A program made the translations under genes and the position numbers. Shown here in pieces: positions 1-64,000 of a stretch of 64,000 nt of DNA. The notes beneath the pieces were generated by a model, which was given only the letters and a program-made list of their open reading frames with translations, searched no databases and was not told the origin of the DNA. Numbering within the stretch: the first letter of the stretch is position 1; each line of letters begins with the position of its first letter. The DNA comes from Paenibacillus sp. UNC451MF (GTDB lineage: Bacteria > Bacillota > Bacilli > Paenibacillales > NBRC-103111), in the NCBI RefSeq assembly GCF_000686845.1, contig NZ_JMLS01000022.1, positions 101,156 to 165,155 on the forward strand, in the 5' to 3' direction.

Positions 1-2
1 GC

Positions 3-194
3 GGGCTTACCGAGTTAAAAGCAACTGGAGGCTATACAGGGGAGGCGCGAACGGTGCTTATGGTGGTAGTAGGACAGACGGAGGTCACCCGATTAAAGCA
101 GCTTGTGAAGGCTATTGATCCTGGGGCCTTTGTTATTTTGAGCGATACAAACGAGGTGCTTGGCGAAGGGTTTAAGTTTCACATTCCTTCTTAA
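3..194 (+). CDS. YitT-family membrane protein, C-terminal fragment (5' end outside window)
   Basis: Only the last 63 codons are in the window, read in the third frame to a TAA at 192-194. The fragment matches the cytoplasmic C-terminal domain (DUF2179 type) of YitT-family integral membrane proteins: a GGYTGE motif, a hydrophobic VLMVVVG strand, then DPGAFVILSD and the family ending EVLGEGF. The transmembrane part lies upstream of the window. Function of the family is poorly known. It ends about 130 bp before the argC promoter and is not part of the arginine operon. The family call rests on this short but characteristic tail. Confidence 0.8.
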   Translation, partial: GLTELKATGGYTGEARTVLMVVVGQTEVTRLKQLVKAIDPGAFVILSDTNEVLGEGFKFHIPS

Positions 195-323
195 AAAGAG
201 CCTGTATTCAAGTTGAAGCAGATTAGGTAAAATGGGGGAGTTAGCAAGTAATAATTTCCTTATATAGAATAAGTTAATGCAGGGAATGGCGACGGAGAAT
301 GAACGAGACGAGAGAAAAAATCC

Positions 324-361
324 ATTGAATTATTATACTTAAGAATGTATAATAATACATA
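324..361 (+). promoter_or_regulatory. argC promoter overlapped by tandem ARG boxes (AhrC/ArgR operator)
   Basis: A near-consensus sigma-A promoter has -35 TTGAAT at 325-330, a 17-bp spacer and -10 TATAAT at 348-353. Two 18-bp stretches fit the ARG box consensus WNTGAATWWWWATTCANW at 16 of 18 positions each: 324-341 and 344-361. They are separated by 2 bp, so they lie on about the same face of the helix. The second is a perfect palindrome (ATGTAT, AATA, ATACAT). The operators cover both promoter elements, which fits direct repression by an arginine-bound AhrC/ArgR hexamer. The binding itself is inferred. Confidence 0.8.
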
Positions 362-385
362 GTTTTTCATGTGGAGGGAACGGTT

Positions 386-1435
386 ATGTCTAATAAATTA
401 AGAGCGGCAATTATCGGTGCAACAGGATACGGTGGAGTGGAAGTGATTCGGCTGCTTCTAACGCATCCGAACGTGGAGATTACTTCGGTGATTTCTTCGT
501 CCAGCGCGGGAACGCCAATTGCAGACGGATATCCGCATTTGAATGAAATTATGGTAGGAAACCTGGATGGTATCGACGTAGAGCAAATGAAGCAAAAGGC
601 GGATGTTGTTTTCTTGGCGACGCCGCATGGCGTAGCTGCTGAGCTGGCTCCGAAGCTGGTGGACGCGGGCTTGAAGGTCATCGATATTTCTGGAGATTTC
701 CGATTGAAATCCGGTGAAGTGTATGAAAAGTGGTATAAGCATAAACCGGCGGATCCGGCGTATGTGGACAAAGCGGTATACGGCTTATCCGAGGTGTTTG
801 ACGATGAAGTTCGTGATGCATCGTTTATTTCTAATCCGGGCTGTTTTCCAACGGCTACGCTGCTTGGTTTAGTACCTCTTGTGAATAAGGGATGGGCAGA
901 TTTGTCCTCTATTATTGTCGATGCCAAATCGGGTGTGTCCGGAGCGGGACGCGGCTTAAGCTTGACTTCGCACTATTCCGAGATTAACGAAAATTTCTTG
1001 GCGTATAAGGTGAATAAGCATCAGCATACGCCTGAAATCGAGCAGATTCTCAGCCGTGTGGCTAGCGAAGAGGTGGTTGTGTCTTTCACGACACATTTGG
1101 TGCCTATGACTCGCGGAATTCTATCTACGATGTATGTTAAGCTGAATGGGAACCATTCAGAGGACGAGATCATTGAGATGTACCGCCAGTACTACGAAGG
1201 GCGTCGTTTCGTAAGAATTCGTCAGAAGGGGAAATGGCCGGCGACGAAGGAAGTATGGGGCTCGAACTATTGTGATATCGGCTTCTCGCTAGATGAGCGT
1301 ACAGGACGGCTGACGATTATTTCCGTAATAGATAATGTGGTTAAAGGGGCAGCCGGTCAGGCGGTCCAAAACTTGAACTTAATGATGGGCTGGGAAGAAA
1401 CGACTGGATTGGCGTTCACCCCGGTTTATCCATAA
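386..1435 (+). CDS. argC: N-acetyl-gamma-glutamyl-phosphate reductase
   Basis: Third step of arginine synthesis: NADPH-dependent reduction of N-acetylglutamyl-phosphate to the semialdehyde, in the cytoplasm. The 349-residue product starts with a Rossmann NADP-binding loop (GATGYGGVE) and carries the catalytic cysteine in the family signature SNPGCFPT around residue 147. The length is normal for the short bacterial form. The ATG at 386 is preferred over a GTG at 371 because GGAGGG lies just upstream of it, inside the longer reading frame. It is the first gene of argCJBDFGH and lies directly behind the ARG-box promoter. Confidence 0.97.
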   Translation: MSNKLRAAIIGATGYGGVEVIRLLLTHPNVEITSVISSSSAGTPIADGYPHLNEIMVGNLDGIDVEQMKQKADVVFLATPHGVAAELAPKLVDAGLKVIDISGDFRLKSGEVYEKWYKHKPADPAYVDKAVYGLSEVFDDEVRDASFISNPGCFPTATLLGLVPLVNKGWADLSSIIVDAKSGVSGAGRGLSLTSHYSEINENFLAYKVNKHQHTPEIEQILSRVASEEVVVSFTTHLVPMTRGILSTMYVKLNGNHSEDEIIEMYRQYYEGRRFVRIRQKGKWPATKEVWGSNYCDIGFSLDERTGRLTIISVIDNVVKGAAGQAVQNLNLMMGWEETTGLAFTPVYP

Positions 1436-1462
1436 CAGTAACATGCCATGGGTGAGGAGAAG

Positions 1463-2689
1463 ATGAAGGTGAAGGATCAATTTACTGTCGTGCCAGAAGG
1501 CTCGATCACAACACCGCAGGGCTTTCGTGCTGGAGGCCTGCATTGCGGCTTGAAAAAAACAAATCGCTATGACCTTGGCGTCATAGTGTGTGAGGTTCCG
1601 GCTCAAGCTGCGGGCGTATATACGCTTAACGCGTTTCAGGCGGCTCCCTTGCGGGTGACGCAAGACAGCATTGCTGTTGACGGCAAGCTGCAAGCGATGC
1701 TCGTTAACAGCGGTAATGCCAACGCCTGCACGGGGCAACAAGGTGAGGATGACGCACGTTCCATGCGTGCGGCGGCTGCAAAGGCTTTTGGCGTAGCGGA
1801 GCACCATGTCGGTGTTACGTCGACAGGAGTTATCGGCGAGCTTTTGCCGATGCCTAAGGTGTTGGGTGGTATTGAGAAGCTTCCGGCAGAAGTGAAGGCT
1901 GACGGAGGAGAGGATTTCTGTCAGGCGATCCTTACGACCGACCTAGTTCAGAAGATGACCTGCGTGAAGCTGACGGTGGGCGGAAAAACGGTACATATCG
2001 CTGGCGCAGCTAAAGGCTCGGGCATGATTCATCCGAACATGGCGACGATGCTTGGCTTTATGACGACAGATGCCAACATCGAAAGCGCTCAGCTGCAAAA
2101 GCTGCTGAACGGCGTGACGGACTCCACGTTCAACATGATCACAGTTGACGGCGATACAAGCACGAACGACATGGTTGTCGTTATGGCTAGCGGCATGGCC
2201 GGCAACGATAGTTTGACACCGGATCATCCGGATTGGGCTGCTTTCGAAGCGGGCTTCCGCTACGTAGGAGAGTACTTGGCCAAAGCTATCGCTCGTGATG
2301 GTGAAGGGGCAACGAAGCTGATTGAAGTGAATGTGGCAGGTGCTGAGTCCCAAGACGCTGCACGTGCTATTGCTAAGACGGTCGTAGGCTCGAGCCTAGT
2401 GAAGTCCGCTTGCTACGGTGCAGATGCCAACTGGGGCCGTATCATCGCAGCAGTAGGACGCGCTGGAAAGCCGGTTAATACGGAAACGGTTGATATCCGT
2501 TTAGGGGATATTGTGGTGCTGGAACAGTCTCGTCCAGTGAAGTTCGACGAAGATCGTGCTGAGGAGTACTTGAAGGGCGAGCTGGTTCAAATTCATGTGA
2601 ACTTGAACATGGGCTCTGAGACGGCAACGGCATGGGGCTGCGATTTGACCTATGATTATGTTCGTATCAACGCGGCATATCGGACGTAA
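1463..2689 (+). CDS. argJ: Bifunctional ornithine acetyltransferase / N-acetylglutamate synthase
   Basis: ArgJ moves the acetyl group from N-acetylornithine to glutamate (cyclic pathway) and can also make N-acetylglutamate from acetyl-CoA. The self-cleavage region is intact: KGSGMIHPNMATML, in which the Thr after NMA becomes the N-terminal nucleophile of the beta chain. The C-terminal WGCDLTYDYVRINA signature is also present. About 408 residues is normal. The ATG at 1463 follows GGTGAGGAG at a good distance and is preferred to the ATG at 1448, which has no Shine-Dalgarno site. It follows argC by 27 bp. Whether it is mono- or bifunctional cannot be told from sequence alone. Confidence 0.96.
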   Translation: MKVKDQFTVVPEGSITTPQGFRAGGLHCGLKKTNRYDLGVIVCEVPAQAAGVYTLNAFQAAPLRVTQDSIAVDGKLQAMLVNSGNANACTGQQGEDDARSMRAAAAKAFGVAEHHVGVTSTGVIGELLPMPKVLGGIEKLPAEVKADGGEDFCQAILTTDLVQKMTCVKLTVGGKTVHIAGAAKGSGMIHPNMATMLGFMTTDANIESAQLQKLLNGVTDSTFNMITVDGDTSTNDMVVVMASGMAGNDSLTPDHPDWAAFEAGFRYVGEYLAKAIARDGEGATKLIEVNVAGAESQDAARAIAKTVVGSSLVKSACYGADANWGRIIAAVGRAGKPVNTETVDIRLGDIVVLEQSRPVKFDEDRAEEYLKGELVQIHVNLNMGSETATAWGCDLTYDYVRINAAYRT

Positions 2690-2791
2690 GAAGCGAATCG
2701 GTTTAAATAAATAAGCTAAGCAAACGGTAGAGCTATTGATCTTGCTCTAGATTAGTCGATAGCTATCCGTGCATATAAAGGGGAACGAAAC

Positions 2792-3574
2792 ATGAGTGCA
2801 ATGTGTTTTGTGATGAAATGCGGCGGCAGTACGCTAGCGGCGCTGCCGGATTCTTTTTTCGTGGATATGAAGAATCTTCAGGATGAAGCGATTATCCCGG
2901 TTATCGTCCATGGGGGCGGTCCGGCGATCTCGTCTACGCTTGAGAAGCTTGGTATCGAAACCGAGTTTGTCAACGGTCTGCGCAAAACGAACGAAGCGGT
3001 GCTCGACGTCGTCGAGATGGTGCTGTCGGGTCAAATCAATAAAGAGATCGTTCGCAAAATCCAGTTGTCCGGCGCTCGCGCCATGGGCTTGTCTGGAGTA
3101 GATGGTCATCTTATTCAAGCGGAGCCTGTGGCTAACGCTCATGAAGTAGGGCTAGTTGGCGATGTCACACACGTCAATGCAGAACTGATTCAAGGCATTG
3201 TCAAGATGGGCTACATGCCGGTTATAGCTCCTGTCGGTCTTGGAGCAGATGGCGGACAGCGTTATAATATTAATGCGGATACGGCGGCAGGCGCCGTGGC
3301 ATCGCATTTGGGTGTCGAAAGAATGATCGTTGTAACGGATGTGCCGGGCATTATGAACGGTGAGAAGAAGGTGCTTCCTTCCGTAACGGTACAGGAGATC
3401 GACGCGATGATCGCAAGCGGTGAAATTTACGGAGGTATGATTCCAAAGGTTCGCGCAGCGGTTCAATGTATTCAGGGCAAAGTTCGTGAGGTCATCATTG
3501 TGAACGGAGCAGAGCCGGAAGTTTTGAGCAAGGTCATTAAGGGCGCTGCTATTGGAACGCGAATTGTGAAATAG
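2792..3574 (+). CDS. argB: Acetylglutamate kinase
   Basis: Second step of arginine synthesis, ATP-dependent phosphorylation of N-acetylglutamate. It is a 260-residue amino-acid kinase-fold protein with the phosphate-binding KCGGST loop near the N-terminus, the substrate loop VHGGGP, an NINADTAAGA segment that holds the catalytic Asp region, and GGMIPKV near the C-terminus. The N-terminal helix of the hexameric, arginine-inhibited kinases is not evident, so it resembles the short, probably feedback-insensitive form; that point is inference. AAAGGGG precedes the ATG. A 102-bp gap separates it from argJ, with no terminator seen. Confidence 0.96.
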   Translation: MSAMCFVMKCGGSTLAALPDSFFVDMKNLQDEAIIPVIVHGGGPAISSTLEKLGIETEFVNGLRKTNEAVLDVVEMVLSGQINKEIVRKIQLSGARAMGLSGVDGHLIQAEPVANAHEVGLVGDVTHVNAELIQGIVKMGYMPVIAPVGLGADGGQRYNINADTAAGAVASHLGVERMIVVTDVPGIMNGEKKVLPSVTVQEIDAMIASGEIYGGMIPKVRAAVQCIQGKVREVIIVNGAEPEVLSKVIKGAAIGTRIVK

Positions 3575-3620
3575 ATGAATCTATAAGGTTATTACCTATA
3601 TGAAAAAGGAGTGATTCAGC

Positions 3621-4811
3621 ATGGGAGAAGGAGCTAATTCATTGTTTCCGAATTACGGGCGCTACCCGCTAGCATTTGTGAAGGGGGAAGGCAGCCGCCT
3701 TTGGGATGAGAATGGCAAAGAGTACCTCGATCTGATGTGCGGTTTAGCGGTGACGAACCTGGGGCATGCCCCCAAACAGGTAAAAGAGCGCTTAAAGGAT
3801 CAGGTTGACCAGCTGTGGCACACGAGCAACCTGTTTCATATTCCGAATCAGGAAAAGCTGGCGAAGCTGCTGACTGACAACAGCTGCGGAGACGCTGTAT
3901 TTTTCTGCAACAGCGGAGCGGAAGCGAACGAAGCGGCTATTAAGCTGGCTCGCCGCTATTTCCAAAAAGTGCTCGGCAAGCCGGATCAATATGAAATCAT
4001 TACGTTCCACTTGTCTTTCCATGGACGTACCCTTGCCACATTAACGGCAACTGGACAGGATAAGGTAAAAGAAGGCTTTGCGCCGCTGCCAGAAGGCTTC
4101 GTCTACGCACCATACAATGACGCTGAAGCGTTGGAAAAAACGATCGGCCCTAAAACATGCGCGATCATGCTCGAGATGGTACAAGGCGAAGGCGGCGTTA
4201 ACCGTGCTGAGCCTGAATTTGTTACTCGCGTTGCAGAGCTTTGCAAGCAGCATGGCCTGCTTCTGATCATTGATGAAATCCAAACGGGTATTGGCCGTAC
4301 GGGTAAAATGTTCGCTTACGAACACTATGGCGTGGAGCCGGATATTTTTACATTGGCAAAAGGATTGGGCAGCGGTATGCCAATTGGCGCAATGCTTGGA
4401 AAAGAAAAGCTGCGTACAGCATTCTCTGCGGGCAGCCATGGATCAACCTTTGGGGGCAACTACTTGTCTACGGCAGCCGGTATTGCTACTATGGAAACGA
4501 TGCTCGCCGAGAAGCTGCCTGAGCGTGCAGCGGAGCTTGGCGATTATATCGTCAACACCTTGAAAGAGAAGCTGGCAGGCAATCCGTTGGTGACTGAGGT
4601 TCGTGGTCTGGGTATGTTGATCGGCATCGGCTGCACTCAGCCAGTTGCGGATCTGATTACTACCATTCAAGACCAAGCGGTATTGGTTGTATCTGCTGGA
4701 CCTAATGTCATTCGTCTTGCGCCAAGCTTGCTCATTTCTAAAGAAGACTTGGACCGCGGTCTGGATGTGGTCTGCTCGGTATTAAGCAAACAAGCTGCAG
4801 CTGCTGTATAA
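3621..4811 (+). CDS. argD: Acetylornithine aminotransferase
   Basis: PLP-dependent class III aminotransferase that converts N-acetylglutamate semialdehyde to N-acetylornithine. The 396-residue protein has the PLP phosphate-binding NSGAEANEAAIKLAR motif, the LLIIDEIQTGIGRTG strand with the pyridine-N-binding Asp, and the Schiff-base lysine in TLAKGLGSGMPIGA. Length is typical. AAAAAGGAG precedes the ATG. It lies 46 bp after argB. Related enzymes act on ornithine, succinylornithine or GABA; the position between argB and argF makes the acetylornithine role secure. Confidence 0.95.
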   Translation: MGEGANSLFPNYGRYPLAFVKGEGSRLWDENGKEYLDLMCGLAVTNLGHAPKQVKERLKDQVDQLWHTSNLFHIPNQEKLAKLLTDNSCGDAVFFCNSGAEANEAAIKLARRYFQKVLGKPDQYEIITFHLSFHGRTLATLTATGQDKVKEGFAPLPEGFVYAPYNDAEALEKTIGPKTCAIMLEMVQGEGGVNRAEPEFVTRVAELCKQHGLLLIIDEIQTGIGRTGKMFAYEHYGVEPDIFTLAKGLGSGMPIGAMLGKEKLRTAFSAGSHGSTFGGNYLSTAAGIATMETMLAEKLPERAAELGDYIVNTLKEKLAGNPLVTEVRGLGMLIGIGCTQPVADLITTIQDQAVLVVSAGPNVIRLAPSLLISKEDLDRGLDVVCSVLSKQAAAAV

Positions 4812-4890
4812 GCAGCCCTTCGGCTAACATAAGCCTTCCCGTTGGGGGGGTATCGAATAATAAATTAAACTATTGAAAGGGGCGATTACA

Positions 4891-5844
4891 TTGGCAGGAA
4901 CCGAACAGCCTGTGGCAATCGACTTAAAAGGACGGGACTTCCTAGCCGTTGCCGATTACTCAACGGAAGAGCTGCAATATTTAATTGACCTGGCTATCGA
5001 ATTGAAACGGAAGCAAAAGGCAGGAGAAGTATACCAACCGCTCAAAGGAAAGACGCTGGGCATGATTTTTGAAAAATCATCTACTCGTACTCGCGTATCT
5101 TTTGAAGTCGGGATGTATCAATTGGGAGGCCACGCGCTCTTCTTGAGCAAGAACGATCTTCAGATCGGACGCGGCGAATCGATTTGGGATACGGCTCAAG
5201 TTATGTCCCGTTATTTGGACGGCATTATGATTCGGACCTATGAGCACCGCAAAGTAATCGATTTGGCGAGAGGGGCAACGATTCCAGTTATTAACGGATT
5301 AACGGACCGTACGCATCCTTGTCAGGCGCTGGCGGATTTCCAAACGATTCTGGAGCATAAAGGCACTTTGAAAGGCTTGAAAGTAGCTTATATCGGGGAT
5401 GGCAACAATATGGTGCATTCCTTGATGATGATGGCTGCCAAGCTTGGAGTGGATTTTGCATCTGCTTCTCCAGTAGGCTACGAGCCTGATAAAGGTATCG
5501 TTGAGTCCACTAAGGAAGTGGCTAGCCAGAACGGATGCAAGCTGTATGTTGGCAATGATCCGAAGGAAGCTGTAGCTGGGGCTGATGTTGTTTATACAGA
5601 TGTATGGGCTAGCATGGGCTTTGAAGAAGAGCAAAAAGAACGCGAAATCGCCTTTAAAGACTATCAAGTCAATGAAGAGCTGATGAAGCTTGCGAAAAAG
5701 GATTATCTGTTCATGCACTGCTTGCCAGCACATCGCGGCGAAGAGGTAAGCGAAGGCGTGATTGACGGGGAAAACTCGATTATTTTTGATCAGGCTGAAA
5801 ATCGTCTTCACGCACAAAAAGCAATTATGGTTGCTATCATGTAA
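4891..5844 (+). CDS. argF: Ornithine carbamoyltransferase
   Basis: Makes citrulline from ornithine and carbamoyl phosphate. The carbamoyl-phosphate motif SSTRTRVSFE, the HPCQALAD segment, the ornithine loop DGNNMVHS and the catalytic HCLPAHRG are all present. I place the start at TTG 4891, eight bases after AAAGGGG, giving 317 residues; an in-frame TTG at 4873 lies upstream of that ribosome binding site. The gene follows argD by 79 bp. In Bacillus subtilis carAB lies between argD and argF; here it does not, so carbamoyl phosphate must come from a carAB elsewhere. Confidence 0.95.
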   Translation: MAGTEQPVAIDLKGRDFLAVADYSTEELQYLIDLAIELKRKQKAGEVYQPLKGKTLGMIFEKSSTRTRVSFEVGMYQLGGHALFLSKNDLQIGRGESIWDTAQVMSRYLDGIMIRTYEHRKVIDLARGATIPVINGLTDRTHPCQALADFQTILEHKGTLKGLKVAYIGDGNNMVHSLMMMAAKLGVDFASASPVGYEPDKGIVESTKEVASQNGCKLYVGNDPKEAVAGADVVYTDVWASMGFEEEQKEREIAFKDYQVNEELMKLAKKDYLFMHCLPAHRGEEVSEGVIDGENSIIFDQAENRLHAQKAIMVAIM

Positions 5845-5937
5845 TTTTTACTATAATGAGTCTGTTGAGAAGCGGTGGGCATGATCGATTCATGTCCACT
5901 GTGTGCGGACTTGCATAATAAAGGAGAGCGGGACACA

Positions 5938-7176
5938 ATGGCAAAGCAAAAAATCGTACTGGCCTATTCGGGCGGTTTGGATACATCGATTATTTTAAAA
6001 TGGTTAAAAGAAACGTATGATGCGGAAATTATCGCATTCACTGCGGATATCGGACAAAAGGACGAGCTCGACGGTTTGGAAGCGAAAGCTTTGGCAACCG
6101 GCGCTTCCAAAATTTATATCGATGACCTGCGCGATGAGTTTGCAAAAGACTTCATCTTCCCAATGTTCCAAGCGGGTGCTTTGTACGAGGGACAATACTT
6201 GCTCGGCACCAGTATTGCGCGTCCACTGATCGCTAAGCGTATGGTTGAAATCGCACGTAAAGAGGGCGCAACTGCAATCGCCCACGGCGCAACAGGTAAA
6301 GGTAATGACCAAGTGCGTTTTGAGCTGACTGCAGCTGCTTTGGCACCTGAGCTGGACGTTATCGCTCCTTGGCGTTTGGACGAATTCCGCGAAACATTCC
6401 CAGGACGTGCGGAAATGATCGCTTATGCTGAGAAGCATGGCATTCCAGTAACAGCTTCCGCAGCGAAGCCTTACTCAACAGACCGTAACCTGCTGCATAT
6501 CAGCTTTGAGAGCGGCATGCTCGAGGATCCTTGGTTCGATCCAAGTGCGACATCTAATAAGGACATGTTCGTATTGAGTGTTGATCCTGAGGATGCGCCG
6601 GACCAAGCGGAATATGTGGAATTGAATTTTGAAAAAGGGAACTGCGTTGGCTTGAATGGCGATAGCATGACTCCGCTTCAAGTAATGGAACGCCTTAATG
6701 AACTAGGCGGCAAGCATGGCGTAGGCCGTGTAGATATGGTTGAAAACCGGTTTGTCGGCATGAAGAGCCGCGGCGTATATGAGACACCAGGCGGAACGAT
6801 TCTGTTCACGGCTCACCGTAAAATGGAGTCCTTGACTATGGACCGTGAAGTCATGAGCTTGCGTGACTCTTTGATCTCCCGTTATGCCACTCTTGTATAC
6901 AATGGCTTCTGGTTTGCTCCTGAACGGTTGGCAGTACAAGCGCTAGTGGATGAAAGCCAAAAGAACGTTACAGGTACTGTACGTTTGAAACTGTACAAAG
7001 GTAATGTAATCGGAGCGGGCGTACAAAGTCCAGTAAGCTTGTACAATCCTGACATCGCAACGATGGAAGCTGATCCTACACAAGCTTACAACCAAGGGGA
7101 CGCAACAGGCTTTATCCGCCTGAATGCGCTGCGTTTGAAAGTATCTTCCGGCGTTCAACAAAATGCGAAGAAGTAA
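5938..7176 (+). CDS. argG: Argininosuccinate synthase
   Basis: ATP-dependent joining of citrulline and aspartate to argininosuccinate. The N-terminal PP-loop for ATP pyrophosphate cleavage is AYSGGLDTS, followed by [15 protein letters not shown] and [11 protein letters not shown], all family signatures. The 412-residue length is typical. The ATG at 5938 has AAAGGAG in front; an in-frame extension to 5875 adds a cysteine-rich stretch not typical of the family and is rejected. It follows argF by 93 bp. Downstream lie two hairpins and a repeat array before argH. Confidence 0.96.
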
Positions 7177-7187
7177 TTGGTGATTAT

Positions 7188-7249
7188 GGCCGTGTAGACT
7201 GCGGCCTTTAGTGAAACGGGCTTCCCAGTGGACAACCATAGGGAAGCCC
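7188..7249 (+). other. Two intercistronic hairpins after argG
   Basis: The first hairpin pairs GGCCG (7188-7192) with CGGCC (7202-7206). The second, stronger one pairs GGGCTTCCC (7218-7226) with GGGAAGCCC (7241-7249), with an inner TGG/CCA pairing and an ACAA loop. Neither is followed by a T run, so neither looks like an intrinsic terminator. They may act as mRNA processing or stabilising elements between argG and argH. The structure is seen in the sequence; the role is inference. Confidence 0.55.
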
Positions 7250-7277
7250 TGCATCACGTAAAAGGGTGAACGATATT

Positions 7278-7417
7278 AGCTTTCCGTTAGGAAAGCCTAG
7301 CAAATGTTTAGGAAGCTAGTTTTCCTAACGGAAAGCTTCAGTTAATACTTACGAAGACAACTTTCTTACAGAAAGTTCAGCATATGCTTACGAGGTTAGC
7401 TTTCCTAAAGGAAAGCT
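7278..7417 (+). repeat. Tandem array of four palindromic ~40-bp repeats (argG-argH)
   Basis: Four palindromes lie at 7278-7297, 7318-7337, 7359-7377 and 7398-7417, with starts 39-41 bp apart. The core is AGCTTTCC, a 3-4 base loop and GGAAAGCT; linkers share TGCTTACGAGGTT-like sequence. The third copy reads AACTTTCT and AGAAAGTT, so two base pairs changed on both sides and pairing is kept. The last copy ends just before the argH ribosome binding site. The same family occurs at 29023-29084. No reading frame or transposase is associated. Confidence 0.85.
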
Positions 7418-7437
7418 CTTAGAAAGGGGCAGCAGCC

Positions 7438-8853
7438 GTGTCAAAGCTTTGGGGTGGAAGATTTACAAAGAAAACGGATCAACTGGTGGAGGAATATACA
7501 GCTTCCATCATGTTCGATAAAGAACTGGCTGAAGAAGATATTCAAGGCAGCTTGGCTCATGTAACGATGCTCGGCAAATGTGGGATTTTGCCGCAAGAAG
7601 ATGTGGAGAAAATTAAAGATGGCTTGTTGAAAGTACAAGGTACGATCCGACGCGGCGAGATGGAGTTTTCCGTTAGCGACGAAGATATTCATATGAACAT
7701 CGAGAAAGCGCTGATTGAAGAAGTGGGCCCTGTAGGCGGTAAGCTGCATACGGGACGCAGTCGTAATGACCAAGTAGCAACGGACATGCACTTGTACTTG
7801 CGCAAGCGTGTTGTAGAATTTGTAGGGCTGCTGAACAAGCTTCAGGAAGCATTGATCGAGCAAGCGAAGAACAATCTGGATACGATCATTCCAGGCTATA
7901 CGCATCTTCAACGTGCTCAACCGATTTTGTTCGCACATCACTTGATGGCTTACGTGTCCATGTTCCAACGCGACATCGAGCGTTTGCAGGACAGCTACAA
8001 AAGGATTAACGTGCTTCCGCTTGGAGCAGGAGCATTAGCAGGGACGACATTCCCGATCGATCGCCACTTCGTGGCTCAGCAGTTGGGCTTTGAAGGCGTT
8101 TATGAGAATTCCCTGGATGCGGTCAGCGACCGCGATTTCATCATCGAATTCTTGTCTAATGCTTCCATGATCATGATGCACTTGTCGCGTTTGAGCGAGG
8201 AGTTCATTCTTTGGTCAAGCACGGAGTTCCATTTTATCGAGCTTGATGATGCGTTCTGTACAGGAAGCAGCATTATGCCCCAGAAGAAAAATCCGGACGT
8301 ACCTGAGCTCGTTCGCGGAAAAACAGGCCGCGTTTACGGCAATTTGTTCGGGCTGCTAACCGTTCTTAAATCTTTACCGCTTGCCTACAACAAGGACATG
8401 CAGGAAGACAAAGAAGGGATGCTGGATACAGTTCGTACGCTCCAAGGCGCCCTTCAGTTATATGCCCCAATGGTCAGCACCATGAAAGTAAATAAGGATC
8501 GTATGCGTCAAGCGGTCAACCAGGACTTCTCTAATGCAACGGATATTGCAGATTACTTGGTTAACAAAGGCTTGCCTTTCCGCCAAGCACATGAAGTCAT
8601 TGGTAAAACGGTTCTCTACTGCATCCAAAACGGTAAATTCCTGTTGGATTTAAAGTTAGAGGAGTTCCATCAATTCTCCACCCTGTTCGAGCAGGACATT
8701 TATAAAGTTCTGCAGCCAGAACAGGTTGTTAATGCCCGTAACGTGTACGGCGGTACAGCAAGCAATCAAGTTAGCGAAGCTATCGCGCGTGCCGAGGCTG
8801 TGTTCAACAGCACGAACGAATGGTTCGAGCAGTTCAGTAATAAAAGTCGTTAA
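7438..8853 (+). CDS. argH: Argininosuccinate lyase
   Basis: Last step of arginine synthesis, splitting argininosuccinate into arginine and fumarate. It is a fumarase/aspartase-superfamily protein of 471 residues with the WGGRF N-terminus, [22 protein letters not shown] and the signature [11 protein letters not shown] containing the catalytic serine loop. The start is GTG 7438, preceded by AAAGGGG. It is 261 bp from argG, the largest gap in the cluster, filled with hairpins and repeats. A strong terminator follows, so it is the last gene of the operon. Confidence 0.96.
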
Positions 8854-8875
8854 TCAGTAAAAATACCTATTCATA

Positions 8876-8915
8876 CCCGTTGTTTGAGATGCTTATCTCA
8901 AACAACGGGTTTTTT
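8876..8915 (+). terminator. Rho-independent terminator of the arg operon
   Basis: A perfect 15-bp stem runs from CCCGTTGTTTGAGAT (8876-8890) to its complement at 8895-8909, closed by a GCTT loop and followed by TTTTTT. It sits 22 bp after the argH stop. Confidence 0.95.
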
Positions 8916-8939
8916 ATCATTGTTTGAAAATTTTCTTTC

Positions 8940-10505
8940 TCACCTGAAAGTCGGTCCCTTCACACCATCCTCTATCAGCGGAGCTTCCGGTTGACGACTG
9001 TTTGGCTCAATGGCACCGCCTTGATTAGTAGCGATGATGGTAGGCTGAGCGGCATAGGTATCCCGGGATACTCGTTCTCTGCTCACCTCGACCCCGTTTT
9101 GCATTTTGATCCGGTACGTTTCTACGACATAGCCTGTTTTTCCTTTACTGATGGTCTGCTTTTTGCCTGTAGGGAGTGTTGGGTTTAATACATACTTGAT
9201 TGAGGGCTGAAGCTTTTCAATAGTAGTTGATTCGATGCCGTAGGTAATATCGGCGGGTGCTTGCCCGAATAATTTTACTGTAATCCGTTGGTCGTCCGTG
9301 TAAGTGCGAATCAGCAGGTACTTCGCAGTGTTGTTGCGGAACTTGAAATTAATATGCCCGCTGGCGAATGTAGCATCCTGGCCTAAAGGCACGTAGCTGA
9401 CGGGTAAAGAATGATTGCGACGCTCGACGATTTGAAGTCCTGCCCGCAGTACTGCATTGTAAAGTGTAGAGGATACCTGGCAGATCCCGCCTCCGATACC
9501 GGGCACCAGCTTGCCGTTCAGTATAACTGGCGCTTCTTTATAGCCAAATTTAGCTTCCGTCTCTGCGATATAGGTTGCGTAATCGAATGTTTCTCCCGGC
9601 TTCAACAATACATCTTGAATAGACTGAGCTGTAGAGCGTATATTGTGAATCCGCCCTTCGCCATTCTGCGGGTAGGACGTTGTAAATTCGCTAATTTTAC
9701 GCTCGATACCTTGTGCCTGAAGCATACCGACACTTAAGTTAGGCTGCTGCTTTACAAAAGGCAGCGCAATCAGGAATGGAGATCTACCCGCAGGAGATAC
9801 CGCTGTAGGGGCAGCATTTTCTGAATTTACACGATGAGCTGCAGCTTCTGGCGTTTTCCTCCCATCCGAATGTTCTGCAAACTGTTGTCCATCCGTTCCT
9901 ACCGTCCAACCGACGCTCCCCATAGAGGGGAGTATCCGCTGCAATTGTTGGATTAGCTCGGGCTCATCGATGCGTAAGACAGCTGCTTCAGGCACATAGC
10001 TGATCATATCATTAGGTCCAATAATTCTTTGGGCGTCTTCAGGCTGTTTGCTGTACAGCGTTGGGAAACCGCGCAATAAGGCTGTGTGAAGCTTGGACGC
10101 GTCAAATGAAGGAAGGAGGGGCCATTCTTCATTTCGAATATTCCAGCGGTAAGCCGCTCGTTGAAATACAGATCCTGTTTTTAGTGGTTGAAGCCGCTCG
10201 TATATTTCCTGAAGCGGGAGCTCAAGCCCAAGTTGATCGAGAGTCCAATCGACGGGCTGCAGCTGGGCATCAGGATGCTTGCTCATCATACGGACCGGTT
10301 GCTGCAGGAGCAGCTTTTTTTTATCCTCCAGCTGGCGTTCGAACTCGGTTATCGGTATCCTGCCCACATCCCAGTTGTCTACTGTTAAACCTGCGGGGAG
10401 TGTTCGCTGTGTACCGTACCAAACCAGGGTTGCGCAAGCTGCACCAGTAAACAACAGTAACCCCAGAAGCGCCCGCACCAAAAACATACGCTGAAGCGTC
10501 ATCAT
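8940..10505 (-). CDS. VanW-family protein with C-terminal G5-like domain
   Basis: A 521-residue exported or membrane-anchored protein. Residues 8-27 form a hydrophobic N-terminal segment. The middle (about 270-400) is a VanW domain with GEGRIHNI, LLKPGETFDY, GIGGGICQVSSTLYNA and ASGHINFKFRN. The last hundred residues before the tail resemble a G5 domain, common in surface proteins that bind sugars or peptidoglycan. VanW proteins occur in some vancomycin-resistance clusters but are widespread; their function is unknown. AAAGGAG precedes the ATG. It is convergent with argH and divergent from ftsE. No van genes lie nearby, so a resistance role is not supported. Confidence 0.88.
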   Translation of the reverse strand: MMTLQRMFLVRALLGLLLFTGAACATLVWYGTQRTLPAGLTVDNWDVGRIPITEFERQLEDKKKLLLQQPVRMMSKHPDAQLQPVDWTLDQLGLELPLQEIYERLQPLKTGSVFQRAAYRWNIRNEEWPLLPSFDASKLHTALLRGFPTLYSKQPEDAQRIIGPNDMISYVPEAAVLRIDEPELIQQLQRILPSMGSVGWTVGTDGQQFAEHSDGRKTPEAAAHRVNSENAAPTAVSPAGRSPFLIALPFVKQQPNLSVGMLQAQGIERKISEFTTSYPQNGEGRIHNIRSTAQSIQDVLLKPGETFDYATYIAETEAKFGYKEAPVILNGKLVPGIGGGICQVSSTLYNAVLRAGLQIVERRNHSLPVSYVPLGQDATFASGHINFKFRNNTAKYLLIRTYTDDQRITVKLFGQAPADITYGIESTTIEKLQPSIKYVLNPTLPTGKKQTISKGKTGYVVETYRIKMQNGVEVSRERVSRDTYAAQPTIIATNQGGAIEPNSRQPEAPLIEDGVKGPTFR

Positions 10506-10724
10506 TTTCGTCTCCTTTGGCCCAATGTTCCGTGTACAAGTTCTGCTCGTACATATTGATGTATATGCCGATAGTTCGGAAATTTGCCTACGGGGTTATT
10601 CGTGTTTTCTACAAAAAATGCTGGCGTAAATGTGAAAAAGTGTTGAAAATCTTTTACAAGTAAAGGATTTTACCTGTTTATGTCGAAAGGATATAAGCTA
10701 GCGAAAAATTCAGGATGTGATACC

Positions 10725-11411
10725 GTGATTGAGATGCATGACGTTTGGAAGACGTATCCCGATGGAAGTCAGGCTTTGCGAAGCATTAATGTCAAGGTGG
10801 ACCGCAATGAATTCTTGTATGTCGTAGGTCCGTCAGGCGCAGGAAAATCGACATTTATGAAACTGATTTATAGAGAAGAGAGACCGACTAAGGGAAGTAT
10901 TTTTGTAAATGGATTTAATCTGGAGAAGTTGAAGCAGCGCAAAATTCCCTATGTACGACGGAATATCGGCGTTATATTTCAAGACTTCCGGCTGCTGCCT
11001 AAGCTGACCGTATATGAGAATATTGCTTTTGCGATGGAAGTCATCGAAGCACCTAAGAAATTAATCCGCAAGCGTGTGCAAGAGGTTTTAGAGCTTGTCA
11101 GGCTAAAAGAAAAGGCGGGTTCTTTGCCGACGCAACTATCGGGTGGAGAACAGCAGCGGGTAGCGATTGCCAGAGCTATCGTTAACAACCCAGGGGTTAT
11201 CATAGCGGATGAACCGACAGGAAACCTCGATCCCGAGACGTCTTGGGATATTATGAAGCTTATGGAAGAGATCAATTTCCGTGGAACAACCATCATTATG
11301 GCAACCCACAACAAGGAAATCGTAAATACGATGCGTAAACGCGTGTTGGCTATTGAGCAAGGACAAATTGTCCGCGATGAAGTTAGGGGTGAATACGGCT
11401 ATGAGGATTAG
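10725..11411 (+). CDS. ftsE: Cell-division ATP-binding protein FtsE
   Basis: ATPase of the FtsEX complex, which drives peptidoglycan hydrolases from the cytoplasmic face of the membrane. The Walker A is GPSGAGKST, the ABC signature LSGGEQQR, Walker B VIIADEPTGNLD and the switch His is in MATHN. With GTG 10725 the product is 228 residues and begins VIEMHDVWKTYP, matching the usual FtsE N-terminus; an ATG at 10680 would add 15 residues and has a distant AAAGGA, so it remains possible. The gene overlaps ftsX by 11 bp. Confidence 0.95.
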   Translation: MIEMHDVWKTYPDGSQALRSINVKVDRNEFLYVVGPSGAGKSTFMKLIYREERPTKGSIFVNGFNLEKLKQRKIPYVRRNIGVIFQDFRLLPKLTVYENIAFAMEVIEAPKKLIRKRVQEVLELVRLKEKAGSLPTQLSGGEQQRVAIARAIVNNPGVIIADEPTGNLDPETSWDIMKLMEEINFRGTTIIMATHNKEIVNTMRKRVLAIEQGQIVRDEVRGEYGYED

Positions 11412-12318
11412 CACAGGCTTCCGCCACTTTCGGGAGGGCGGTAAAAATGTGATCCGCAATGGCTGGATGACGTTCGCTTCGGTAAGCTCGATTGCCATAT
11501 CATTGTTAATACTTGGTGTATTTTTACTATTGACGTTAAATGTGAACTACCTTGCGCAGCAAATAGAGCAACAGGTAGAAATTCGTGTGTATTTGGATGT
11601 AAACATTCCCAAGGAGCAAACAGCTCCATTGCAAACTGAGATTGCTGCCATTCCCAACGTAGACAAGGTAACCTTTATATCGAAGGATGAGGGCCTTACC
11701 TATTTGCGTGACAAGCTTGGCGACAGCGGCAAGTCGCTGCTCGAAGGCTTTGATGGTGACAACAACCCATTGAATGACTCTTTTACTGTAGAAGTTGTGG
11801 AACCACGCCAGGTAGGTATTGTAGCCCAGCAAATCAATGATCTGAACAACGGAAAAGCTACGAAGCCGATCTATCGTGTCAGTTATGGACAGGGAACCGT
11901 TGAAACGATGTTTAAGGTAACGCAAATCGTACGAAATATCGGCCTTATTCTGGTAGCGGGACTTGCTCTAACAGCGATGTTCCTCATCGCAAATACGATT
12001 AAGCTGACGATAGTGGCCAGACGCCGTGAGATTGCCATCATGAAGCTCGTTGGAGCGACCAATTCGTTTATACGCTGGCCGTTTTTTATCGAGGGTGCGC
12101 TATTAGGCATTACAGGCTCGATTATTCCAACCGCCATATTGCTTTATGGTTATTGGGAATTGATGACTTCAACACAGCTTGATTTGAACTTGTTGATGAT
12201 TAAGCTGCTGCCTTTTAATCAAATATGCTACACAATGGCGGGTCTGCTGCTTGGAATTGGTGTGTTGATCGGTATATTTGGCAGCACCTTGTCGGTGCGC
12301 AAGTTTTTGCGGGTGTAA
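11401..12318 (+). CDS. ftsX: Cell-division permease-like protein FtsX
   Basis: Membrane partner of FtsE. The roughly 305-residue product has the family start GFRHFREGGKNVIRNGWMTF, one transmembrane helix near residues 30-50, a large extracellular loop (about 55-170) and three more helices in the FtsX permease domain. The extracellular loop is where FtsX proteins contact their hydrolase. The ATG at 11401 matches the family start; AGGGGTG lies upstream within ftsE. The gene next in line encodes an M23 hydrolase with coiled coils, a probable target of the complex. Confidence 0.94.
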   Translation: MRISTGFRHFREGGKNVIRNGWMTFASVSSIAISLLILGVFLLLTLNVNYLAQQIEQQVEIRVYLDVNIPKEQTAPLQTEIAAIPNVDKVTFISKDEGLTYLRDKLGDSGKSLLEGFDGDNNPLNDSFTVEVVEPRQVGIVAQQINDLNNGKATKPIYRVSYGQGTVETMFKVTQIVRNIGLILVAGLALTAMFLIANTIKLTIVARRREIAIMKLVGATNSFIRWPFFIEGALLGITGSIIPTAILLYGYWELMTSTQLDLNLLMIKLLPFNQICYTMAGLLLGIGVLIGIFGSTLSVRKFLRV

Positions 12319-12384
12319 CGATATTGTGAGGGGCTTGGGCTGGTGCCCGGCTGAGTATGAGTCTGATGGAGGAGGAAACGAAAG

Positions 12385-13656
12385 TTGAAGAAATCGGTTC
12401 TGTCACTAGTCGTTACCGCAGGGATGGCAAGCACGCTGCTAGTACCGCAGTTATCCTTTGCTTTGTCCGAATCACAAAAGATTCAGCAGCAGTTGGATCA
12501 ACTGAAAAAGCAACAAAATGCTACCCAGCAAAAAGCTGCCGATACGCAGCATGAAATAGGTAAGGTTCAGCAGGATAAGCAGCAGGTTGAGGCTGAGGTT
12601 AAGAGTATCATCAAGCAGATTGAAACCGAAAATCTTAAGCTGAACAAACTAAATGACCAGATTGCAGAAACCAAGGATGATTTGCAAGAAAACAGCAAGC
12701 TGTTAGATGAGCTGAAAGCACAAATAGAGGCTCGTGACGTGTTGCTGAAATCCCGTTTGCGTCTTATGTATATGAATGGGGTAGTCTCCTATGCGGACGT
12801 TTTGTTAAGCTCTACGAGCTTCGGGGATTTTCTGGACCGTATGAACGCATTAAAGGCCATTGTCAACCAGGACAAGGAAATATTGCAGGCGAACCAACGG
12901 GACCGTCAATCTAAGGAAACGAAGCAAAACGAGATTGAGCAAGAGTTAAAGCAGGTAAGTGATCTATATAACCAATCCGCTACGATCAAAGCGAGTCTTG
13001 TATCGAAGGAAAAAGAAAAGGAAGTCAAGATCGCCAGTCTTTCCAAGAAGGAAAAAGAGCTCGAGGACATCAGCGAGGATCAGGAACAGCAGCTTCTTCA
13101 ATATGCCCGAAAATCGTCTGCTCTGGCAGCGGACAAGCGTAAAGCTGCGGCAGCAGAGGCAGCAGCAGCAGCAGCCGCGGCCGCTGCAAAGGCCAAAGCG
13201 AACGGTAGCAGCGGGGGCAGTACGGCTTCATCGTCTGCACCTGCGACGGCTTTTTCCGGAGGCAAATTCGGGTATCCGTTGGCTAAAGTCGCACCGATGT
13301 CATCGGATTTCGGATATCGTTCCGACCCGTTTACGGGTGCCAAGAAACTGCATAAAGGGATAGACCTCGCAGCTCCAAATGGCACCAGTATTTTGGCAGC
13401 AGGGGATGGGGAAGTCATTGTTGCTTCTTGGTGGAGCGGATACGGAAACACGGTTATCATCGATCATGGAAATGGTTATTGGACATTGTATGGACATATT
13501 CGTAACGGAGGCACAGTGGTAGAGAAAGGCGACCAAGTGAAGCGAGGCCAAAAAATTGCCGAAGTCGGCTCCACGGGTGAATCCACAGGCAATCACGTGC
13601 ACTTCGAGGTGCGTGTTAATGAAGATCCGGTTGATCCGAAGCCTTACTTAAAATAA
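12385..13656 (+). CDS. EnvC-like murein hydrolase, coiled coils plus M23 peptidase domain
   Basis: A 423-residue secreted protein with a signal peptide (about 1-26), two long coiled-coil stretches (about 28-120 and 160-250), an alanine-rich then Gly/Ser-rich linker (252-290) and a C-terminal M23 endopeptidase domain. Zn ligands fit His323 and Asp327 (HKGID) and His406 (HVHFE), so the domain looks active, unlike degenerate EnvC. TTG 12385 follows AGGAGGA. The position right after ftsEX suggests that FtsX controls it, as with EnvC, PcsB and CwlO; that is inference. The M23 module differs from the NlpC/P60 of CwlO and the CHAP of PcsB. Confidence 0.9.
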   Translation: MKKSVLSLVVTAGMASTLLVPQLSFALSESQKIQQQLDQLKKQQNATQQKAADTQHEIGKVQQDKQQVEAEVKSIIKQIETENLKLNKLNDQIAETKDDLQENSKLLDELKAQIEARDVLLKSRLRLMYMNGVVSYADVLLSSTSFGDFLDRMNALKAIVNQDKEILQANQRDRQSKETKQNEIEQELKQVSDLYNQSATIKASLVSKEKEKEVKIASLSKKEKELEDISEDQEQQLLQYARKSSALAADKRKAAAAEAAAAAAAAAAKAKANGSSGGSTASSSAPATAFSGGKFGYPLAKVAPMSSDFGYRSDPFTGAKKLHKGIDLAAPNGTSILAAGDGEVIVASWWSGYGNTVIIDHGNGYWTLYGHIRNGGTVVEKGDQVKRGQKIAEVGSTGESTGNHVHFEVRVNEDPVDPKPYLK

Positions 13657-13688
13657 AACCGCTGTTAATAATTTCTAATAGCTTGTCA

Positions 13689-13694
13689 TATAAT
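13689..13694 (+). promoter_or_regulatory. Possible promoter of the Ctp protease gene (-10 TATAAT)
   Basis: A perfect TATAAT lies 50 bp before the protease start. The matching -35 region (TTAATA about 18 bp upstream) is weak. No terminator separates the M23 gene from this point, so read-through is also likely. Confidence 0.4.
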
Positions 13695-13743
13695 ACAAAG
13701 ACGAGTTCATCAAGGCAGGAACAAAGGCGGTGTATACAAGGCA

Positions 13744-15195
13744 ATGACATTTAAGGGACGTACGGTTTTGGCATTTATTTTGTTGGCTATGTTCGCCAGC
13801 AGCATTATGACGCTTACGATTGTGAACCCGTCTATGTTCGCTTCAGTCGGTAAGGATGGAGGCGCTTCGGGAACGGCGAAGGCAGGATTGACATCCAAGG
13901 ACATTAACAAAATATCCACGACGTATCAATTGATTGAGAACAAATTTTTATCCGAGGTCGATCATGATAAGGTCGTCAACGGAGCCATTAACGGGATGCT
14001 TTCCACATTGGATGATCCTTTTACCGTGTATATGGATCAGAAGGAAGCAAAACAGTTTGATGAGAGCATCACTTCTTCGTTTCAAGGCATTGGCGCTGAA
14101 GTCTCAACAGAAGACGGCAAGGTGACCATCGTGGCACCTATCAAGGGCTCTCCTGCGGAGAAAGCGGGACTGCATGCGAAGGACGTCATTGTGTCGGTGA
14201 ATGGCGAGAAGTTGGACGGGCTGACGCTGAATCAGGCTGTTATGAAAATCCGCGGTCCGAAAGGAACGCAGGCCAAGCTTGAAATTATGCGTCCGGGAAC
14301 GCAAGAGCCAATCCAAATGATCGTAGTACGTGATGACATTGACGTCGAAACGGTCTATGCCGAGATGCTTCAAGGAAATATCGGGAAGATTGAAATTCGT
14401 CAATTTTCAACGAACACTGCTAAACGCTTTAAGGATGAGCTGCAGAACCTGGAATCCAAAGGGATGAAGGGATTAATTATCGACGTTCGCAACGATCCAG
14501 GCGGCTTGCTGCAGGCTGTTGTTGAGATTGTAGAGCCTTTTGTAGCTAAAGGAAAGCCGATCGTGAAGATCGAGGATCGTAAAGGCAAACAGGAGGATAC
14601 TCCATCTCAAGGAACCGGCAAGAATTACCCTGTCTCCGTTCTTATGAACAAAGGTAGTGCAAGTGCTTCTGAAATATTGGCAGGCGCTCTTCACGATTCG
14701 GCGGGAAGCAAGCTGGTCGGAGAAACCTCTTTCGGTAAAGGCACAGTACAGGTTCCATTTGAGAAGGAAATGGGCGATGGAAGTAATATTAAAATGACCG
14801 TATACAAATGGTTGACTCCAAATGGTACGTGGATCCATAAAAAAGGAATCACGCCGGACATTCCGGTGGAACAACCAGCCTACTTTAAAGTGGCTCCTTT
14901 AACTAAAAAGGCTACTTTAAAGCCTGATACAACAGGTGAGGACGTTAAGAACCTGCAAGTTATGTTATCTGGAGTAGGAATGAGTCCGGATCGCACAGAT
15001 GGTTATTTCAGCGAAAAAACGGCTGCAGCCGTAAAAGCGTTCCAGCGTCTTCATAACCTGCCGGTGACCGGAGAGGTGGACGTTGATACAGCCAATCAGC
15101 TGGAGAAAGCTATTCTGAATGAAATCAAAGACCCGAAAAACGATCTACAGCTTAAAGCTGCTGTTCAACAAATTCAATCGGCTATATCTAAATAA
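13744..15195 (+). CDS. C-terminal processing serine protease (S41, CtpA/CtpB type) with peptidoglycan-binding domain
   Basis: A 483-residue exported protease. In order: an N-terminal membrane segment (8-28), a PDZ domain (about 110-200), the S41 catalytic core and a C-terminal PGBD1-type peptidoglycan-binding domain (about 395-456, ending in a TGEVD-type turn). The nucleophile segment SASASE lies at 305-310 and the general-base Lys at 332 (SFGKGTVQ). The Ctp family includes Bacillus CtpB, which cuts SpoIVFA during sporulation. AAAGGCGG precedes the ATG. It lies between the ftsEX-M23 group and a MinJ-like gene, the order known from Bacillus. Confidence 0.93.
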   Translation: MTFKGRTVLAFILLAMFASSIMTLTIVNPSMFASVGKDGGASGTAKAGLTSKDINKISTTYQLIENKFLSEVDHDKVVNGAINGMLSTLDDPFTVYMDQKEAKQFDESITSSFQGIGAEVSTEDGKVTIVAPIKGSPAEKAGLHAKDVIVSVNGEKLDGLTLNQAVMKIRGPKGTQAKLEIMRPGTQEPIQMIVVRDDIDVETVYAEMLQGNIGKIEIRQFSTNTAKRFKDELQNLESKGMKGLIIDVRNDPGGLLQAVVEIVEPFVAKGKPIVKIEDRKGKQEDTPSQGTGKNYPVSVLMNKGSASASEILAGALHDSAGSKLVGETSFGKGTVQVPFEKEMGDGSNIKMTVYKWLTPNGTWIHKKGITPDIPVEQPAYFKVAPLTKKATLKPDTTGEDVKNLQVMLSGVGMSPDRTDGYFSEKTAAAVKAFQRLHNLPVTGEVDVDTANQLEKAILNEIKDPKNDLQLKAAVQQIQSAISK

Positions 15196-15348
15196 GGCTG
15201 GGTTGTAAAGAGTATAGAAGGAAAACCAGATATAAGCGTCGAATGGTTAAGAAGGTTGGATTCGTCCAGCTTTCTTTTCTTTTTTATGTGCGAGCCCTCC
15301 TGACGTTGGGCGGTAATGCCAAATCCTTGTTTACGAAGGAGAAGCCTA

Positions 15349-16635
15349 ATGGACTTATTAGCGGATATAGCTTATCAGGGGCTACGAGCCCTGCTGCAAT
15401 TGCTCATGCATCCGTTCTATTATGTAGGGATTCTATTTATAGTTCTTCAATATCGAAGGCAAATTCAGCTTGAACGCAAGCTGTTCCACACCAAGCTGCA
15501 TTCACTGGTATCCGAAACCTGGCGAACTATGCTTTGGGGATGGATTGGTGGATTGGCAGCATCCGTTCTAATGGCTGTGGTGGGCGCAACGATTCAGCCA
15601 GAGGCGGTTGTGCTGCTGTGGATCCTATCGCTGCTTCTCATCTTATTCCGTGTACGCTTTCTTTGCTGGGCTTATGCTGTAGGTGTTATTGGCTTTGTGC
15701 AGGTGCTAATATCTTCAATAGATGCATTGGCGAACGCGATGCCGGCATGGCTGCTTAACCCTATACTGAGTCTCAATCTACCCGCGTTGCTTGCGCTTGT
15801 AGCTGTGCTTCATCTGGTAGAGGCATTACTGGTCCGAATGCAAGGCGCAAGAACAGCGACTCCAATGTTCTACGAAAGCAAACGCGGCAAAATTGTCGGT
15901 GGATATCATATGCAGGGTTTTTGGCCGGTCACCTTGTTCTTGCTTGTACCTCTTCAGGGCGGAAACGTGAATCCTCTGCCTTGGACACCGCTGCTGGGGG
16001 GAGATTTATGGAGCGGCGGATGGACCATTGTTGGTTTCCCTGTTATGATCGGCTTTGCTGAACTAACGATGTCCCGACTTCCTCAACAGAAGGCTCGTAT
16101 GAGTGCACGGTTGTTGGCGATATATGCTTGTGTAGTTTTGTTGTTTGCGATAGCTGCGCATCAATGGCCTGCAATGACTTTGGTAGCCTCCATACTTTGT
16201 ATTGCGCTGCATGAGGCCTTGCTGTTTTACAGTCGATGGGATGAGGCAAGGCGCAGTCCAATTTTCGTTCACGATCATCGTGGGTTGAAGGTTCTGGCTG
16301 TACTGCCAGGGAGTGCTGCGGCTGAGCTAGACATTGTGCCTGGGGAAATCATCCACAAGGTTAATGGAGTTGCTATAAGAACTAAAAGCGAGCTGCATCA
16401 AGCGATGCAGATGAACTCAGCCTTCTGCAAGCTGGAAGTGCTGAATTTAGCCGGAGAGAGTAAGTTCTTGAAGCGGGCTATGTTCTCAGGGGAGCATCAT
16501 CAATTAGGCATTTTGTTAGCTCCCGATCAAGATGCAATGTATTATGCTACCGAGAAGCATACCCATATATTTGCTTATATGCGAAAAAAACTGGTCGGCC
16601 TGCTCAGCAAGCCTTCCGGTACTAAACCAATGTAG
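15349..16635 (+). CDS. PDZ-domain multi-pass membrane protein, MinJ-like
   Basis: A 428-residue protein with about eight hydrophobic segments in the first 300 residues followed by a cytoplasmic PDZ-like domain (VLAVLPGSAAAELDIVPGEI, then HKVNG). This layout and the place after ctp fit MinJ of Bacillus subtilis, which bridges DivIVA and MinD at poles and septa. Orthology is inferred from architecture and gene order, not from strong motifs. ATG 15349 has GAAGGAGAAG upstream; a reading-frame extension to 15316 lacks a site. It ends before a two-way terminator shared with motB. Confidence 0.7.
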   Translation: MDLLADIAYQGLRALLQLLMHPFYYVGILFIVLQYRRQIQLERKLFHTKLHSLVSETWRTMLWGWIGGLAASVLMAVVGATIQPEAVVLLWILSLLLILFRVRFLCWAYAVGVIGFVQVLISSIDALANAMPAWLLNPILSLNLPALLALVAVLHLVEALLVRMQGARTATPMFYESKRGKIVGGYHMQGFWPVTLFLLVPLQGGNVNPLPWTPLLGGDLWSGGWTIVGFPVMIGFAELTMSRLPQQKARMSARLLAIYACVVLLFAIAAHQWPAMTLVASILCIALHEALLFYSRWDEARRSPIFVHDHRGLKVLAVLPGSAAAELDIVPGEIIHKVNGVAIRTKSELHQAMQMNSAFCKLEVLNLAGESKFLKRAMFSGEHHQLGILLAPDQDAMYYATEKHTHIFAYMRKKLVGLLSKPSGTKPM

Positions 16636-16655
16636 AGCTAATAATCAAAAAAATA

Positions 16656-16688
16656 AAAGCTGCCGGAGTGATCTCCGACAGCTTTTTT
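16656..16688. terminator. Bidirectional terminator between the minJ-like gene and motB
   Basis: AAAGCTG (16656-16662) pairs with CAGCTTT (16679-16685) and CGGAG with CTCCG, with one C/A mismatch and a TGAT loop. An A-run precedes it and a T-run follows, so it can work for both converging transcripts. Confidence 0.85.
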
Positions 16689-16711
16689 CTTAAACAATTT
16701 TGAGAGTGTGA

Positions 16712-17488
16712 TTAGTTCTTTTCTCTGAGAACAACAATTTCAACCCGACGGTTTTTGGAGCGATTCTCCACAGTGTCGTTCTCAGCGACAGGACGTGTGT
16801 CCGCATATCCGGTAGAAATGAATTTTTTAGGATCCAATCCATCGTTGTATACAAAATAACGAAGTACGGATAAGGAACGTTCGTTGGAGAGTCCCCAGTT
16901 ATCCTTGTACAGCGAACCGGTCGCCAATGGCAGGTTGTCCGTATGCCCCTCAATGCTGATCGTTGTATCCTGTAAAGTAGGGAACAAGCTGGCTAACTGA
17001 TTCAGAATTGGATAAGCATCTTTCTTAAGCTCAGCCTTTCCAAGATCAAATAGGAACAAATCGTTCAAAGTAACTGCGACCCCTCTAGGAGTATTGGCAG
17101 CAAAGACCTGGGCTTGCAGGTTGTTTTGTTGAATATACTGCTGTATTTTTTCGAGCAGGTTCTCCAACTGTTTTTCGCGCTCTTCTCTTTCTTCGCGTTC
17201 CTTTTTATCTTTCTCGTTACTCTCGGTTTTCTCGCCTTCCTGTGCTTTAGCAGTACTTACGCGGCCAAGAACACCTTCGCCTTGCGGCATAACAGTATCG
17301 GACTTTTTGAATTCAAAGCTGAGCGCAGAGGCCAGCACGGAATACTTTTCATTGTCGATTTTACTCATGGCATACATGATGATAAAGAAAACTAAAAGAA
17401 GTGTGATCAAGTCAGAATAAGTAATGAGCCAGCGCTCATGATTCTCATGCGCTGCGTGTTTTTTATTTCTCCTCGCCACCAGTATCAC
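16712..17488 (-). CDS. motB: Flagellar motor stator protein MotB
   Basis: Peptidoglycan-anchored stator subunit. It has a short basic N-terminus, one transmembrane helix (about 21-42) with the ion-binding Asp26 in ITYSDLITLLL, a charged Lys/Glu-rich linker (about 70-115) and an OmpA-like domain with IEGHTDNLPL, LSNERSLSVLRYF and NRRVEIVV. The start is GTG 17488, overlapping motA by 26 bp; GTG 17479 is an alternative, both with purine-rich sequence upstream. The two genes form a translation-coupled pair. Ion preference (proton or sodium) cannot be assigned safely. Confidence 0.95.
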   Translation of the reverse strand: MILVARRNKKHAAHENHERWLITYSDLITLLLVFFIIMYAMSKIDNEKYSVLASALSFEFKKSDTVMPQGEGVLGRVSTAKAQEGEKTESNEKDKKEREEREEREKQLENLLEKIQQYIQQNNLQAQVFAANTPRGVAVTLNDLFLFDLGKAELKKDAYPILNQLASLFPTLQDTTISIEGHTDNLPLATGSLYKDNWGLSNERSLSVLRYFVYNDGLDPKKFISTGYADTRPVAENDTVENRSKNRRVEIVVLREKN

Positions 17489-18254
17489 CTTCGCCTTCCG
17501 GTTTCTTCTGCTCTTGGTGTAGGAACGATTTTAATTTTTTCTTGATCAATTGTGGATTTTCACCGGCTTGCAGCGCCAGAATTCCTTCCAGCATAAGTTC
17601 CATTTCGGAAATTTGCTCTTTACTGCGGACTTTGATTTTTTGGGCCAGCGGCATATAGATAACGTTTGCGGATGCTACACCATACAGGGTAGCCGCGAAA
17701 GCAACCGCGATAGCAGGTCCTAACGTGCTTGGCTCAGACAGGTTACCCAATACGTGGATTAGGCCCATTACCGTACCAATGATCCCCATGGTTGGCGCAA
17801 AACCGCCGGCGGATTCAAAAATTTTGGCCCAGCCTTCGTGATGATGTTCCAAAGCATCCATTTCGAGCTCTAAAATCTGTCTCGTTAATTCAGGATCGGT
17901 ACCGTCAACGACCATCATCAGACCATCGCGCAAAAAGTCGTTGGAATGCTCTTGAGCACGTTGCTCTAAAGCGAGCACGCCTTCTCGTCTGGCAACGGTA
18001 GCCATATCGACAAGCTCGTCAATAATAGCGCCTGGATCACGCTTTGTTTCTTTAAAAGCCATTTTCAGCGCTTTTGGTGTTTCCTTTAACGTAGACATTG
18101 GAAAGCTTACTACAACCGCTCCAATGGTTCCGCCGAAAACGATCAGCATGGCACTGGGGACTATCAAAGCGGAAATGTGTCCGCCATCCCACATATATCC
18201 GCCGATTAGGGCACCCACGCCGAATACAATACCTATAATTGTTGTCAAATCCAT
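17463..18254 (-). CDS. motA: Flagellar motor stator protein MotA
   Basis: Four-helix ion-channel subunit of the stator. The 263-residue product has two N-terminal helices (about 3-20 and 30-50), a cytoplasmic loop with charged residues that face FliG (RREGVLALE, LRDGLMMVVDG), and two more helices holding the conserved prolines (FAPTMGIIGTVMGLI and YMPLAQKIK). It ends in an acidic, Gly-rich tail where motB begins. It is transcribed away from uvrB from a shared 260-bp intergenic region. Confidence 0.95.
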   Translation of the reverse strand: MDLTTIIGIVFGVGALIGGYMWDGGHISALIVPSAMLIVFGGTIGAVVVSFPMSTLKETPKALKMAFKETKRDPGAIIDELVDMATVARREGVLALEQRAQEHSNDFLRDGLMMVVDGTDPELTRQILELEMDALEHHHEGWAKIFESAGGFAPTMGIIGTVMGLIHVLGNLSEPSTLGPAIAVAFAATLYGVASANVIYMPLAQKIKVRSKEQISEMELMLEGILALQAGENPQLIKKKLKSFLHQEQKKPEGEGDTGGEEK

Positions 18255-18354
18255 TTTCGTACCACCCCTAGTTCGAGTAAATGAGAATACTTTTTGTTTT
18301 TAAAATCCGTTCCTCTGGCTGAGGCCGCAACGTATAAGTGGAAGACTTATGCGT

Positions 18355-18402
18355 TTGCAACATAAGCTGAAAAAAGGTATAATATATGGGAACAAATATT
18401 CC
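18355..18402 (+). promoter_or_regulatory. uvrB promoter with LexA-like SOS box
   Basis: The -35 is TTGCAA (18355-18360), the spacer 17 bp and the -10 TATAAT (18378-18383). Directly after it, at the expected transcription start, GGAACAAATATTCC (18389-18402) fits the Gram-positive LexA/DinR consensus CGAACRNRYGTTYC at 12 of 14 positions and is a near palindrome. uvrB is a LexA target in Bacillus (dinA). Binding is inferred. Confidence 0.65.
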
Positions 18403-18517
18403 TATAGAGGAAAAAGTCGAACGGAGTCAACCTGCGTCGATGAGGCGCATAGTATTTATCGGAAACATCCGAGCAAAAGTTTATAGAAAATGATCTTTTT
18501 CAATGGGCGGTGACGAA

Positions 18518-20515
18518 ATGAACGAAGTAATGATGAGTGATAAGCGTTTTGAGCTGGTGTCCGAATTTTCTCCCCAAGGGGATCAGCCGAAGGCTATAGA
18601 GAAGCTTTTAGAGAGCATCCGTGCAGGGAATAAGCATCAGACGCTGCTTGGTGCGACGGGTACAGGGAAGACATTTACCGCAGCTCAAGTGATCGCACAG
18701 TTGAATCGCCCTACACTTTTGATAGCTCATAATAAGACCTTGGCTGCGCAGCTTTGCAGTGAGTTGAAGGAGTTTTTTCCAAACAACGCGGTGGAATATT
18801 TCGTCAGTTATTACGACTATTATCAGCCAGAGGCCTACATTCCTTCGTCCGATACGTTTATTGAAAAAGATTCGAGCATAAATGATGAGATTGATAAGCT
18901 TCGTCACTCCGCTACCAGCTCGTTGTTTGAGCGTCGAGACGTCATTATCGTAGCGAGTGTGTCTTGTATTTATGGTTTGGGTTCTCCGATGGAGTACCGC
19001 AATCTGGTGATGTCGTTGAGAGTTGGAATGGAGCGCTCTCGCAATGAAATATTACATCGGCTGATTGATATCCAATACCAGCGCAACGATATGAACTTTG
19101 TACGGGGAACATTCCGCGTGCGGGGAGATGTCGTTGAAATATTCCCGGCTTCACATAGCGAACATGCAGTTCGTGTGGAGCTCTTCGGTGATGAAATCGA
19201 ACGGATTACCGAGATTGATGTCTTAACGGGTGAAATTCTGGGCGAAAGGGATCATATAGCCATATTCCCAGCGTCTCACTTCGTAACCCATGAGGATACG
19301 ATGAAAAGAGCTCTGGTGGACATTGAGCGTGAGCTTGAGGAACGGCTGGAGGAGCTTCGCGGAAAGGGCAAGCTTCTGGAGGCGCAACGTCTGGAGCAGC
19401 GGACTCGCTACGATATCGAAATGATGCAGGAGATGGGTTTCTGCTCCGGTATCGAGAACTACTCAGGGCCGTTGACATTCCGTGAGCGCGGGGCAACACC
19501 TTACACTTTGTTTGACTATTTCCCGGACGATATGCTGATTGTTGTGGATGAGTCGCATGTATCTCTTCCGCAAATCCGAGGAATGTATAACGGGGATAGA
19601 GCGCGTAAGGAAGTCCTTGTAGATCATGGGTTCCGTCTTCCTTCTGCGATGGATAACCGGCCGCTACGATTTGAGGAGTTTGAGAAGAAGGTGACACAGG
19701 CACTGTATATTTCAGCAACTCCAGGACCGTATGAATTGGAGCACTGCCCGGACATGGTGGAACAAATCATTCGTCCGACTGGCTTGATAGATCCTGAGAT
19801 CGAGGTTCGTCCTACCAAAGGGCAAATCGACGACCTACTCGGAGAGATACAGGACCGGATTCGTAAGGATGAAAGGGTGCTCGTTACCACACTAACCAAG
19901 AAGATGGCCGAGGATTTAACGGATTACTTTAAGGAAATCGGCATCAAGGTGCGTTATTTGCACTCCGATATTAAGACGTTAGAGCGGATGCAAATACTGC
20001 GTGAGCTGCGACTCGGCGTATTCCATGTGCTCGTAGGCATCAACCTGCTGAGAGAAGGCCTTGACCTTCCCGAAGTATCGCTGGTAGCGATTCTTGATGC
20101 AGATAAGGAAGGCTTCCTCCGTGCGGAGCGTTCTTTGATTCAGACTATCGGACGGGCGGCAAGGAATTCCAACGGCCGAGTTATTATGTATGGCGATAAG
20201 ATCACGGACTCTATGGACAAAGCGATACGCGAGACGGGTCGCCGGCGTGAAATCCAAATGGCATATAATGAAAAGCATGGGATTACCCCACAGACGATAC
20301 AGAAGAAAATACGCGACGTTATTGAGGCAGTTAAGGTTGCGGAAACGAAGGCGGATTATTTAACCGACGTGAAGCAGGCGAAAATGTCGAAGAAAGATCG
20401 GATGTCGCTAATCGATCGTCTGGAGCAGGAAATGAAGGAAGCGGCCAAAAACTTGCAATTTGAACGTGCCGCTGAGCTTCGTGATGCCGTCATGGAGTTA
20501 AAGGCGGAGCTTTAA
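18518..20515 (+). CDS. uvrB: Excinuclease ABC subunit B
   Basis: Damage-verifying helicase-like subunit of nucleotide excision repair. The 665-residue product has Walker [10 protein letters not shown], the beta-hairpin region [12 protein letters not shown] that clamps the DNA strand, the DESH box, motif VI ([12 protein letters not shown]) and a C-terminal UVR domain ([20 protein letters not shown]) that contacts UvrC. ATG 18518 follows GGCGGTGA; the ATG at 18503 lacks a site. It is followed by uvrA after 161 bp with no terminator, so the two are probably co-transcribed. Confidence 0.97.
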
Positions 20516-20676
20516 TGGGTATAATGTTGAAATAGATAGCTATATTTTGCTACAAATACTTGAATATAAAGCAAATATATACCAGCAATTCGGATATGGC
20601 GGGATCTCCATCAAGTGAGTACGGAAATTACATTTGCTGTCAGCTCCGTTGAAATATGAAGGATGGTGGAACGTAA

Positions 20677-23559
20677 GTGGCCAGAGACAATATAGTAATC
20701 AAGGGTGCAAGAGCCCACAATTTGAAAAATATTGATGTAACGATTCCACGCGACCAGTTTGTCGTATTGACCGGGCTTAGCGGCTCCGGTAAGTCGTCAT
20801 TGGCGTTCGATACGATTTATGCGGAGGGCCAGCGCAGATATGTAGAGTCCTTATCTGCATACGCGCGGCAGTTCCTCGGACAAATGGATAAGCCTGACGT
20901 TGATTCTATTGAAGGATTATCTCCGGCCATATCTATCGATCAAAAAACGACCAGCCGTAACCCTCGTTCAACCGTAGGGACGGTGACGGAAATATACGAT
21001 TATCTGCGATTGTTATTCGCACGGATCGGTCGTCCCCATTGCCCGGATCATAAAATCGAGATTACATCGCAAACCGTAGAACAAATGGTAGACCGGATTA
21101 TGGAATACCCGGAGAGAACCCGTCTGCAAATTCTGGCTCCGATTATTTCCGGACGTAAAGGAGAGCATACCAAGCTGCTGGCGGATATCCAGAAGCAGGG
21201 CTTTGTGCGCGTCCGTGTTAACGGAGAAGTCATGGACATATCGGATAAAATCGAGCTGGATAAAAACAAAAAGTCCAGCATTGAAGTCGTTGTGGACCGT
21301 ATCGTTGTAAAAGCCGACGTTCAGGCCCGTTTGGCAGACTCATTGGAGACTGCGCTGAAGCTAGCTAACGGTCGGGTTATCGTAGATGTATTGGAGCAAG
21401 AAGAGCTCCTGTTCAGCCAAAATCTGGCTTGTCCCGAATGCGGCTTCAGTATGGAAGAGCTGGCTCCAAGGATGTTCTCCTTCAACAGTCCGTTCGGCGC
21501 ATGCCCTGATTGTGACGGTTTAGGCAGTAAAATGATTGTAGACCCTGACCTATTAGTACCTAATCCTAAATTGACGATCGAGGAAGGCGCCTTCGAAGCT
21601 TGGGCGGGGAGCACCTCGAACTATTACCCTCAATTTCTAGCAGCAGTTTGCGATCATTACAACATTCCTAGGAATGTGCCTGTAGGTGATCTTACGGCGG
21701 AGCAAATGAAGAAACTGCTCCATGGTACAGGCGGAGAGAAGGTTCGCTTCCGCTTTGAAAACGATATGGGCCATAAGAAAGAGGCTATGGTCGCTTTTGA
21801 GGGGATTATTCCAAACCTGGAGCGCCGCTATCGTGATACGTTCTCGGAAGGAATACGGGAGCATATTGAGACTTATATGAGCTCCAAGCCATGCGGTAAA
21901 TGTAAAGGTCAGAGATTAAAACCAGAGACATTGGCCGTTACGATTAACGGTAAAAATATTGCTCACGTTACTTCCTTATCCATAGGAGACTCGCAAGAGT
22001 GGTTCGAATCTTTGAACTTAAATGATAGAGAGCTTCAGATCGCTCATCTAATATTAAAAGAAATTAATGCGCGGCTGGGCTTCCTAGTCAATGTAGGGCT
22101 GGACTATTTGACCATGCACCGTGCGGCAGGAACACTTTCAGGCGGGGAAGCGCAGCGGATTCGGCTAGCTACACAAATTGGCTCTAGCTTGATGGGTGTA
22201 CTATACATTCTTGACGAGCCTAGTATTGGCCTTCATCAGCGGGATAACGATCGGTTAATCAAGACGCTCGAGCATATGCGTGATCTGGGCAATACATTGA
22301 TCGTCGTTGAGCATGACGAAGATACGATGATGGCCGCCGATTATATTATTGATATTGGACCGGGTGCGGGCATTCACGGAGGCAATGTAGTGTCCCAGGG
22401 AACGCCTAAGGAGATTATGGCCGATCCGGAATCGTTAACAGGCCAGTACTTAAGCGGAAAGAAATTTATTCCTGTCGGGGCAGAGCGGCGTAAACCTAAT
22501 GGCAAATGGCTCGAAATCAAGGGAGCTAAGGAAAATAACTTGCGCAATGTCAGCGTAAAGATCCCTTTGGGTGTATTTACATGCGTCACTGGCGTATCCG
22601 GTTCTGGCAAGAGCACGCTCATTAATGAGCTGCTGTATAAAACATTAGCTAAGGAATTGAACGGGGCTAAGGTACGCCCTGGTGAGTATCGCGAGTTCGT
22701 TGGGTTAGAACATATCGATAAAGTGATCGACATTGACCAGTCTCCAATCGGTCGTACCCCGCGCTCCAATCCAGCCACATACACGGGTGTTTTTGATGAT
22801 ATCCGTGATGTGTATTCGGCGACGAATGAAGCAAAGGTGCGCGGCTATAAGAAAGGCCGGTTTAGCTTTAACGTCAAGGGCGGCCGCTGTGAGGCTTGTC
22901 GCGGTGACGGCATTATCAAGATTGAGATGCATTTCTTGCCTGATGTGTATGTGCCTTGTGAAGTATGTAAGGGAAAACGATATAACCGGGAGACGCTTGA
23001 GGTCCAGTACAAAGGGAAGAACATTTCGGAAGTGCTGGATATGACCTTAGAGGATGCGTGCGAATTTTTTAAAAACATTCCTCGTATTCATCGTAAGCTG
23101 CAAACGTTGTTGGATGTCGGCTTAGGCTATATGAATTTGGGCCAACCGGCGACTACACTATCCGGAGGCGAGGCGCAGCGTGTGAAGCTGGCAGCCGAGC
23201 TGTATCGTAGAAGCACGGGTAAGACGATTTATATATTGGATGAACCGACGACGGGGCTTCATATCCACGATATCGACCGGCTGTTGAAGGTGCTGCATCG
23301 CTTGGTAGAGAGCGGTGAAACTGTTCTTGTCATTGAGCATAACCTGGACGTCATTAAAACCGCTGACTACATGATTGATCTAGGTCCTGAGGGTGGAAGC
23401 AAAGGCGGTACAATCGTTGCGACAGGCACACCTGAGGATGTCGTAAAGGTGGATGGCTCTTACACCGGACGTTATTTGAAGCCCATCCTCGAGAGAGATA
23501 AGGCAAGGTCGGAGGATTACGCGCAGCGGGCGAAGCAGATAGAAGACGCAGTGGTATAA
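20677..23559 (+). CDS. uvrA: Excinuclease ABC subunit A
   Basis: Dimeric DNA-damage sensor with two ABC ATPase modules. The 960-residue product shows Walker [10 protein letters not shown] and GVSGSGKST, two LSGGEAQR signatures, and the zinc modules CPECG...CPDC (about residues 250-280) and CEAC...CEVC (about 740-770). The start is GTG 20677 after AAGGATGGTGG. All nucleotide and zinc sites look intact, so it is a standard UvrA and not a drug-resistance paralogue. A terminator follows 10 bp after the stop. Confidence 0.97.
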
Positions 23560-23566
23560 GTAGCAG

Positions 23567-23601
23567 ATCGCTCAGACTTAATAGGTTTGGGCGATTTTTT
23601 T
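23567..23601 (+). terminator. Terminator of uvrBA
   Basis: An 11-bp stem with two G-T pairs joins ATCGCTCAGAC (23567-23577) to GTTTGGGCGAT (23585-23595) and is followed by a run of T. Confidence 0.85.
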
Positions 23602-23608
23602 CAATATA

Positions 23609-23645
23609 AAAAGCTTGGTCCCCCAAAGAGGAGAACCAAGCTTTT
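23609..23645. terminator. Terminator of the siroheme reductase gene, possibly two-way
   Basis: AAAAGCTTGGT (23609-23619) pairs with ACCAAGCTTTT (23635-23645). On the minus strand it is followed by TTTTTATATT, 12 bp after the reductase stop. Confidence 0.8.
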
Positions 23646-23657
23646 ATCGTATAACAA

Positions 23658-25268
23658 TTAGGAAGCAAGAATCGAAGTCAGTTTGTCCTGGAAGGCTGGA
23701 ATGCCTACACGGGTAACAAATTGATGGAAGGTTTCACCATCACTGCGATTTTCTTTGTAATACAATATCAATTGAGCCAGGACGGGTCCTACATTGTCGC
23801 CTTTGACGCGACCCTTCAACACTTGGTTGAATTGTGCGCCTGGACCAAGAATACCGCCTACAGCGATATCAAATGCGTCTACCATACCTTCAGGTGTCTT
23901 AACGAGCGCACCTTGAAGACCGATGTCAGCGATATGCTTTTGACCACATGCGTTCGGACAGCCGATAAAATGAATCCGAACTTCTTCGTCCAACTCAACG
24001 TGGGCATCCAAATATTCAGCAACGAGAACTGCTCTTTTTTTAGTCTCTACAACGGCCAGGTTGCAGAACTCGTTGCCGGTACAGGATACCGTACGGCTCA
24101 AGAAATGCTTTGGATTCGGTGTTAAGCGCTCGAAGATTTTCTCCGATAATGCAGCCTCGACTTTCTCTGTCGGGACACCGGAGAGAATGATATTTTGGGA
24201 TACGGTAGTACGGATTGTTTTGTCGCCGTATTCATCGGCAATACGAGCCAGTTCCGTAAGCTCCACATCATCCAGACGACCTACCGGCACGCTCAGTCCG
24301 ATATAGTTCAAGCCTTCTTGCTTTTGTGGATGAACGCCATCGAAATAAGCAGCTTTCCAGCCTACAACCTTATCTTCACCAAGAGAAGGCATATCGCCGA
24401 TAAGTTTAATTAGCTCTTCTTTGAACTTCTCCGGACCCCAGTCAGCCACGAGGAATTTCAGACGGGCATGATGACGCTTTTCGCGGTAACCGTGATCACG
24501 ATATATGGTGGTTACTCCAGTAGCAACTTTTAAAACGTCTTCGGGTTTTACAAAAAGATCCAGTCTTTTTGCCAAATGAGGTTTGGCTGATAAACCACCG
24601 CCAACCCATGCATGGAATCCGACTACTTCTTGACCGTCGATAACCTTGGTAGCAGGAGTAAACGCCAGGCATTGAATTTCTGCGTGACCAGAGTTATAAA
24701 TATTAGAAGAAATGGACATTTTATATTTACGCGGTAAGTTAGAGAAATCGCGATTCATTAAGAAAAAGTCGTTGACTTCATTAACCAACTGCGTTGTATC
24801 CATAAGCTCGTCTTTGTCGATTCCAGCCAAAGGGTTTCCTACAACGGTACGCGGGCAATCCCCGCAAGCCTCGAAAGAATACAGGCCTACCGATTCCAGA
24901 CGTTTGAAGATATCGGGCAAGTTTTCGACACGAAGCCAGTGGAATTGGATGGCTTGTCTAGTCGTAACGTCTACAAGGCCTCGTCCGTAATCTTTGGCGA
25001 TGGATGCCATTGCACGGGCTTGATCGGAAGTCATGATGCCGGTATTAATACGGACACGCATCATGAAATAACCGTCTTTCGGTTTTTGCTCATAAACACC
25101 CGCCCATTTGAAGCGATTCATATCGTCTTCGGTGATGGCATTGTAGCCTTCGTGAGCGTATTTTTCAATAATGGTACGAATAACGTCGAGGCCGTCTTTT
25201 TCAAGCTTTTGCAGTTCAACCTTGCTAAGCTTGGATGGGTCTGCCACCCAGATTGCTTCATAAGCCAT
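23658..25268 (-). CDS. Siroheme-dependent nitrite/sulfite reductase (ferredoxin type)
   Basis: A six-electron reductase with siroheme and one 4Fe-4S cluster, acting in nitrite or sulfite assimilation. The 536-residue protein has the two-fold ferrodoxin-reductase-like repeat, TTRQAIQFHWL and EACGDCPRTVVGNPLAG in the first half, and the cluster/siroheme cysteines as CTGNEFC and CPNAC in the second (about residues 405-455). No flavoprotein or NADPH-binding partner is adjacent, so ferredoxin is the likely donor. Sequence does not separate nitrite from sulfite as substrate, and no nar, nas or cys genes lie nearby. AAAGGAGGAG precedes the ATG. Confidence 0.88.
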   Translation of the reverse strand: MAYEAIWVADPSKLSKVELQKLEKDGLDVIRTIIEKYAHEGYNAITEDDMNRFKWAGVYEQKPKDGYFMMRVRINTGIMTSDQARAMASIAKDYGRGLVDVTTRQAIQFHWLRVENLPDIFKRLESVGLYSFEACGDCPRTVVGNPLAGIDKDELMDTTQLVNEVNDFFLMNRDFSNLPRKYKMSISSNIYNSGHAEIQCLAFTPATKVIDGQEVVGFHAWVGGGLSAKPHLAKRLDLFVKPEDVLKVATGVTTIYRDHGYREKRHHARLKFLVADWGPEKFKEELIKLIGDMPSLGEDKVVGWKAAYFDGVHPQKQEGLNYIGLSVPVGRLDDVELTELARIADEYGDKTIRTTVSQNIILSGVPTEKVEAALSEKIFERLTPNPKHFLSRTVSCTGNEFCNLAVVETKKRAVLVAEYLDAHVELDEEVRIHFIGCPNACGQKHIADIGLQGALVKTPEGMVDAFDIAVGGILGPGAQFNQVLKGRVKGDNVGPVLAQLILYYKENRSDGETFHQFVTRVGIPAFQDKLTSILAS

Positions 25269-25571
25269 GTTGTAATTGCTCCTCCTTTAAAGCGTAAATC
25301 CGATTAAATTAGTATGAAAAAGAATACCATAATAGTAACATTTTTACGAAGATACGTAAATCGACAATGGATTGACGGTGCAGGCTTTGCTATATGTAGC
25401 CGTGTCTAAGTTAACTCAATGATGTTTTATCTGACTACGGGTAAGTCAAAGAGCTGTAAAATGAGGAAATGTTGACAAACTTGTTACACTTCCTATTTAT
25501 GGCTTGCACTTCATGACGACTCAAGATAAGATAGAAAATAAGCATTTTTGTACATTGAAGGAGGTCTCTCG
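25269..25571. promoter_or_regulatory. Divergent regulatory region, siroheme reductase / small membrane protein
   Basis: No gene was found here. An inverted repeat TTTACG, AAGATA, CGTAAA lies at 25343-25360, about 75 bp before the reductase start, and could be an operator. For the plus-strand gene, TTGACA at 25472-25477 with a 16-bp spacer to TATTTA (25494-25499) is a plausible sigma-A promoter. I looked for a SAM riboswitch ahead of the reductase and saw none. Confidence 0.4.
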
Positions 25572-25787
25572 ATGTTTTTGGCTGAAGAGGCAGCGCAAGC
25601 AGCGAGTAAATTTGACAGTTTTGACATATTCGTAATTTTGTTTACGATTGTTATTGCTATCGGCGTAGTACGTTTATTGGGTGCTGTTAAGAAAAATCCT
25701 TTTGCCATCGGCTTCGGCTCGATCAGCTTGATCGTGTTTTTGATAATGGACGTCGTTATGGTCATGAACTGGATGGACAAATTGTAA
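25572..25787 (+). CDS. Small membrane protein of unknown function (71 aa)
   Basis: A 71-residue protein with two predicted transmembrane helices (about 18-37 and 45-66) joined by a short basic loop (KKNPFAIG). The acidic, Ala-rich N-terminus probably faces one side of the membrane. It resembles small two-helix proteins of the DUF2759 kind found in Bacilli, but I am not sure of that. ATG 25572 has an ideal AAGGAGG; an upstream in-frame ATG at 25548 lacks one. It is a single-gene unit with a terminator about 110 bp downstream. Confidence 0.7.
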   Translation: MFLAEEAAQAASKFDSFDIFVILFTIVIAIGVVRLLGAVKKNPFAIGFGSISLIVFLIMDVVMVMNWMDKL

Positions 25788-25896
25788 TCATCGAACGGAA
25801 TTGAGCAATAACTTTAACTGCTGCGGCTAATTAAGCGGCGGCTGTAATGCATGTGTAGTTTTATCACAAGCCTATAGGAACGCTCTATAAGGTAAG

Positions 25897-25928
25897 AAGC
25901 CCTGGATCTCATGGAGACCAGGGCTTTT
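25897..25928. terminator. Terminator between the small membrane protein and the isomerase-like gene
   Basis: AAGCCCTGG (25897-25905) pairs with CCAGGGCTT (25918-25926); an inner TCTC/GAGA pairing closes an ATG loop. A short T-rich tail follows on the plus strand; the minus-strand tail is weak. Confidence 0.75.
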
Positions 25929-25953
25929 CGTTTAAGATGACAGCGCAGACGGG

Positions 25954-26922
25954 TTATACCCACCACATTTCACCAAGCGGTTCTTTGATGAGGACTTGCT
26001 GCAGGTTTTGTACCGCTTTGGTGAATCCTTCTTCCACGGACATTAAACCATCCTCATGCTCAATGCTGACAACGTAATCGTAGCCAACCAAGCGAAGAGT
26101 ACTAATGATATCCGCCCACGTTTTAAGATCATGTCCAAAGCCAACACTACGGAACTGCCAAGCGCGATCCAGCATCGCCGTATAAGGCTGCATATCGGTC
26201 ACACCGTGCTTATTGACGTTGATTGGATCAATGGTCGTATCTTTGGCATGGAAGTGATGGATGGCGCCTGCACGGCCAAGGATTTGAATGGCTTGAACCG
26301 GATCGATCCCTTGCCACCACATATGACTCGGGTCCAGATTCGCGCCGATAACGTCTCCTGCCGCTTCACGAAGACGCAGTAGAGTTGCTGGCGTATGAAC
26401 GGAGAAACCACCGTGCAATTCCAATCCGAATTTCACATTGCGGTCCGAAGCGAATTTACCGGTCTCGGTCCAATAAGGAATGACTTTATTAGTCCACTGC
26501 CAATCCAAAATTTCTTGATAATCAGGCGGCCAAGGAGCTACCGGCCAGTTAGGATATTTAGCATTCTCATGATCGCCAGGGCAGCCGGAGAAAGTATTGA
26601 CGACTGGTACTTCCAGCTTCTCGGCCAACTCAACGGTTTTTAGTATCAATTGCTGATGTTCTTCAGAAATGGCTTTCTGGGGATGAAGCGGATTCGCATG
26701 ACAGCTCAGAGCGCTGATAAACAAGCCGCGGGATTCAATCGCTTTTTTGAACGCTTTCAATTTGCTATCATCAGCAAGGAGCACATCCGGATCACAATGA
26801 GCATTGCCAGGATATCCCCCAGTCCCTAATTCAACCGCGTCCAGTCCTTTAGATGCAATAAAGTCGAGTGCTTCTTCGAAAGGCTTTTGGCCAAAAAGTA
26901 CCGTAAAAACGCCTAATTTCAT
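25954..26922 (-). CDS. Sugar phosphate isomerase/epimerase (xylose-isomerase-like TIM barrel)
   Basis: A 322-residue AP-endonuclease-2/xylose isomerase superfamily barrel. Metal-binding residues typical of the family are visible: Glu in GLELHGG, Asp/His in LDPSHMWWQG, His in HFHAKD and Glu in VSIEHED. Homologues act on sugars or inositol derivatives (IolE, YcjR-like), but the exact substrate is unknown. It stands alone, behind its own promoter and a repeated TGTACGCG element that could be an operator. GGAGGTG precedes the ATG. No transporter or dehydrogenase lies next to it to suggest a pathway. Confidence 0.85.
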   Translation of the reverse strand: MKLGVFTVLFGQKPFEEALDFIASKGLDAVELGTGGYPGNAHCDPDVLLADDSKLKAFKKAIESRGLFISALSCHANPLHPQKAISEEHQQLILKTVELAEKLEVPVVNTFSGCPGDHENAKYPNWPVAPWPPDYQEILDWQWTNKVIPYWTETGKFASDRNVKFGLELHGGFSVHTPATLLRLREAAGDVIGANLDPSHMWWQGIDPVQAIQILGRAGAIHHFHAKDTTIDPINVNKHGVTDMQPYTAMLDRAWQFRSVGFGHDLKTWADIISTLRLVGYDYVVSIEHEDGLMSVEEGFTKAVQNLQQVLIKEPLGEMWWV

Positions 26923-26947
26923 TTGACACCTCCGAAAAAATAGAAAA

Positions 26948-26979
26948 TGTACGCGTGTACGCGATTAATTTTGATTATA
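26948..26979 (-). promoter_or_regulatory. Extended -10 promoter and possible operator of the isomerase-like gene
   Basis: On the minus strand TGC-TATAAT (-10 at 26979-26974) is an extended -10 element without a clear -35. Just downstream, around the start of transcription, the plus strand reads TGTACGCGTGTACGCG (26948-26963), a direct repeat of TGTACGCG. The position suits a repressor site. The regulator is unknown. Confidence 0.5.
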
Positions 26980-27223
26980 GCATTGTTTAGCCTCCGCTCC
27001 TAGTGCAAGTTAAGGACAAGCCAAGATACGTGGAAATCACAGTAAAAAAATAAACTTCGACAGTTTGTCTCGACAGCGTTCCCATTTCTTTGCATGGCAT
27101 ATCCAGTACAATAATGAAGGCGCCAAAATCCGGAGGAAAAGAGGTGCATAGAGTAGCCGAGGCAGCGGCGGTGTCGGTCGATCGCGGGATGTCAAAACTT
27201 TTTGAAGAGAGGGCGGATCAAAT
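26980..27223. other. Intergenic region before two small unknown genes
   Basis: With the operator region above, this makes a gene-free stretch of about 300 bp. A reading frame beginning at 27090 runs across it but overlaps the better-supported gene at 27224 in another frame. No convincing promoter or structured RNA was seen. AGAGGGCGG just before 27224 is the likely ribosome binding site. Confidence 0.4.
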
Positions 27224-27562
27224 ATGTATAGCAAAGATACCCAAATCGTTGAAACGGTTTCTGGCCAATGGCTTCGTTTCCCTAATCACTTTAAAAAGTC
27301 CACATGCTTGGTCGAATTGTCCAATCAAATTTCGCTTAATATCGATATCAAGTCGGGCAATGTACACATTCATAAGAAGGACCATAACCAAGTGTACCAG
27401 CATATCGGCGATGTATTTATTTCGGCGTCAAGCAATAATCAAATTCATTGTCATGTTTCGCAAACACCAAGCAGTGAGAAAATGGAAACTGTATTCTCCG
27501 GTCTGCTGCAGACGGGAAATGCTCAAAATGCTGAAACGTTAGAAAAGGAGGAATCAGCTTGA
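27224..27562 (+). CDS. Hypothetical protein (112 aa)
   Basis: I do not recognise this protein. It is hydrophilic, has no signal peptide or membrane helix, and contains a beta-rich centre (CLVELSNQISLNIDIKSGN, then VHIHKKDHNQV) with several histidines and a Glu-rich end. It overlaps the next gene by 4 bp (TTGA), and AGGAGG for that gene lies inside its 3' end, so the two are translation-coupled and probably work together. Both precede a shared terminator. Confidence 0.6.
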   Translation: MYSKDTQIVETVSGQWLRFPNHFKKSTCLVELSNQISLNIDIKSGNVHIHKKDHNQVYQHIGDVFISASSNNQIHCHVSQTPSSEKMETVFSGLLQTGNAQNAETLEKEESA

Positions 27563-27777
27563 GAATCCGGCTGCAAGATAAGGACATTCCGGTTACTTTC
27601 GTCTCAAGCGACCACAAAATGATTCCGCAGTTAATTTATGCATTGAAAGCAAAAGGGGATGAGAAGCAGGGCGGTTCCTTGGATGTAGATTCTTTGGAAC
27701 GGATTGAGGTCGTCGGAACGGAAGCGTACTTATATTCCAAAGCGAATCCGGGCAAACGTTACTTGGCCCTGTACTAG
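27559..27777 (+). CDS. Hypothetical protein (72 aa), coupled to the preceding gene
   Basis: A small soluble protein of 72 residues, starting at TTG 27559 with AGGAGG eight bases upstream. It begins MRIRLQDKDIPVTFVSSDH and ends in a KRYLALY beta-strand-like tail. No known domain, cysteine motif or membrane segment is seen. The 4-bp overlap with the preceding gene implies co-translation. A terminator follows within 10 bp. Confidence 0.6.
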   Translation: MRIRLQDKDIPVTFVSSDHKMIPQLIYALKAKGDEKQGGSLDVDSLERIEVVGTEAYLYSKANPGKRYLALY

Positions 27778-27786
27778 AGTAAAACA

Positions 27787-27828
27787 AAAGAGTCTGACGT
27801 TCCTGTGAGTGAACGAAAGACTCTTTTT
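27787..27828. terminator. Bidirectional terminator between the small genes and the dlt-like operon
   Basis: AAAGAGTCT (27787-27795) pairs with AGACTCTTT (27818-27826), and inside it CGTTC with GAACG. T-runs exist on both sides, so it can stop the plus-strand pair and the minus-strand dlt-like operon. Confidence 0.85.
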
Positions 27829-27855
27829 AAGTTCGGGGCGAACTGCAGCCTTCAT

Positions 27856-29007
27856 TTAAAAAGGCCAGTGGAACAACCCGCGGTAGATTTTCATAACCGT
27901 TTCGACGTTGCCGCTGTATACGATAACGGAAAGTGTCACAATAGCTTGAGTAAGGGCACAACGGTACAGGAAGTATGCTCGGGATACCTTCTTCTTGTTT
28001 ACGGTCGATTTGCCCAGCAGGGTCTCTATCGCAATGACGATGCCATGGTAAAGCCCATAGAAAAAGTAGATCCAGCCGAAGCCATGCCATAGCCCGATAA
28101 GCACCATGATGAGAATCGATAAGGCGGCACCCATCCACTTGGTTGGAGCTTTTCTCGTAAAGAACATAAAGATATGGTCACGGAACCAATCGCCGAGGGT
28201 TGCATGCCAGTTGCGCCAAAACTGCGTGAGTGTAGGTGATTGAAACGGTTTCTTGAAGTTTTCTGGTATCGTATAGCCCATAAGGCGGCCAAAACCGATA
28301 GCAATGTCGGAATAACCTGAAAAGTCGAAAAATAGCATAATATAGAACCAAATCATCAGAAAAACGGATTGATGCGTATAAAGCTCCTGTCCTTGCACAT
28401 GATGGAACACATCCGTCATCCAAGTGACGACAACGAGCTTTTTGAACAAGCCGAGAATAATACGCTTAATCCCTTCCTCAACTTGGGTAGAGTTGACCTG
28501 ATAAGGCTTTTTGGCATCGGCCATAAAGTCGCGGAATTTTAGAATCGGCCCTGATGTAAAGGTAGGGACGAACAAAATATAGTTCACATAATCGATGACG
28601 GATGCACGGGCATCCTTACCGAAAAAGTAAGCGAAATAATGAGCGTCGATGACCTTAAGCACATTGTAGATCAAGGTTAGAGCGATAACGGCATCAAATA
28701 GCGGATTTTCGGTCGGCTGCATGCCGAGAAGCCTTATCCCCGAAACAGCAAACACATTCAGAACAATAAGCAGAATGAACCAGAATAAACGCCACTTTTT
28801 CACATGGCATAGCCATAAGAAGCTCATATAGTTCAACAATGTATAGATGATATAAAAGAGAAAAAGCTTCTTGCTAAACAGCAGCAAGAAACATAGGTTG
28901 AACGCCAGCAGCAAGATTCGCTTGTTGTGTGGCCACCAACGGGTGAGGGCCAGGACGATGATCATTCCGATGAGCGCCATGACCGCGTTCATGTTCATAA
29001 AAAACAT
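27856..29007 (-). CDS. MBOAT-family O-acyltransferase, DltB-like
   Basis: A multi-pass membrane acyltransferase of 383 residues with about ten hydrophobic segments. MBOAT hallmarks are present: FDFSGYSDIAIGFGRLMGY (about 227-245), QFWRNWHATLGDWFRDHIF (262-280) and the conserved histidine of LWHGFGW (His308), followed by LYHG. In the Dlt pathway DltB passes the aminoacyl group from the carrier protein across the membrane. It is the last gene of the operon and starts at ATG 29007 after AAGGAG. A double palindromic repeat lies between it and the dltX-like gene. The family also includes AlgI-type acetyltransferases; the carrier-protein neighbour favours DltB. Confidence 0.88.
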   Translation of the reverse strand: MFFMNMNAVMALIGMIIVLALTRWWPHNKRILLLAFNLCFLLLFSKKLFLFYIIYTLLNYMSFLWLCHVKKWRLFWFILLIVLNVFAVSGIRLLGMQPTENPLFDAVIALTLIYNVLKVIDAHYFAYFFGKDARASVIDYVNYILFVPTFTSGPILKFRDFMADAKKPYQVNSTQVEEGIKRIILGLFKKLVVVTWMTDVFHHVQGQELYTHQSVFLMIWFYIMLFFDFSGYSDIAIGFGRLMGYTIPENFKKPFQSPTLTQFWRNWHATLGDWFRDHIFMFFTRKAPTKWMGAALSILIMVLIGLWHGFGWIYFFYGLYHGIVIAIETLLGKSTVNKKKVSRAYFLYRCALTQAIVTLSVIVYSGNVETVMKIYRGLFHWPF

Positions 29008-29022
29008 AGGTTTACTCCTTAG

Positions 29023-29084
29023 AGCTTTCCTCTCAGGAAAGCTAACTTCGTAAGCAATGGCTGAGCTTTCCTCTCAGGAAAGCT
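29023..29084 (-). repeat. Two-copy palindromic ~41-bp repeat inside the dlt-like operon
   Basis: Two identical palindromes, AGCTTTCCT, CTC, AGGAAAGCT (29023-29043 and 29064-29084), are spaced 41 bp. On the minus strand the linker reads TTGCTTACGAAGTT, matching the linkers of the array at 7278-7417. Here too the array lies inside an operon, between two genes, in the same orientation relative to transcription, and ends just before a ribosome binding site. Confidence 0.85.
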
Positions 29085-29103
29085 AACTTCATAAGCACTC
29101 CGT

Positions 29104-29214
29104 TTAAAATCCCTCGTAAATAAACAAACCTTTTCCGGTAAAATAAATCAGAACCATGATCAGCATCGCCGTATAAACGATCACTTCGATGATTTTACGA
29201 GCGAAAGGAGCCAT
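29104..29214 (-). CDS. DltX-like microprotein (36 aa)
   Basis: A 36-residue single-pass membrane protein: basic start MAPFARKIIE, one helix (about 11-26) and the ending LFIYEGF. Canonical DltX ends in a FIYNEF-type motif that reaches the active site of DltB; FIYEGF is close to that. The ATG at 29214 lies inside the dltD-like gene, with a perfect AAGGAGG seven bases upstream, and the two genes overlap by 34 bp in different frames. In canonical operons dltX precedes dltA; here it sits between the dltD-like and dltB-like genes. Call rests on size, topology, end motif and neighbours. Confidence 0.75.
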   Translation of the reverse strand: MAPFARKIIEVIVYTAMLIMVLIYFTGKGLFIYEGF

Positions 29215-30155
29215 GCGTCAACCTCCTTCGTAAATACCGGCGCGCCTTCTTGGCGGCTTAAGTGGACGAGATCGTGAAAGAGCGATTTGTCGTATTTTTG
29301 CAGCAGGTTCAATACTGGGACATTATAAGAAGCTAGTCGTTGATTGACTTCCTCCTGCAATCCAGGCATATACCTTGGCAGCTCGTAAGCCTTGTTCCAT
29401 GGCATCCAGATCACACGAAGCTTGAGATTATGCTCCTTGGCATAAGCCAAAATCCAATCCAGTGCCTGCAGGTTGTCTTTATAATCGTTCCGGGACATCC
29501 AACCAAAGCGCTGGTCGTATTCGGCCCATTTCTTTTTCAGCTCTTCATCGGTTTTTTGTCCGAAATAAAGCTCTTTATCAATCCACCGAGGCTGGTAAGC
29601 CAACGGATGATCCTGACTCAGCTTCAGCGTTTCTGGAAAGGCTGCACAGCCTTTAAGACTTGCAGCATCTTGTCTTAGAAGGCCTTGATACATCGCGCAG
29701 GCGAATTCGGTCCCTGTATCGCGGAAATAATCCCGGTAGGCATACACATAGGGCTGGTACCACGGCTTAAACCATTGGTAGGTAGGGTCGGTGTCCAAGC
29801 TATCAATCATCGTATGGACGTCGATACCGATCACTAGCTCGTCATCCACATGGAAAAGCTGCCGCTCCAAAATTGCTTTCAGATCGGTCAGCTTACCATA
29901 GGAGAGTCCCATTTCTATTAGTTTGGCATTCGACTTTTCCTCGATATAAGCACCGGTAACCGCCGAGTTGCCAAAGAACGTGGGACCATGATCCAGCCAC
30001 TGATGGTGATATAACGTTTTGGTAAAGTCGTTTTTATAAAATCGCCGTGAAGTCGCCATCGGATCCCACATGCTTATGAAAATATCCGATAGGACGAAAA
30101 TGACGATCAGCAGCAGCACAAAGCTGTTTTTGCGAAAAAAAGCGCTCAGTTTCAT
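29181..30155 (-). CDS. DltD-like SGNH-fold membrane-anchored protein
   Basis: A 324-residue protein with one N-terminal transmembrane helix (about 11-29) and an extracellular SGNH-hydrolase-like domain. The candidate catalytic triad is Ser64 in FFGNSAVTG and Asp295/His298 in HDLVHLS near the C-terminus. That arrangement fits DltD, the enzyme that completes transfer of the amino acid to the polymer, and also AlgJ-type proteins. It is 15 bp downstream of the ligase gene. Only a modest AGG-type ribosome binding site precedes the ATG, so coupling to the ligase gene is likely. Confidence 0.82.
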   Translation of the reverse strand: MKLSAFFRKNSFVLLLIVIFVLSDIFISMWDPMATSRRFYKNDFTKTLYHHQWLDHGPTFFGNSAVTGAYIEEKSNAKLIEMGLSYGKLTDLKAILERQLFHVDDELVIGIDVHTMIDSLDTDPTYQWFKPWYQPYVYAYRDYFRDTGTEFACAMYQGLLRQDAASLKGCAAFPETLKLSQDHPLAYQPRWIDKELYFGQKTDEELKKKWAEYDQRFGWMSRNDYKDNLQALDWILAYAKEHNLKLRVIWMPWNKAYELPRYMPGLQEEVNQRLASYNVPVLNLLQKYDKSLFHDLVHLSRQEGAPVFTKEVDAWLLSLVKSSK

Positions 30156-30170
30156 AAGGAACCTACATCT

Positions 30171-31367
30171 TTACAACGATTTTTGCTGCCAAGCATGGTA
30201 CTGCTCACGGAAAGTGGCAGGCCAGTTCGATTCTTCTAATCCATATTGGGCCAAAAATGCAAATGCCCAGCGTTCGATTCCAAAGCCGACACAACCGGTA
30301 ACGGCATTGCGTTTGCCCATTTTAATATTAAAAGCTGTACCGAACGTATTACTATGGAAGTTTATGGAGCTGCATGCGATCGACTTGTTCACGTAAGGGA
30401 CCGTCAAACGCAGCTCATATTTCATTTCCTGATTCCGCTGGAAGGAAGCTTTAGTTTGAAAATCATTGGTGAAGAACGGATCATTAGCGATTTCCATCAT
30501 GCTATCTACATTCCATTCAACAGCAAGCTCTTTGATGTACTCGATAGAACGAAGACGGTTTTCTTTAACAAACTCCGGTTTACCTACGAAAATAATTTCG
30601 CGCATGCTGAAGTCGAGCAAACGACCGAAGTCACTATGGTTGCGTGATTCAAAACGGTGACATTTGGAGATAGCGGAAACGATAACGCCTTCGCCTTCCA
30701 AGGTTTCGTTTTGAAGTCCTTCGTAGCAGTGGTAGCATGTCGATGGATTCATCGTAAACTTCGGCTTCGGCATGGTTGCGTTCAGATCCAAAGGACCGTC
30801 CTGCTTCCAGCCTCCGGCATCGCGAATCGATTGGGAGAATGTCTCGATAATATCGAGGTCCTCACGTAGATGCGTAAGAAAATGAATATGCTCTGGAAAC
30901 GAGGTAAAGTGGTTCGTTTTGTTCAAAGTGTCAGCGTGAATAACTGCTGGATAGGATTCTTCCTTCACTCCAGCAAACCGATTAGCCACTTTGGTTACGA
31001 AGGAATAGTCGAAAAAGCGCATCAGACTGGAAAACGGCTCGCGGAAAATGAACAAGCCCGGCTCCAGTACTTTGATGATTTTACGGTCTACAAGCTCGGA
31101 AATAATGTCGCCCTCATAGGGGGTATCGACTTTATGCTCGAATAAAATGTTTTCTTTAAAGCCAAAATCGCCTTGTGAGAAACGGGTAATCAATCGGCAA
31201 ACGTGCGCTTCAATCGCTTCGTTACCTTTTTCCGATTCATGGGTGATATAGATGTTGTTATCGTCAATCCGAATGTCGCGGATTTGCTCGTCGATGAAGG
31301 CGGCGGCGTATTTCAATTGTCCGTGTTGGCTAGAAGCCAATCCCTCTAGGGATACGACGCATTCCAT
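30171..31367 (-). CDS. Class II aminoacyl-tRNA-synthetase-like amino acid:[carrier protein] ligase
   Basis: A 398-residue homologue of atypical SerRS-type synthetases that load an amino acid onto the phosphopantetheine of a carrier protein instead of tRNA. Class II motif 2 is KCHRFES (235-241), motif 3 GFGIER (361-366). A zinc triad fits Cys211 (STCYHCYEG), Glu257 (MREIIF) and Cys359 (TGCVG); the spacing (46 and 102) nearly equals that of the characterised Bradyrhizobium Gly:CP ligase as I recall it (Cys131, Glu176, Cys279). No tRNA-binding domain is visible. It starts 6 bp after the carrier-protein gene. It takes the place of DltA; the amino acid used is unknown, glycine or alanine being the best guesses. 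Confidence 0.85.
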   Translation of the reverse strand: MECVVSLEGLASSQHGQLKYAAAFIDEQIRDIRIDDNNIYITHESEKGNEAIEAHVCRLITRFSQGDFGFKENILFEHKVDTPYEGDIISELVDRKIIKVLEPGLFIFREPFSSLMRFFDYSFVTKVANRFAGVKEESYPAVIHADTLNKTNHFTSFPEHIHFLTHLREDLDIIETFSQSIRDAGGWKQDGPLDLNATMPKPKFTMNPSTCYHCYEGLQNETLEGEGVIVSAISKCHRFESRNHSDFGRLLDFSMREIIFVGKPEFVKENRLRSIEYIKELAVEWNVDSMMEIANDPFFTNDFQTKASFQRNQEMKYELRLTVPYVNKSIACSSINFHSNTFGTAFNIKMGKRNAVTGCVGFGIERWAFAFLAQYGLEESNWPATFREQYHAWQQKSL

Positions 31368-31373
31368 AGTTTA

Positions 31374-31625
31374 TTACCTCGCAGTCTTGGTCTGAATGAA
31401 ATCGGCGATTTCTCGCACTGTATTCATAGAATAAAGCATAAGGTCTTGGTTCGTCACCTGGATAGAGTACGTTTTCTCGATATGAGCTATCAGGGCCGTA
31501 GCTCCGATGGAATCGATATAGCCGTAATCGAACAAATGTACGTCAACGGTAAAATCATCATCATCCGCTTCAATTTCGTAGCGGTTGCGGATATGCTCTT
31601 CGAGCTGTTGGAGCAAATCTTGCAT
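31374..31625 (-). CDS. Acyl carrier protein, DltC-like
   Basis: An 83-residue acidic carrier protein. The phosphopantetheine attachment serine is Ser39 in LFDYGYIDSIGATAL, which resembles the LLDS motif of DltC more than the DSL of fatty-acid ACP. Predicted four-helix fold, normal length. AAAGGGGG precedes the ATG. It lies 6 bp before the synthetase-like ligase, its likely loading enzyme. The 136-bp upstream gap to the FG-GAP gene holds a hairpin but no obvious promoter. Confidence 0.88.
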   Translation of the reverse strand: MQDLLQQLEEHIRNRYEIEADDDDFTVDVHLFDYGYIDSIGATALIAHIEKTYSIQVTNQDLMLYSMNTVREIADFIQTKTAR

Positions 31626-31696
31626 GAAAAATCCCCCTTTGAATTCACTTATTTTTGTTTTGTAAGAGCATCTAATTTGGGTTCGTAACGCGAGAA

Positions 31697-31727
31697 ATTC
31701 CCGCTATAGCCGGAGCTTTGCGGGAAT
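31697..31727 (-). other. Hairpin between the FG-GAP gene and the carrier-protein gene
   Basis: ATTCCCGC (31697-31704) pairs with GCGGGAAT (31720-31727). On the minus strand only a short TTTC follows, so it is a poor terminator. It may adjust the ratio of upstream to downstream expression in the operon. Confidence 0.45.
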
Positions 31728-31761
31728 CTTTCGGTAACGAAGAAGAAGGCAGGTCATGCTT

Positions 31762-34700
31762 TTAGTAACGGATGGTAATCGTTGTCGGAGGGCCGAAATG
31801 GGTCACCGTATACGTGCCTTCGGTCTCCTTATGGTCGACTTGGAGCTGATCTCCTTCGATCGTGAGCGGCTTGGAGCTTTGCAGCTGAATTTGCTGCATA
31901 CCATCCGATAGCCACTCGAGCTTCCATTGGCCATGCTGCTTATCCAGCTTATACGGCACATTGGAACGGAGCAGATGCAGTCGGTTATCTTCACTGCCGC
32001 CGAACCATATTTTGGTCGCCTGCGGCACGCCCAGGTATAGCTTATTGTTGAGCGAGTTAAACACGTCGGCATCGGTAGACACCGGACGGTCTTCATAAGC
32101 CAGGCCGCGTTCGATAACGACGCCGAGAGTACCTTTGTATTCGGCAGCTTGAGCAGGCACGTTATCGGTTGAAGGCTTGATGCGAATGGATGGCTCTGTG
32201 TGTACGCCGACCATTCGTTTCAAATGATCCAGTACCACCTCGATCCATGGACGGTATACTGTCGTTTGGGTCGTTAATGTGTTAAGGACGGTACGTGCCA
32301 TTTGCGGTTCCTTCATAAAGTTGTAGCTGTATTGATTGCGGATCTGGTCCAAATATTTAACGAATTCCAGCAGTCCGCCTGGGCCGGCTACACCATTAGG
32401 CATCTTGTATTCGATATGCTCGAAATAATCGATAGGCAGGTCCATATTAATATACGATTGGAACAGATCTTCCGTTGAATACTGTCCGAGCCGAAGCACA
32501 GGTGCCGGTGTGCTAAGAAGCATTGGCGGATTCGACGGCTCGGACGAGCCTTGATCCGTCATCAGGAACGGGAAGCCCCAGTTGTACTGCACGCCAAGCC
32601 GGGGTTCGTTCGGTATATTAGATGGACGGAAACCGAAATTGTACCAAATCCCGGCGCCGCGCTCGTTGTTCAACGTTTGCGTACGGTCGGGGTTATTGAT
32701 CCGCCATGTATGCTGGTTTGTTCCCGGCATGTTCCACGGGATGTCCAAGGTTTTGAACGATTTTTGCTGCAGAGCGATTTCTTCCTTCTCTTGCTCGTCG
32801 CTCGTATAATTATGGACAAACGTATGCGGGTACAAGTCCAGGTAATGATCTTTGTTGTATTGTATAAAGGCTTTCAGCTGCTCCGCATAAGGAAACTTAG
32901 GATCGTCGACGGTAATCGGCATACCGAATTCCAATTGACCGACGATCAGGTCATCTTTGCCGTCATGATTCAAGTCATACCAGAGCGGCACAGAGTTGTG
33001 TCCGCCAACGAGAGCATGATTGCCGAGCTGATTCACGGTCGCGCCTTCCACAATGCCGGAAGGCTTCCAGGTGCCGTCTGCCTGCTGTAAATAGATACGC
33101 AGGTCGCCTTCGATATTGCCGACCACGAGGTCGGCCCGACCATCGCCGTTCATGTCACGGATCGACGGCGCGGCGAATCGAGCGGGCAGCTTGAACAGCA
33201 AGCTGCCGGTGTCAAAGACGATGGGCTCCCCGGCTATGCCGGAGCCCGAGCCAGCGCCTGCGGCGCCGCCGCGGCCCGCTGTGCGGTGGCCGCGATAGAG
33301 CGTCACACCGCCATCCGCATCCCCGACCACCAGGTCGGGTACGCCGTCGGCGGTGATGTCGCCCAGAGCCGGAGCCACCGGCGCCGCGGCTCGGATGGGC
33401 TTGCCGCCCGCCAATAGCGGGGCGGGCTCTGTGAACGTGCCGCCGGCTTCGCCATAGGCGGCAGCAAGCGTGCCGTCGGCCAGCCCGATAATCAGGTCGG
33501 GCCGGCCGTCGCCGTTGATATCGTACGCCGCGACGCTGGCGTACGCATCGGTCTTGAGCGGCTGACCATTCTTCAGCCGCAGCGGCTCGCGCTTGCCGAA
33601 GGCATCGGGCGCGGTCATGCCGTCGGGCAGCATTTGCCCGGCGTAGGCATCAGGCTTCAGCCCGTTGCTCAGGTAAGCTGAGATGGTGCCGTCGGCTGAG
33701 CCAACGATCAGGTCCAGCTTGCCGTCGCCGTTCAAGTCCGCTAGGGCAGGATAAGCCCTAAAAGCTTTATCAATAGGATCACCAAGCGAGCGATAATCCG
33801 GGTACAGCGCGAGCTGAATCGGCATCCCCTCGCTTATAACTCGGGTGCCGCTCGAATAAAACGAGTTCGGCGTTTCCCCTACGAAGGAAGGCTTGTCATT
33901 CGTTCCTGTATTCAAATGGACGGCAAGCGATTCCTGCCAACGTCCCCAATGAAACGACGAACGTACGAGCGTAAAGGAAGGTACCTGATTGTACTTTTTC
34001 AGCAGCTCAGCCCATTGAATGCCTTCGCCGTCGCGAATCGCTTCGATAGCCTCGAAATGATTTTGATGCGACATGGCTGGCCGACCGTAAGGTCCGAGCA
34101 CTTTTTTGATGCTGTAACCAAGCGTTTCTTTGGAAACGAAGGCTACGTATTCGCTCCGGAACAGCGCGCTCCCTGCACTGAAGGTGAAATGAAAGTAAGG
34201 CTCGAGCGGCAGCTGTCCGCGATCGTAATATAGCGCGCCCGCGGTCGGCTTCTTGGCTTGATTCGTTTCTTCAGCCAGCTTGGTGAAGCCAAGGCTCGGG
34301 TCCATGCCGCTGCTCATGTCATAGCCTGTAATGTAGAAGCGATTCGGCAGAAGAGCACTACTGAAAAACACAGTTCCTTTGCCATATCGATTCAAGGCGT
34401 ACAGCGCCTTATCGTTCAACGATACCATCGGTTCTGCGGTCGAAGGGATCATTCCCTTCCCCCATGAGAACTTTTGCAGGTCGGATAATCCGTCATGATT
34501 GATATAGTTGTCCATGAACTGCCTGAACAACTGCTGCAACGACTGCAAATTCAGCTCGACATCAGGATAAGTGAATGTCTCTGTAGCAGGCGATGCCGTT
34601 TTTGCCGTACTGACGGCAAGGGCTTTGGGCGGCGAAAGCTCTACGAGCTCCTTCGCGCCGATAAAGGCCAACGGAAAATCCGCGGCCAATCCATTTTCAA

Positions 34701-35028
34701 GGAACAGATGCCCTCCCTGCGATACATAGCTTTGAAGCAGCTCGCGCTGCTTGTCTGTGATCGCTTCATGAAGGGAAGGATCCAAATAGACGGCTTCATA
34801 GCTTTTCAATTGCTTAAGAGAAAGCTTATCCAAACTGCGCCGTTCTAATTGCAAATTAGCGATTAATGATTGTTTAAACTGACCGTAGGCTGCCGAGTCG
34901 AAGCTGTCGCCGTTCGAAACATAGAGCATACGAACAGATAGCTCCTTGTCGGAGACGGCCAACCACGCTGCGAGGATAAGCAGAATGCCGATAACGGCGC
35001 CTGCGATCCGGGCTTTTGTTAACTTCAT
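31762..35028 (-). CDS. Large membrane-anchored surface protein with FG-GAP/VCBS repeats
   Basis: A protein of about 1088 residues with an N-terminal membrane anchor (about 5-25) and a long extracellular part. Residues about 30-110 look like an alpha/beta domain; about 425-700 hold five FG-GAP repeats with the calcium-binding pattern DxNGDGxxD (DLNGDGKLD, DINGDGRPD, DITADGVPD, DMNGDGRAD, DLNHDGKDD), likely part of a beta-propeller. The last 350 residues are unknown. ATG 35028 follows GAGGG; a TTG at 35040 is less likely. It heads the dlt-like operon. A role as scaffold, sensor or acceptor-polymer binder is speculation. The repeat-coding part is clearly more GC-rich than its surroundings. Confidence 0.8.
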   Translation of the reverse strand: MKLTKARIAGAVIGILLILAAWLAVSDKELSVRMLYVSNGDSFDSAAYGQFKQSLIANLQLERRSLDKLSLKQLKSYEAVYLDPSLHEAITDKQRELLQSYVSQGGHLFLENGLAADFPLAFIGAKELVELSPPKALAVSTAKTASPATETFTYPDVELNLQSLQQLFRQFMDNYINHDGLSDLQKFSWGKGMIPSTAEPMVSLNDKALYALNRYGKGTVFFSSALLPNRFYITGYDMSSGMDPSLGFTKLAEETNQAKKPTAGALYYDRGQLPLEPYFHFTFSAGSALFRSEYVAFVSKETLGYSIKKVLGPYGRPAMSHQNHFEAIEAIRDGEGIQWAELLKKYNQVPSFTLVRSSFHWGRWQESLAVHLNTGTNDKPSFVGETPNSFYSSGTRVISEGMPIQLALYPDYRSLGDPIDKAFRAYPALADLNGDGKLDLIVGSADGTISAYLSNGLKPDAYAGQMLPDGMTAPDAFGKREPLRLKNGQPLKTDAYASVAAYDINGDGRPDLIIGLADGTLAAAYGEAGGTFTEPAPLLAGGKPIRAAAPVAPALGDITADGVPDLVVGDADGGVTLYRGHRTAGRGGAAGAGSGSGIAGEPIVFDTGSLLFKLPARFAAPSIRDMNGDGRADLVVGNIEGDLRIYLQQADGTWKPSGIVEGATVNQLGNHALVGGHNSVPLWYDLNHDGKDDLIVGQLEFGMPITVDDPKFPYAEQLKAFIQYNKDHYLDLYPHTFVHNYTSDEQEKEEIALQQKSFKTLDIPWNMPGTNQHTWRINNPDRTQTLNNERGAGIWYNFGFRPSNIPNEPRLGVQYNWGFPFLMTDQGSSEPSNPPMLLSTPAPVLRLGQYSTEDLFQSYINMDLPIDYFEHIEYKMPNGVAGPGGLLEFVKYLDQIRNQYSYNFMKEPQMARTVLNTLTTQTTVYRPWIEVVLDHLKRMVGVHTEPSIRIKPSTDNVPAQAAEYKGTLGVVIERGLAYEDRPVSTDADVFNSLNNKLYLGVPQATKIWFGGSEDNRLHLLRSNVPYKLDKQHGQWKLEWLSDGMQQIQLQSSKPLTIEGDQLQVDHKETEGTYTVTHFGPPTTITIRY

Positions 35029-35066
35029 GAAATCCCTCAATTACATCTGGGTTGGACTACCTTGCA

Positions 35067-35095
35067 ATTATAGCATGGATGGCGGTCTTTGTTAA
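35067..35095 (-). promoter_or_regulatory. Promoter of the FG-GAP / dlt-like operon
   Basis: On the minus strand TTAACA (35095-35090) is followed after 17 bp by TATAAT (35072-35067), with a TGC extended -10. It lies about 40 bp before the FG-GAP start. It is the only strong minus-strand promoter I found between 35.1 and 27.8 kb. Confidence 0.75.
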
Positions 35096-35160
35096 CTTTT
35101 GTCGGCAGGTCCGATATCCTGTCTTAAAGGTTGGTACACGAAGCTTTAAGAGCTTTTCAA

Positions 35161-35210
35161 TTGACTTAGCGAGGTAAATATTATATTATCATTATCAATA
35201 ATGATAATAT
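35161..35210 (+). promoter_or_regulatory. Promoter of the YhfC-like gene overlapped by a 28-bp perfect palindrome
   Basis: TTGACT (35161-35166), a 17-bp spacer and TATTAT (35184-35189) form the promoter. The -10 lies inside a perfect inverted repeat with 13-bp arms (ATATTATCATTAT at 35183-35195, CA loop, complement at 35198-35210). GATAAT hexamers on the minus strand resemble Fur-family boxes, with 11 of 14 matches to TGATAAT-N-ATTATCA. The layout implies repression, probably by a metal- or peroxide-responsive Fur-family protein. The regulator is inferred. Confidence 0.65.
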
Positions 35211-35228
35211 TTTTAAGGAGAGATTGGA

Positions 35229-35930
35229 GTGAACGTTCAGATGAATGATCATCGACATCATCCCGATATTCGTACTATAAAAAAACGGTTTTTTGCGGCG
35301 CTTCCTTTTTATGTTGCGGTACCAGTCCTGCTAGCGTTAATTTTCATATGGGGCAGTGGATATGGTATCGAATGGAGCGGCTTTGGGTTAGGAGCGCTAG
35401 GCTGGTTGGTTGCTCTAATGCTAAGGGGGCCAGTAGCCGCACTCTCAATGAAACTACCTAAGTCAAAGGCACAAACCATTATAGTAGCATCATCCGGTGT
35501 GCTGGAGGAGAGCGTTCGTCTAGTGTTGCTATGGCTGGCCACCGCTTCGATGCCATGGGCATTATCCGCAGGACAGGGCTGGGCCGCAATTGAGGTTGTA
35601 TATGCTATCGTCTCTGGCTTTGCTACACTTTCTTTGATGTCACGTACGGACGAGAAGGCGAAGCAGGCGCAAGCGCTATTGGCGGCGCAGGGAACAGGGA
35701 ATGTTCATCCGCTGTGGGGAGCTGTTGAGCGATTATCTGCTAGCTTGTTTCATATTGGGGCGACGCTGCTATTAGCGCATCACCCACTACTGCTGATTGT
35801 TATGATTCCAGTACACAGCCTGTTCAATTTGTCCGCTGTTTGGTTGATGAAGCGCTCTGTAGTATGGACCGAGATATTTATTGCTGTTATAGGTATTCTG
35901 GTATTTACAGCCGGTTGGCTTTTAAAATAG
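35229..35930 (+). CDS. YhfC-family intramembrane protease-like protein
   Basis: A 233-residue protein with about seven hydrophobic segments. It resembles YhfC (DUF2324), related to the CAAX/CPBP intramembrane proteases: EESVRLVLLWL supplies the paired glutamates, HIGATLLL and HSLFNLSAVWL the membrane histidines. Its substrate is unknown. GTG 35229 follows AAGGAG. It is a single gene under a palindromic operator, divergent from the dlt-like operon; the shared region could link the two, but each has its own promoter. Confidence 0.75.
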   Translation: MNVQMNDHRHHPDIRTIKKRFFAALPFYVAVPVLLALIFIWGSGYGIEWSGFGLGALGWLVALMLRGPVAALSMKLPKSKAQTIIVASSGVLEESVRLVLLWLATASMPWALSAGQGWAAIEVVYAIVSGFATLSLMSRTDEKAKQAQALLAAQGTGNVHPLWGAVERLSASLFHIGATLLLAHHPLLLIVMIPVHSLFNLSAVWLMKRSVVWTEIFIAVIGILVFTAGWLLK

Positions 35931-36116
35931 TTGTTATTTTGGTAGACGAATTGTTTAGTTATGACATAATGGGAGACACTTGTTAAAAAATAGAATGTCG
36001 TTTTCCTCTGCCATTTGCTGGTTTTGTTAGCTTTATAGCCTCCGTTTCTGGTACACTATATAGTTGAATCGATAAAATGAAGACGCGGAAATAGCATTCG
36101 GAGGAATGAATATAAT

Positions 36117-38612
36117 ATGAGCTTGAAAAAATCAGATATTGAGCTGTTGGCGCCTGCTGGAGATTGGGATTGTTTACGTGCGGCTGTCGCTAATGGGGCG
36201 GACGCAGTGTTTTTTGGTGTAGAGAAATTTAATGCACGTGCAAGAGCAAATAATTTTGTTACGGATGAACTGCCGGATATTATGTCTTTTCTACATTTGT
36301 ACGGGGTCAAAGGGTTTTTGACGTTTAATATTCTCGTATTCGAGGATGAGCTTGACGATGCTAGAAAGCTGATTGAAGCCTGTGTCGATGCAGGTGTTGA
36401 TGCCGTTATTGTACAGGATTTGGGATTGGTGAAAATGATTCGTGATATTTCGCCGGATTTTCCGATTCATGGATCTACACAAATGACGATAACCTCGCCC
36501 GAGGCGGTTGAATTTACCAAACCATTCGACATTGAACGGGTCGTACTGGGCCGTGAAAACAATCTGAAACAGATTAAAAAAATCGGAGACCAAGCCAAGC
36601 TTCCTATGGAGGTTTTTGTCCATGGAGCACTCTGCGTGTCTTATTCCGGTCAATGCTTAACCTCAGAGATGTGGGGAGGCCGGTCGGCGAACCGCGGAGA
36701 ATGCGCGCAAGCCTGTCGTTTGCCGTACGATTTGATGGTGGACGGAGAGCAAAAGCCGATGGGCGATATTGCGTATCTTCTATCACCTAAAGATCTGGCG
36801 GCACTCGAGCTCGTACCGGAATTGATTGAAGCGGGTGTGACCTCCTTCAAAATTGAAGGGCGATTAAAAAGCCCTGAATATGTAGCTAACGTAGTGAGCA
36901 AATACCGCAAGGCTATCGACCGTTATTTTGAAGATGGGAACGCCAAGCCGACCAAGGAAGAGCTGCGGGAGCTTGAGCAGAGCTTCTCGCGCGGTTTTAC
37001 CTACGGCTTCCTGAAAGGAACGAACAACAAGAAGCTGGTTGAGGGAACTTATCCGAAGAGCCGCGGCGTATATTTGGGGCGCGTTAAACAGATTTTGCGC
37101 GATGGCGTTGTTTGCGAGCTGGAGGCACCTGTTAAACGCGGTGACGGTATTTGTTTCGATGCCGGAGATCCTACGAAAAAAGAAGAAGGCGGACGAGTCT
37201 ATGATATCCGCCGTAAAGGTATAAAGGTAGAAGGCGAAGCGCCAGGCGGGTTGATTGAGATTATCCCAGGTCGTAACGATGTGAACCTGAACCGTCTGCA
37301 TGTAGGGGATCGGATTTGGAAAACGAATGATCCGCATTTGGACAAGCGGCTTCGTCAGTCCTTCGAGACCGACAAGCCTTACCGTACTTTTCCGGTGTCT
37401 ATCAAAGTAACAGGTACGCTTGGCGGATTATTGCAGAGCGAATGGACTGATGAGTTAACTGGCCATACCGTGTCTATTGAGTCCGAGCTGCCACTTGTAC
37501 AGGCAGAGAAGCGCCCGATGGATGCAGCCCTGTTCGAAGATCAATTCGGCCGTCTGGGTGGAACGATCTTCGAGCTTGGCCAGCTCGATGTGCAGCTTAA
37601 TGGCGCGTTGATCGTACCGATGCGCGAGCTGAACGGCATGCGCCGCCGCGCTGTGGAACAGCTGGAATCGCTTCGTCAGAACCCGCGTCAGTATATCAAG
37701 CGTCCAGTTGAAGTGTTGTCAGATGCTCCATCCAAGCAGGAGGCTCCAACGGCTCCGCGCCTGACTGCATTGTGCCGTAATCTTGACCAGGTACGTGCGG
37801 CGCTGCGGACCAATGTGGATATGGTATATGCCGACTTTGAATTTATTAAGCAATTTCCAGCTGCGGTAGAAGCGGCACGGGCAGCCGGGAAGCGCATTGC
37901 GCTAGCCACACCGCGGATTCATATGCCGGGAGAAACCGGCTATTTCAAAAACATCACCAATTTACAGCCTGACGCTGTTCTGGTGCGCAATACGGGTGCT
38001 GTCTACTATTATATGAAGCAGCGCATGGAGCATCCGAATGAGCGCCATCCGGAGCTAATCGGAGACTTTTCCTTAAATATTGCTAATCATAAGACGGCTG
38101 CATTGTTCTTGGATGCGGGTTTAAGCCGAGTGACGCCGTCATACGATTTGAACATTCAGCAAATGGTTGATTTGCTGCAGGTAGCCGACACATCCAAGAT
38201 GGAGGTTGTTATCCATCAGCATATGCCAATGTTCCATACAGAGCACTGTGTTTACTGTACGTTCCTGAGTGAAGGAACCGACTATACAAACTGCGGTCGT
38301 CCTTGTGAGGATCACAGTGTATCGCTGCAGGACCGTGTGGGCATGTCCCATCCGGTTCGCGTGGACGAAGGCTGCCGGAATACGGTATACAATGCGATTG
38401 AGCAATCCGGTGCAGAATATGTGCGCAATTTCATGGATCTTGGTGTGTCCACCTTCCGAGTAGAGTTTTTGGAGGAAACACCAGAGAAAGTGCTCGAGGT
38501 TATAGATTTGTATCAACGTTCTCTGCAAGGTACCATCAGCGGAACGCAGGTTTGGAAGACGCTCAAAGCGACGAACCAGCTCGGCGTAACCCGTGGACAA
38601 CTGGTGAAATAA
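36117..38612 (+). CDS. U32-family peptidase-like protein with DUF3656 (RlhA/YdcP type)
   Basis: A full-length 831-residue member. The N-terminal TIM-barrel U32 domain includes ELLAPAGDWDCL and four cysteines in CVSYSGQCL and GECAQACRL (about 170-195), likely an Fe-S site. The middle is the DUF3656 region. The C-terminal part repeats a U32-like segment with HTEHCVYC and NCGRPCEDHS. The Escherichia coli homologue RlhA hydroxylates 23S rRNA C2501; others have been called collagenases, which is doubtful. GGAGGAA precedes the ATG. It is followed by its own terminator, so it is a single-gene unit. Confidence 0.88.
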   Translation: MSLKKSDIELLAPAGDWDCLRAAVANGADAVFFGVEKFNARARANNFVTDELPDIMSFLHLYGVKGFLTFNILVFEDELDDARKLIEACVDAGVDAVIVQDLGLVKMIRDISPDFPIHGSTQMTITSPEAVEFTKPFDIERVVLGRENNLKQIKKIGDQAKLPMEVFVHGALCVSYSGQCLTSEMWGGRSANRGECAQACRLPYDLMVDGEQKPMGDIAYLLSPKDLAALELVPELIEAGVTSFKIEGRLKSPEYVANVVSKYRKAIDRYFEDGNAKPTKEELRELEQSFSRGFTYGFLKGTNNKKLVEGTYPKSRGVYLGRVKQILRDGVVCELEAPVKRGDGICFDAGDPTKKEEGGRVYDIRRKGIKVEGEAPGGLIEIIPGRNDVNLNRLHVGDRIWKTNDPHLDKRLRQSFETDKPYRTFPVSIKVTGTLGGLLQSEWTDELTGHTVSIESELPLVQAEKRPMDAALFEDQFGRLGGTIFELGQLDVQLNGALIVPMRELNGMRRRAVEQLESLRQNPRQYIKRPVEVLSDAPSKQEAPTAPRLTALCRNLDQVRAALRTNVDMVYADFEFIKQFPAAVEAARAAGKRIALATPRIHMPGETGYFKNITNLQPDAVLVRNTGAVYYYMKQRMEHPNERHPELIGDFSLNIANHKTAALFLDAGLSRVTPSYDLNIQQMVDLLQVADTSKMEVVIHQHMPMFHTEHCVYCTFLSEGTDYTNCGRPCEDHSVSLQDRVGMSHPVRVDEGCRNTVYNAIEQSGAEYVRNFMDLGVSTFRVEFLEETPEKVLEVIDLYQRSLQGTISGTQVWKTLKATNQLGVTRGQLVK

Positions 38613-38629
38613 ACTTTTTGTTGTATAGG

Positions 38630-38673
38630 CAGTCGGTATTTAAGGTGAATTCCTTATATACCGGCTGTTTTTT
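38630..38673 (+). terminator. Terminator of the U32 gene
   Basis: CAGTCGGTAT (38630-38639) pairs with ATACCGGCTG (38658-38667), extended by TAAGG/CCTTA across a T/T mismatch, and is followed by TTTTTT. Confidence 0.9.
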
Positions 38674-38792
38674 GATTGAATTGAATATGCCAGCTGATTT
38701 TGTTATTATATACCTAGATTTACTATGCATAGATAAGCTAAGTATTAACTGACAAGCAAGATATGATGAAAACTGGAGGTGCCTTTCATACC

Positions 38793-39128
38793 ATGAGTAG
38801 TGTCAACAAAGAATTGCTGAAGGGAAGTACGGGAACATTGATCCTCACCTTGCTGGAAAGACAGGATCGGTATGGTTATGAATTAATCAAGGAGCTAGAG
38901 CGCAGCTCAGACGGAACCTTTTTATTGAAGGAAGGGACATTGTATCCCATTCTTCATGGAATGGAGGCGGAGCAGTGGGTGGACGCCTATTGGCATGAAG
39001 CTGACGGACGCAAAAGAAAATATTACAAAATAACGGATAGCGGGAGGAAGCAGCTGAAAGAAAAGAAACAGGAATGGCGGTTGTTTCGCAATGCGGTGGA
39101 TCGTGTATTGGGGGAGGGACAAGGATGA
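38793..39128 (+). CDS. PadR-family transcriptional regulator
   Basis: A 111-residue winged-helix protein of the short PadR class. The DNA-binding part is LLKGSTGTLILTLLERQDRYGYELIKEL, trimmed here by eye as residues about 7-35, followed by the wing GTLYPILHGME and RKYYKITDSGR. PadR proteins usually repress the gene next to them. The ATG at 38793 has GGAGGTG somewhat far upstream (11 bp); an ATG at 38763 lacks a site. It overlaps the SEDS gene by 4 bp (ATGA), so the two are co-expressed. Confidence 0.9.
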   Translation: MSSVNKELLKGSTGTLILTLLERQDRYGYELIKELERSSDGTFLLKEGTLYPILHGMEAEQWVDAYWHEADGRKRKYYKITDSGRKQLKEKKQEWRLFRNAVDRVLGEGQG

Positions 39129-40444
39129 TCAAAAAGGACAACCATCCGGTCATCGATGATTATTTGGCCTCGGTCGTTCGACAGGTCAGAGCGAGAGAGC
39201 TGCATAAAGACATACGGCAGGAAATAGCAGATCATCTGGAAGAGCTGGTTAGCTTAAAGCGTGGGGAAGGCAGTAACGAGGAGGAAGCGACCCGCTGGGC
39301 AGTGAGTCAGATGGGGGAGCCATCGACTGTGGGCGCGGAGTTGAATAAGGTACATAAACCTCGTATTCCTTGGGGACTTATCGGTTGGGTTGCGGTATTG
39401 CTTCTTATTTCATTCGTTGCTATGTATGCGGTTGAGCTGAGTTATGCGGAGGGGAAACGCGTCCAATCATCCATTCCTTTTCTATTATTAAAATTAATGT
39501 TCTCCGGTATCGGACTTGCCGTTATGCTTGCGCTGCAGTTCTTCGATTATCGTCGAATGCTGCGTTATTCATGGATGATATTCATAGGTACAGCAGTGAT
39601 TTCGGTAGGTGTGGTTCTATTCGGTAGACAAATTAACGGAATGAAGGCTTACATTGTGTTCGGTCCCTATTTTTCATTGGATTGGATGACGACCAGTATT
39701 TACTTGTTTATTATTGCAGCGGCTGGCCTATTGTACAGTATGGATTCAAGACAACGTTCTAGATGGAAGCAGCATCTGCTGCTCCTGATCGTACCGTCAT
39801 TTCTGTATATGCTGGGTCCATCGATATCTTCGCTTTTGTTATATGTCTGTTCTTATATGATTCTATTGTACTCTGCAACAAAGAGTTGGCGGGTTCTCCT
39901 ACCTCCGGTAATGATGCTTTTGGCTGCTTTTTCATCGATTTTCAGTATATCGAGATATGCCCTGGATCGTCTGTCTGCTTTTTGGAATCCTTATGCAGAC
40001 CCTAATGGGGCTGGGTATACATATGTACAAATCAATCAATCCATCCGTTCTGCAGGTTGGTGGGGACATGGCTTGGGTGTATCCAATGTGAGGCTCCCAG
40101 AAATCCATACGGACAATCTGTTTACTTATTTGGTGTACAGCTTAGGCTGGCTTACGGGTATGGGGATTGTAGTTTGTGCCGTATTGTTTGCAGTTCAAAT
40201 GCTTCATGTTATTGCGAATGTGAGAGATCGCTACGGAAAAATGATCACCAGCGGTTTAGCAGCCATGCTTGCCTTGCAGTTTACGTGGAATCTTGGTATG
40301 TCACTTGGTTTACTTCCTATATTAGGGGGTATTTCTCTCCCGTTTCTTAGCTATGGAGGAAGCCATTTGCTTGCCGAGATGGCCGCGATGGGAATTATGT
40401 TCAGTGTGTATCGGCGTAAGGATATGATTCGATCACGTATATGA
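39125..40444 (+). CDS. SEDS (FtsW/RodA/SpoVE-type) protein with N-terminal HAAS-like domain
   Basis: A 439-residue membrane protein. Residues about 1-75 are a soluble helical domain of the permease-prefix/HAAS kind (DDYLASVVRQVRARELHKDI, then ADHLEELV) usually found with PadR-regulated membrane proteins. The rest has about ten transmembrane helices with SEDS features: GLGVSNVRLPEIHTDNLF, where the Asp matches the catalytic Asp of RodA, and GGISLPFLSYGGSHLL near the end. SEDS proteins polymerise lipid II. ATG 39125 is preferred to 39074. The fusion to a HAAS-like domain and pairing with PadR point to an inducible, non-housekeeping enzyme. Confidence 0.82.
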   Translation: MIKKDNHPVIDDYLASVVRQVRARELHKDIRQEIADHLEELVSLKRGEGSNEEEATRWAVSQMGEPSTVGAELNKVHKPRIPWGLIGWVAVLLLISFVAMYAVELSYAEGKRVQSSIPFLLLKLMFSGIGLAVMLALQFFDYRRMLRYSWMIFIGTAVISVGVVLFGRQINGMKAYIVFGPYFSLDWMTTSIYLFIIAAAGLLYSMDSRQRSRWKQHLLLLIVPSFLYMLGPSISSLLLYVCSYMILLYSATKSWRVLLPPVMMLLAAFSSIFSISRYALDRLSAFWNPYADPNGAGYTYVQINQSIRSAGWWGHGLGVSNVRLPEIHTDNLFTYLVYSLGWLTGMGIVVCAVLFAVQMLHVIANVRDRYGKMITSGLAAMLALQFTWNLGMSLGLLPILGGISLPFLSYGGSHLLAEMAAMGIMFSVYRRKDMIRSRI

Positions 40445-40712
40445 AGTCTGCAGTGTCTTTTAGAATGAATAGAGACCGTTATGTGCTATTGGTCTACTTT
40501 TCGTTCTTTTTTTCTATATTAATTGAAATAAGAACATAACCTGACAAAAAATAAGTGAATCCATGAGAAAAAAGAACTAAATCAGCGAATTTTGTAAGAT
40601 ATTTGTAAGGGTCGATATAGTACAATATTCCAGGTGCTATTACCATATTCTGTATAGGGATAGGTCGAATGGCACAAATTTGTTCATTGATAATTTTATA
40701 GGAGGAGAAACC

Positions 40713-43673
40713 ATGTTTGACAAACAAGGACGCAGTAAGATGAGCGCTCTTCTTGTTTTTGCTATGTTGTTCAGCATGCTGATGCCTGCTATGGCTTTCG
40801 GCGCGACAACAGTGCAGTTCAAGGACGTAGCTGATTCTTACGCCCAAAAGGAAATTCAATCATTAGTCGATTCCGGAATCATCTCTGGTTATGAGGACGG
40901 AACGTTCCAACCTCGTAAAGCGATGACTCGCGCAGAATTGGCGAAAATTATCGTATTATCACTTGGACTTAAAGAAAACTCTGATAAAGCCGCAGCTTTC
41001 AAGGATGTGGACAAAAGCAGCTGGTACAGAGGTTTCGTCGGTGCTTTAGTTGAATCCGGTATTACGCAAGGAACATCAGACACTACTTTTGCTCCAGATG
41101 CGAAAGTGACACGCGAAGAGCTTGTCGTATTTTTCGTACGCGCAATGAAATTGGAGGAAACCGCTAAGAAGCTAACGGCTGATGCGAAGCTATCCGATCT
41201 GAAGGAAGTTTCCAGCTGGGCTCAAGCGCATGTTTCTCTGGCTTTCAATGTTGGATTCGTTAACGGCTTGGAGAACAAGGACGGTTCCTTGAAATTTGCT
41301 CCTAAGGACAATGCAGAGCGTCAAGCATTGGCACGTCTTGCTTATGAATTTAAAGCAAACAAAGACAAGTATGTAGCCAAAGCGAATGAGCTTGCTGCAT
41401 CCAAAGGTGTAGAGGGTCCTATCAGTTCCGTTTCCGTTGTGAGCAATGTAACGGTTGAAGTTACGTTCAACGAAGAAGTTAGCGCTCCGAATAAAGCCGA
41501 TTTCACATTTGATAACGGTTTGACGGTTTCCGCTGCAGAGCTTAAGAAAGATAGCAAGAAAATCGTTGTTCTAACGACTAGTGCTCAAACAGCAGGTACT
41601 GTATACAAGCTGAGCTACAAAGGCAAAGACACAGGTAAAACCATTACCGGTGCTAGCGCATCTGTTGGCGGCGGCGGTGGTGGTAGCAGCAGTGGCAGAC
41701 ACGACAATATTACTGTAGGCCAATTGCTGAACCAAGGCGGTACTTATGCTAACTTGACGTTAGGACAAACAGGAACATTTGGTCCTGCTGACGGTACAAC
41801 GACGACTATTACAGGTACGTTAACGATCAACCCAGGTGAGAACGGTGAAGTAACGCTGAAAAATATTTCGGCTGCTAACATTGAAGTTCTTTCCGGTAGC
41901 GATCAATCGGTTAAGTTTTCTAAATCAAAAATTACATCTTTAAAAGTAAATGCACCAAACCAAAACAAAAAAGTAAGAATTGAAACTTTGGATGGTACTA
42001 GCGTTGTAACTACTAGTGTTTACTCTCAGGTTATTCTGGAAGCTACTGCAGGAACTCTTGGTAACGTAACCGTAGGTCCTGAAGCGGCTGGCAAAACCGT
42101 TGCATTGAAAGGCAATATCGGCAATGTGAAGGTAACGGCGCCAAATGCGGATATTCAGCTTCTGCCTACTTTGAGTGGCGGAGCTACTACAGTAGGTACT
42201 TTGGAAATTGGAGCTAATGCAAAAGTAACGACAGATGCAAAAGCGACATTAAATGCCATCACTATTACAGCTCCAAAAGCTTCTGTTGAATTGAATGGTG
42301 CAGGCGCGGTTAAATCCGTAACTGTTTCCGAAGCAGCGGCAGGCGCTACATTGACGGTTGGAGCAACTTCCAACATTCAAAGCATTGAGATTAATGCGAA
42401 CATCACTTTGGCAGGCGATGCTGCTAAACTTAGCGGGATCGAACTCAAAGTGGCTGAAGGTGTAACAGTAAGTTTCTCCGATACGCTTAAAGATGGATTG
42501 AAGAAAGCGGCTATCGAGGCTATCGCAACCATCGGTCAATTCAATGAATATAGTGTTGAAACCGAGAACCTTATCCATACTGTAGCCATTGCTGTAAACA
42601 ATGCTTTAAATGCAGGTGTTCTTAAAACAGATATCACTAACTACAGTGATTTTATGGCAGCAAGTAAGCTGATTCAAGATTTGAAAGCAGCTGTCAATAA
42701 GGCATTGGATTACGACAAGCAATACCTGGAGGTTTACTTCTATAACGGAGATTCTGCAGGTGCAGTAACATCTAACGTTTGGTTAAGTACACAATCCAGT
42801 GTAGGCAATACTATTACATGGACATCTTCCAATGGTGATGTAATTTCGATTGAAAAAGGCGATGCAAACGGATTGATGGGTAAAGTTACTCGCCCTGCAG
42901 AGGGACAACCGGATGCAGTAGTCACATTGACTGCAACTCTTGCACAAAATGGTCTGAGTGTAACTAAGACGTTCCAAGTTATTGTTAAAGCTCTTAGCGG
43001 CGAAGTGAAAGAGCAAGTAGCAGCTCCAACAGCTAGTCTTCCTTCCGGTGAAGTAGTTGTGGGTAAAGAGATTTATCTTAAATCTACAACTGTGGATGCA
43101 GCGGTATACTATACAGTTGATAGTACTACGCCTACTACAGCAAGCATTTTGTATACTGCTCCAATTACGATTACTTCAAATGTAACTATTAAAGCAATCG
43201 CAGTTAAAGCAGGAATGCTAGACAGTAACGTATCTACATTCAGCTACACTGTTTCTGCTCCGCCTGCATCTGTATCTTCGGTTGTCTATTCTGTTTATTC
43301 TACTAATTTAGTAAGTGTATCTAGCGGAATCGCGACAGTCACAGGAACAGTATATGGTCCATTTAATAGATTAGCGGAAAATTCGTTTAAGGCTCCAATT
43401 GACGCTAAAACTGACTATATTATTGTGAAGTTTAGTGATGTTGCTATTGGATATTCATTCTCTGGTGTTCTTAATGCTGAAAAAGTAAAAATTAACGGAC
43501 AAAACGTTCAGGCATCTGTATACGAGAGCGTGTACCTTGTATTCCCGACTAAAGATCTAACCGTAACGAATAACGTTTATAGCATAACCGGGTTGGAGAA
43601 GACTTTAGATAATCAGGTTTATACTATCAAGCCAATTGATCTTATACTTACTCAATATTCGAGTCAACCTTAG
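40713..43673 (+). CDS. S-layer-homology (SLH) domain surface protein
   Basis: A 986-residue secreted protein. Signal peptide to about residue 30 (cut near AFGA). Three SLH domains at about 35-85, 95-145 and 155-210 (FKDVADSYAQKEIQSLVDSG, FKDVDKSSWYRGF, LKEVSSWAQAHVSLAF) bind secondary cell-wall polymer. After a Gly/Ser hinge come a long beta-rich Thr/Val/Ala region, a bacterial Ig-like segment (NTITWTSSNGDVISI) and a chitobiase-C-like domain (AVYYTVDSTTP, VTIKAIAVKAG). It could be the main S-layer protein or a minor one. GGAGGAG precedes the ATG. The stop codon lies in the loop of its terminator. Confidence 0.9.
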   Translation: MFDKQGRSKMSALLVFAMLFSMLMPAMAFGATTVQFKDVADSYAQKEIQSLVDSGIISGYEDGTFQPRKAMTRAELAKIIVLSLGLKENSDKAAAFKDVDKSSWYRGFVGALVESGITQGTSDTTFAPDAKVTREELVVFFVRAMKLEETAKKLTADAKLSDLKEVSSWAQAHVSLAFNVGFVNGLENKDGSLKFAPKDNAERQALARLAYEFKANKDKYVAKANELAASKGVEGPISSVSVVSNVTVEVTFNEEVSAPNKADFTFDNGLTVSAAELKKDSKKIVVLTTSAQTAGTVYKLSYKGKDTGKTITGASASVGGGGGGSSSGRHDNITVGQLLNQGGTYANLTLGQTGTFGPADGTTTTITGTLTINPGENGEVTLKNISAANIEVLSGSDQSVKFSKSKITSLKVNAPNQNKKVRIETLDGTSVVTTSVYSQVILEATAGTLGNVTVGPEAAGKTVALKGNIGNVKVTAPNADIQLLPTLSGGATTVGTLEIGANAKVTTDAKATLNAITITAPKASVELNGAGAVKSVTVSEAAAGATLTVGATSNIQSIEINANITLAGDAAKLSGIELKVAEGVTVSFSDTLKDGLKKAAIEAIATIGQFNEYSVETENLIHTVAIAVNNALNAGVLKTDITNYSDFMAASKLIQDLKAAVNKALDYDKQYLEVYFYNGDSAGAVTSNVWLSTQSSVGNTITWTSSNGDVISIEKGDANGLMGKVTRPAEGQPDAVVTLTATLAQNGLSVTKTFQVIVKALSGEVKEQVAAPTASLPSGEVVVGKEIYLKSTTVDAAVYYTVDSTTPTTASILYTAPITITSNVTIKAIAVKAGMLDSNVSTFSYTVSAPPASVSSVVYSVYSTNLVSVSSGIATVTGTVYGPFNRLAENSFKAPIDAKTDYIIVKFSDVAIGYSFSGVLNAEKVKINGQNVQASVYESVYLVFPTKDLTVTNNVYSITGLEKTLDNQVYTIKPIDLILTQYSSQP

Positions 43674-43689
43674 GGTTGACTCTTTTTTC
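43661..43689 (+). terminator. Terminator overlapping the SLH stop codon
   Basis: GAGTCAACC (43661-43669) pairs with GGTTGACTC (43674-43682), the loop TTAG contains the TAG stop, and TTTTTT follows. The last four codons of the gene therefore encode the 5' arm. Confidence 0.92.
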
Positions 43690-43732
43690 TTCTCCCGCCA
43701 CAATACAGTTAAAACACAATGGGAGGGCACCA

Positions 43733-44395
43733 ATGACTCAAAATAAACTAGCACTTATCTTACTTCCTATTCTTCTTATCGTTGCTGCCTGGTTTATTTA
43801 CCCATCTATAATAAAACCGGCTAAGACTGCGGTTGCCAATGGACAAGAGTACATAGACGCTATGACCTTAATTCAACAGGGTAAGCTCGATGCTGCTAGA
43901 AAGAAGCTGGAAGCGGGACTGGCAAAGGAGCCAGGAGAAGGTAAGTACGATTTTGCAATGGGGAATATAGAACGGCTGCAGTCTAATCAAGACAATGCAC
44001 TGGCCTATTATCTAAAGGCTGTTCAGAAGTCCCCTCACTTAAAAGAAGCTTATAACAACATAACGGGCATATACATGCTCCAGCAAAAATATGATGATGC
44101 CTTAACGGCTATTAACAATGGATTGGGGCAGGATCCCAAGTATAAGGAGCTGCTCTTCAAAAAGGGCCAATTGTTATATTTAAAGGGTGACAATGCTCAA
44201 GCCATTGAAGTACTACAGCCTTTGATTAACGATGCGGAGTATGTTGAAGCATATCGATTTATCGCCTTGGCTTATGTTAAACAAAATAACCGGCAGCAAG
44301 CAGCACAAGCACTAAAAACGTATTTGCAAAAGACTCCTCAAGAGAGTAAAGGTCGCGAAGAGCTTGAAAACCTGCTCGCAGATTTGGAGAAGTAG
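43733..44395 (+). CDS. Membrane-anchored TPR protein
   Basis: A 220-residue protein with an N-terminal transmembrane helix (about 7-25) and four tetratricopeptide repeats (AMTLIQQGKLDAARKKLEAG; NALAYYLKAVQKSPHLKEAY; YDDALTAINNGLGQDPKYKE; NAQAIEVLQPLINDAEYVEA). TPRs hold protein partners; nothing shows which. GGGAGGG precedes the ATG at 43733; an upstream in-frame start overlaps the SLH terminator and is rejected. It sits between two terminators, so it is probably transcribed from a promoter in the SLH-terminator interval or by read-through. Confidence 0.8.
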   Translation: MTQNKLALILLPILLIVAAWFIYPSIIKPAKTAVANGQEYIDAMTLIQQGKLDAARKKLEAGLAKEPGEGKYDFAMGNIERLQSNQDNALAYYLKAVQKSPHLKEAYNNITGIYMLQQKYDDALTAINNGLGQDPKYKELLFKKGQLLYLKGDNAQAIEVLQPLINDAEYVEAYRFIALAYVKQNNRQQAAQALKTYLQKTPQESKGREELENLLADLEK

Positions 44396-44418
44396 AGAGA
44401 GGACAACCTCTCTTTTTT
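44396..44418 (+). terminator. Terminator of the TPR gene
   Basis: AGAGAGG (44396-44402), ACAA loop and CCTCTCT (44407-44413) are followed by TTTTT, immediately after the stop codon. Confidence 0.88.
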
Positions 44419-44528
44419 ATTTTCAATAATTTTACAAATTCAAATAAATTAAGAAGGAATAACTAATAACCTGTCGAATTGATATTACAAGTCCTAAGAA
44501 CTATTTATTTTTTGAGAGAGTGATAAAC

Positions 44529-46280
44529 ATGGACCCGAGAACTATATTCGAATTAAGTCCTCAGGATTATAAACAGCTCATTTTCACAATGGAATGCAGA
44601 GTATTTAATGGAGAAGCATTGGATGCCGCTGTATTAGATCAGATTCCGAGGCGTATGCTGCAGGAGTCGTCCGTATTATTGGAATGGCAAGCTGAACGTT
44701 ATTTACATGACGGGAAGTTAACAGAGGCGCGCTCTTTGTCAGAGTTAGCTGTAAGAGGCTTTGCCCAACAAACCTATACGCAAAAACTGAATTCGGCGCT
44801 CTCATTGTTAGCTATCATTAACTTAAGACTGGGTGAGCTCCGGGACGCGGAGACAGTACTTGTTTTTTTGAAGGAGCAATGGGCTCGTGATCCCGATGAG
44901 CTTGAAGGCAGATCATTAGTGGCTTTGGCACAAGGGGCTTATTTAGTTGGCGATTACGGAAAAGAGAAACATTACGTAATGGCAGCCAAGGATGCGTTTA
45001 TTCGCCAAGGGCAGCTGCGAGAAGCTGTGCAAACGGGATTGGAGATTTTTTCGTCAGGAAACATGTCTTTGTCCGAGCAGGAAGCGGGTTCTCTTCTTTT
45101 GTTCATGGAGCAGCAAGTAAGACTGGACAAGCAGTGGGAGCCTTATTATCTTGCTATGCAGGGAATTGACTATATAAACCATGGAGATTGGGAAAGCGCC
45201 TGTCGGTTGCTTCGGCAAATTGATCAACAGGTATTGCCTTATGAGCATGGAACCCGATGCTTATTGAGCGAGCTTCAGGGTGCTCTTGCCAAAGGTACCT
45301 CTTTAACCGAACAAGAGCAAGGACAGCTACAGGACATTTTGAAGCAGTATGGCAGTGATATGTTCATTCGTTTCGAAACGTACTGCCTGTTGTATGCATC
45401 GGCGAGACTTGAAAGAAATCATCGTCATGCCAGCGAATATTGGAAAAGTATCCAAGCAGTTGCCGATATAACGAGACATCCTAGGCATCTGCTATTGTTA
45501 CAACAAGAAGAACAGAAGCGCGAAACCTTGAGCGCGGGCTGTTGGACTATTCATTTATTTGGAAAAATGAAGTTTGTTCAAGGCTCGGTCGAAAAGCAGG
45601 ACTTGAATTGGAAGAGAAAAAAAGCTTTCGAGCTACTGACTTATTTATTAATGCAGCATCAATTCTCCGCTACAAAAGAACAGGTAATGGAGGATTTATT
45701 TGGTTCTATGTACGCGGATAAAATGGCTAATCAGCTGTATGTCATTGTACATCAGTTAAAGCAGACGTTGAACAAAGAGTTGGGGTTTGAGCAAGCGGTT
45801 ATTTTAAAAGAAGGCCTAGTTCGTCTTCAGGAGCAGTTTATCAAGGCGACGGATTTAGAGCAGTATGAAGCGTTGCTTCGAGAAGGAGACCTGGTGTGGG
45901 ATAGCCACCGGACCAAGGCAATTGAGCTGTATAAACAGGCTATAGTCATGTACGGGGAACTTGTGCCTGAAATTCGTTATGCCGATTGGCTTGAGCTTCG
46001 CAGAAGCTCTCTACAGGACAAGCAGGAAGTGGCACTCAAGAGACTTGCGAGGCAAGCAAGCGACCAGTCCCAATTTGAACAATCCGAAGCCTATTATAAG
46101 GAATGGATTGCGTTATGCCCGGCCCAGGAGCAGGCGTATCAGGGGATAATTGAGCTGTATGTGTCAAATTCCCGCAAGCAGGATGCGTTAAATTATTATC
46201 GCAAGTGGGAAAGGATATGTATGGACGAATTCGGTGTAGACCCGAGTTTGGATATGGATACTTCGTCTTTTCTCCATTAA
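44529..46280 (+). CDS. SARP/BTAD-type transcriptional regulator with TPR-like N-terminus
   Basis: A 583-residue soluble protein. Residues about 1-330 are helical and TPR-like. Residues about 335-440 fit a winged-helix DNA-binding domain (WTIHLFGKMKFVQG, WKRKKAFELLTYLLMQHQF). The last 140 residues match a bacterial transcriptional activation domain (QYEALLREGDLVW, WLELRRSSLQDKQEVALKRL, NYYRKWERICMDEFGVDPS). In SARP proteins the DNA-binding domain comes first; here it follows the TPR-like part, which resembles MalT-type order more loosely. Start taken as ATG 44529 after GAGAGAGTG; GTG 44520 is possible. A STAS-domain gene follows after 38 bp. Confidence 0.78.
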   Translation: MDPRTIFELSPQDYKQLIFTMECRVFNGEALDAAVLDQIPRRMLQESSVLLEWQAERYLHDGKLTEARSLSELAVRGFAQQTYTQKLNSALSLLAIINLRLGELRDAETVLVFLKEQWARDPDELEGRSLVALAQGAYLVGDYGKEKHYVMAAKDAFIRQGQLREAVQTGLEIFSSGNMSLSEQEAGSLLLFMEQQVRLDKQWEPYYLAMQGIDYINHGDWESACRLLRQIDQQVLPYEHGTRCLLSELQGALAKGTSLTEQEQGQLQDILKQYGSDMFIRFETYCLLYASARLERNHRHASEYWKSIQAVADITRHPRHLLLLQQEEQKRETLSAGCWTIHLFGKMKFVQGSVEKQDLNWKRKKAFELLTYLLMQHQFSATKEQVMEDLFGSMYADKMANQLYVIVHQLKQTLNKELGFEQAVILKEGLVRLQEQFIKATDLEQYEALLREGDLVWDSHRTKAIELYKQAIVMYGELVPEIRYADWLELRRSSLQDKQEVALKRLARQASDQSQFEQSEAYYKEWIALCPAQEQAYQGIIELYVSNSRKQDALNYYRKWERICMDEFGVDPSLDMDTSSFLH

Positions 46281-46318
46281 TGTGCAGGTTTAGGGAATCA
46301 GGGGGTGTCTGGAGCAGG

Positions 46319-46678
46319 ATGAGCTTAAGAATAAGAATGGATGGTCAAGCCCTTATTGTTGATTTTGCAGGAGCGGTAGATAAGCATGCGGAAGAACGGT
46401 ATCTCCAAAGCCGTGTTTGGAGCCAAGGTTTGGGGGAGGGGAGACATACGCTTATTTTGAATTTCAGCGAGATGAGCTCCATCCACAGCTCCGGGATCAC
46501 AATGTTAATCCGGTTGGCGCAGTGCGGCAAGGAGGGCGGCTATCAGACCTTTGCGTATGGCTTATCGGAGCAGTATGAGAGGCTTTTTCGTCTGATCGGA
46601 ATTACACAGAACTTGATGATATATCCCGATGAATACACGTTGATGCGAAGACTGAAGTCTTTAGAAGAAATATCGTAA
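46319..46678 (+). CDS. STAS-domain protein (anti-anti-sigma-factor-like)
   Basis: A 119-residue single-domain protein with the SpoIIAA-like fold: beta strands ALIVDFAG and HTLILNFSEM, then SSIHSSGITMLIRL, where one serine of IHSSG would be the phosphorylation site. Such proteins bind anti-sigma kinases or act inside stressosome-like switches; no kinase or sigma gene is adjacent. ATG 46319 follows TGGAGCAGG. It lies 38 bp after the BTAD regulator and is probably co-transcribed, which would make a two-part regulatory unit. Confidence 0.8.
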   Translation: MSLRIRMDGQALIVDFAGAVDKHAEERYLQSRVWSQGLGEGRHTLILNFSEMSSIHSSGITMLIRLAQCGKEGGYQTFAYGLSEQYERLFRLIGITQNLMIYPDEYTLMRRLKSLEEIS

Positions 46679-46784
46679 AGGTTGCTGTGCGATGCTGCGC
46701 GTGAAGCAATCATCCTATTTGTTAACGACAGCGGCGGTTGAACAATGGTTTAATTCATAAAAGAAACAAGCATGCAACATTACG

Positions 46785-46813
46785 GACGTATCCCTATGGA
46801 TAGGTCTTTTTTT
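46785..46813 (+). terminator. Probable terminator after the STAS gene
   Basis: GAC plus TATCC (46785-46793) pairs with GGATA plus GTC (46798-46806) with a G/G mismatch and is followed by seven T. It lies 106 bp after the stop. Confidence 0.65.
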
Positions 46814-46970
46814 GTTCGTCACAATTTAGACACATATTTTTAAGCTAATTTTCAGATTGGTTTAAGCTGGTATTATTGTTTTATTTGTATATTGTTGGAG
46901 GTTAAGCAATTGTAATTATGGACATGGCTTAAGTAGGCGCATATTTCGTTTCGAATGGAGGGTTTCATGC

Positions 46971-48065
46971 GTGCTTGAGGTAAAGCAGGTTAGCAAACTG
47001 TACGAGAACCAAAGAGGGGTCCACAACATCGATTTTTCCATGAGCCGTGGCGAGATCGTCGGTTTTTTAGGACCGAACGGCGCAGGGAAAACAACCACGA
47101 TGCGGATGATCACAGGGTATTTGAATCCTACAATGGGTTCAATTACGATCGATGGATTATCCATGGCCAATCATCCGAAGAAAGCAAGACAGAAGATCGG
47201 GTATTTACCGGAAACACCGCCGTTATATCCGGAAATGACAGTAGAAGCCTATCTGCAGTTCATTGCTGATTTGCGCGGGATACCGGGAAGAGAACAGAAG
47301 AAGCGCATTGGCGAAGTTATTGAGCGATTGGGGCTGCAAGGCCGCGAACGCCAAATTATTCGCGGACTGTCCAAAGGGTACAAGCAGCGGATGGGATTGG
47401 CGCAGGCTATTCTGCACAATCCGGACTTGCTTGTGCTGGACGAGCCGACTTCGGGTCTTGATCCGAAGCAAATCATTGAAATTCGCCAATTGATCCGAGA
47501 GCTTGGTGAAAATCACACGGTGCTGCTGAGCACGCACATTTTGCCGGAGATCAACACGCTGTGCAACCGCGTATTGATCATCAACCAAGGGCGCATCGTG
47601 ATGGACGGCCATCCCGATCAGCTGGCCCAATCGATGGGCGAGCGATTCGAGGTATCGCTCGAAGTCAAAGGGCCGCGCCAGGCCGTACTGGCCGAGCTGC
47701 GCGGCATGCCTATCATCGCCAGCGTAAAACCGCTGGCGGAAGAAGCCGCTGCCGCTGTGCAGACAGCGGAAACCCCGGCTGCGCCCGAGCAAGACGCGGG
47801 CGCGGAGGCCTCGCAGGCTGAGCCTGCACCAACCGTCACGGTCGAGCCGACCGTGAAAGTGCTTGTGTCCGCGAAGGATAACGCGGACATTCGCGAAGAG
47901 CTCTTCTACCGCATGGCGGAGCTAAGGTATCCGATCCTCGCGATGAAGAAAGAAAGCTTGAGCCTTGAGGATATTTTCCTCAAGCTGACGACCAATGAAG
48001 CGATAGCTGCTTCGGATGATGAATCAGCGGCAGCTCAAGAGGAGGAGGAGACCCCGAATGCGTAG
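46971..48065 (+). CDS. ABC transporter ATP-binding protein, GldA-like
   Basis: ATPase of a four-gene ABC system. The 364-residue product has Walker A GPNGAGKTT, the signature GLSKGYKQRMG, Walker B LLVLDEPTSGLD and the switch His in LLSTHILPE. Beyond the ATPase is a low-complexity Ala/Glu/Pro/Val stretch (about 240-295) and a C-terminal domain ending in an acidic tail. Start GTG 46971 follows GGAGGG. It overlaps the permease gene by 8 bp. GldA, GldF and GldG were named for gliding in Bacteroidota; in Firmicutes the substrate is unknown. Confidence 0.88.
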   Translation: MLEVKQVSKLYENQRGVHNIDFSMSRGEIVGFLGPNGAGKTTTMRMITGYLNPTMGSITIDGLSMANHPKKARQKIGYLPETPPLYPEMTVEAYLQFIADLRGIPGREQKKRIGEVIERLGLQGRERQIIRGLSKGYKQRMGLAQAILHNPDLLVLDEPTSGLDPKQIIEIRQLIRELGENHTVLLSTHILPEINTLCNRVLIINQGRIVMDGHPDQLAQSMGERFEVSLEVKGPRQAVLAELRGMPIIASVKPLAEEAAAAVQTAETPAAPEQDAGAEASQAEPAPTVTVEPTVKVLVSAKDNADIREELFYRMAELRYPILAMKKESLSLEDIFLKLTTNEAIAASDDESAAAQEEEETPNA

Positions 48066-48771
48066 AACTTGGGCGATTTGCAGAAAAGAGCTGCAAATGT
48101 ATTTTTACTCGCCGACCTCCTATGCGGCGTTTGCGTTCTTTTTCCTTATCGTAGGGTATATGTTCAGCTCTAACTTTTTATATTCCATGATGATCGACGT
48201 TCGTATGGTCACCAGCCCGGTCAGCTTCTTGTATCTGTTGGTGATTCCGTTCTTAACGATGCGCCTTGTATCCGACGAGCTTCGGCAGGGCACCGATGAG
48301 CTGTTACTAACTTCACCGGTCAGCATTACGGAAATTATTGTCGGCAAATATATGGCCGCATTAGTCGTTCAATTGCTTCTGGTCGGGGGGTGCTTGCTGT
48401 ACCCGCTCATAATGAGCTCGTACGGTCAACTGGATCAGCCTGTACTGTGGCTATCTTTCCTAAGCATGTTCCTGCTGGGAGCGGCGATGATGGCGGTAGG
48501 ACTTTTTGCTTCGGCGCTTTCTTCCCATCAGATGCTGTCCGGCTTGGCTGGTATTGGGATGCTGCTTGTACTTTGGACGATTGATTGGCTGGGAGACACC
48601 GTTGCTACCGGTCGGGCCAAAGAATATCTGAGCATTTTCTCTATCGTTGCGAGAGGGAATAATCTCCAAAAGGGCGTGTTGAATTTTGCTGACATTCTCT
48701 TTTATGTGACGCTAGCCATCGTATTTATCGTATTAAGCATACAGGTGCTCGAAAGAAAACGTTGGAGATAA
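48058..48771 (+). CDS. ABC transporter permease, GldF-like
   Basis: A 237-residue ABC-2 type permease with six transmembrane helices (first two at about 17-40 and 55-75). RTWAICRKELQMYFYSPTSY is the usual start of the family, and LRQGTDELLLTSPVSITEII the conserved cytoplasmic coupling segment. ATG 48058 lies in the end of the ATPase gene, with GGAGGAGGAG upstream; coupling is certain by layout. An extension to 48016 would be highly basic and is rejected. Confidence 0.88.
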   Translation: MRRTWAICRKELQMYFYSPTSYAAFAFFFLIVGYMFSSNFLYSMMIDVRMVTSPVSFLYLLVIPFLTMRLVSDELRQGTDELLLTSPVSITEIIVGKYMAALVVQLLLVGGCLLYPLIMSSYGQLDQPVLWLSFLSMFLLGAAMMAVGLFASALSSHQMLSGLAGIGMLLVLWTIDWLGDTVATGRAKEYLSIFSIVARGNNLQKGVLNFADILFYVTLAIVFIVLSIQVLERKRWR

Positions 48772-48813
48772 CCGGCTTTGCCTTAGGCGCAAGGCGAGAA
48801 GGGGGAAAGGCAA

Positions 48814-50205
48814 TTGAATAAGTGGATTCGCGGAACGAATGCGGTCGTGCTATCGCTTGCAGTGATCGGCATTTTCATCGTCCTGACGATTTTTCTTAAC
48901 TCTACGAAGACGCTGCAGGTCGATTTAACGCAAAATAAACAATATACGTTATCCGAGCAAACGATCAATACGTTAAAATCACTTGACAATGATGTTCATG
49001 TTATCGCGTTTACCAGCTCGCAGACTCAACCGCTCTTGAACCGTGAAGTCGTGGATATGGTACAGGAATATAAAAAGCGCAGCAGCAAAATAATATTTGA
49101 TCAATTTAATATCGAGAACCATCCGGAGATTGCTAATCAGTACGAGGGAATTGACCCGTCTGGAGTGTTAGTCGTCGAGAGCGGCTCTCAGAAGAAGATG
49201 ATTAACTATTATGATATGTTCCAGAGTAACGGCCAATCCCAAACCGACTATCAATTCAGCGGTGAACAGAAGCTGACGCAAGCATTGGTTAATCTGAACG
49301 TTAAGGATAAATCGGTCTTGTACTTCCTGTCTGGTCATAATGAAACGCCTCTCAACCAAATGACCTTGTTGCAGAGCTCATTGGAGAATGAGAACTATAC
49401 CGTGAAGGACCTCAATTTATTACGTGAAGGCAAAATTCCGGATGATGCGCAAGCCTTGTTCATCATTGGAGCGCAAAACGATCTAAGTGATAAAGAGACC
49501 GAGGTCATTAAAGAATATTTAAAAGGCAACGGCAAGCTTTATATGTCGCTCGGTTTCAACGAGAATATGGCAACTGCATGGAAAAATCTGGATTCTGTTA
49601 TGGCCCTATACGGCGTTACGGACCAGCATGCGATAGCTGTTGATCCGAAGCAAAGCCGACTGGTATCCCCTCTGACGATTATTCCGGAATATGGATATCA
49701 CGAAATAACAAACAAGCTGCAGGATTATAACTTGCTCATGCAAATGGGGCTTGCAGCATCGTTAAATGTCGATCAACCGGCAGCAGACTATCAGGCAACC
49801 AGCATTTTGAAAACATCGGATTCTGCATTCGGTAAAACCGATTTGGCTGCACTTGTAAAAGGCAATACCAACAAAGGCGACAAAGATATTAAAGGTCCGC
49901 TTAATTTGGGTTATGTCGTACAGACCAAGGACAACAAGCCTAAAGCAGTCATTCTGGGCAGCTTTACATCCCTGAGGGATGATTTCTTTCAACAACAGGG
50001 GAATCGCGATTTTGCTTTGAACAGCGTTGGTTGGCTGCAGGAGCAAAAAGATCAAGTGACGATTCGTCCTCGTGAAAATCAATTTCAACCGGCAATGATT
50101 ACCGGCGGTCAAGCGCAATCCATTTTCTATGGAACGGTATTGCTATTCCCGTTACTCTTCCTGATCGTCGGCGGTACGATTTGGTGGAGGAGGAGAAAAG
50201 GATGA
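48814..50205 (+). CDS. GldG-type ABC auxiliary protein
   Basis: A 463-residue protein with an N-terminal membrane helix (about 10-30), a large extracellular region and a C-terminal helix (about 438-457) ending in a basic WWRRRKG. The extracellular part fits the ABC-type uncharacterised transport domain (IFT52/GldG-like): NKQYTLSEQTINTLKSL, then DPSGVLVVESGSQK and ALFIIGAQNDLS. TTG 48814 follows GGGGGAAAGG. It overlaps the DUF4340 gene by 4 bp. Together the four genes form a tight operon. Confidence 0.85.
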   Translation: MNKWIRGTNAVVLSLAVIGIFIVLTIFLNSTKTLQVDLTQNKQYTLSEQTINTLKSLDNDVHVIAFTSSQTQPLLNREVVDMVQEYKKRSSKIIFDQFNIENHPEIANQYEGIDPSGVLVVESGSQKKMINYYDMFQSNGQSQTDYQFSGEQKLTQALVNLNVKDKSVLYFLSGHNETPLNQMTLLQSSLENENYTVKDLNLLREGKIPDDAQALFIIGAQNDLSDKETEVIKEYLKGNGKLYMSLGFNENMATAWKNLDSVMALYGVTDQHAIAVDPKQSRLVSPLTIIPEYGYHEITNKLQDYNLLMQMGLAASLNVDQPAADYQATSILKTSDSAFGKTDLAALVKGNTNKGDKDIKGPLNLGYVVQTKDNKPKAVILGSFTSLRDDFFQQQGNRDFALNSVGWLQEQKDQVTIRPRENQFQPAMITGGQAQSIFYGTVLLFPLLFLIVGGTIWWRRRKG

Positions 50206-51188
50206 AGCGGCTTATTCCGACGCTCATACTGGTTATCATTTGCTTAGGAGGCTTTTGGTACGCGTCAAGCCATGACTTTTTCAAAGAGAAGCAGGAAACA
50301 GCAGCTCCGCTCGTTAAAGTGAATCAGAAAGATGTAGCAAGCTATACAATTAAAACGAGTGACACTGAAATTGAAATGCAGCAAAAAGACGGCAAATGGA
50401 CGATGACCAAGCCGACCGCTCTTCCGCTGAATGAGTATAGTGCCAATGGCTGGGTGGATTCTTTTAATGGGATAACCAAAGAATCTACGATTGATGCCGA
50501 AGGGAAGGATCTCGCCAAGTTCGGTTTGGATAAGCCGAAACAGCAGTTTACGGTCAAGCTGAACAACGATACCGTTCAAACGCTAAGTGTGGGTAATGCA
50601 ATGCTCGTTCCAGGATTCGATTATGCTATGTTCAGCGGCTCGCCTGAGGTGTTTAAAATTAATGATTCTCAGGTCAAGTCGCTTGCCAAGACCCAGCTCG
50701 ATCTCATGGAGAAAAGTCCGATTCGATTAGAGTATGAGCAGGTGCGTGGCATAAATGTTGAATGGAAAGGTCAGAAATCGACGTTGACGAAGACGGACAC
50801 TGATAAAAAGTCCTATGAAGCGAATTGGAAGCTTGACGACAAAGATTTGAAGGGCTCCGACGCTAGTGCTTATCTGGATAAGGTGCAGTTCTTGGCAACA
50901 GAACAGCCTGCCAAACCGGCTGCTGAAGTAAAGATGGATTCTCCGGAGCTTAAGCTGGAGGTCAAATATACGGACTCCTCTAACAAGGAGACCACTGTGG
51001 TCTACCTAGGGAAGGTAGAACAGGATAACCTATGGCTGGCCCAACAAGGGGGCCAGTGGGCGTATTCCTTACCGATAACGTCCATCCAGGAGCTGGCGGA
51101 TAAGTTCAAGCAGCTACCGCAGCCTCCTGAGCAGCAAGCTGCCCCAGAGACGCCGACGGCACCGGCAGAGCAGCTGCAAACGAAGTGA
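50202..51188 (+). CDS. DUF4340-domain membrane-anchored protein
   Basis: A 328-residue protein with one N-terminal helix (about 3-19), then a beta-rich extracellular region of the DUF4340 type (YTIKTSDTEIEMQQKDGKW, KFGLDKPKQQFTVKL) and a Pro/Gln/Ala-rich tail. DUF4340 genes commonly follow GldG-type genes, so the protein is probably an external part of the same ABC system. The ATG at 50202 overlaps the previous stop (ATGA) and has GGAGGAG upstream. A strong terminator ends the operon. Confidence 0.86.
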   Translation: MKRLIPTLILVIICLGGFWYASSHDFFKEKQETAAPLVKVNQKDVASYTIKTSDTEIEMQQKDGKWTMTKPTALPLNEYSANGWVDSFNGITKESTIDAEGKDLAKFGLDKPKQQFTVKLNNDTVQTLSVGNAMLVPGFDYAMFSGSPEVFKINDSQVKSLAKTQLDLMEKSPIRLEYEQVRGINVEWKGQKSTLTKTDTDKKSYEANWKLDDKDLKGSDASAYLDKVQFLATEQPAKPAAEVKMDSPELKLEVKYTDSSNKETTVVYLGKVEQDNLWLAQQGGQWAYSLPITSIQELADKFKQLPQPPEQQAAPETPTAPAEQLQTK

Positions 51189-51212
51189 TCTCAATTTAAG
51201 CAGCACCAATTC

Positions 51213-51253
51213 TCGCCCCGTCTTGCGATTTGCAAGACGCGGGCGATTTTTTT
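51213..51253 (+). terminator. Terminator of the GldA/F/G-DUF4340 operon
   Basis: TCGCCC plus CGTCTTGC pairs with GCAAGACG plus GGGCGA (one bulged C) around a GATTT loop, followed by seven T. Confidence 0.92.
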
Positions 51254-51335
51254 ATGAAAATTGGAATTTCCATACACATAGTTTTCCACATCTTGGGCAA
51301 CCTATATTTGTCAAAAACGAAAGGAGGACAACTCG

Positions 51336-51578
51336 ATGTTTAATCAGCAAGGGCAGCAACAACAGCAAGGTATGAACACGGTCAGCTCCAAGGAATTGGC
51401 GTACATAACCGATAGCTTGAAGAACGAAGATTTGTTAGCCAAATTGGCCGTCCATGGATTGTCCGATTGTCAATCGCCGCAGTTAAAGCAGAAATTGGAG
51501 CAAATCGCTCAGGATCGTTTGCATCACTCCAATCAATTGCTTAGAACGCTGCAGCAGCAAACCCAGATGACACACTAA
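51336..51578 (+). CDS. Small Gln-rich protein, probable spore coat component
   Basis: An 80-residue soluble protein with a Gln-rich start (MFNQQGQQQQQG) and a helical body (SSKELAYITDSLKNEDLLAK; QIAQDRLHHSNQLLRTLQQ) that resembles half of a CotF-type four-helix domain. AAAGGAGG precedes the ATG. The next gene, 22 bp away, encodes a CotF-domain protein, so both probably belong to the spore coat. No cysteine pattern or signal peptide. Sporulation control is likely but no clear sporulation-sigma promoter was identified. Confidence 0.65.
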   Translation: MFNQQGQQQQQGMNTVSSKELAYITDSLKNEDLLAKLAVHGLSDCQSPQLKQKLEQIAQDRLHHSNQLLRTLQQQTQMTH

Positions 51579-51600
51579 CGGCACAGGAGGTGCGCATAAG

Positions 51601-52605
51601 ATGTATCAACAGCAAAACTATATGAATCAACCTACACATCAGCATACGCCGCTTCAAGAGCAGGACTGGGGCAACCTGGTATTGTCAGAGCTGAAGCGTA
51701 CGGCGCGTGAATATACGACAGCTGCTTTGGAAGCGACTCATCCAGCCATTCGCCAAACGTTCCAAAGCTTGTCCCAAAGAACGATGCAGGAGCAAGCGGA
51801 GCTATTCCAGGTTTTGTCACAACTGAATGGCTATGGATCAGTCAAAATGGCCAATCAGCAAGAGGTGCAGCAGGAGCTTCAACAGCAGTTCCAAAAGGTT
51901 GAGCAGCTGCAGTCTTTAGTCCAGCAGTCCATCCAGAGTACCAATGTGAATACGGCCGCCATGTATCAACAACAGCAGCAGCCGATGTACACGGCAAGCC
52001 CTCAATTCCAGCAGCACCAGCCGTCGTACAATACTTACGAGGCGGGAGGCTTCGGAAGCTCGACAGCAGGCTCTTATCAGCAGCCTTCTGCTCAGGGAGG
52101 TCAGGGTTACGGACAAAGCTTCCCTTCCAGTTTTAGCTCGTCCATTGACACCCCATCTCAGAATCAGAATCAAAGCTCAAGCTATTCAAGCACAGCTGGA
52201 AGCGGGATGTCCGGTATAAGCCAGAATCAAAATCCGACATCACAAAGCATAGCTAATCAATACACAGCTTCGGCATTCAAATCGTCGACAGGTTCAGGGG
52301 CGAGTCCTAGCGCACAGTCCTCTGGGATTTCGGCTAACCAATGGGCGGAAGATAACACATCGGCTAAATACGGCAGTAATCAGGATTCTTACTCCGCCGT
52401 TTCGGCATCCTCGTCCCGAGGCGCCAACAGCTACAACTGGACCGATGACAGCAATGGCGCCAGCACCAGCGCAATCCATTCAACAAGCAACAGGGGTGGC
52501 AATAGCTTTGACTGGCATGATTCTGATGATCAAGCCAATGCCGCCTCTTCCCTGTCTTCCTCGCAAGAAAGGCCAACTTCATTTGGCGGCGGGAAGTTCA
52601 TGTAG
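51601..52605 (+). CDS. CotF-type spore coat protein with long low-complexity tail
   Basis: A 334-residue protein. Residues about 20-85 fit the Coat F domain (DWGNLVLSELKRTAREYTTA; RQTFQSLSQRTMQEQAELF), a helical module of spore coat proteins. The remaining 250 residues are low complexity, rich in Gln, Ser, Tyr, Asn and Gly, with SSxxS and NQNQ repeats and aromatic residues at intervals, a composition expected of assembling coat or crosslinked material. AGGAGGTG precedes the ATG. It forms a two-gene unit with the previous gene and ends at a terminator. Confidence 0.8.
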   Translation: MYQQQNYMNQPTHQHTPLQEQDWGNLVLSELKRTAREYTTAALEATHPAIRQTFQSLSQRTMQEQAELFQVLSQLNGYGSVKMANQQEVQQELQQQFQKVEQLQSLVQQSIQSTNVNTAAMYQQQQQPMYTASPQFQQHQPSYNTYEAGGFGSSTAGSYQQPSAQGGQGYGQSFPSSFSSSIDTPSQNQNQSSSYSSTAGSGMSGISQNQNPTSQSIANQYTASAFKSSTGSGASPSAQSSGISANQWAEDNTSAKYGSNQDSYSAVSASSSRGANSYNWTDDSNGASTSAIHSTSNRGGNSFDWHDSDDQANAASSLSSSQERPTSFGGGKFM

Positions 52606-52636
52606 TGCAGACCCAGTAGTCTGTGGTTTAAGGTTA

Positions 52637-52662
52637 CCCCTGCAGTTATGCAGGGGTTTTTC
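52637..52662 (+). terminator. Terminator of the coat genes
   Basis: CCCCTGCA (52637-52644), GTTA loop, TGCAGGGG (52649-52656), then TTTTT. Confidence 0.93.
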
Positions 52663-52724
52663 CTTGTTAGTGGCTTGAAGTCCATAAAGAAGCGTTGGGG
52701 CTGCAATAGACCTATGGAAAGCAT

Positions 52725-52730
52725 TATAAT
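52725..52730 (+). promoter_or_regulatory. Possible promoter of the Bce-type two-component genes (-10 TATAAT)
   Basis: A perfect TATAAT lies 39 bp before the response-regulator start. The -35 (CTGCAA about 18 bp upstream) is weak. Confidence 0.4.
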
Positions 52731-52769
52731 GAAAACGGTTGGAATTCCAAAATAACGGGGTGTGTTTCT

Positions 52770-53477
52770 TTGTACCGGATTCTTATTGTCGAAGACGACG
52801 ATAAAATTGCTTCTATTCTGCAATCGCATATGGATAAGTTCGGTTACTCGGCATTAAGGGTTACCGATTTTCGAGACATTAAACAAGCGTATTTGTCCCA
52901 TAAGCCGGACATGGTTTTGCTGGACATCAATCTGCCTCATTACGATGGCTTTTATTGGTGCCGGCAAATTAGGACGGTATCTAATGTGCCTATTATTTTT
53001 TTATCTGCGCGTGTCGGTGAGATGGATCAGGTCATGGCCATAGAAAATGGCGGGGACGATTATATTACTAAGCCGTTTCATCTGGATGTCGTCATTGCTA
53101 AGGTGAAGAGCGTGCTGCGCCGAACTTATGGAGAATACGCAGGAACAAGCCCGATGCCGCGGGACATACAAAATGTTGCAGGGCTAACCCTAGACGCATC
53201 CAAAAACATGATGGAGTGGAAAGGCTGCAAGATTGACTTGTCGCGCAATGAATTTTTATTGTTGGATTGCCTTGTCAGACAGGCGGATCAAATCGTTACT
53301 CGTGAGTCTCTGCTGGAGGCCTTATGGGATGATATTGATTTCGTAGATGACAACACGTTAACGGTCAATGTGACGCGTGTTCGCAAGAAGCTGGAGGACA
53401 TAGGCATTGTCAAGGCTATAGAAACGATACGCGGGCAAGGCTACCGGCTCAATACGTCGTGGGGGGATGCGGAGTGA
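52770..53477 (+). CDS. OmpR-family response regulator, BceR-like
   Basis: A 235-residue regulator. Receiver domain with the acidic pocket in VEDDD, phosphoryl Asp in VLLDINLP (about residue 52) and the Lys in TKPFH; winged-helix domain from about 135 with IRGQGYRLN at the end. Start TTG 52770 after GGGGTG. It is followed by an intramembrane-type kinase and a BceAB-type transporter, which places it in the Bce/peptide-resistance group. Its likely target site is seen upstream of the transporter. Confidence 0.9.
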   Translation: MYRILIVEDDDKIASILQSHMDKFGYSALRVTDFRDIKQAYLSHKPDMVLLDINLPHYDGFYWCRQIRTVSNVPIIFLSARVGEMDQVMAIENGGDDYITKPFHLDVVIAKVKSVLRRTYGEYAGTSPMPRDIQNVAGLTLDASKNMMEWKGCKIDLSRNEFLLLDCLVRQADQIVTRESLLEALWDDIDFVDDNTLTVNVTRVRKKLEDIGIVKAIETIRGQGYRLNTSWGDAE

Positions 53478-54550
53478 GGTGGATCGATTTTTTATCCGAT
53501 CGGATCGGCTATGTAATCATTTATTTGGTGAATATCTTTCTTGTGCTTCTCGTGGTACAGCTGGATCTGCTGCAGCAAAAGGTTTCAGTTCAGTTAGATA
53601 ATATTTTGTATATATTCATTCTATCGATTTCTGGAGTAGCACTTTATCTCATTATTGATTATGTTCGACAAAGGGACTATTTTCTCAAGCTGAAGGCTGT
53701 CAGAAATAACCCGGAGCCTATGGACCGTATTAGTAATCTACCCTATGGGTTGAAGAGGGAACAAACGATGATGATAGACCTGCTGCACCAGCTTCATAGC
53801 GGCTATGAAGATCGTTTGGTTCAGTACAGGAAGCAGCAAGAGCAGCACGACGTTTTTATTCGGCAGTGGGTCCATCAGATGAAAACGCCAGTATCCGTCA
53901 TTGACTTGCTGACTCAGAAAACGGAGCCGGTCCAGGAACATGGGCTTCCTTCCGTGCTACTCAGCATACAAGAAGAGAATGACCGATTGGAGCATGGGCT
54001 CGATATGATGCTGCAGACCGCCCGCCTTGAGAAATTCGAGCTGGACGTTCATGTGAAAAAAGTAAATTTGGAGCAAGTCATACGCAGTGTCGTTAATGAA
54101 CATAAGCGTGCCTGTATCCGGCGTGGAGTGTATCCGAGACTTACAGTTGAGGCAGATGCCCAGTTTGTTGAAACGGATGAAAAATGGATAGCGGTAGCAA
54201 TCCGACAGATTATCACCAATGCTATTAAATATGCCAAAAGAACAGAAGACCCGTCATCCAAGCTCCTCGACATCACCGTTACTAAAAGGGAAGATAGAGT
54301 GTATGCGTTATTTCGTGATACGGGTATAGGTATTGCAGAGCAGGATCTGCCTCGTGTGTTCGACCCTTTTTTCACCGGAGAGAACGGGAGGAAGGTAGGA
54401 GAATCGACCGGGATGGGTCTTTATTTGGTTAAGGAGCTGTGCCGCAAGCTTGGACATCGTGTTGAAATCTCCTCTGTTGAAGGGCAAGGAACTACAGTTA
54501 CTCTCCATTTTCCCCCAGCTTCGGTGCTGCACGATATTCTTAAACGATAG
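53474..54550 (+). CDS. Intramembrane-sensing histidine kinase, BceS-like
   Basis: A 358-residue kinase with two N-terminal transmembrane helices (about 12-32 and 42-60) joined by a very short loop, so it has no extracellular sensor. The H-box is QWVHQMKTPVSVIDLL; the ATPase domain has a GIGIAEQDLPRVFDPFF G1/F region and STGMGLYLVKELC G2 region. BceS kinases sense through their BceAB transporter. GTG 53474 overlaps the regulator stop (GTGA); a longer frame from 53459 is less likely. Confidence 0.9.
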   Translation: MRWIDFLSDRIGYVIIYLVNIFLVLLVVQLDLLQQKVSVQLDNILYIFILSISGVALYLIIDYVRQRDYFLKLKAVRNNPEPMDRISNLPYGLKREQTMMIDLLHQLHSGYEDRLVQYRKQQEQHDVFIRQWVHQMKTPVSVIDLLTQKTEPVQEHGLPSVLLSIQEENDRLEHGLDMMLQTARLEKFELDVHVKKVNLEQVIRSVVNEHKRACIRRGVYPRLTVEADAQFVETDEKWIAVAIRQIITNAIKYAKRTEDPSSKLLDITVTKREDRVYALFRDTGIGIAEQDLPRVFDPFFTGENGRKVGESTGMGLYLVKELCRKLGHRVEISSVEGQGTTVTLHFPPASVLHDILKR

Positions 54551-54555
54551 AAAGG

Positions 54556-54628
54556 TGACAGTATTGTAAGAAAGCCATCTGCTTTGTAAGGTGAATCGAT
54601 AGCAGTCTAGGCCCTCCTCTTCTATACT
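54556..54628 (+). promoter_or_regulatory. BceR-type operator and promoter of the bceAB-like genes
   Basis: TGACA-GTAT-TGTAA (54556-54569) fits the BceR consensus TNACA-N4-TGTAA exactly. A second TGTAA half-site lies at 54585-54589 with a poor partner, as expected of a weaker secondary site. The -10 is TATACT (54623-54628) with no recognisable -35, typical of an activator-dependent promoter. Confidence 0.75.
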
Positions 54629-54672
54629 AAGGGCATGTTATGTAATGAATCATAGTTAGGGAGGCAAAGCAC

Positions 54673-55452
54673 ATGGCAGTTTTAAAAACAGAAAATTTAT
54701 GTAAAACCTACGGTACCAAGAACGGTAACGCTGTCTATAAGGCACTGGATCAGGTGCAGCTTGAGGTTCAGGAGGGGGAATTCGTCGGTGTCATGGGTCC
54801 TTCGGGCAGTGGGAAAACTACGCTTCTTAATCTGCTGGCAACGATAGATAAGCCTACTTCAGGACATATAGAGATCAATGGAACAAATCCCAATCAGCTG
54901 AACAATAAGCAGCTTGCCCTTTTTCGACGGAGGCAGCTCGGGTTTATTTTTCAGGATTTTAACCTGCTGGAGACTCTTAGTATGAAGGAAAACATCATAC
55001 TGCCGCTTGTTTTGGAAAATAGAAAAGCGGCGGAAATCGAGCAAAAGGTGCAGGAAATAGCCGAGACGCTCAATATTACTCATCTTTTAGACAAAAGAAC
55101 TTACGAGGTGTCCGGGGGACAGCAGCAGAGAGCTGCCATAGCACGGGCAATGATTCATGAGCCTGCTCTATTGCTGGCCGATGAGCTAACGGGCAACCTG
55201 GACTCGAAAGCAGCCAAAGATGTGATGGAATCGCTCAAGGAAATGAATGAGGAGCAGGGGGCTACCATCTTAATGGTAACTCATGATCCCTTTGCGGCGA
55301 GCTATTGCAAGCGAATTGTTTTTATTAAGGACGGCAAGCTGTTTAATGAAATTCGCAGAGGCTCCAACAGGCAGGCGTTCTTCCAGCAAATATTGGATGC
55401 CTTAAGCTATTTGGGAGGGAATTTCGATGACTTTTCGACAGCTCGCTCTTAA
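54673..55452 (+). CDS. ABC transporter ATP-binding protein, BceA-like
   Basis: ATPase of a peptide-antibiotic detoxification transporter, 259 residues. Walker A GPSGSGKTT, ABC signature VSGGQQQR, Walker B LLLADELTGNLD (Glu-Leu in place of the usual Glu-Pro) and the switch His in MVTHD. GGGAGGC precedes the ATG. It overlaps the permease gene by 26 bp. BceAB-type systems act against bacitracin, lantibiotics or other lipid II-cycle inhibitors; the drug here cannot be named from sequence. Confidence 0.92.
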   Translation: MAVLKTENLCKTYGTKNGNAVYKALDQVQLEVQEGEFVGVMGPSGSGKTTLLNLLATIDKPTSGHIEINGTNPNQLNNKQLALFRRRQLGFIFQDFNLLETLSMKENIILPLVLENRKAAEIEQKVQEIAETLNITHLLDKRTYEVSGGQQQRAAIARAMIHEPALLLADELTGNLDSKAAKDVMESLKEMNEEQGATILMVTHDPFAASYCKRIVFIKDGKLFNEIRRGSNRQAFFQQILDALSYLGGNFDDFSTARS

Positions 55453-57364
55453 AAATATTCAGGGCAATTGGCACCGGTACATCGCTTTTTTTCTGAGCAG
55501 TACGTTTTCCGTCATGATCTTTTATATTTATGCTTCATTTATATTCCACCCGGATGTAGTGAACGGAACGATTCAAGCCGCAGCCAAGGTAAGGCAGGGC
55601 ATGGTCGCCTGCGAGTTTCTGATCGTCATCTTTTCGTTTTTCTTTGTCCTCTATGCGAGCTTCGCTTTTTTAAAGACGCGCAAAAAGGAAATCGGTCTGT
55701 TGACCTTGTTCGGTATGACCCGGTCGCAAATCAATAAGCTTGTACTTTATGAGAACGCCGCAATTGCGGTTCTGTCCATCGTAGTTGGTTGCAGTTTAGG
55801 GACACTTTTCTCGAAGCTATTTTTTATGGCTTTAGCCGAGCTGCTTCAAGTCGATAACCCGATACGGTTTCTTATTGTGCCGCAGGCGCTGCTATACACG
55901 GGAGTGGGCTTTCTCGTCCTCTTTCTGGCTATCACGCTTATTACTCTTGTGGGCATGGGCAGGAATCAGGTCATTGAACTGTTGAAGGCTTCCAAGAAGC
56001 CCAAGACCATGCCGGCTTCTTCGAGATGGCTTGTTCTCTTGGCGGCAGCTTGTCTCATCACGGGGTATAGCATTGCTTATACTGCATCTCCAAACAACCT
56101 CATCATCGTGATGCTGCCCGTTATATTCCTAACGGTGGTGGGGACTTACTTTCTGTTCACCCAAGCAAGTGTAGCGATATTAAAAAGGCTGCAACGGATG
56201 CCCCAAATTTATTATCGCAACACTCAGTTCATTACTATCTCGCAGCTTGTATTTAAAATGAAAGACAATGCAAGAATCTTGTTTACGGTTTCTATCTTAA
56301 GTGCGGTCATTTTATCGGCGTCAGGGTCTGTTTATATGTTTTATCAAGGAGCAAGGGGACAAATCATGGAGCATTTTCCTCAAAGTATTAGCTTTGTGGC
56401 CAAAGGCTCTACCGTACCACCCTTGTTACAGCCGGATCAGGTGAAGAGCGTGATGACTCGTCATGGAATAGAGATTACAGATCAAATTCAGACTGTAGGG
56501 ATTCAGAGCTCTATCCAAATAAAAGCATATAATAATAAAAAGACAGATGTGCTCCTACTGCCTGTCAGCGTATATAACGGTTTAGCAAGTCAGGGCCAAA
56601 GCCGTAGCGGCAAGAAGCCACCATTAGCCATTGAACCAGGCCATGCCGTCATCATAAATCCTTATAGCGAGTCAGAAGTAACCCTTTTTGGCAAAGGGGA
56701 TCTGATGACGACAACCGTAGGATCTGAATTAACATTACGAATGGACGGTCAGTTGGATGGGGCTATCCTTAATCCAATATATGAGGCGACGTACATTGTT
56801 CTTTTGAATGACGATCAGTTTAAACCCCTTTTAGGGATAATGCCAGAGGAGCAAAAAGCCGCTTATATCGGTTACGAACTCAAGGACTGGGAAAAGGCGG
56901 ATGGAGCCATTAAGCAGTTGGAAGCTGATCTGCCGTCTGACCAGAAGACTCGTTTCTCTAATCGTACGGAATCTTTTTTGTCCATGAAGCAGTTCAGTTC
57001 GTTAACACTTTTCATTGGGATGTTCGTCAGTATCCTTTTCTTTATGGCATCCGGGAGTATGTTGTACTTTAAACTGTTTACGGAGCTGCAGGAGGACCAG
57101 GCCCAATACAAAGCGCTAACGAGAATTGGAGTCTCGATGCAGGAAATACGAAAAATTACGAATACCCAGATCGGGCTCATCTTCTTTATCCCTGTCCTGA
57201 TCGGAAGCGTACATGCAGGATTCGCTTACAAGGCACTCAGTAATCTTGTCAGCATTTCCGTTTGGAAATATGGAGTAACCATCATGCTCATTTATGCAGT
57301 GATGCAGCTATTTTATTTTTTGCTGACGCGGTCGGCTTATATGAAGCAAATGAAACATTTATAG
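55427..57364 (+). CDS. ABC transporter permease, BceB-like
   Basis: A 645-residue permease with ten transmembrane helices: four or so before residue 240, two around 280-310, a large extracellular domain of about 200 residues (about 310-530) and the last helices at 535-640. The first helix region IAFFLSSTFSVMIFYIYASF and the FtsX-type segment KTRKKEIGLLTLFGMTRSQI are family marks. The extracellular domain is where BceB proteins sense peptide. The ATG lies in the end of the ATPase gene with GGGAGGG upstream. Confidence 0.92.
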   Translation: MTFRQLALKNIQGNWHRYIAFFLSSTFSVMIFYIYASFIFHPDVVNGTIQAAAKVRQGMVACEFLIVIFSFFFVLYASFAFLKTRKKEIGLLTLFGMTRSQINKLVLYENAAIAVLSIVVGCSLGTLFSKLFFMALAELLQVDNPIRFLIVPQALLYTGVGFLVLFLAITLITLVGMGRNQVIELLKASKKPKTMPASSRWLVLLAAACLITGYSIAYTASPNNLIIVMLPVIFLTVVGTYFLFTQASVAILKRLQRMPQIYYRNTQFITISQLVFKMKDNARILFTVSILSAVILSASGSVYMFYQGARGQIMEHFPQSISFVAKGSTVPPLLQPDQVKSVMTRHGIEITDQIQTVGIQSSIQIKAYNNKKTDVLLLPVSVYNGLASQGQSRSGKKPPLAIEPGHAVIINPYSESEVTLFGKGDLMTTTVGSELTLRMDGQLDGAILNPIYEATYIVLLNDDQFKPLLGIMPEEQKAAYIGYELKDWEKADGAIKQLEADLPSDQKTRFSNRTESFLSMKQFSSLTLFIGMFVSILFFMASGSMLYFKLFTELQEDQAQYKALTRIGVSMQEIRKITNTQIGLIFFIPVLIGSVHAGFAYKALSNLVSISVWKYGVTIMLIYAVMQLFYFLLTRSAYMKQMKHL

Positions 57365-57408
57365 AGAAAAGGTCTGGGAACACGCGTTCTCAGGTCTTTT
57401 CTCTTTTT
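57365..57408 (+). terminator. Terminator of the Bce-type genes
   Basis: AGAAAAG (57365-57371) pairs with CTTTTCT (57396-57402); inside, CTGGGAAC pairs with GTTCTCAG (one G-T) around ACGC. A T-rich tail follows. It starts right after the stop codon. Confidence 0.85.
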
Positions 57409-57447
57409 CCAGACGAAATTGTTGGGGGAAACTGGATGAAAACGGAT

Positions 57448-57476
57448 TTGACACGGTTTGCACTGTAGCATAGACT
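57448..57476 (+). promoter_or_regulatory. Promoter of pcrB-pcrA-ligA
   Basis: A perfect -35 TTGACA (57448-57453), a 17-bp spacer and -10 TAGACT (57471-57476), 63 bp before pcrB. No terminator lies between here and the end of ligA. Confidence 0.75.
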
Positions 57477-57538
57477 AGCTTTAGAGAAGGTAGAAAGAGC
57501 ACGTTTGGAAGCGCCAAATCAAGAACGGAGGCAGTGCA

Positions 57539-58243
57539 TTGCATTCGGATTTTAAACATTGGAATCACATTTTTAAGCTGGACCCGGATCGAGATATTTC
57601 GGATGATTGGCTGGAAAAGGTTTGTCTTTCAGGCACCGACGCCATTATGGTTGGGGGTTCCTCCGGGATTACATTCGATAATACGGTAGATCTTTTATCG
57701 CGTATCAGGAGATATGAGGTACCTTGTGTGCTGGAGGTTTCTAGCCAGGACGCTATTGTGCCTGGGTTCGATATGTTCTTCATTCCTATGGTATTGAATG
57801 CGAGTGATCCGCAATGGATTGTGGGGCATCACCAGAAGGCACTGCGTGAGTACGGGGCGATATTAGATTGGAGCCAAGTATTTGCAGAAGGCTACATCAT
57901 TTTGAACGAACAGTCTACGGCAGCACAATTAACAGAAGCGAACACGGATCTCGATGTTAGGGATGTAGAGGCTTATGCCAGAATGGCGGACCGTCTACTG
58001 CATTGCCCGATTTTTTATATGGAATACAGCGGTGTTTTTGGGGACATGGATCTAGTGGCTCGTACGAAAGGGCTGCTTAAGGATGCCCGATTGTTTTATG
58101 GAGGCGGTATTGATAGCCCAGAGAAAGCCTATCAGGCAGCGGAAGCGGCGCATACCGTTATTGTTGGCAATGCCGTATACGATCAACCGGAGCAGGCTCT
58201 GGCTACCGTACAGGCGGTAAGAGAGGCGAAGGCCCGTCAATAA
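57539..58243 (+). CDS. pcrB: Heptaprenylglyceryl phosphate synthase
   Basis: PcrB joins heptaprenyl diphosphate to glycerol-1-phosphate, an archaeal-type ether lipid step also found in Bacillales. The 234-residue TIM barrel has KLDPDRDI with metal-binding Asp, the GTDAIMVGGSSG phosphate loop, YMEYSGVFG and the second phosphate loop YGGGIDS. Start TTG 57539 follows ACGGAGG. First gene of pcrB-pcrA-ligA, the Bacillus order. No glycerol-1-phosphate dehydrogenase (araM) gene is in the window. Confidence 0.94.
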   Translation: MHSDFKHWNHIFKLDPDRDISDDWLEKVCLSGTDAIMVGGSSGITFDNTVDLLSRIRRYEVPCVLEVSSQDAIVPGFDMFFIPMVLNASDPQWIVGHHQKALREYGAILDWSQVFAEGYIILNEQSTAAQLTEANTDLDVRDVEAYARMADRLLHCPIFYMEYSGVFGDMDLVARTKGLLKDARLFYGGGIDSPEKAYQAAEAAHTVIVGNAVYDQPEQALATVQAVREAKARQ

Positions 58244-58266
58244 GCATGGAAAGGAACTGAATTATA

Positions 58267-60606
58267 ATGAACGATACGTTTGACATATTTGCATCTATAC
58301 AGACCTTGAACCCGGAACAAAAAAAGGCTGTTGAAGCGGTGGATGGGCCATTATTAATTATGGCAGGAGCGGGGAGTGGTAAGACCCGCGTGCTGACGCA
58401 CCGAATCGCCTATTTGATCGCAACGAGAAAAGCGGCTCCTTGGAGCATTCTGGCCATCACATTTACGAACAAAGCGGCCAGGGAAATGCAGGAGCGTGTA
58501 GGTAAGCTGGTAGGCCCAGGCGGTCAAGATATTTGGGTATCCACGTTTCACTCGATGTGTGTACGAATTCTGCGCAAGGATATTTCTCGAATCGGCTATT
58601 CCTCGAGCTTTACGATATTGGATTCCGGTGACCAGCTGTCCGTTGTTAAGAACTGTATGAAAGAGCTGAATATCGATGCTAAGAAGTTCGAGCCTAAAGC
58701 AGTTCAGGCAGCGATCAGTACGGCCAAGAACGAACTGAAATCACCTGACATGGTAGAGAGCCTTATAGGGGATTATTTCGACGGTATTGTGGCCAAGGTG
58801 TACAAGCTGTACCAGAAGAAGCTGAAGATGAACAACTCCCTGGACTTTGATGACCTGATTATGACTACGATCAATCTGTTTAAAGAGGTTCCTGAAGTAC
58901 TGGAATTTTACCAGAATAAATTTCAATACATCCATGTGGATGAGTATCAGGATACGAACCGTGCGCAGTATATGCTCTGTCTTATGCTTGCAGACAAGCA
59001 CAAGCGTATTTGCGTTGTAGGGGATAGCGACCAGTCGATTTATCGCTGGCGCGGAGCGGATATTAGCAATATCCTGAACTTTGAGAAAGATTATCCTAAA
59101 GCGACGACTATTTTGTTGGAGCAGAATTACCGCTCTACTTCTAATATATTGAATGCGGCCAACAAGGTTATCGCCAATAATGCCGGACGTAAAGCCAAGA
59201 ATCTTTGGACCAGTAAAGGCGATGGGAATAAAATTCGTTTGTATCAAGCCGACTCTGAGCATGAAGAAGGGTACTTTATTACGAACGAAATTAATAAAAA
59301 TGTGAAAAGCGGCAAGCGATTCGACCATCATGCAATTCTATATAGAACGAATGCGCAATCCCGGGTTATAGAGGAAATACTGATCAAATCGGATATTCCT
59401 TATCAAATCGTAGGCGGCATCAAGTTCTATGACCGCAAAGAGATTAAAGACATTCTCGCTTATTTGCGTCTTATCTCTAACCCAGATGACGATGTAAGCT
59501 TCATGAGGATCGTTAACGTGCCTAAGCGCGGGATTGGTGACACAACTGTAGATCGTTTAATGGAAGCGGCGGGTCGACGGGGCATCTCTATGTTTGCCCT
59601 TCTCGAAGAGATTGATGGCTTGGAGATTGGGGCCAAAGCGAAGAATGCGCTGACTGATTTCCGGGAAATGATCGACAATCTGTACCGGATGGTCGAGTAT
59701 TTATCTGTCACCGAGTTGACTGAAAAAATGCTCGAGCTGACTGAATACCGGTTAGAGCTGCAGCGTGAGAAGACGATTGAATCGACTGCTAGGCTCGAGA
59801 ATATCGATGAGTTTCTGTCTGTTACGATGGAATTTGAAAAACGTAATGACGATAAGTCGCTTGTATCCTTCTTAACTGATTTGGCGCTTATCGCGGATAT
59901 CGACTCGATGAATGACGCGGCGGAGGATGCAGCGGACGCCAATAACTCCGTAGTGCTAATGACCATGCACAGCGCCAAAGGTTTGGAGTTTCCCGTTGTC
60001 TTTATCATCGGGATGGAGGAAGGTGTCTTCCCTCACAGCCGTGCTTCTAACGATAATGAAGAGCTGGAAGAAGAACGCCGTCTTGCTTACGTAGGTATAA
60101 CCCGTGCTGAGCAGGAGTTGTTCTTGACCTGCGCTAGAATGCGGACGCTCTTCGGACGTACGAACATGAATGCTCCGTCGCGCTTCTTGAAGGAGATTCC
60201 CGAGGAGCTGCTGGAGATGGCTGTGCCTGGCGGCACGATTGGCGGCCGTTCGGGTGGCAGCTCATGGGGCGGGCGTGAGAGCCGCTACGGCAGCGGCGGC
60301 AGCTTTGGCTCAACTGGGACTGCAAGCAGCTCTGCTGCTGCGCCGGGCAAGGCAGCAAGCTTCCGCCCTACCATGGGCGGGGCAGCTTCTACAGCTCGTC
60401 CTGCAACCGCGGCTGCAGGCAATTCAGCGAAGCCGGTGCTTGACTACAAGATGGGCGATAAAGTCGCCCACGGCAAATGGGGCACTGGCGTCGTTGTCGC
60501 CATCAAGGGAGCCGGCGACGATACGGAGCTGCAGATTGCATTTCCGGCGCCGGTTGGTATCAAACGTCTGCTTGCCAAGTTTGCGCCTATTACCAAGGAA
60601 AGCTAA
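58267..60606 (+). CDS. pcrA: ATP-dependent DNA helicase PcrA (UvrD/Rep family)
   Basis: A 779-residue SF1A helicase for repair, plasmid replication and clearing RNA polymerase. Motifs: AGAGSGKTR (Walker A), DEYQDTN (motif II), [14 protein letters not shown] (III), LEQNYRS (IV), [13 protein letters not shown] (V), [10 protein letters not shown] (VI). After the core is a Gly/Ser/Ala-rich linker (about 655-725) and a C-terminal tudor-like domain ([18 protein letters not shown]) that binds RNA polymerase in Bacillus. AAAGGAA precedes the ATG. It lies 23 bp after pcrB. Confidence 0.96.
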
Positions 60607-60627
60607 TAGAACGGATTTTAAATTTGA

Positions 60628-62661
<2,034 letters not shown>

Positions 62662-62672
62662 TTGACCATAAT

Positions 62673-62699
62673 GGAGGGGGCGAACCTCCTCCTTTTTTT
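62673..62699 (+). terminator. Terminator of pcrB-pcrA-ligA
   Basis: GGAGGGGG (62673-62680), CGAA loop, CCTCCTCC (62685-62692) with one G-T pair, then seven T. Confidence 0.9.
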
Positions 62700-62733
62700 A
62701 TTTTCGGTATATCATGGCGAGGAGCGATGAGTA

Positions 62734-63732
62734 ATGCTTCATATTGTGAATGGAGACAGCTTTGGCTCTACATTGAGGAAGAGCGGAATAGAAGGCGATA
62801 TTCTAGTATGGCGCGAATCTTTGTACGAAGGGCCTCTGTCTGCACTTTTTACCGATGAAGAGACAAGAAAAGCAAGATTAGAGTATTTCTCGGCAAGGGG
62901 AGTTCCTTCAGAAAGCTTCCAATCCCAGACGGATTTCCAGGAAGCCGCCCTCAGGCAAAGTTCTCGTTATAAGGAAATTGTTCTTTGGTTCGAATATGAT
63001 TTGTTTGACCAGACCATGCTGATCTATTTGCTTCAATGGTTTTACAAGCATGGATATGTAATGAATGAAACCAACCTTCAACTTGTCTGTATAGATTCGT
63101 TCCAGGGGGTGCATCCTTTTAAAGGGCTGGGGCAGCTGACGCCAAAGCAAACGCTGGAGTTGAAGGGAACCTGGAAGCCGGTATCCAATGAGCAATTAAT
63201 GCTTGCAAATACTGCATGGTGTGCCTACGCTTCAACGAATCCACAGGCCATTTTAGATCTTCTGGAACAAGATACTTCCGCACTGCCTTTTTTAAATAGG
63301 TCTATGAAGTGTCATCTCGAGCGGTTTCCTTCTTTAACCAACGGACTTAGCTACATAGAGCAGTTAACTTTGGAAGGACTTAGAGAGGGCTTGAATCGGC
63401 TGCCGTTACTATTTCACCACATTTCTGAAGCTGTACCTGATTACGGAATAGGAGATTCACAGTACTGGGGCTGCTTAAAAGATCTTTATTCCGTTCCTGA
63501 TCCATTAATAGCGGTTACGGGGCCGGAATTGCCTGGGTACACAAGTGAGGGTCCTGTAGACTTTAACCAGTGGCTTGTTGAGCTGACCCCATTTGGGGAA
63601 AGGGTATTGTCGGGTAGTGCTGATTGTGTGGCTCGGAACGGAGTCAACCGTTGGGTTGGGGGTTGTCATCTAGGTGGAAAACTTGCCGTTTGGCGGTGGG
63701 ATAGAAGCTCTCAACAGCTCGTACAAAAATAA
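62734..63732 (+). CDS. DUF1835-domain protein
   Basis: A 332-residue cytoplasmic protein. The N-terminal half fits DUF1835 (MLHIVNGDSFGSTLRKSGI; DILVWRESLYEGPLS; EIVLWFEYDLFDQTMLIYLL). The C-terminal half resembles the companion DUF3658-like region (NRWVGGCHLGG). Function unknown; related genes are scattered in Bacilli as single genes. GAGGAG precedes the ATG. It lies between the ligA terminator and the rRNA promoters, and I saw no clear terminator after it. Confidence 0.82.
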   Translation: MLHIVNGDSFGSTLRKSGIEGDILVWRESLYEGPLSALFTDEETRKARLEYFSARGVPSESFQSQTDFQEAALRQSSRYKEIVLWFEYDLFDQTMLIYLLQWFYKHGYVMNETNLQLVCIDSFQGVHPFKGLGQLTPKQTLELKGTWKPVSNEQLMLANTAWCAYASTNPQAILDLLEQDTSALPFLNRSMKCHLERFPSLTNGLSYIEQLTLEGLREGLNRLPLLFHHISEAVPDYGIGDSQYWGCLKDLYSVPDPLIAVTGPELPGYTSEGPVDFNQWLVELTPFGERVLSGSADCVARNGVNRWVGGCHLGGKLAVWRWDRSSQQLVQK

Positions 63733-63745
63733 TTTAAAAAAACAG

Positions 63746-63775
63746 TTGCAATTCATAGCTCGTTTGTGGTACATT
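63746..63775 (+). promoter_or_regulatory. rRNA operon promoter P1 (candidate)
   Basis: TTGCAA (63746-63751), an 18-bp spacer and TACATT (63770-63775). It lies 97 bp upstream of a second similar promoter, the tandem arrangement usual for rrn operons of Bacillales. Confidence 0.55.
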
Positions 63776-63842
63776 ACTTTTTGTCGCCGCTGAGCCGCAA
63801 GGTTGAAAGAGACGACGAAACAAAAAGAATTAAAAAAAGATG

Positions 63843-63871
63843 TTGCAAAAGGCTGTCGAATCTGATAAGAT
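63843..63871 (+). promoter_or_regulatory. rRNA operon promoter P2 (candidate)
   Basis: TTGCAA (63843-63848), a 17-bp spacer and TAAGAT (63866-63871), about 50 bp upstream of the antitermination signal. Confidence 0.6.
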
Positions 63872-64000
63872 AAATTCTTGTCACGACAAAAAAGAGTGAC
63901 ATTAAATAAGCAACGAAAGCTCTTTGAAAACTGAACAAATGATGTATGAATGCCAGTGCAATATTTATCATTTTGAGCTTAAGACAAGCTCTGTTATACG
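63872..64000 (+). other. rRNA operon leader with boxA (16S begins beyond the window)
   Basis: GCTCTTTGA at 63919-63927 is a boxA antitermination signal, followed by AAAACTGAACAA, a sequence usual in front of 16S in Bacillales. The 16S start (AGAGTTTGAT) is not reached before the window ends. Confidence 0.75.

Follow-up and report, generated by a model that had tools for sequence, protein, structure and literature searches.

A homologue of class II tRNA synthetases is encoded inside a Dlt-type operon of Paenibacillus sp. UNC451MF that also specifies a carrier protein, an MBOAT, a DltX-like microprotein and a DltD-like protein and holds no DltA, an arrangement that is well supported by sequence comparison. 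This ligase likely loads the carrier, and the MBOAT, DltX-like and DltD-like proteins would pass the amino acid onto an envelope polymer; we put the probability of this reading at about 0.7. Amino acid:[carrier protein] (aa:CP) ligases are described in a 2022 review as lacking a known biological role (PMC9437257), and a conserved gene cluster that places one of them with a Dlt-type export chain offers these orphan enzymes a direct, testable role. If the reading is true, envelope aminoacylation has at least two solutions for its loading step, one in the adenylation enzymes of DltA type and one in a descendant of the tRNA synthetases.

The locus and its conservation

The operon lies in a window of 64,000 nucleotides, the whole stretch of DNA that was analysed (assembly GCF_000686845.1, contig NZ_JMLS01000022.1, positions 101,156-165,155); all coordinates are those of the window. 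An ORF check of the window places five neighbouring minus-strand ORFs at 27856-31625 in the order carrier-ligase-DltD-like-DltX-like-MBOAT, and all five adjacent genes claimed in an earlier note are thereby upheld in position, order and strand.

31762..35040, minus strand: FG-GAP (beta-propeller) protein, 1092 aa, TTG start; PF13517; likely sixth member
31374..31625, minus strand: carrier protein, 83 aa; PF00550; phosphopantetheine site D38-S39
30171..31367, minus strand: class II tRNA-synthetase-like, amino acid:[carrier protein] ligase-like protein, 398 aa; PRK07080; Bll0957; C211/E257/C359
29181..30155, minus strand: DltD-like SGNH-type protein, 324 aa; remote DltD match; G62-N63-S64, D295xxH298
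29104..29214, minus strand: DltX-like microprotein, 36 aa; one hydrophobic segment; C-terminal FIYEGF, Tyr33
27856..29007, minus strand: DltB-sized MBOAT, 383 aa; PF03062; His268 and His308 conserved
29023-29043 and 29064-29084, no strand assigned: 21-nt palindromic element in two exact copies; intergenic, between the DltX-like and MBOAT genes

Both copies of the palindrome are exact on the minus strand, and shuffled sequence is expected to hold none; promoter and terminator scans gave counts that were not above those of shuffled sequence.

The carrier, ligase, DltD-like and DltX-like genes occur together in all 70 named loci and the MBOAT in 69 of them, a degree of conservation that makes chance untenable as an explanation of the gene set. 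In a closer comparison of these loci, which used 69 ligases (none was extracted from L096) and 69 MBOATs (none in L091), the median spacing between the carrier and ligase genes is 6 nt. On a genome-wide scale, an MBOAT lies within 8 kb of the operon-type ligase in 51 of 54 genomes, a count that omits the three genomes with distant ligases only (G061, G069 and G077); the earlier note had suggested looking for the ligase next to MBOAT genes. Its refuting condition, conservation of the ligase without MBOAT partners, applies to the wider superfamily, where the MBOAT is absent from 16 fetched loci of distant ligases (25-37% identity) and neither a DltD-like nor a DltX-like match was found in them, and fails for the operon subfamily.

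It is important to point out that synteny within Paenibacillus is, taken alone, weak evidence for a functional unit and was discounted as such, since conservation extends to genes flanking the operon, among them a sugar-isomerase-like gene (69/70 loci) and UvrA (64/70). Tumebacillus provides the better test: the one representative has all five genes in identical order, and none of seven tested genes flanking the operon in the window was found in the 16-kb Tumebacillus stretch. An FG-GAP gene (PF13517, E 1.4e-28), whose product has one N-terminal hydrophobic segment at residues 5-34, lies upstream of the operon in 69 of 70 loci and behind the MBOAT instead in Tumebacillus; this probably anchored protein is likely the sixth member of the cluster. 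The closer comparison of the loci covered 63 FG-GAP ORFs, none having been extracted for L041, L044, L050, L052, L056, L096 and L098. Two protein listings of the analysis covered 120 of 736 and 120 of 1340 entries.

Canonical DltA (TIGR01734) exceeds its cut-off in just one of 98 relatives, and the genome from which the window derives has no DltA over that cut-off, its two matches being sub-threshold (best E 1.1e-33). The sole positive relative, G017, carries a canonical dlt operon plus the genes of the ligase operon, and mutual exclusion of DltA and the ligase was therefore rejected. The earlier note held that DltA is replaced by the ligase and asked whether DltA is missing beside ligase and MBOAT genes. 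A ligase in a Dlt-type operon without DltA stands, and the absence is nearly general; as history, however, 'replaced' is too strong, because genomes without the ligase operon lack DltA too and because G017 has both.

Components of the proposed chain

The ligase matches the NCBIfam model PRK07080 'amino acid--[acyl-carrier-protein] ligase' with 148.9 bits (E 1.5e-43; the cut-off of 357 is not reached) and the solved ligase Bll0957 (3mey) with E 7.5e-28. Models of type-2 seryl-tRNA synthetase (SerRS) also stay under cut-off (PRK00960, 144.9 against 611 bits; TIGR00415, 119.9 against 489.55 bits), and, as regards the tRNA-binding domain whose loss marks aa:CP ligases, the alignment of the ligase family profile starts near residue 30 and at type-2 SerRS residues 126-139, so that nothing in the ligase family corresponds to the beginning of type-2 SerRS. 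Cys211, Glu257 and Cys359, the triad that the earlier note saw in a class II synthetase-like protein, do align to the Cys, Glu and Cys of Bll0957, which we take to be its Zn-binding residues, and show no change in any of the 17 ligases aligned, two distant ones included. Across the 69 ligases of the operon loci, C211 and E257 never vary and C359 is retained in 67; the two that lack it, L095 and L098, have unusual lengths of 412 and 325 aa. Judged by these alignments, the ligase belongs to the superfamily of aa:CP ligases and type-2 SerRS and has the Cys/Glu/Cys set.

The carrier matches PF00550 (E 8.6e-12), and the DltC-like DS motif claimed for it is present as D38-S39, invariant in 70/70 loci. 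It remains under the cut-offs of the DltC models (PRK05087, 27.8 bits against 68; TIGR01688, 20.7 against 52.35), and cispentacin and ornithine-lipid carrier models, likewise sub-cut-off, score it slightly above the DltC models.

The MBOAT passes the PF03062 cut-off and its family profile matches the solved DltB 6bug with E 2.9e-40, which bears out the acyltransferase family named earlier. Its score of 177.6 bits against the DltB model TIGR04091 does not reach the cut-off of 375 and was dropped as proof of DltB identity, because AlgI-type MBOATs fall in the same range (e.g. a 475-aa frame in G034, which scores 182.6 bits). The protein lies outside the DltB clade, in a tree lineage of its own for which long branches were flagged. 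A C-terminal FxYxxF was found on 0 of 69 operon MBOATs and on 23 of 23 AlgI-type MBOATs checked, the latter being those from returned loci with long frames, a subset of all the long ones found.

In the operon this motif is instead carried by the 36-aa DltX-like ORF, which has one hydrophobic segment and ends in FxYxxF in 70/70 loci (FIYEGF 44, FIYEKF 25, FIYEDF 1), in agreement with the single-pass protein ending FIYEGF described earlier. Its gene overlaps the 3′ end of the DltD-like gene. A microprotein ending FIYTDF was also seen in two carrier-free MBOAT/SGNH sets (L223 and L224), and the microprotein by itself is therefore no proof of carrier feeding.

The DltD-like protein, remotely DltD-like in sequence, has the weakest assignment among the five genes. 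The window protein matches the TIGR04092 DltD model with E 0.025; PF04914 (DltD) matches four of the family's 28 proteins, the best with E 8.1e-4; the family profile aligns with canonical DltD over just 87 columns (probability 57%, E 1.1e-4); and the comparison with solved structures gave no useful match (best E 0.42). S64, within GNS, is nevertheless kept in 70/70 sequences, D295 and H298 of the DxxH in 69/70 with one gap, and a single N-terminal hydrophobic segment spans residues 3-34. The motifs and the hydrophobic segment fit the membrane SGNH protein proposed earlier; its likeness to DltD is remote.

Relation to known systems

The combination of a carrier and a DltX microprotein is, according to one account, peculiar to Dlt (PMC12148441). 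Canonical dltXABCD shares with the present operon a carrier, a DltB-type MBOAT without an FxYxxF of its own, a DltX-type FxYxxF microprotein and, putatively, a DltD-type SGNH protein. The loader, however, is a class II tRNA-synthetase homologue here and DltA there; the order here is carrier-ligase-D-X-B with an extra FG-GAP gene, the MBOAT forms its own lineage and the DltD-like protein is remotely similar. With Bll0957-type aa:CP ligases the operon shares the catalytic core, the Cys/Glu/Cys set and an adjoining carrier gene, whereas the ligase here falls below the PRK07080 cut-off and is set among MBOAT, DltX-like and DltD-like genes.

AlgI/PatA-type systems likewise combine an MBOAT, an SGNH protein and the FxYxxF acyl-shuttle motif, as described in the same account (PMC12148441), but in those systems the motif forms part of the MBOAT itself and acyl-CoA is the donor, whereas the present operon has the motif on a microprotein of its own and adds a carrier and a ligase. 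AlmEFG, which glycylates lipid A in Vibrio cholerae, also uses a dedicated ligase and carrier to bring glycine to an envelope molecule; in the part of its account available, AlmE is classed alongside DltA among the adenylate-forming carrier ligases, the transferase is given as AlmG, and no MBOAT or DltX is named (PMC12930378). Among the literature matches listed, which are open-licence titles and abstract openings (in some listings a part of all matches, such as 12 of 299 or 20 of 93), none reports a ligase of tRNA-synthetase type together with MBOAT or Dlt genes.

Proposed pathway and acceptor

Sequence comparison establishes which genes are present, which motifs they encode, that their linkage is conserved and that nearly all relatives examined lack canonical DltA; for all catalytic steps we infer the following. 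The ligase, through a predicted Zn site (C211/E257/C359), would activate an amino acid with ATP and transfer it to the phosphopantetheine on Ser39 of the carrier. The MBOAT would accept it from the carrier and hand it to Tyr33 of the DltX-like protein, from which it would move to Ser64 of the DltD-like protein and finally into an ester on an extracellular polymer; the FG-GAP protein may serve to bind this acceptor or to present it. Synthetases with the class II fold generally select glycine or L-amino acids. Since the loader descends from tRNA synthetases, its substrate is more likely to be glycine or an L-amino acid (Ala or Ser) than D-alanine, and a surface ester of an amino acid other than D-alanine would be predicted where the examined relatives almost all are without canonical DltA.

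We tentatively propose, at somewhat less than even odds, that a tRNA-synthetase descendant was recruited as the loader of a Dlt-type export chain, and that this chain attaches glycine or an L-amino acid by an ester bond to an envelope polymer other than teichoic acid; Paenibacillus relatives would then be predicted to bear a new aminoacylated polymer on their surface. The same loading could serve lipoteichoic or wall teichoic acid, making the operon a functional stand-in for canonical Dlt, an alternative that is possible but less likely than not and with which the DltB-, DltX- and DltD-like parts agree. The window genome has an LtaS-like protein (L227) that covers nearly the full model at 308.7 bits, under the cut-off of 970, and a further LtaS match (E 1.5e-123). 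The acceptor need not be teichoic acid, and a teichoic one is not assured, because 13 of 32 operon genomes lack a strong LtaS match and TagB/TagF is rare. In the 59 genomes searched, the former count uses an arbitrary line of E <=1e-50, two of the 13 negatives being less than 75% complete and one of the 19 positives (G008) passing by a split match only; TagB/TagF (PF04464) occurs in 7/59, with operon genomes represented by one strong match (G021), two weak and partial ones (G000 and G009) and one below cut-off (G001).

An ordinary D-alanyl ester made with an unusual loader would suit the Dlt-like downstream proteins, but we consider it improbable that the ligase loads D-alanine, its kin being tRNA synthetases and aa:CP ligases, for the latter of which the review gives Gly, Ala and Ser (PMC9437257). 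That ligase and carrier belong to a separate pathway (e.g. for a small peptide), with the MBOAT, DltX-like and DltD-like proteins using acyl-CoA, accords with the 16 MBOAT-free loci of distant aa:CP ligases and with the carrier-free MBOAT/SGNH/microprotein sets; such a split is nonetheless quite unlikely in view of the set being intact in the 70 named loci (MBOAT 69) and in Tumebacillus, and of the overlap between the DltD-like and DltX-like genes. A 657-aa sulfatase/LtaS-family protein was considered as the enzyme that makes the acceptor. The homologues closer to it (>=49% identity) track the operon so loosely that no such claim is made: they are missing, for example, in G007, G018, G019, G037, G042 and G071 and present in the operon-less G040.

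A linked set of carrier, ligase and Dlt-like genes

All five genes that the earlier note had grouped as an operon (carrier, ligase, DltD-like protein, microprotein and MBOAT) are present on one strand of this 7.49-Mb genome, and with an FG-GAP gene they form six consecutive minus-strand genes running from 35040 down to 27856. The nearest named relatives at the locus are Paenibacillus, the ligase being 98% identical to that of Paenibacillus sp. RC67.

Features of the locus
31762-35040 (-), FG-GAP protein
31374-31625 (-), carrier protein
30171-31367 (-), tRNA-synthetase-like ligase
29181-30155 (-), DltD-like protein
29104-29214 (-), 36-aa microprotein, DltX-like
29023-29043 and 29064-29084, 21-nt palindromic element, two exact copies between the DltX-like and MBOAT genes
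27856-29007 (-), MBOAT, the only such gene found in the genome in a PF03062 search

Each of the 70 named loci has the carrier and the ligase together with the DltD-like and DltX-like genes, and MBOAT and FG-GAP genes occur in 69/70 each; one contig (L091) ends before any MBOAT shows, and L098 begins 55 bases ahead of its carrier match, too late for an FG-GAP gene to be visible. In L086 and L101 the DltX-like gene and the MBOAT have other ORFs between them. The gene adjoining the operon (35229-35930, +), weakly similar to YhfC-type intramembrane metalloproteases (E 1.9e-4, under cut-off), is near it in 4/70 loci.

Ligase matches were found in 57 of 98 relatives, 54 of operon type and three distant. 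Conservation of the ligase without an MBOAT, which the earlier note held to count against its reading, describes the distant ligases (25-37% identity; 16/16 fetched loci lack an MBOAT match) but not the operon type, where an MBOAT lies within 8 kb in 51/54 genomes; in the other three the contig ends 0.6 kb, 12 bases or 4.1 kb past the DltX-like gene, which all three retain. The 16 distant loci also lack DltD-like and DltX-like matches, three have a carrier-like match, and the neighbours of two, labelled by reading their translations, suggest other pathways. The class sample (398 genomes) gave 13 matches, of which two were of operon type, those in the window's genome and in Tumebacillus permanentifrigoris; the phylum sample (398 genomes) gave two, of which one, that in the window's genome, was so. 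Since these sets are samples, the operon type may be more widespread. In Tumebacillus all six genes are present, the FG-GAP gene lying behind the MBOAT, together with 0/7 of the window's tested flanking genes, and two further genomes (G064, G071) have all six with flanking genes partly retained.

The predicted loading enzyme

The ligase matches the solved amino acid:[carrier protein] ligase Bll0957 (E 7.5e-28) and scores under the cut-offs of PRK07080, the aa:[acyl-carrier-protein] ligase model (148.9 bits), and of two type-2 SerRS models (144.9 and 119.9 bits). C211, E257 and C359 line up with the Cys, Glu and Cys that serve Bll0957 as Zn ligands; all three are invariant in 17/17 aligned ligases, two of them distant, and among 69 operon ligases C359 departs only in L095 and L098, both odd in length. 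R238/E240 and R366 occupy the ATP-binding positions of class II motifs 2 and 3. With these residues in place, the lack of Zn and ATP sites that the earlier note named as telling against it is not seen at sequence level. Residue 361, a candidate substrate-pocket position offered as a lead only, is Gly in 67/69 operon ligases and in two aligned SerRS chains, and Ala in Bll0957 and the Tumebacillus ligase. Among the matches listed, a 76% identical ligase (P0086) has the source name Chlamydia abortus, the other names being Paenibacillus; this record is probably mislabelled or contaminated.

The carrier reaches the cut-off of no curated carrier model (cispentacin carrier, 32.2 bits; ornithine-lipid carrier, 28.9; DltC, 27.8).

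The predicted transfer proteins and the relation to Dlt

A profile of the MBOAT family finds solved DltB at E 2.9e-40. Two conserved His of the family correspond to His of canonical DltB, for which PMC11035591 reports His289 and His336 at the active site. We do not claim the MBOAT as a DltB member (177.6 bits against a 375-bit cut-off), nor is its DltB-model score taken as identity, since AlgI-type MBOATs score in a similar range; a tree with a long-branch warning places DltB, operon and AlgI-plus-microprotein MBOATs in separate lineages. None of 69 operon MBOATs, which are DltB-sized, ends in FxYxxF, whereas 23/23 AlgI-type MBOATs checked (the long-framed ones in the fetched loci, a subset of those found) do so; in the operon the motif is carried instead by the 36-aa microprotein (70/70 loci). 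According to PMC12148441, Dlt differs from MBOAT-SGNH systems fed by acyl-CoA in having the motif on a separate microprotein and in using a carrier protein. The DltD-like protein, which matches DltD only remotely, keeps GNS64 in 70/70 loci and D295/H298 in 69/70, the remaining row showing a gap.

In two Bacilli genomes (G109, G116) an MBOAT of 396-398 aa sits together with an SGNH-type protein and a separate microprotein of 38-40 aa that ends in FIYTDF; neither a carrier nor a ligase lies in the 15-kb stretch:

MBOAT/SGNH/FIYTDF-microprotein sets
L223:6767-9235 (-)
L224:5626-8070 (+)

These sets look like an intermediate type, because non-Dlt MBOAT-SGNH pathways are described without such a microprotein in PMC12148441.

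Most likely, a tRNA-synthetase-derived ligase would load the carrier, and the load would pass from there to the MBOAT, on to the Tyr of the DltX-like protein, then to the Ser of the DltD-like protein and finally to a polymer. This proposed working is Dlt-like, but the operon stays under the DltA, DltB and DltC cut-offs; we therefore file it as a variant of Dlt whose predicted loader belongs to a different enzyme superfamily. Carrier-fed glycylation of an envelope molecule has a precedent in AlmEFG, whose loader is described alongside DltA (PMC12930378).

The DltA model found adenylation domains in 98/98 relatives and exceeded its cut-off in only one (G017). G017 has both systems: an intact-looking dlt operon in canonical order (L170:6555-10903; DltA and DltB above cut-off, DltD by PF04914) and, on a short contig apart from it, operon-kind genes for the carrier, the ligase and the DltD-like and DltX-like proteins. 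Canonical dlt and the ligase operon can thus coexist, and DltA is missing from more of this group than carries the ligase operon.

The possible acceptor and the FG-GAP protein

A teichoic acceptor is possible, not assured. LtaS-like proteins are present in the window's genome; in a search of 59 genomes, 13 of the 32 operon-bearing ones, two of which are less than 75% complete among those 13, lacked any LtaS match as good as E 1e-50, and TagB/TagF matches occurred in 7/59, only G021 being strong among operon genomes. The FG-GAP protein resembles integrin-type propellers and carries a single hydrophobic segment, at its N-terminus; outside the propeller, large stretches are conserved in the alignment and matched no Pfam family. 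Contact between this protein and the acceptor is guessed from gene linkage. Sulfatase-family (PF00884) matches in the window's genome are unusually many, at 44.
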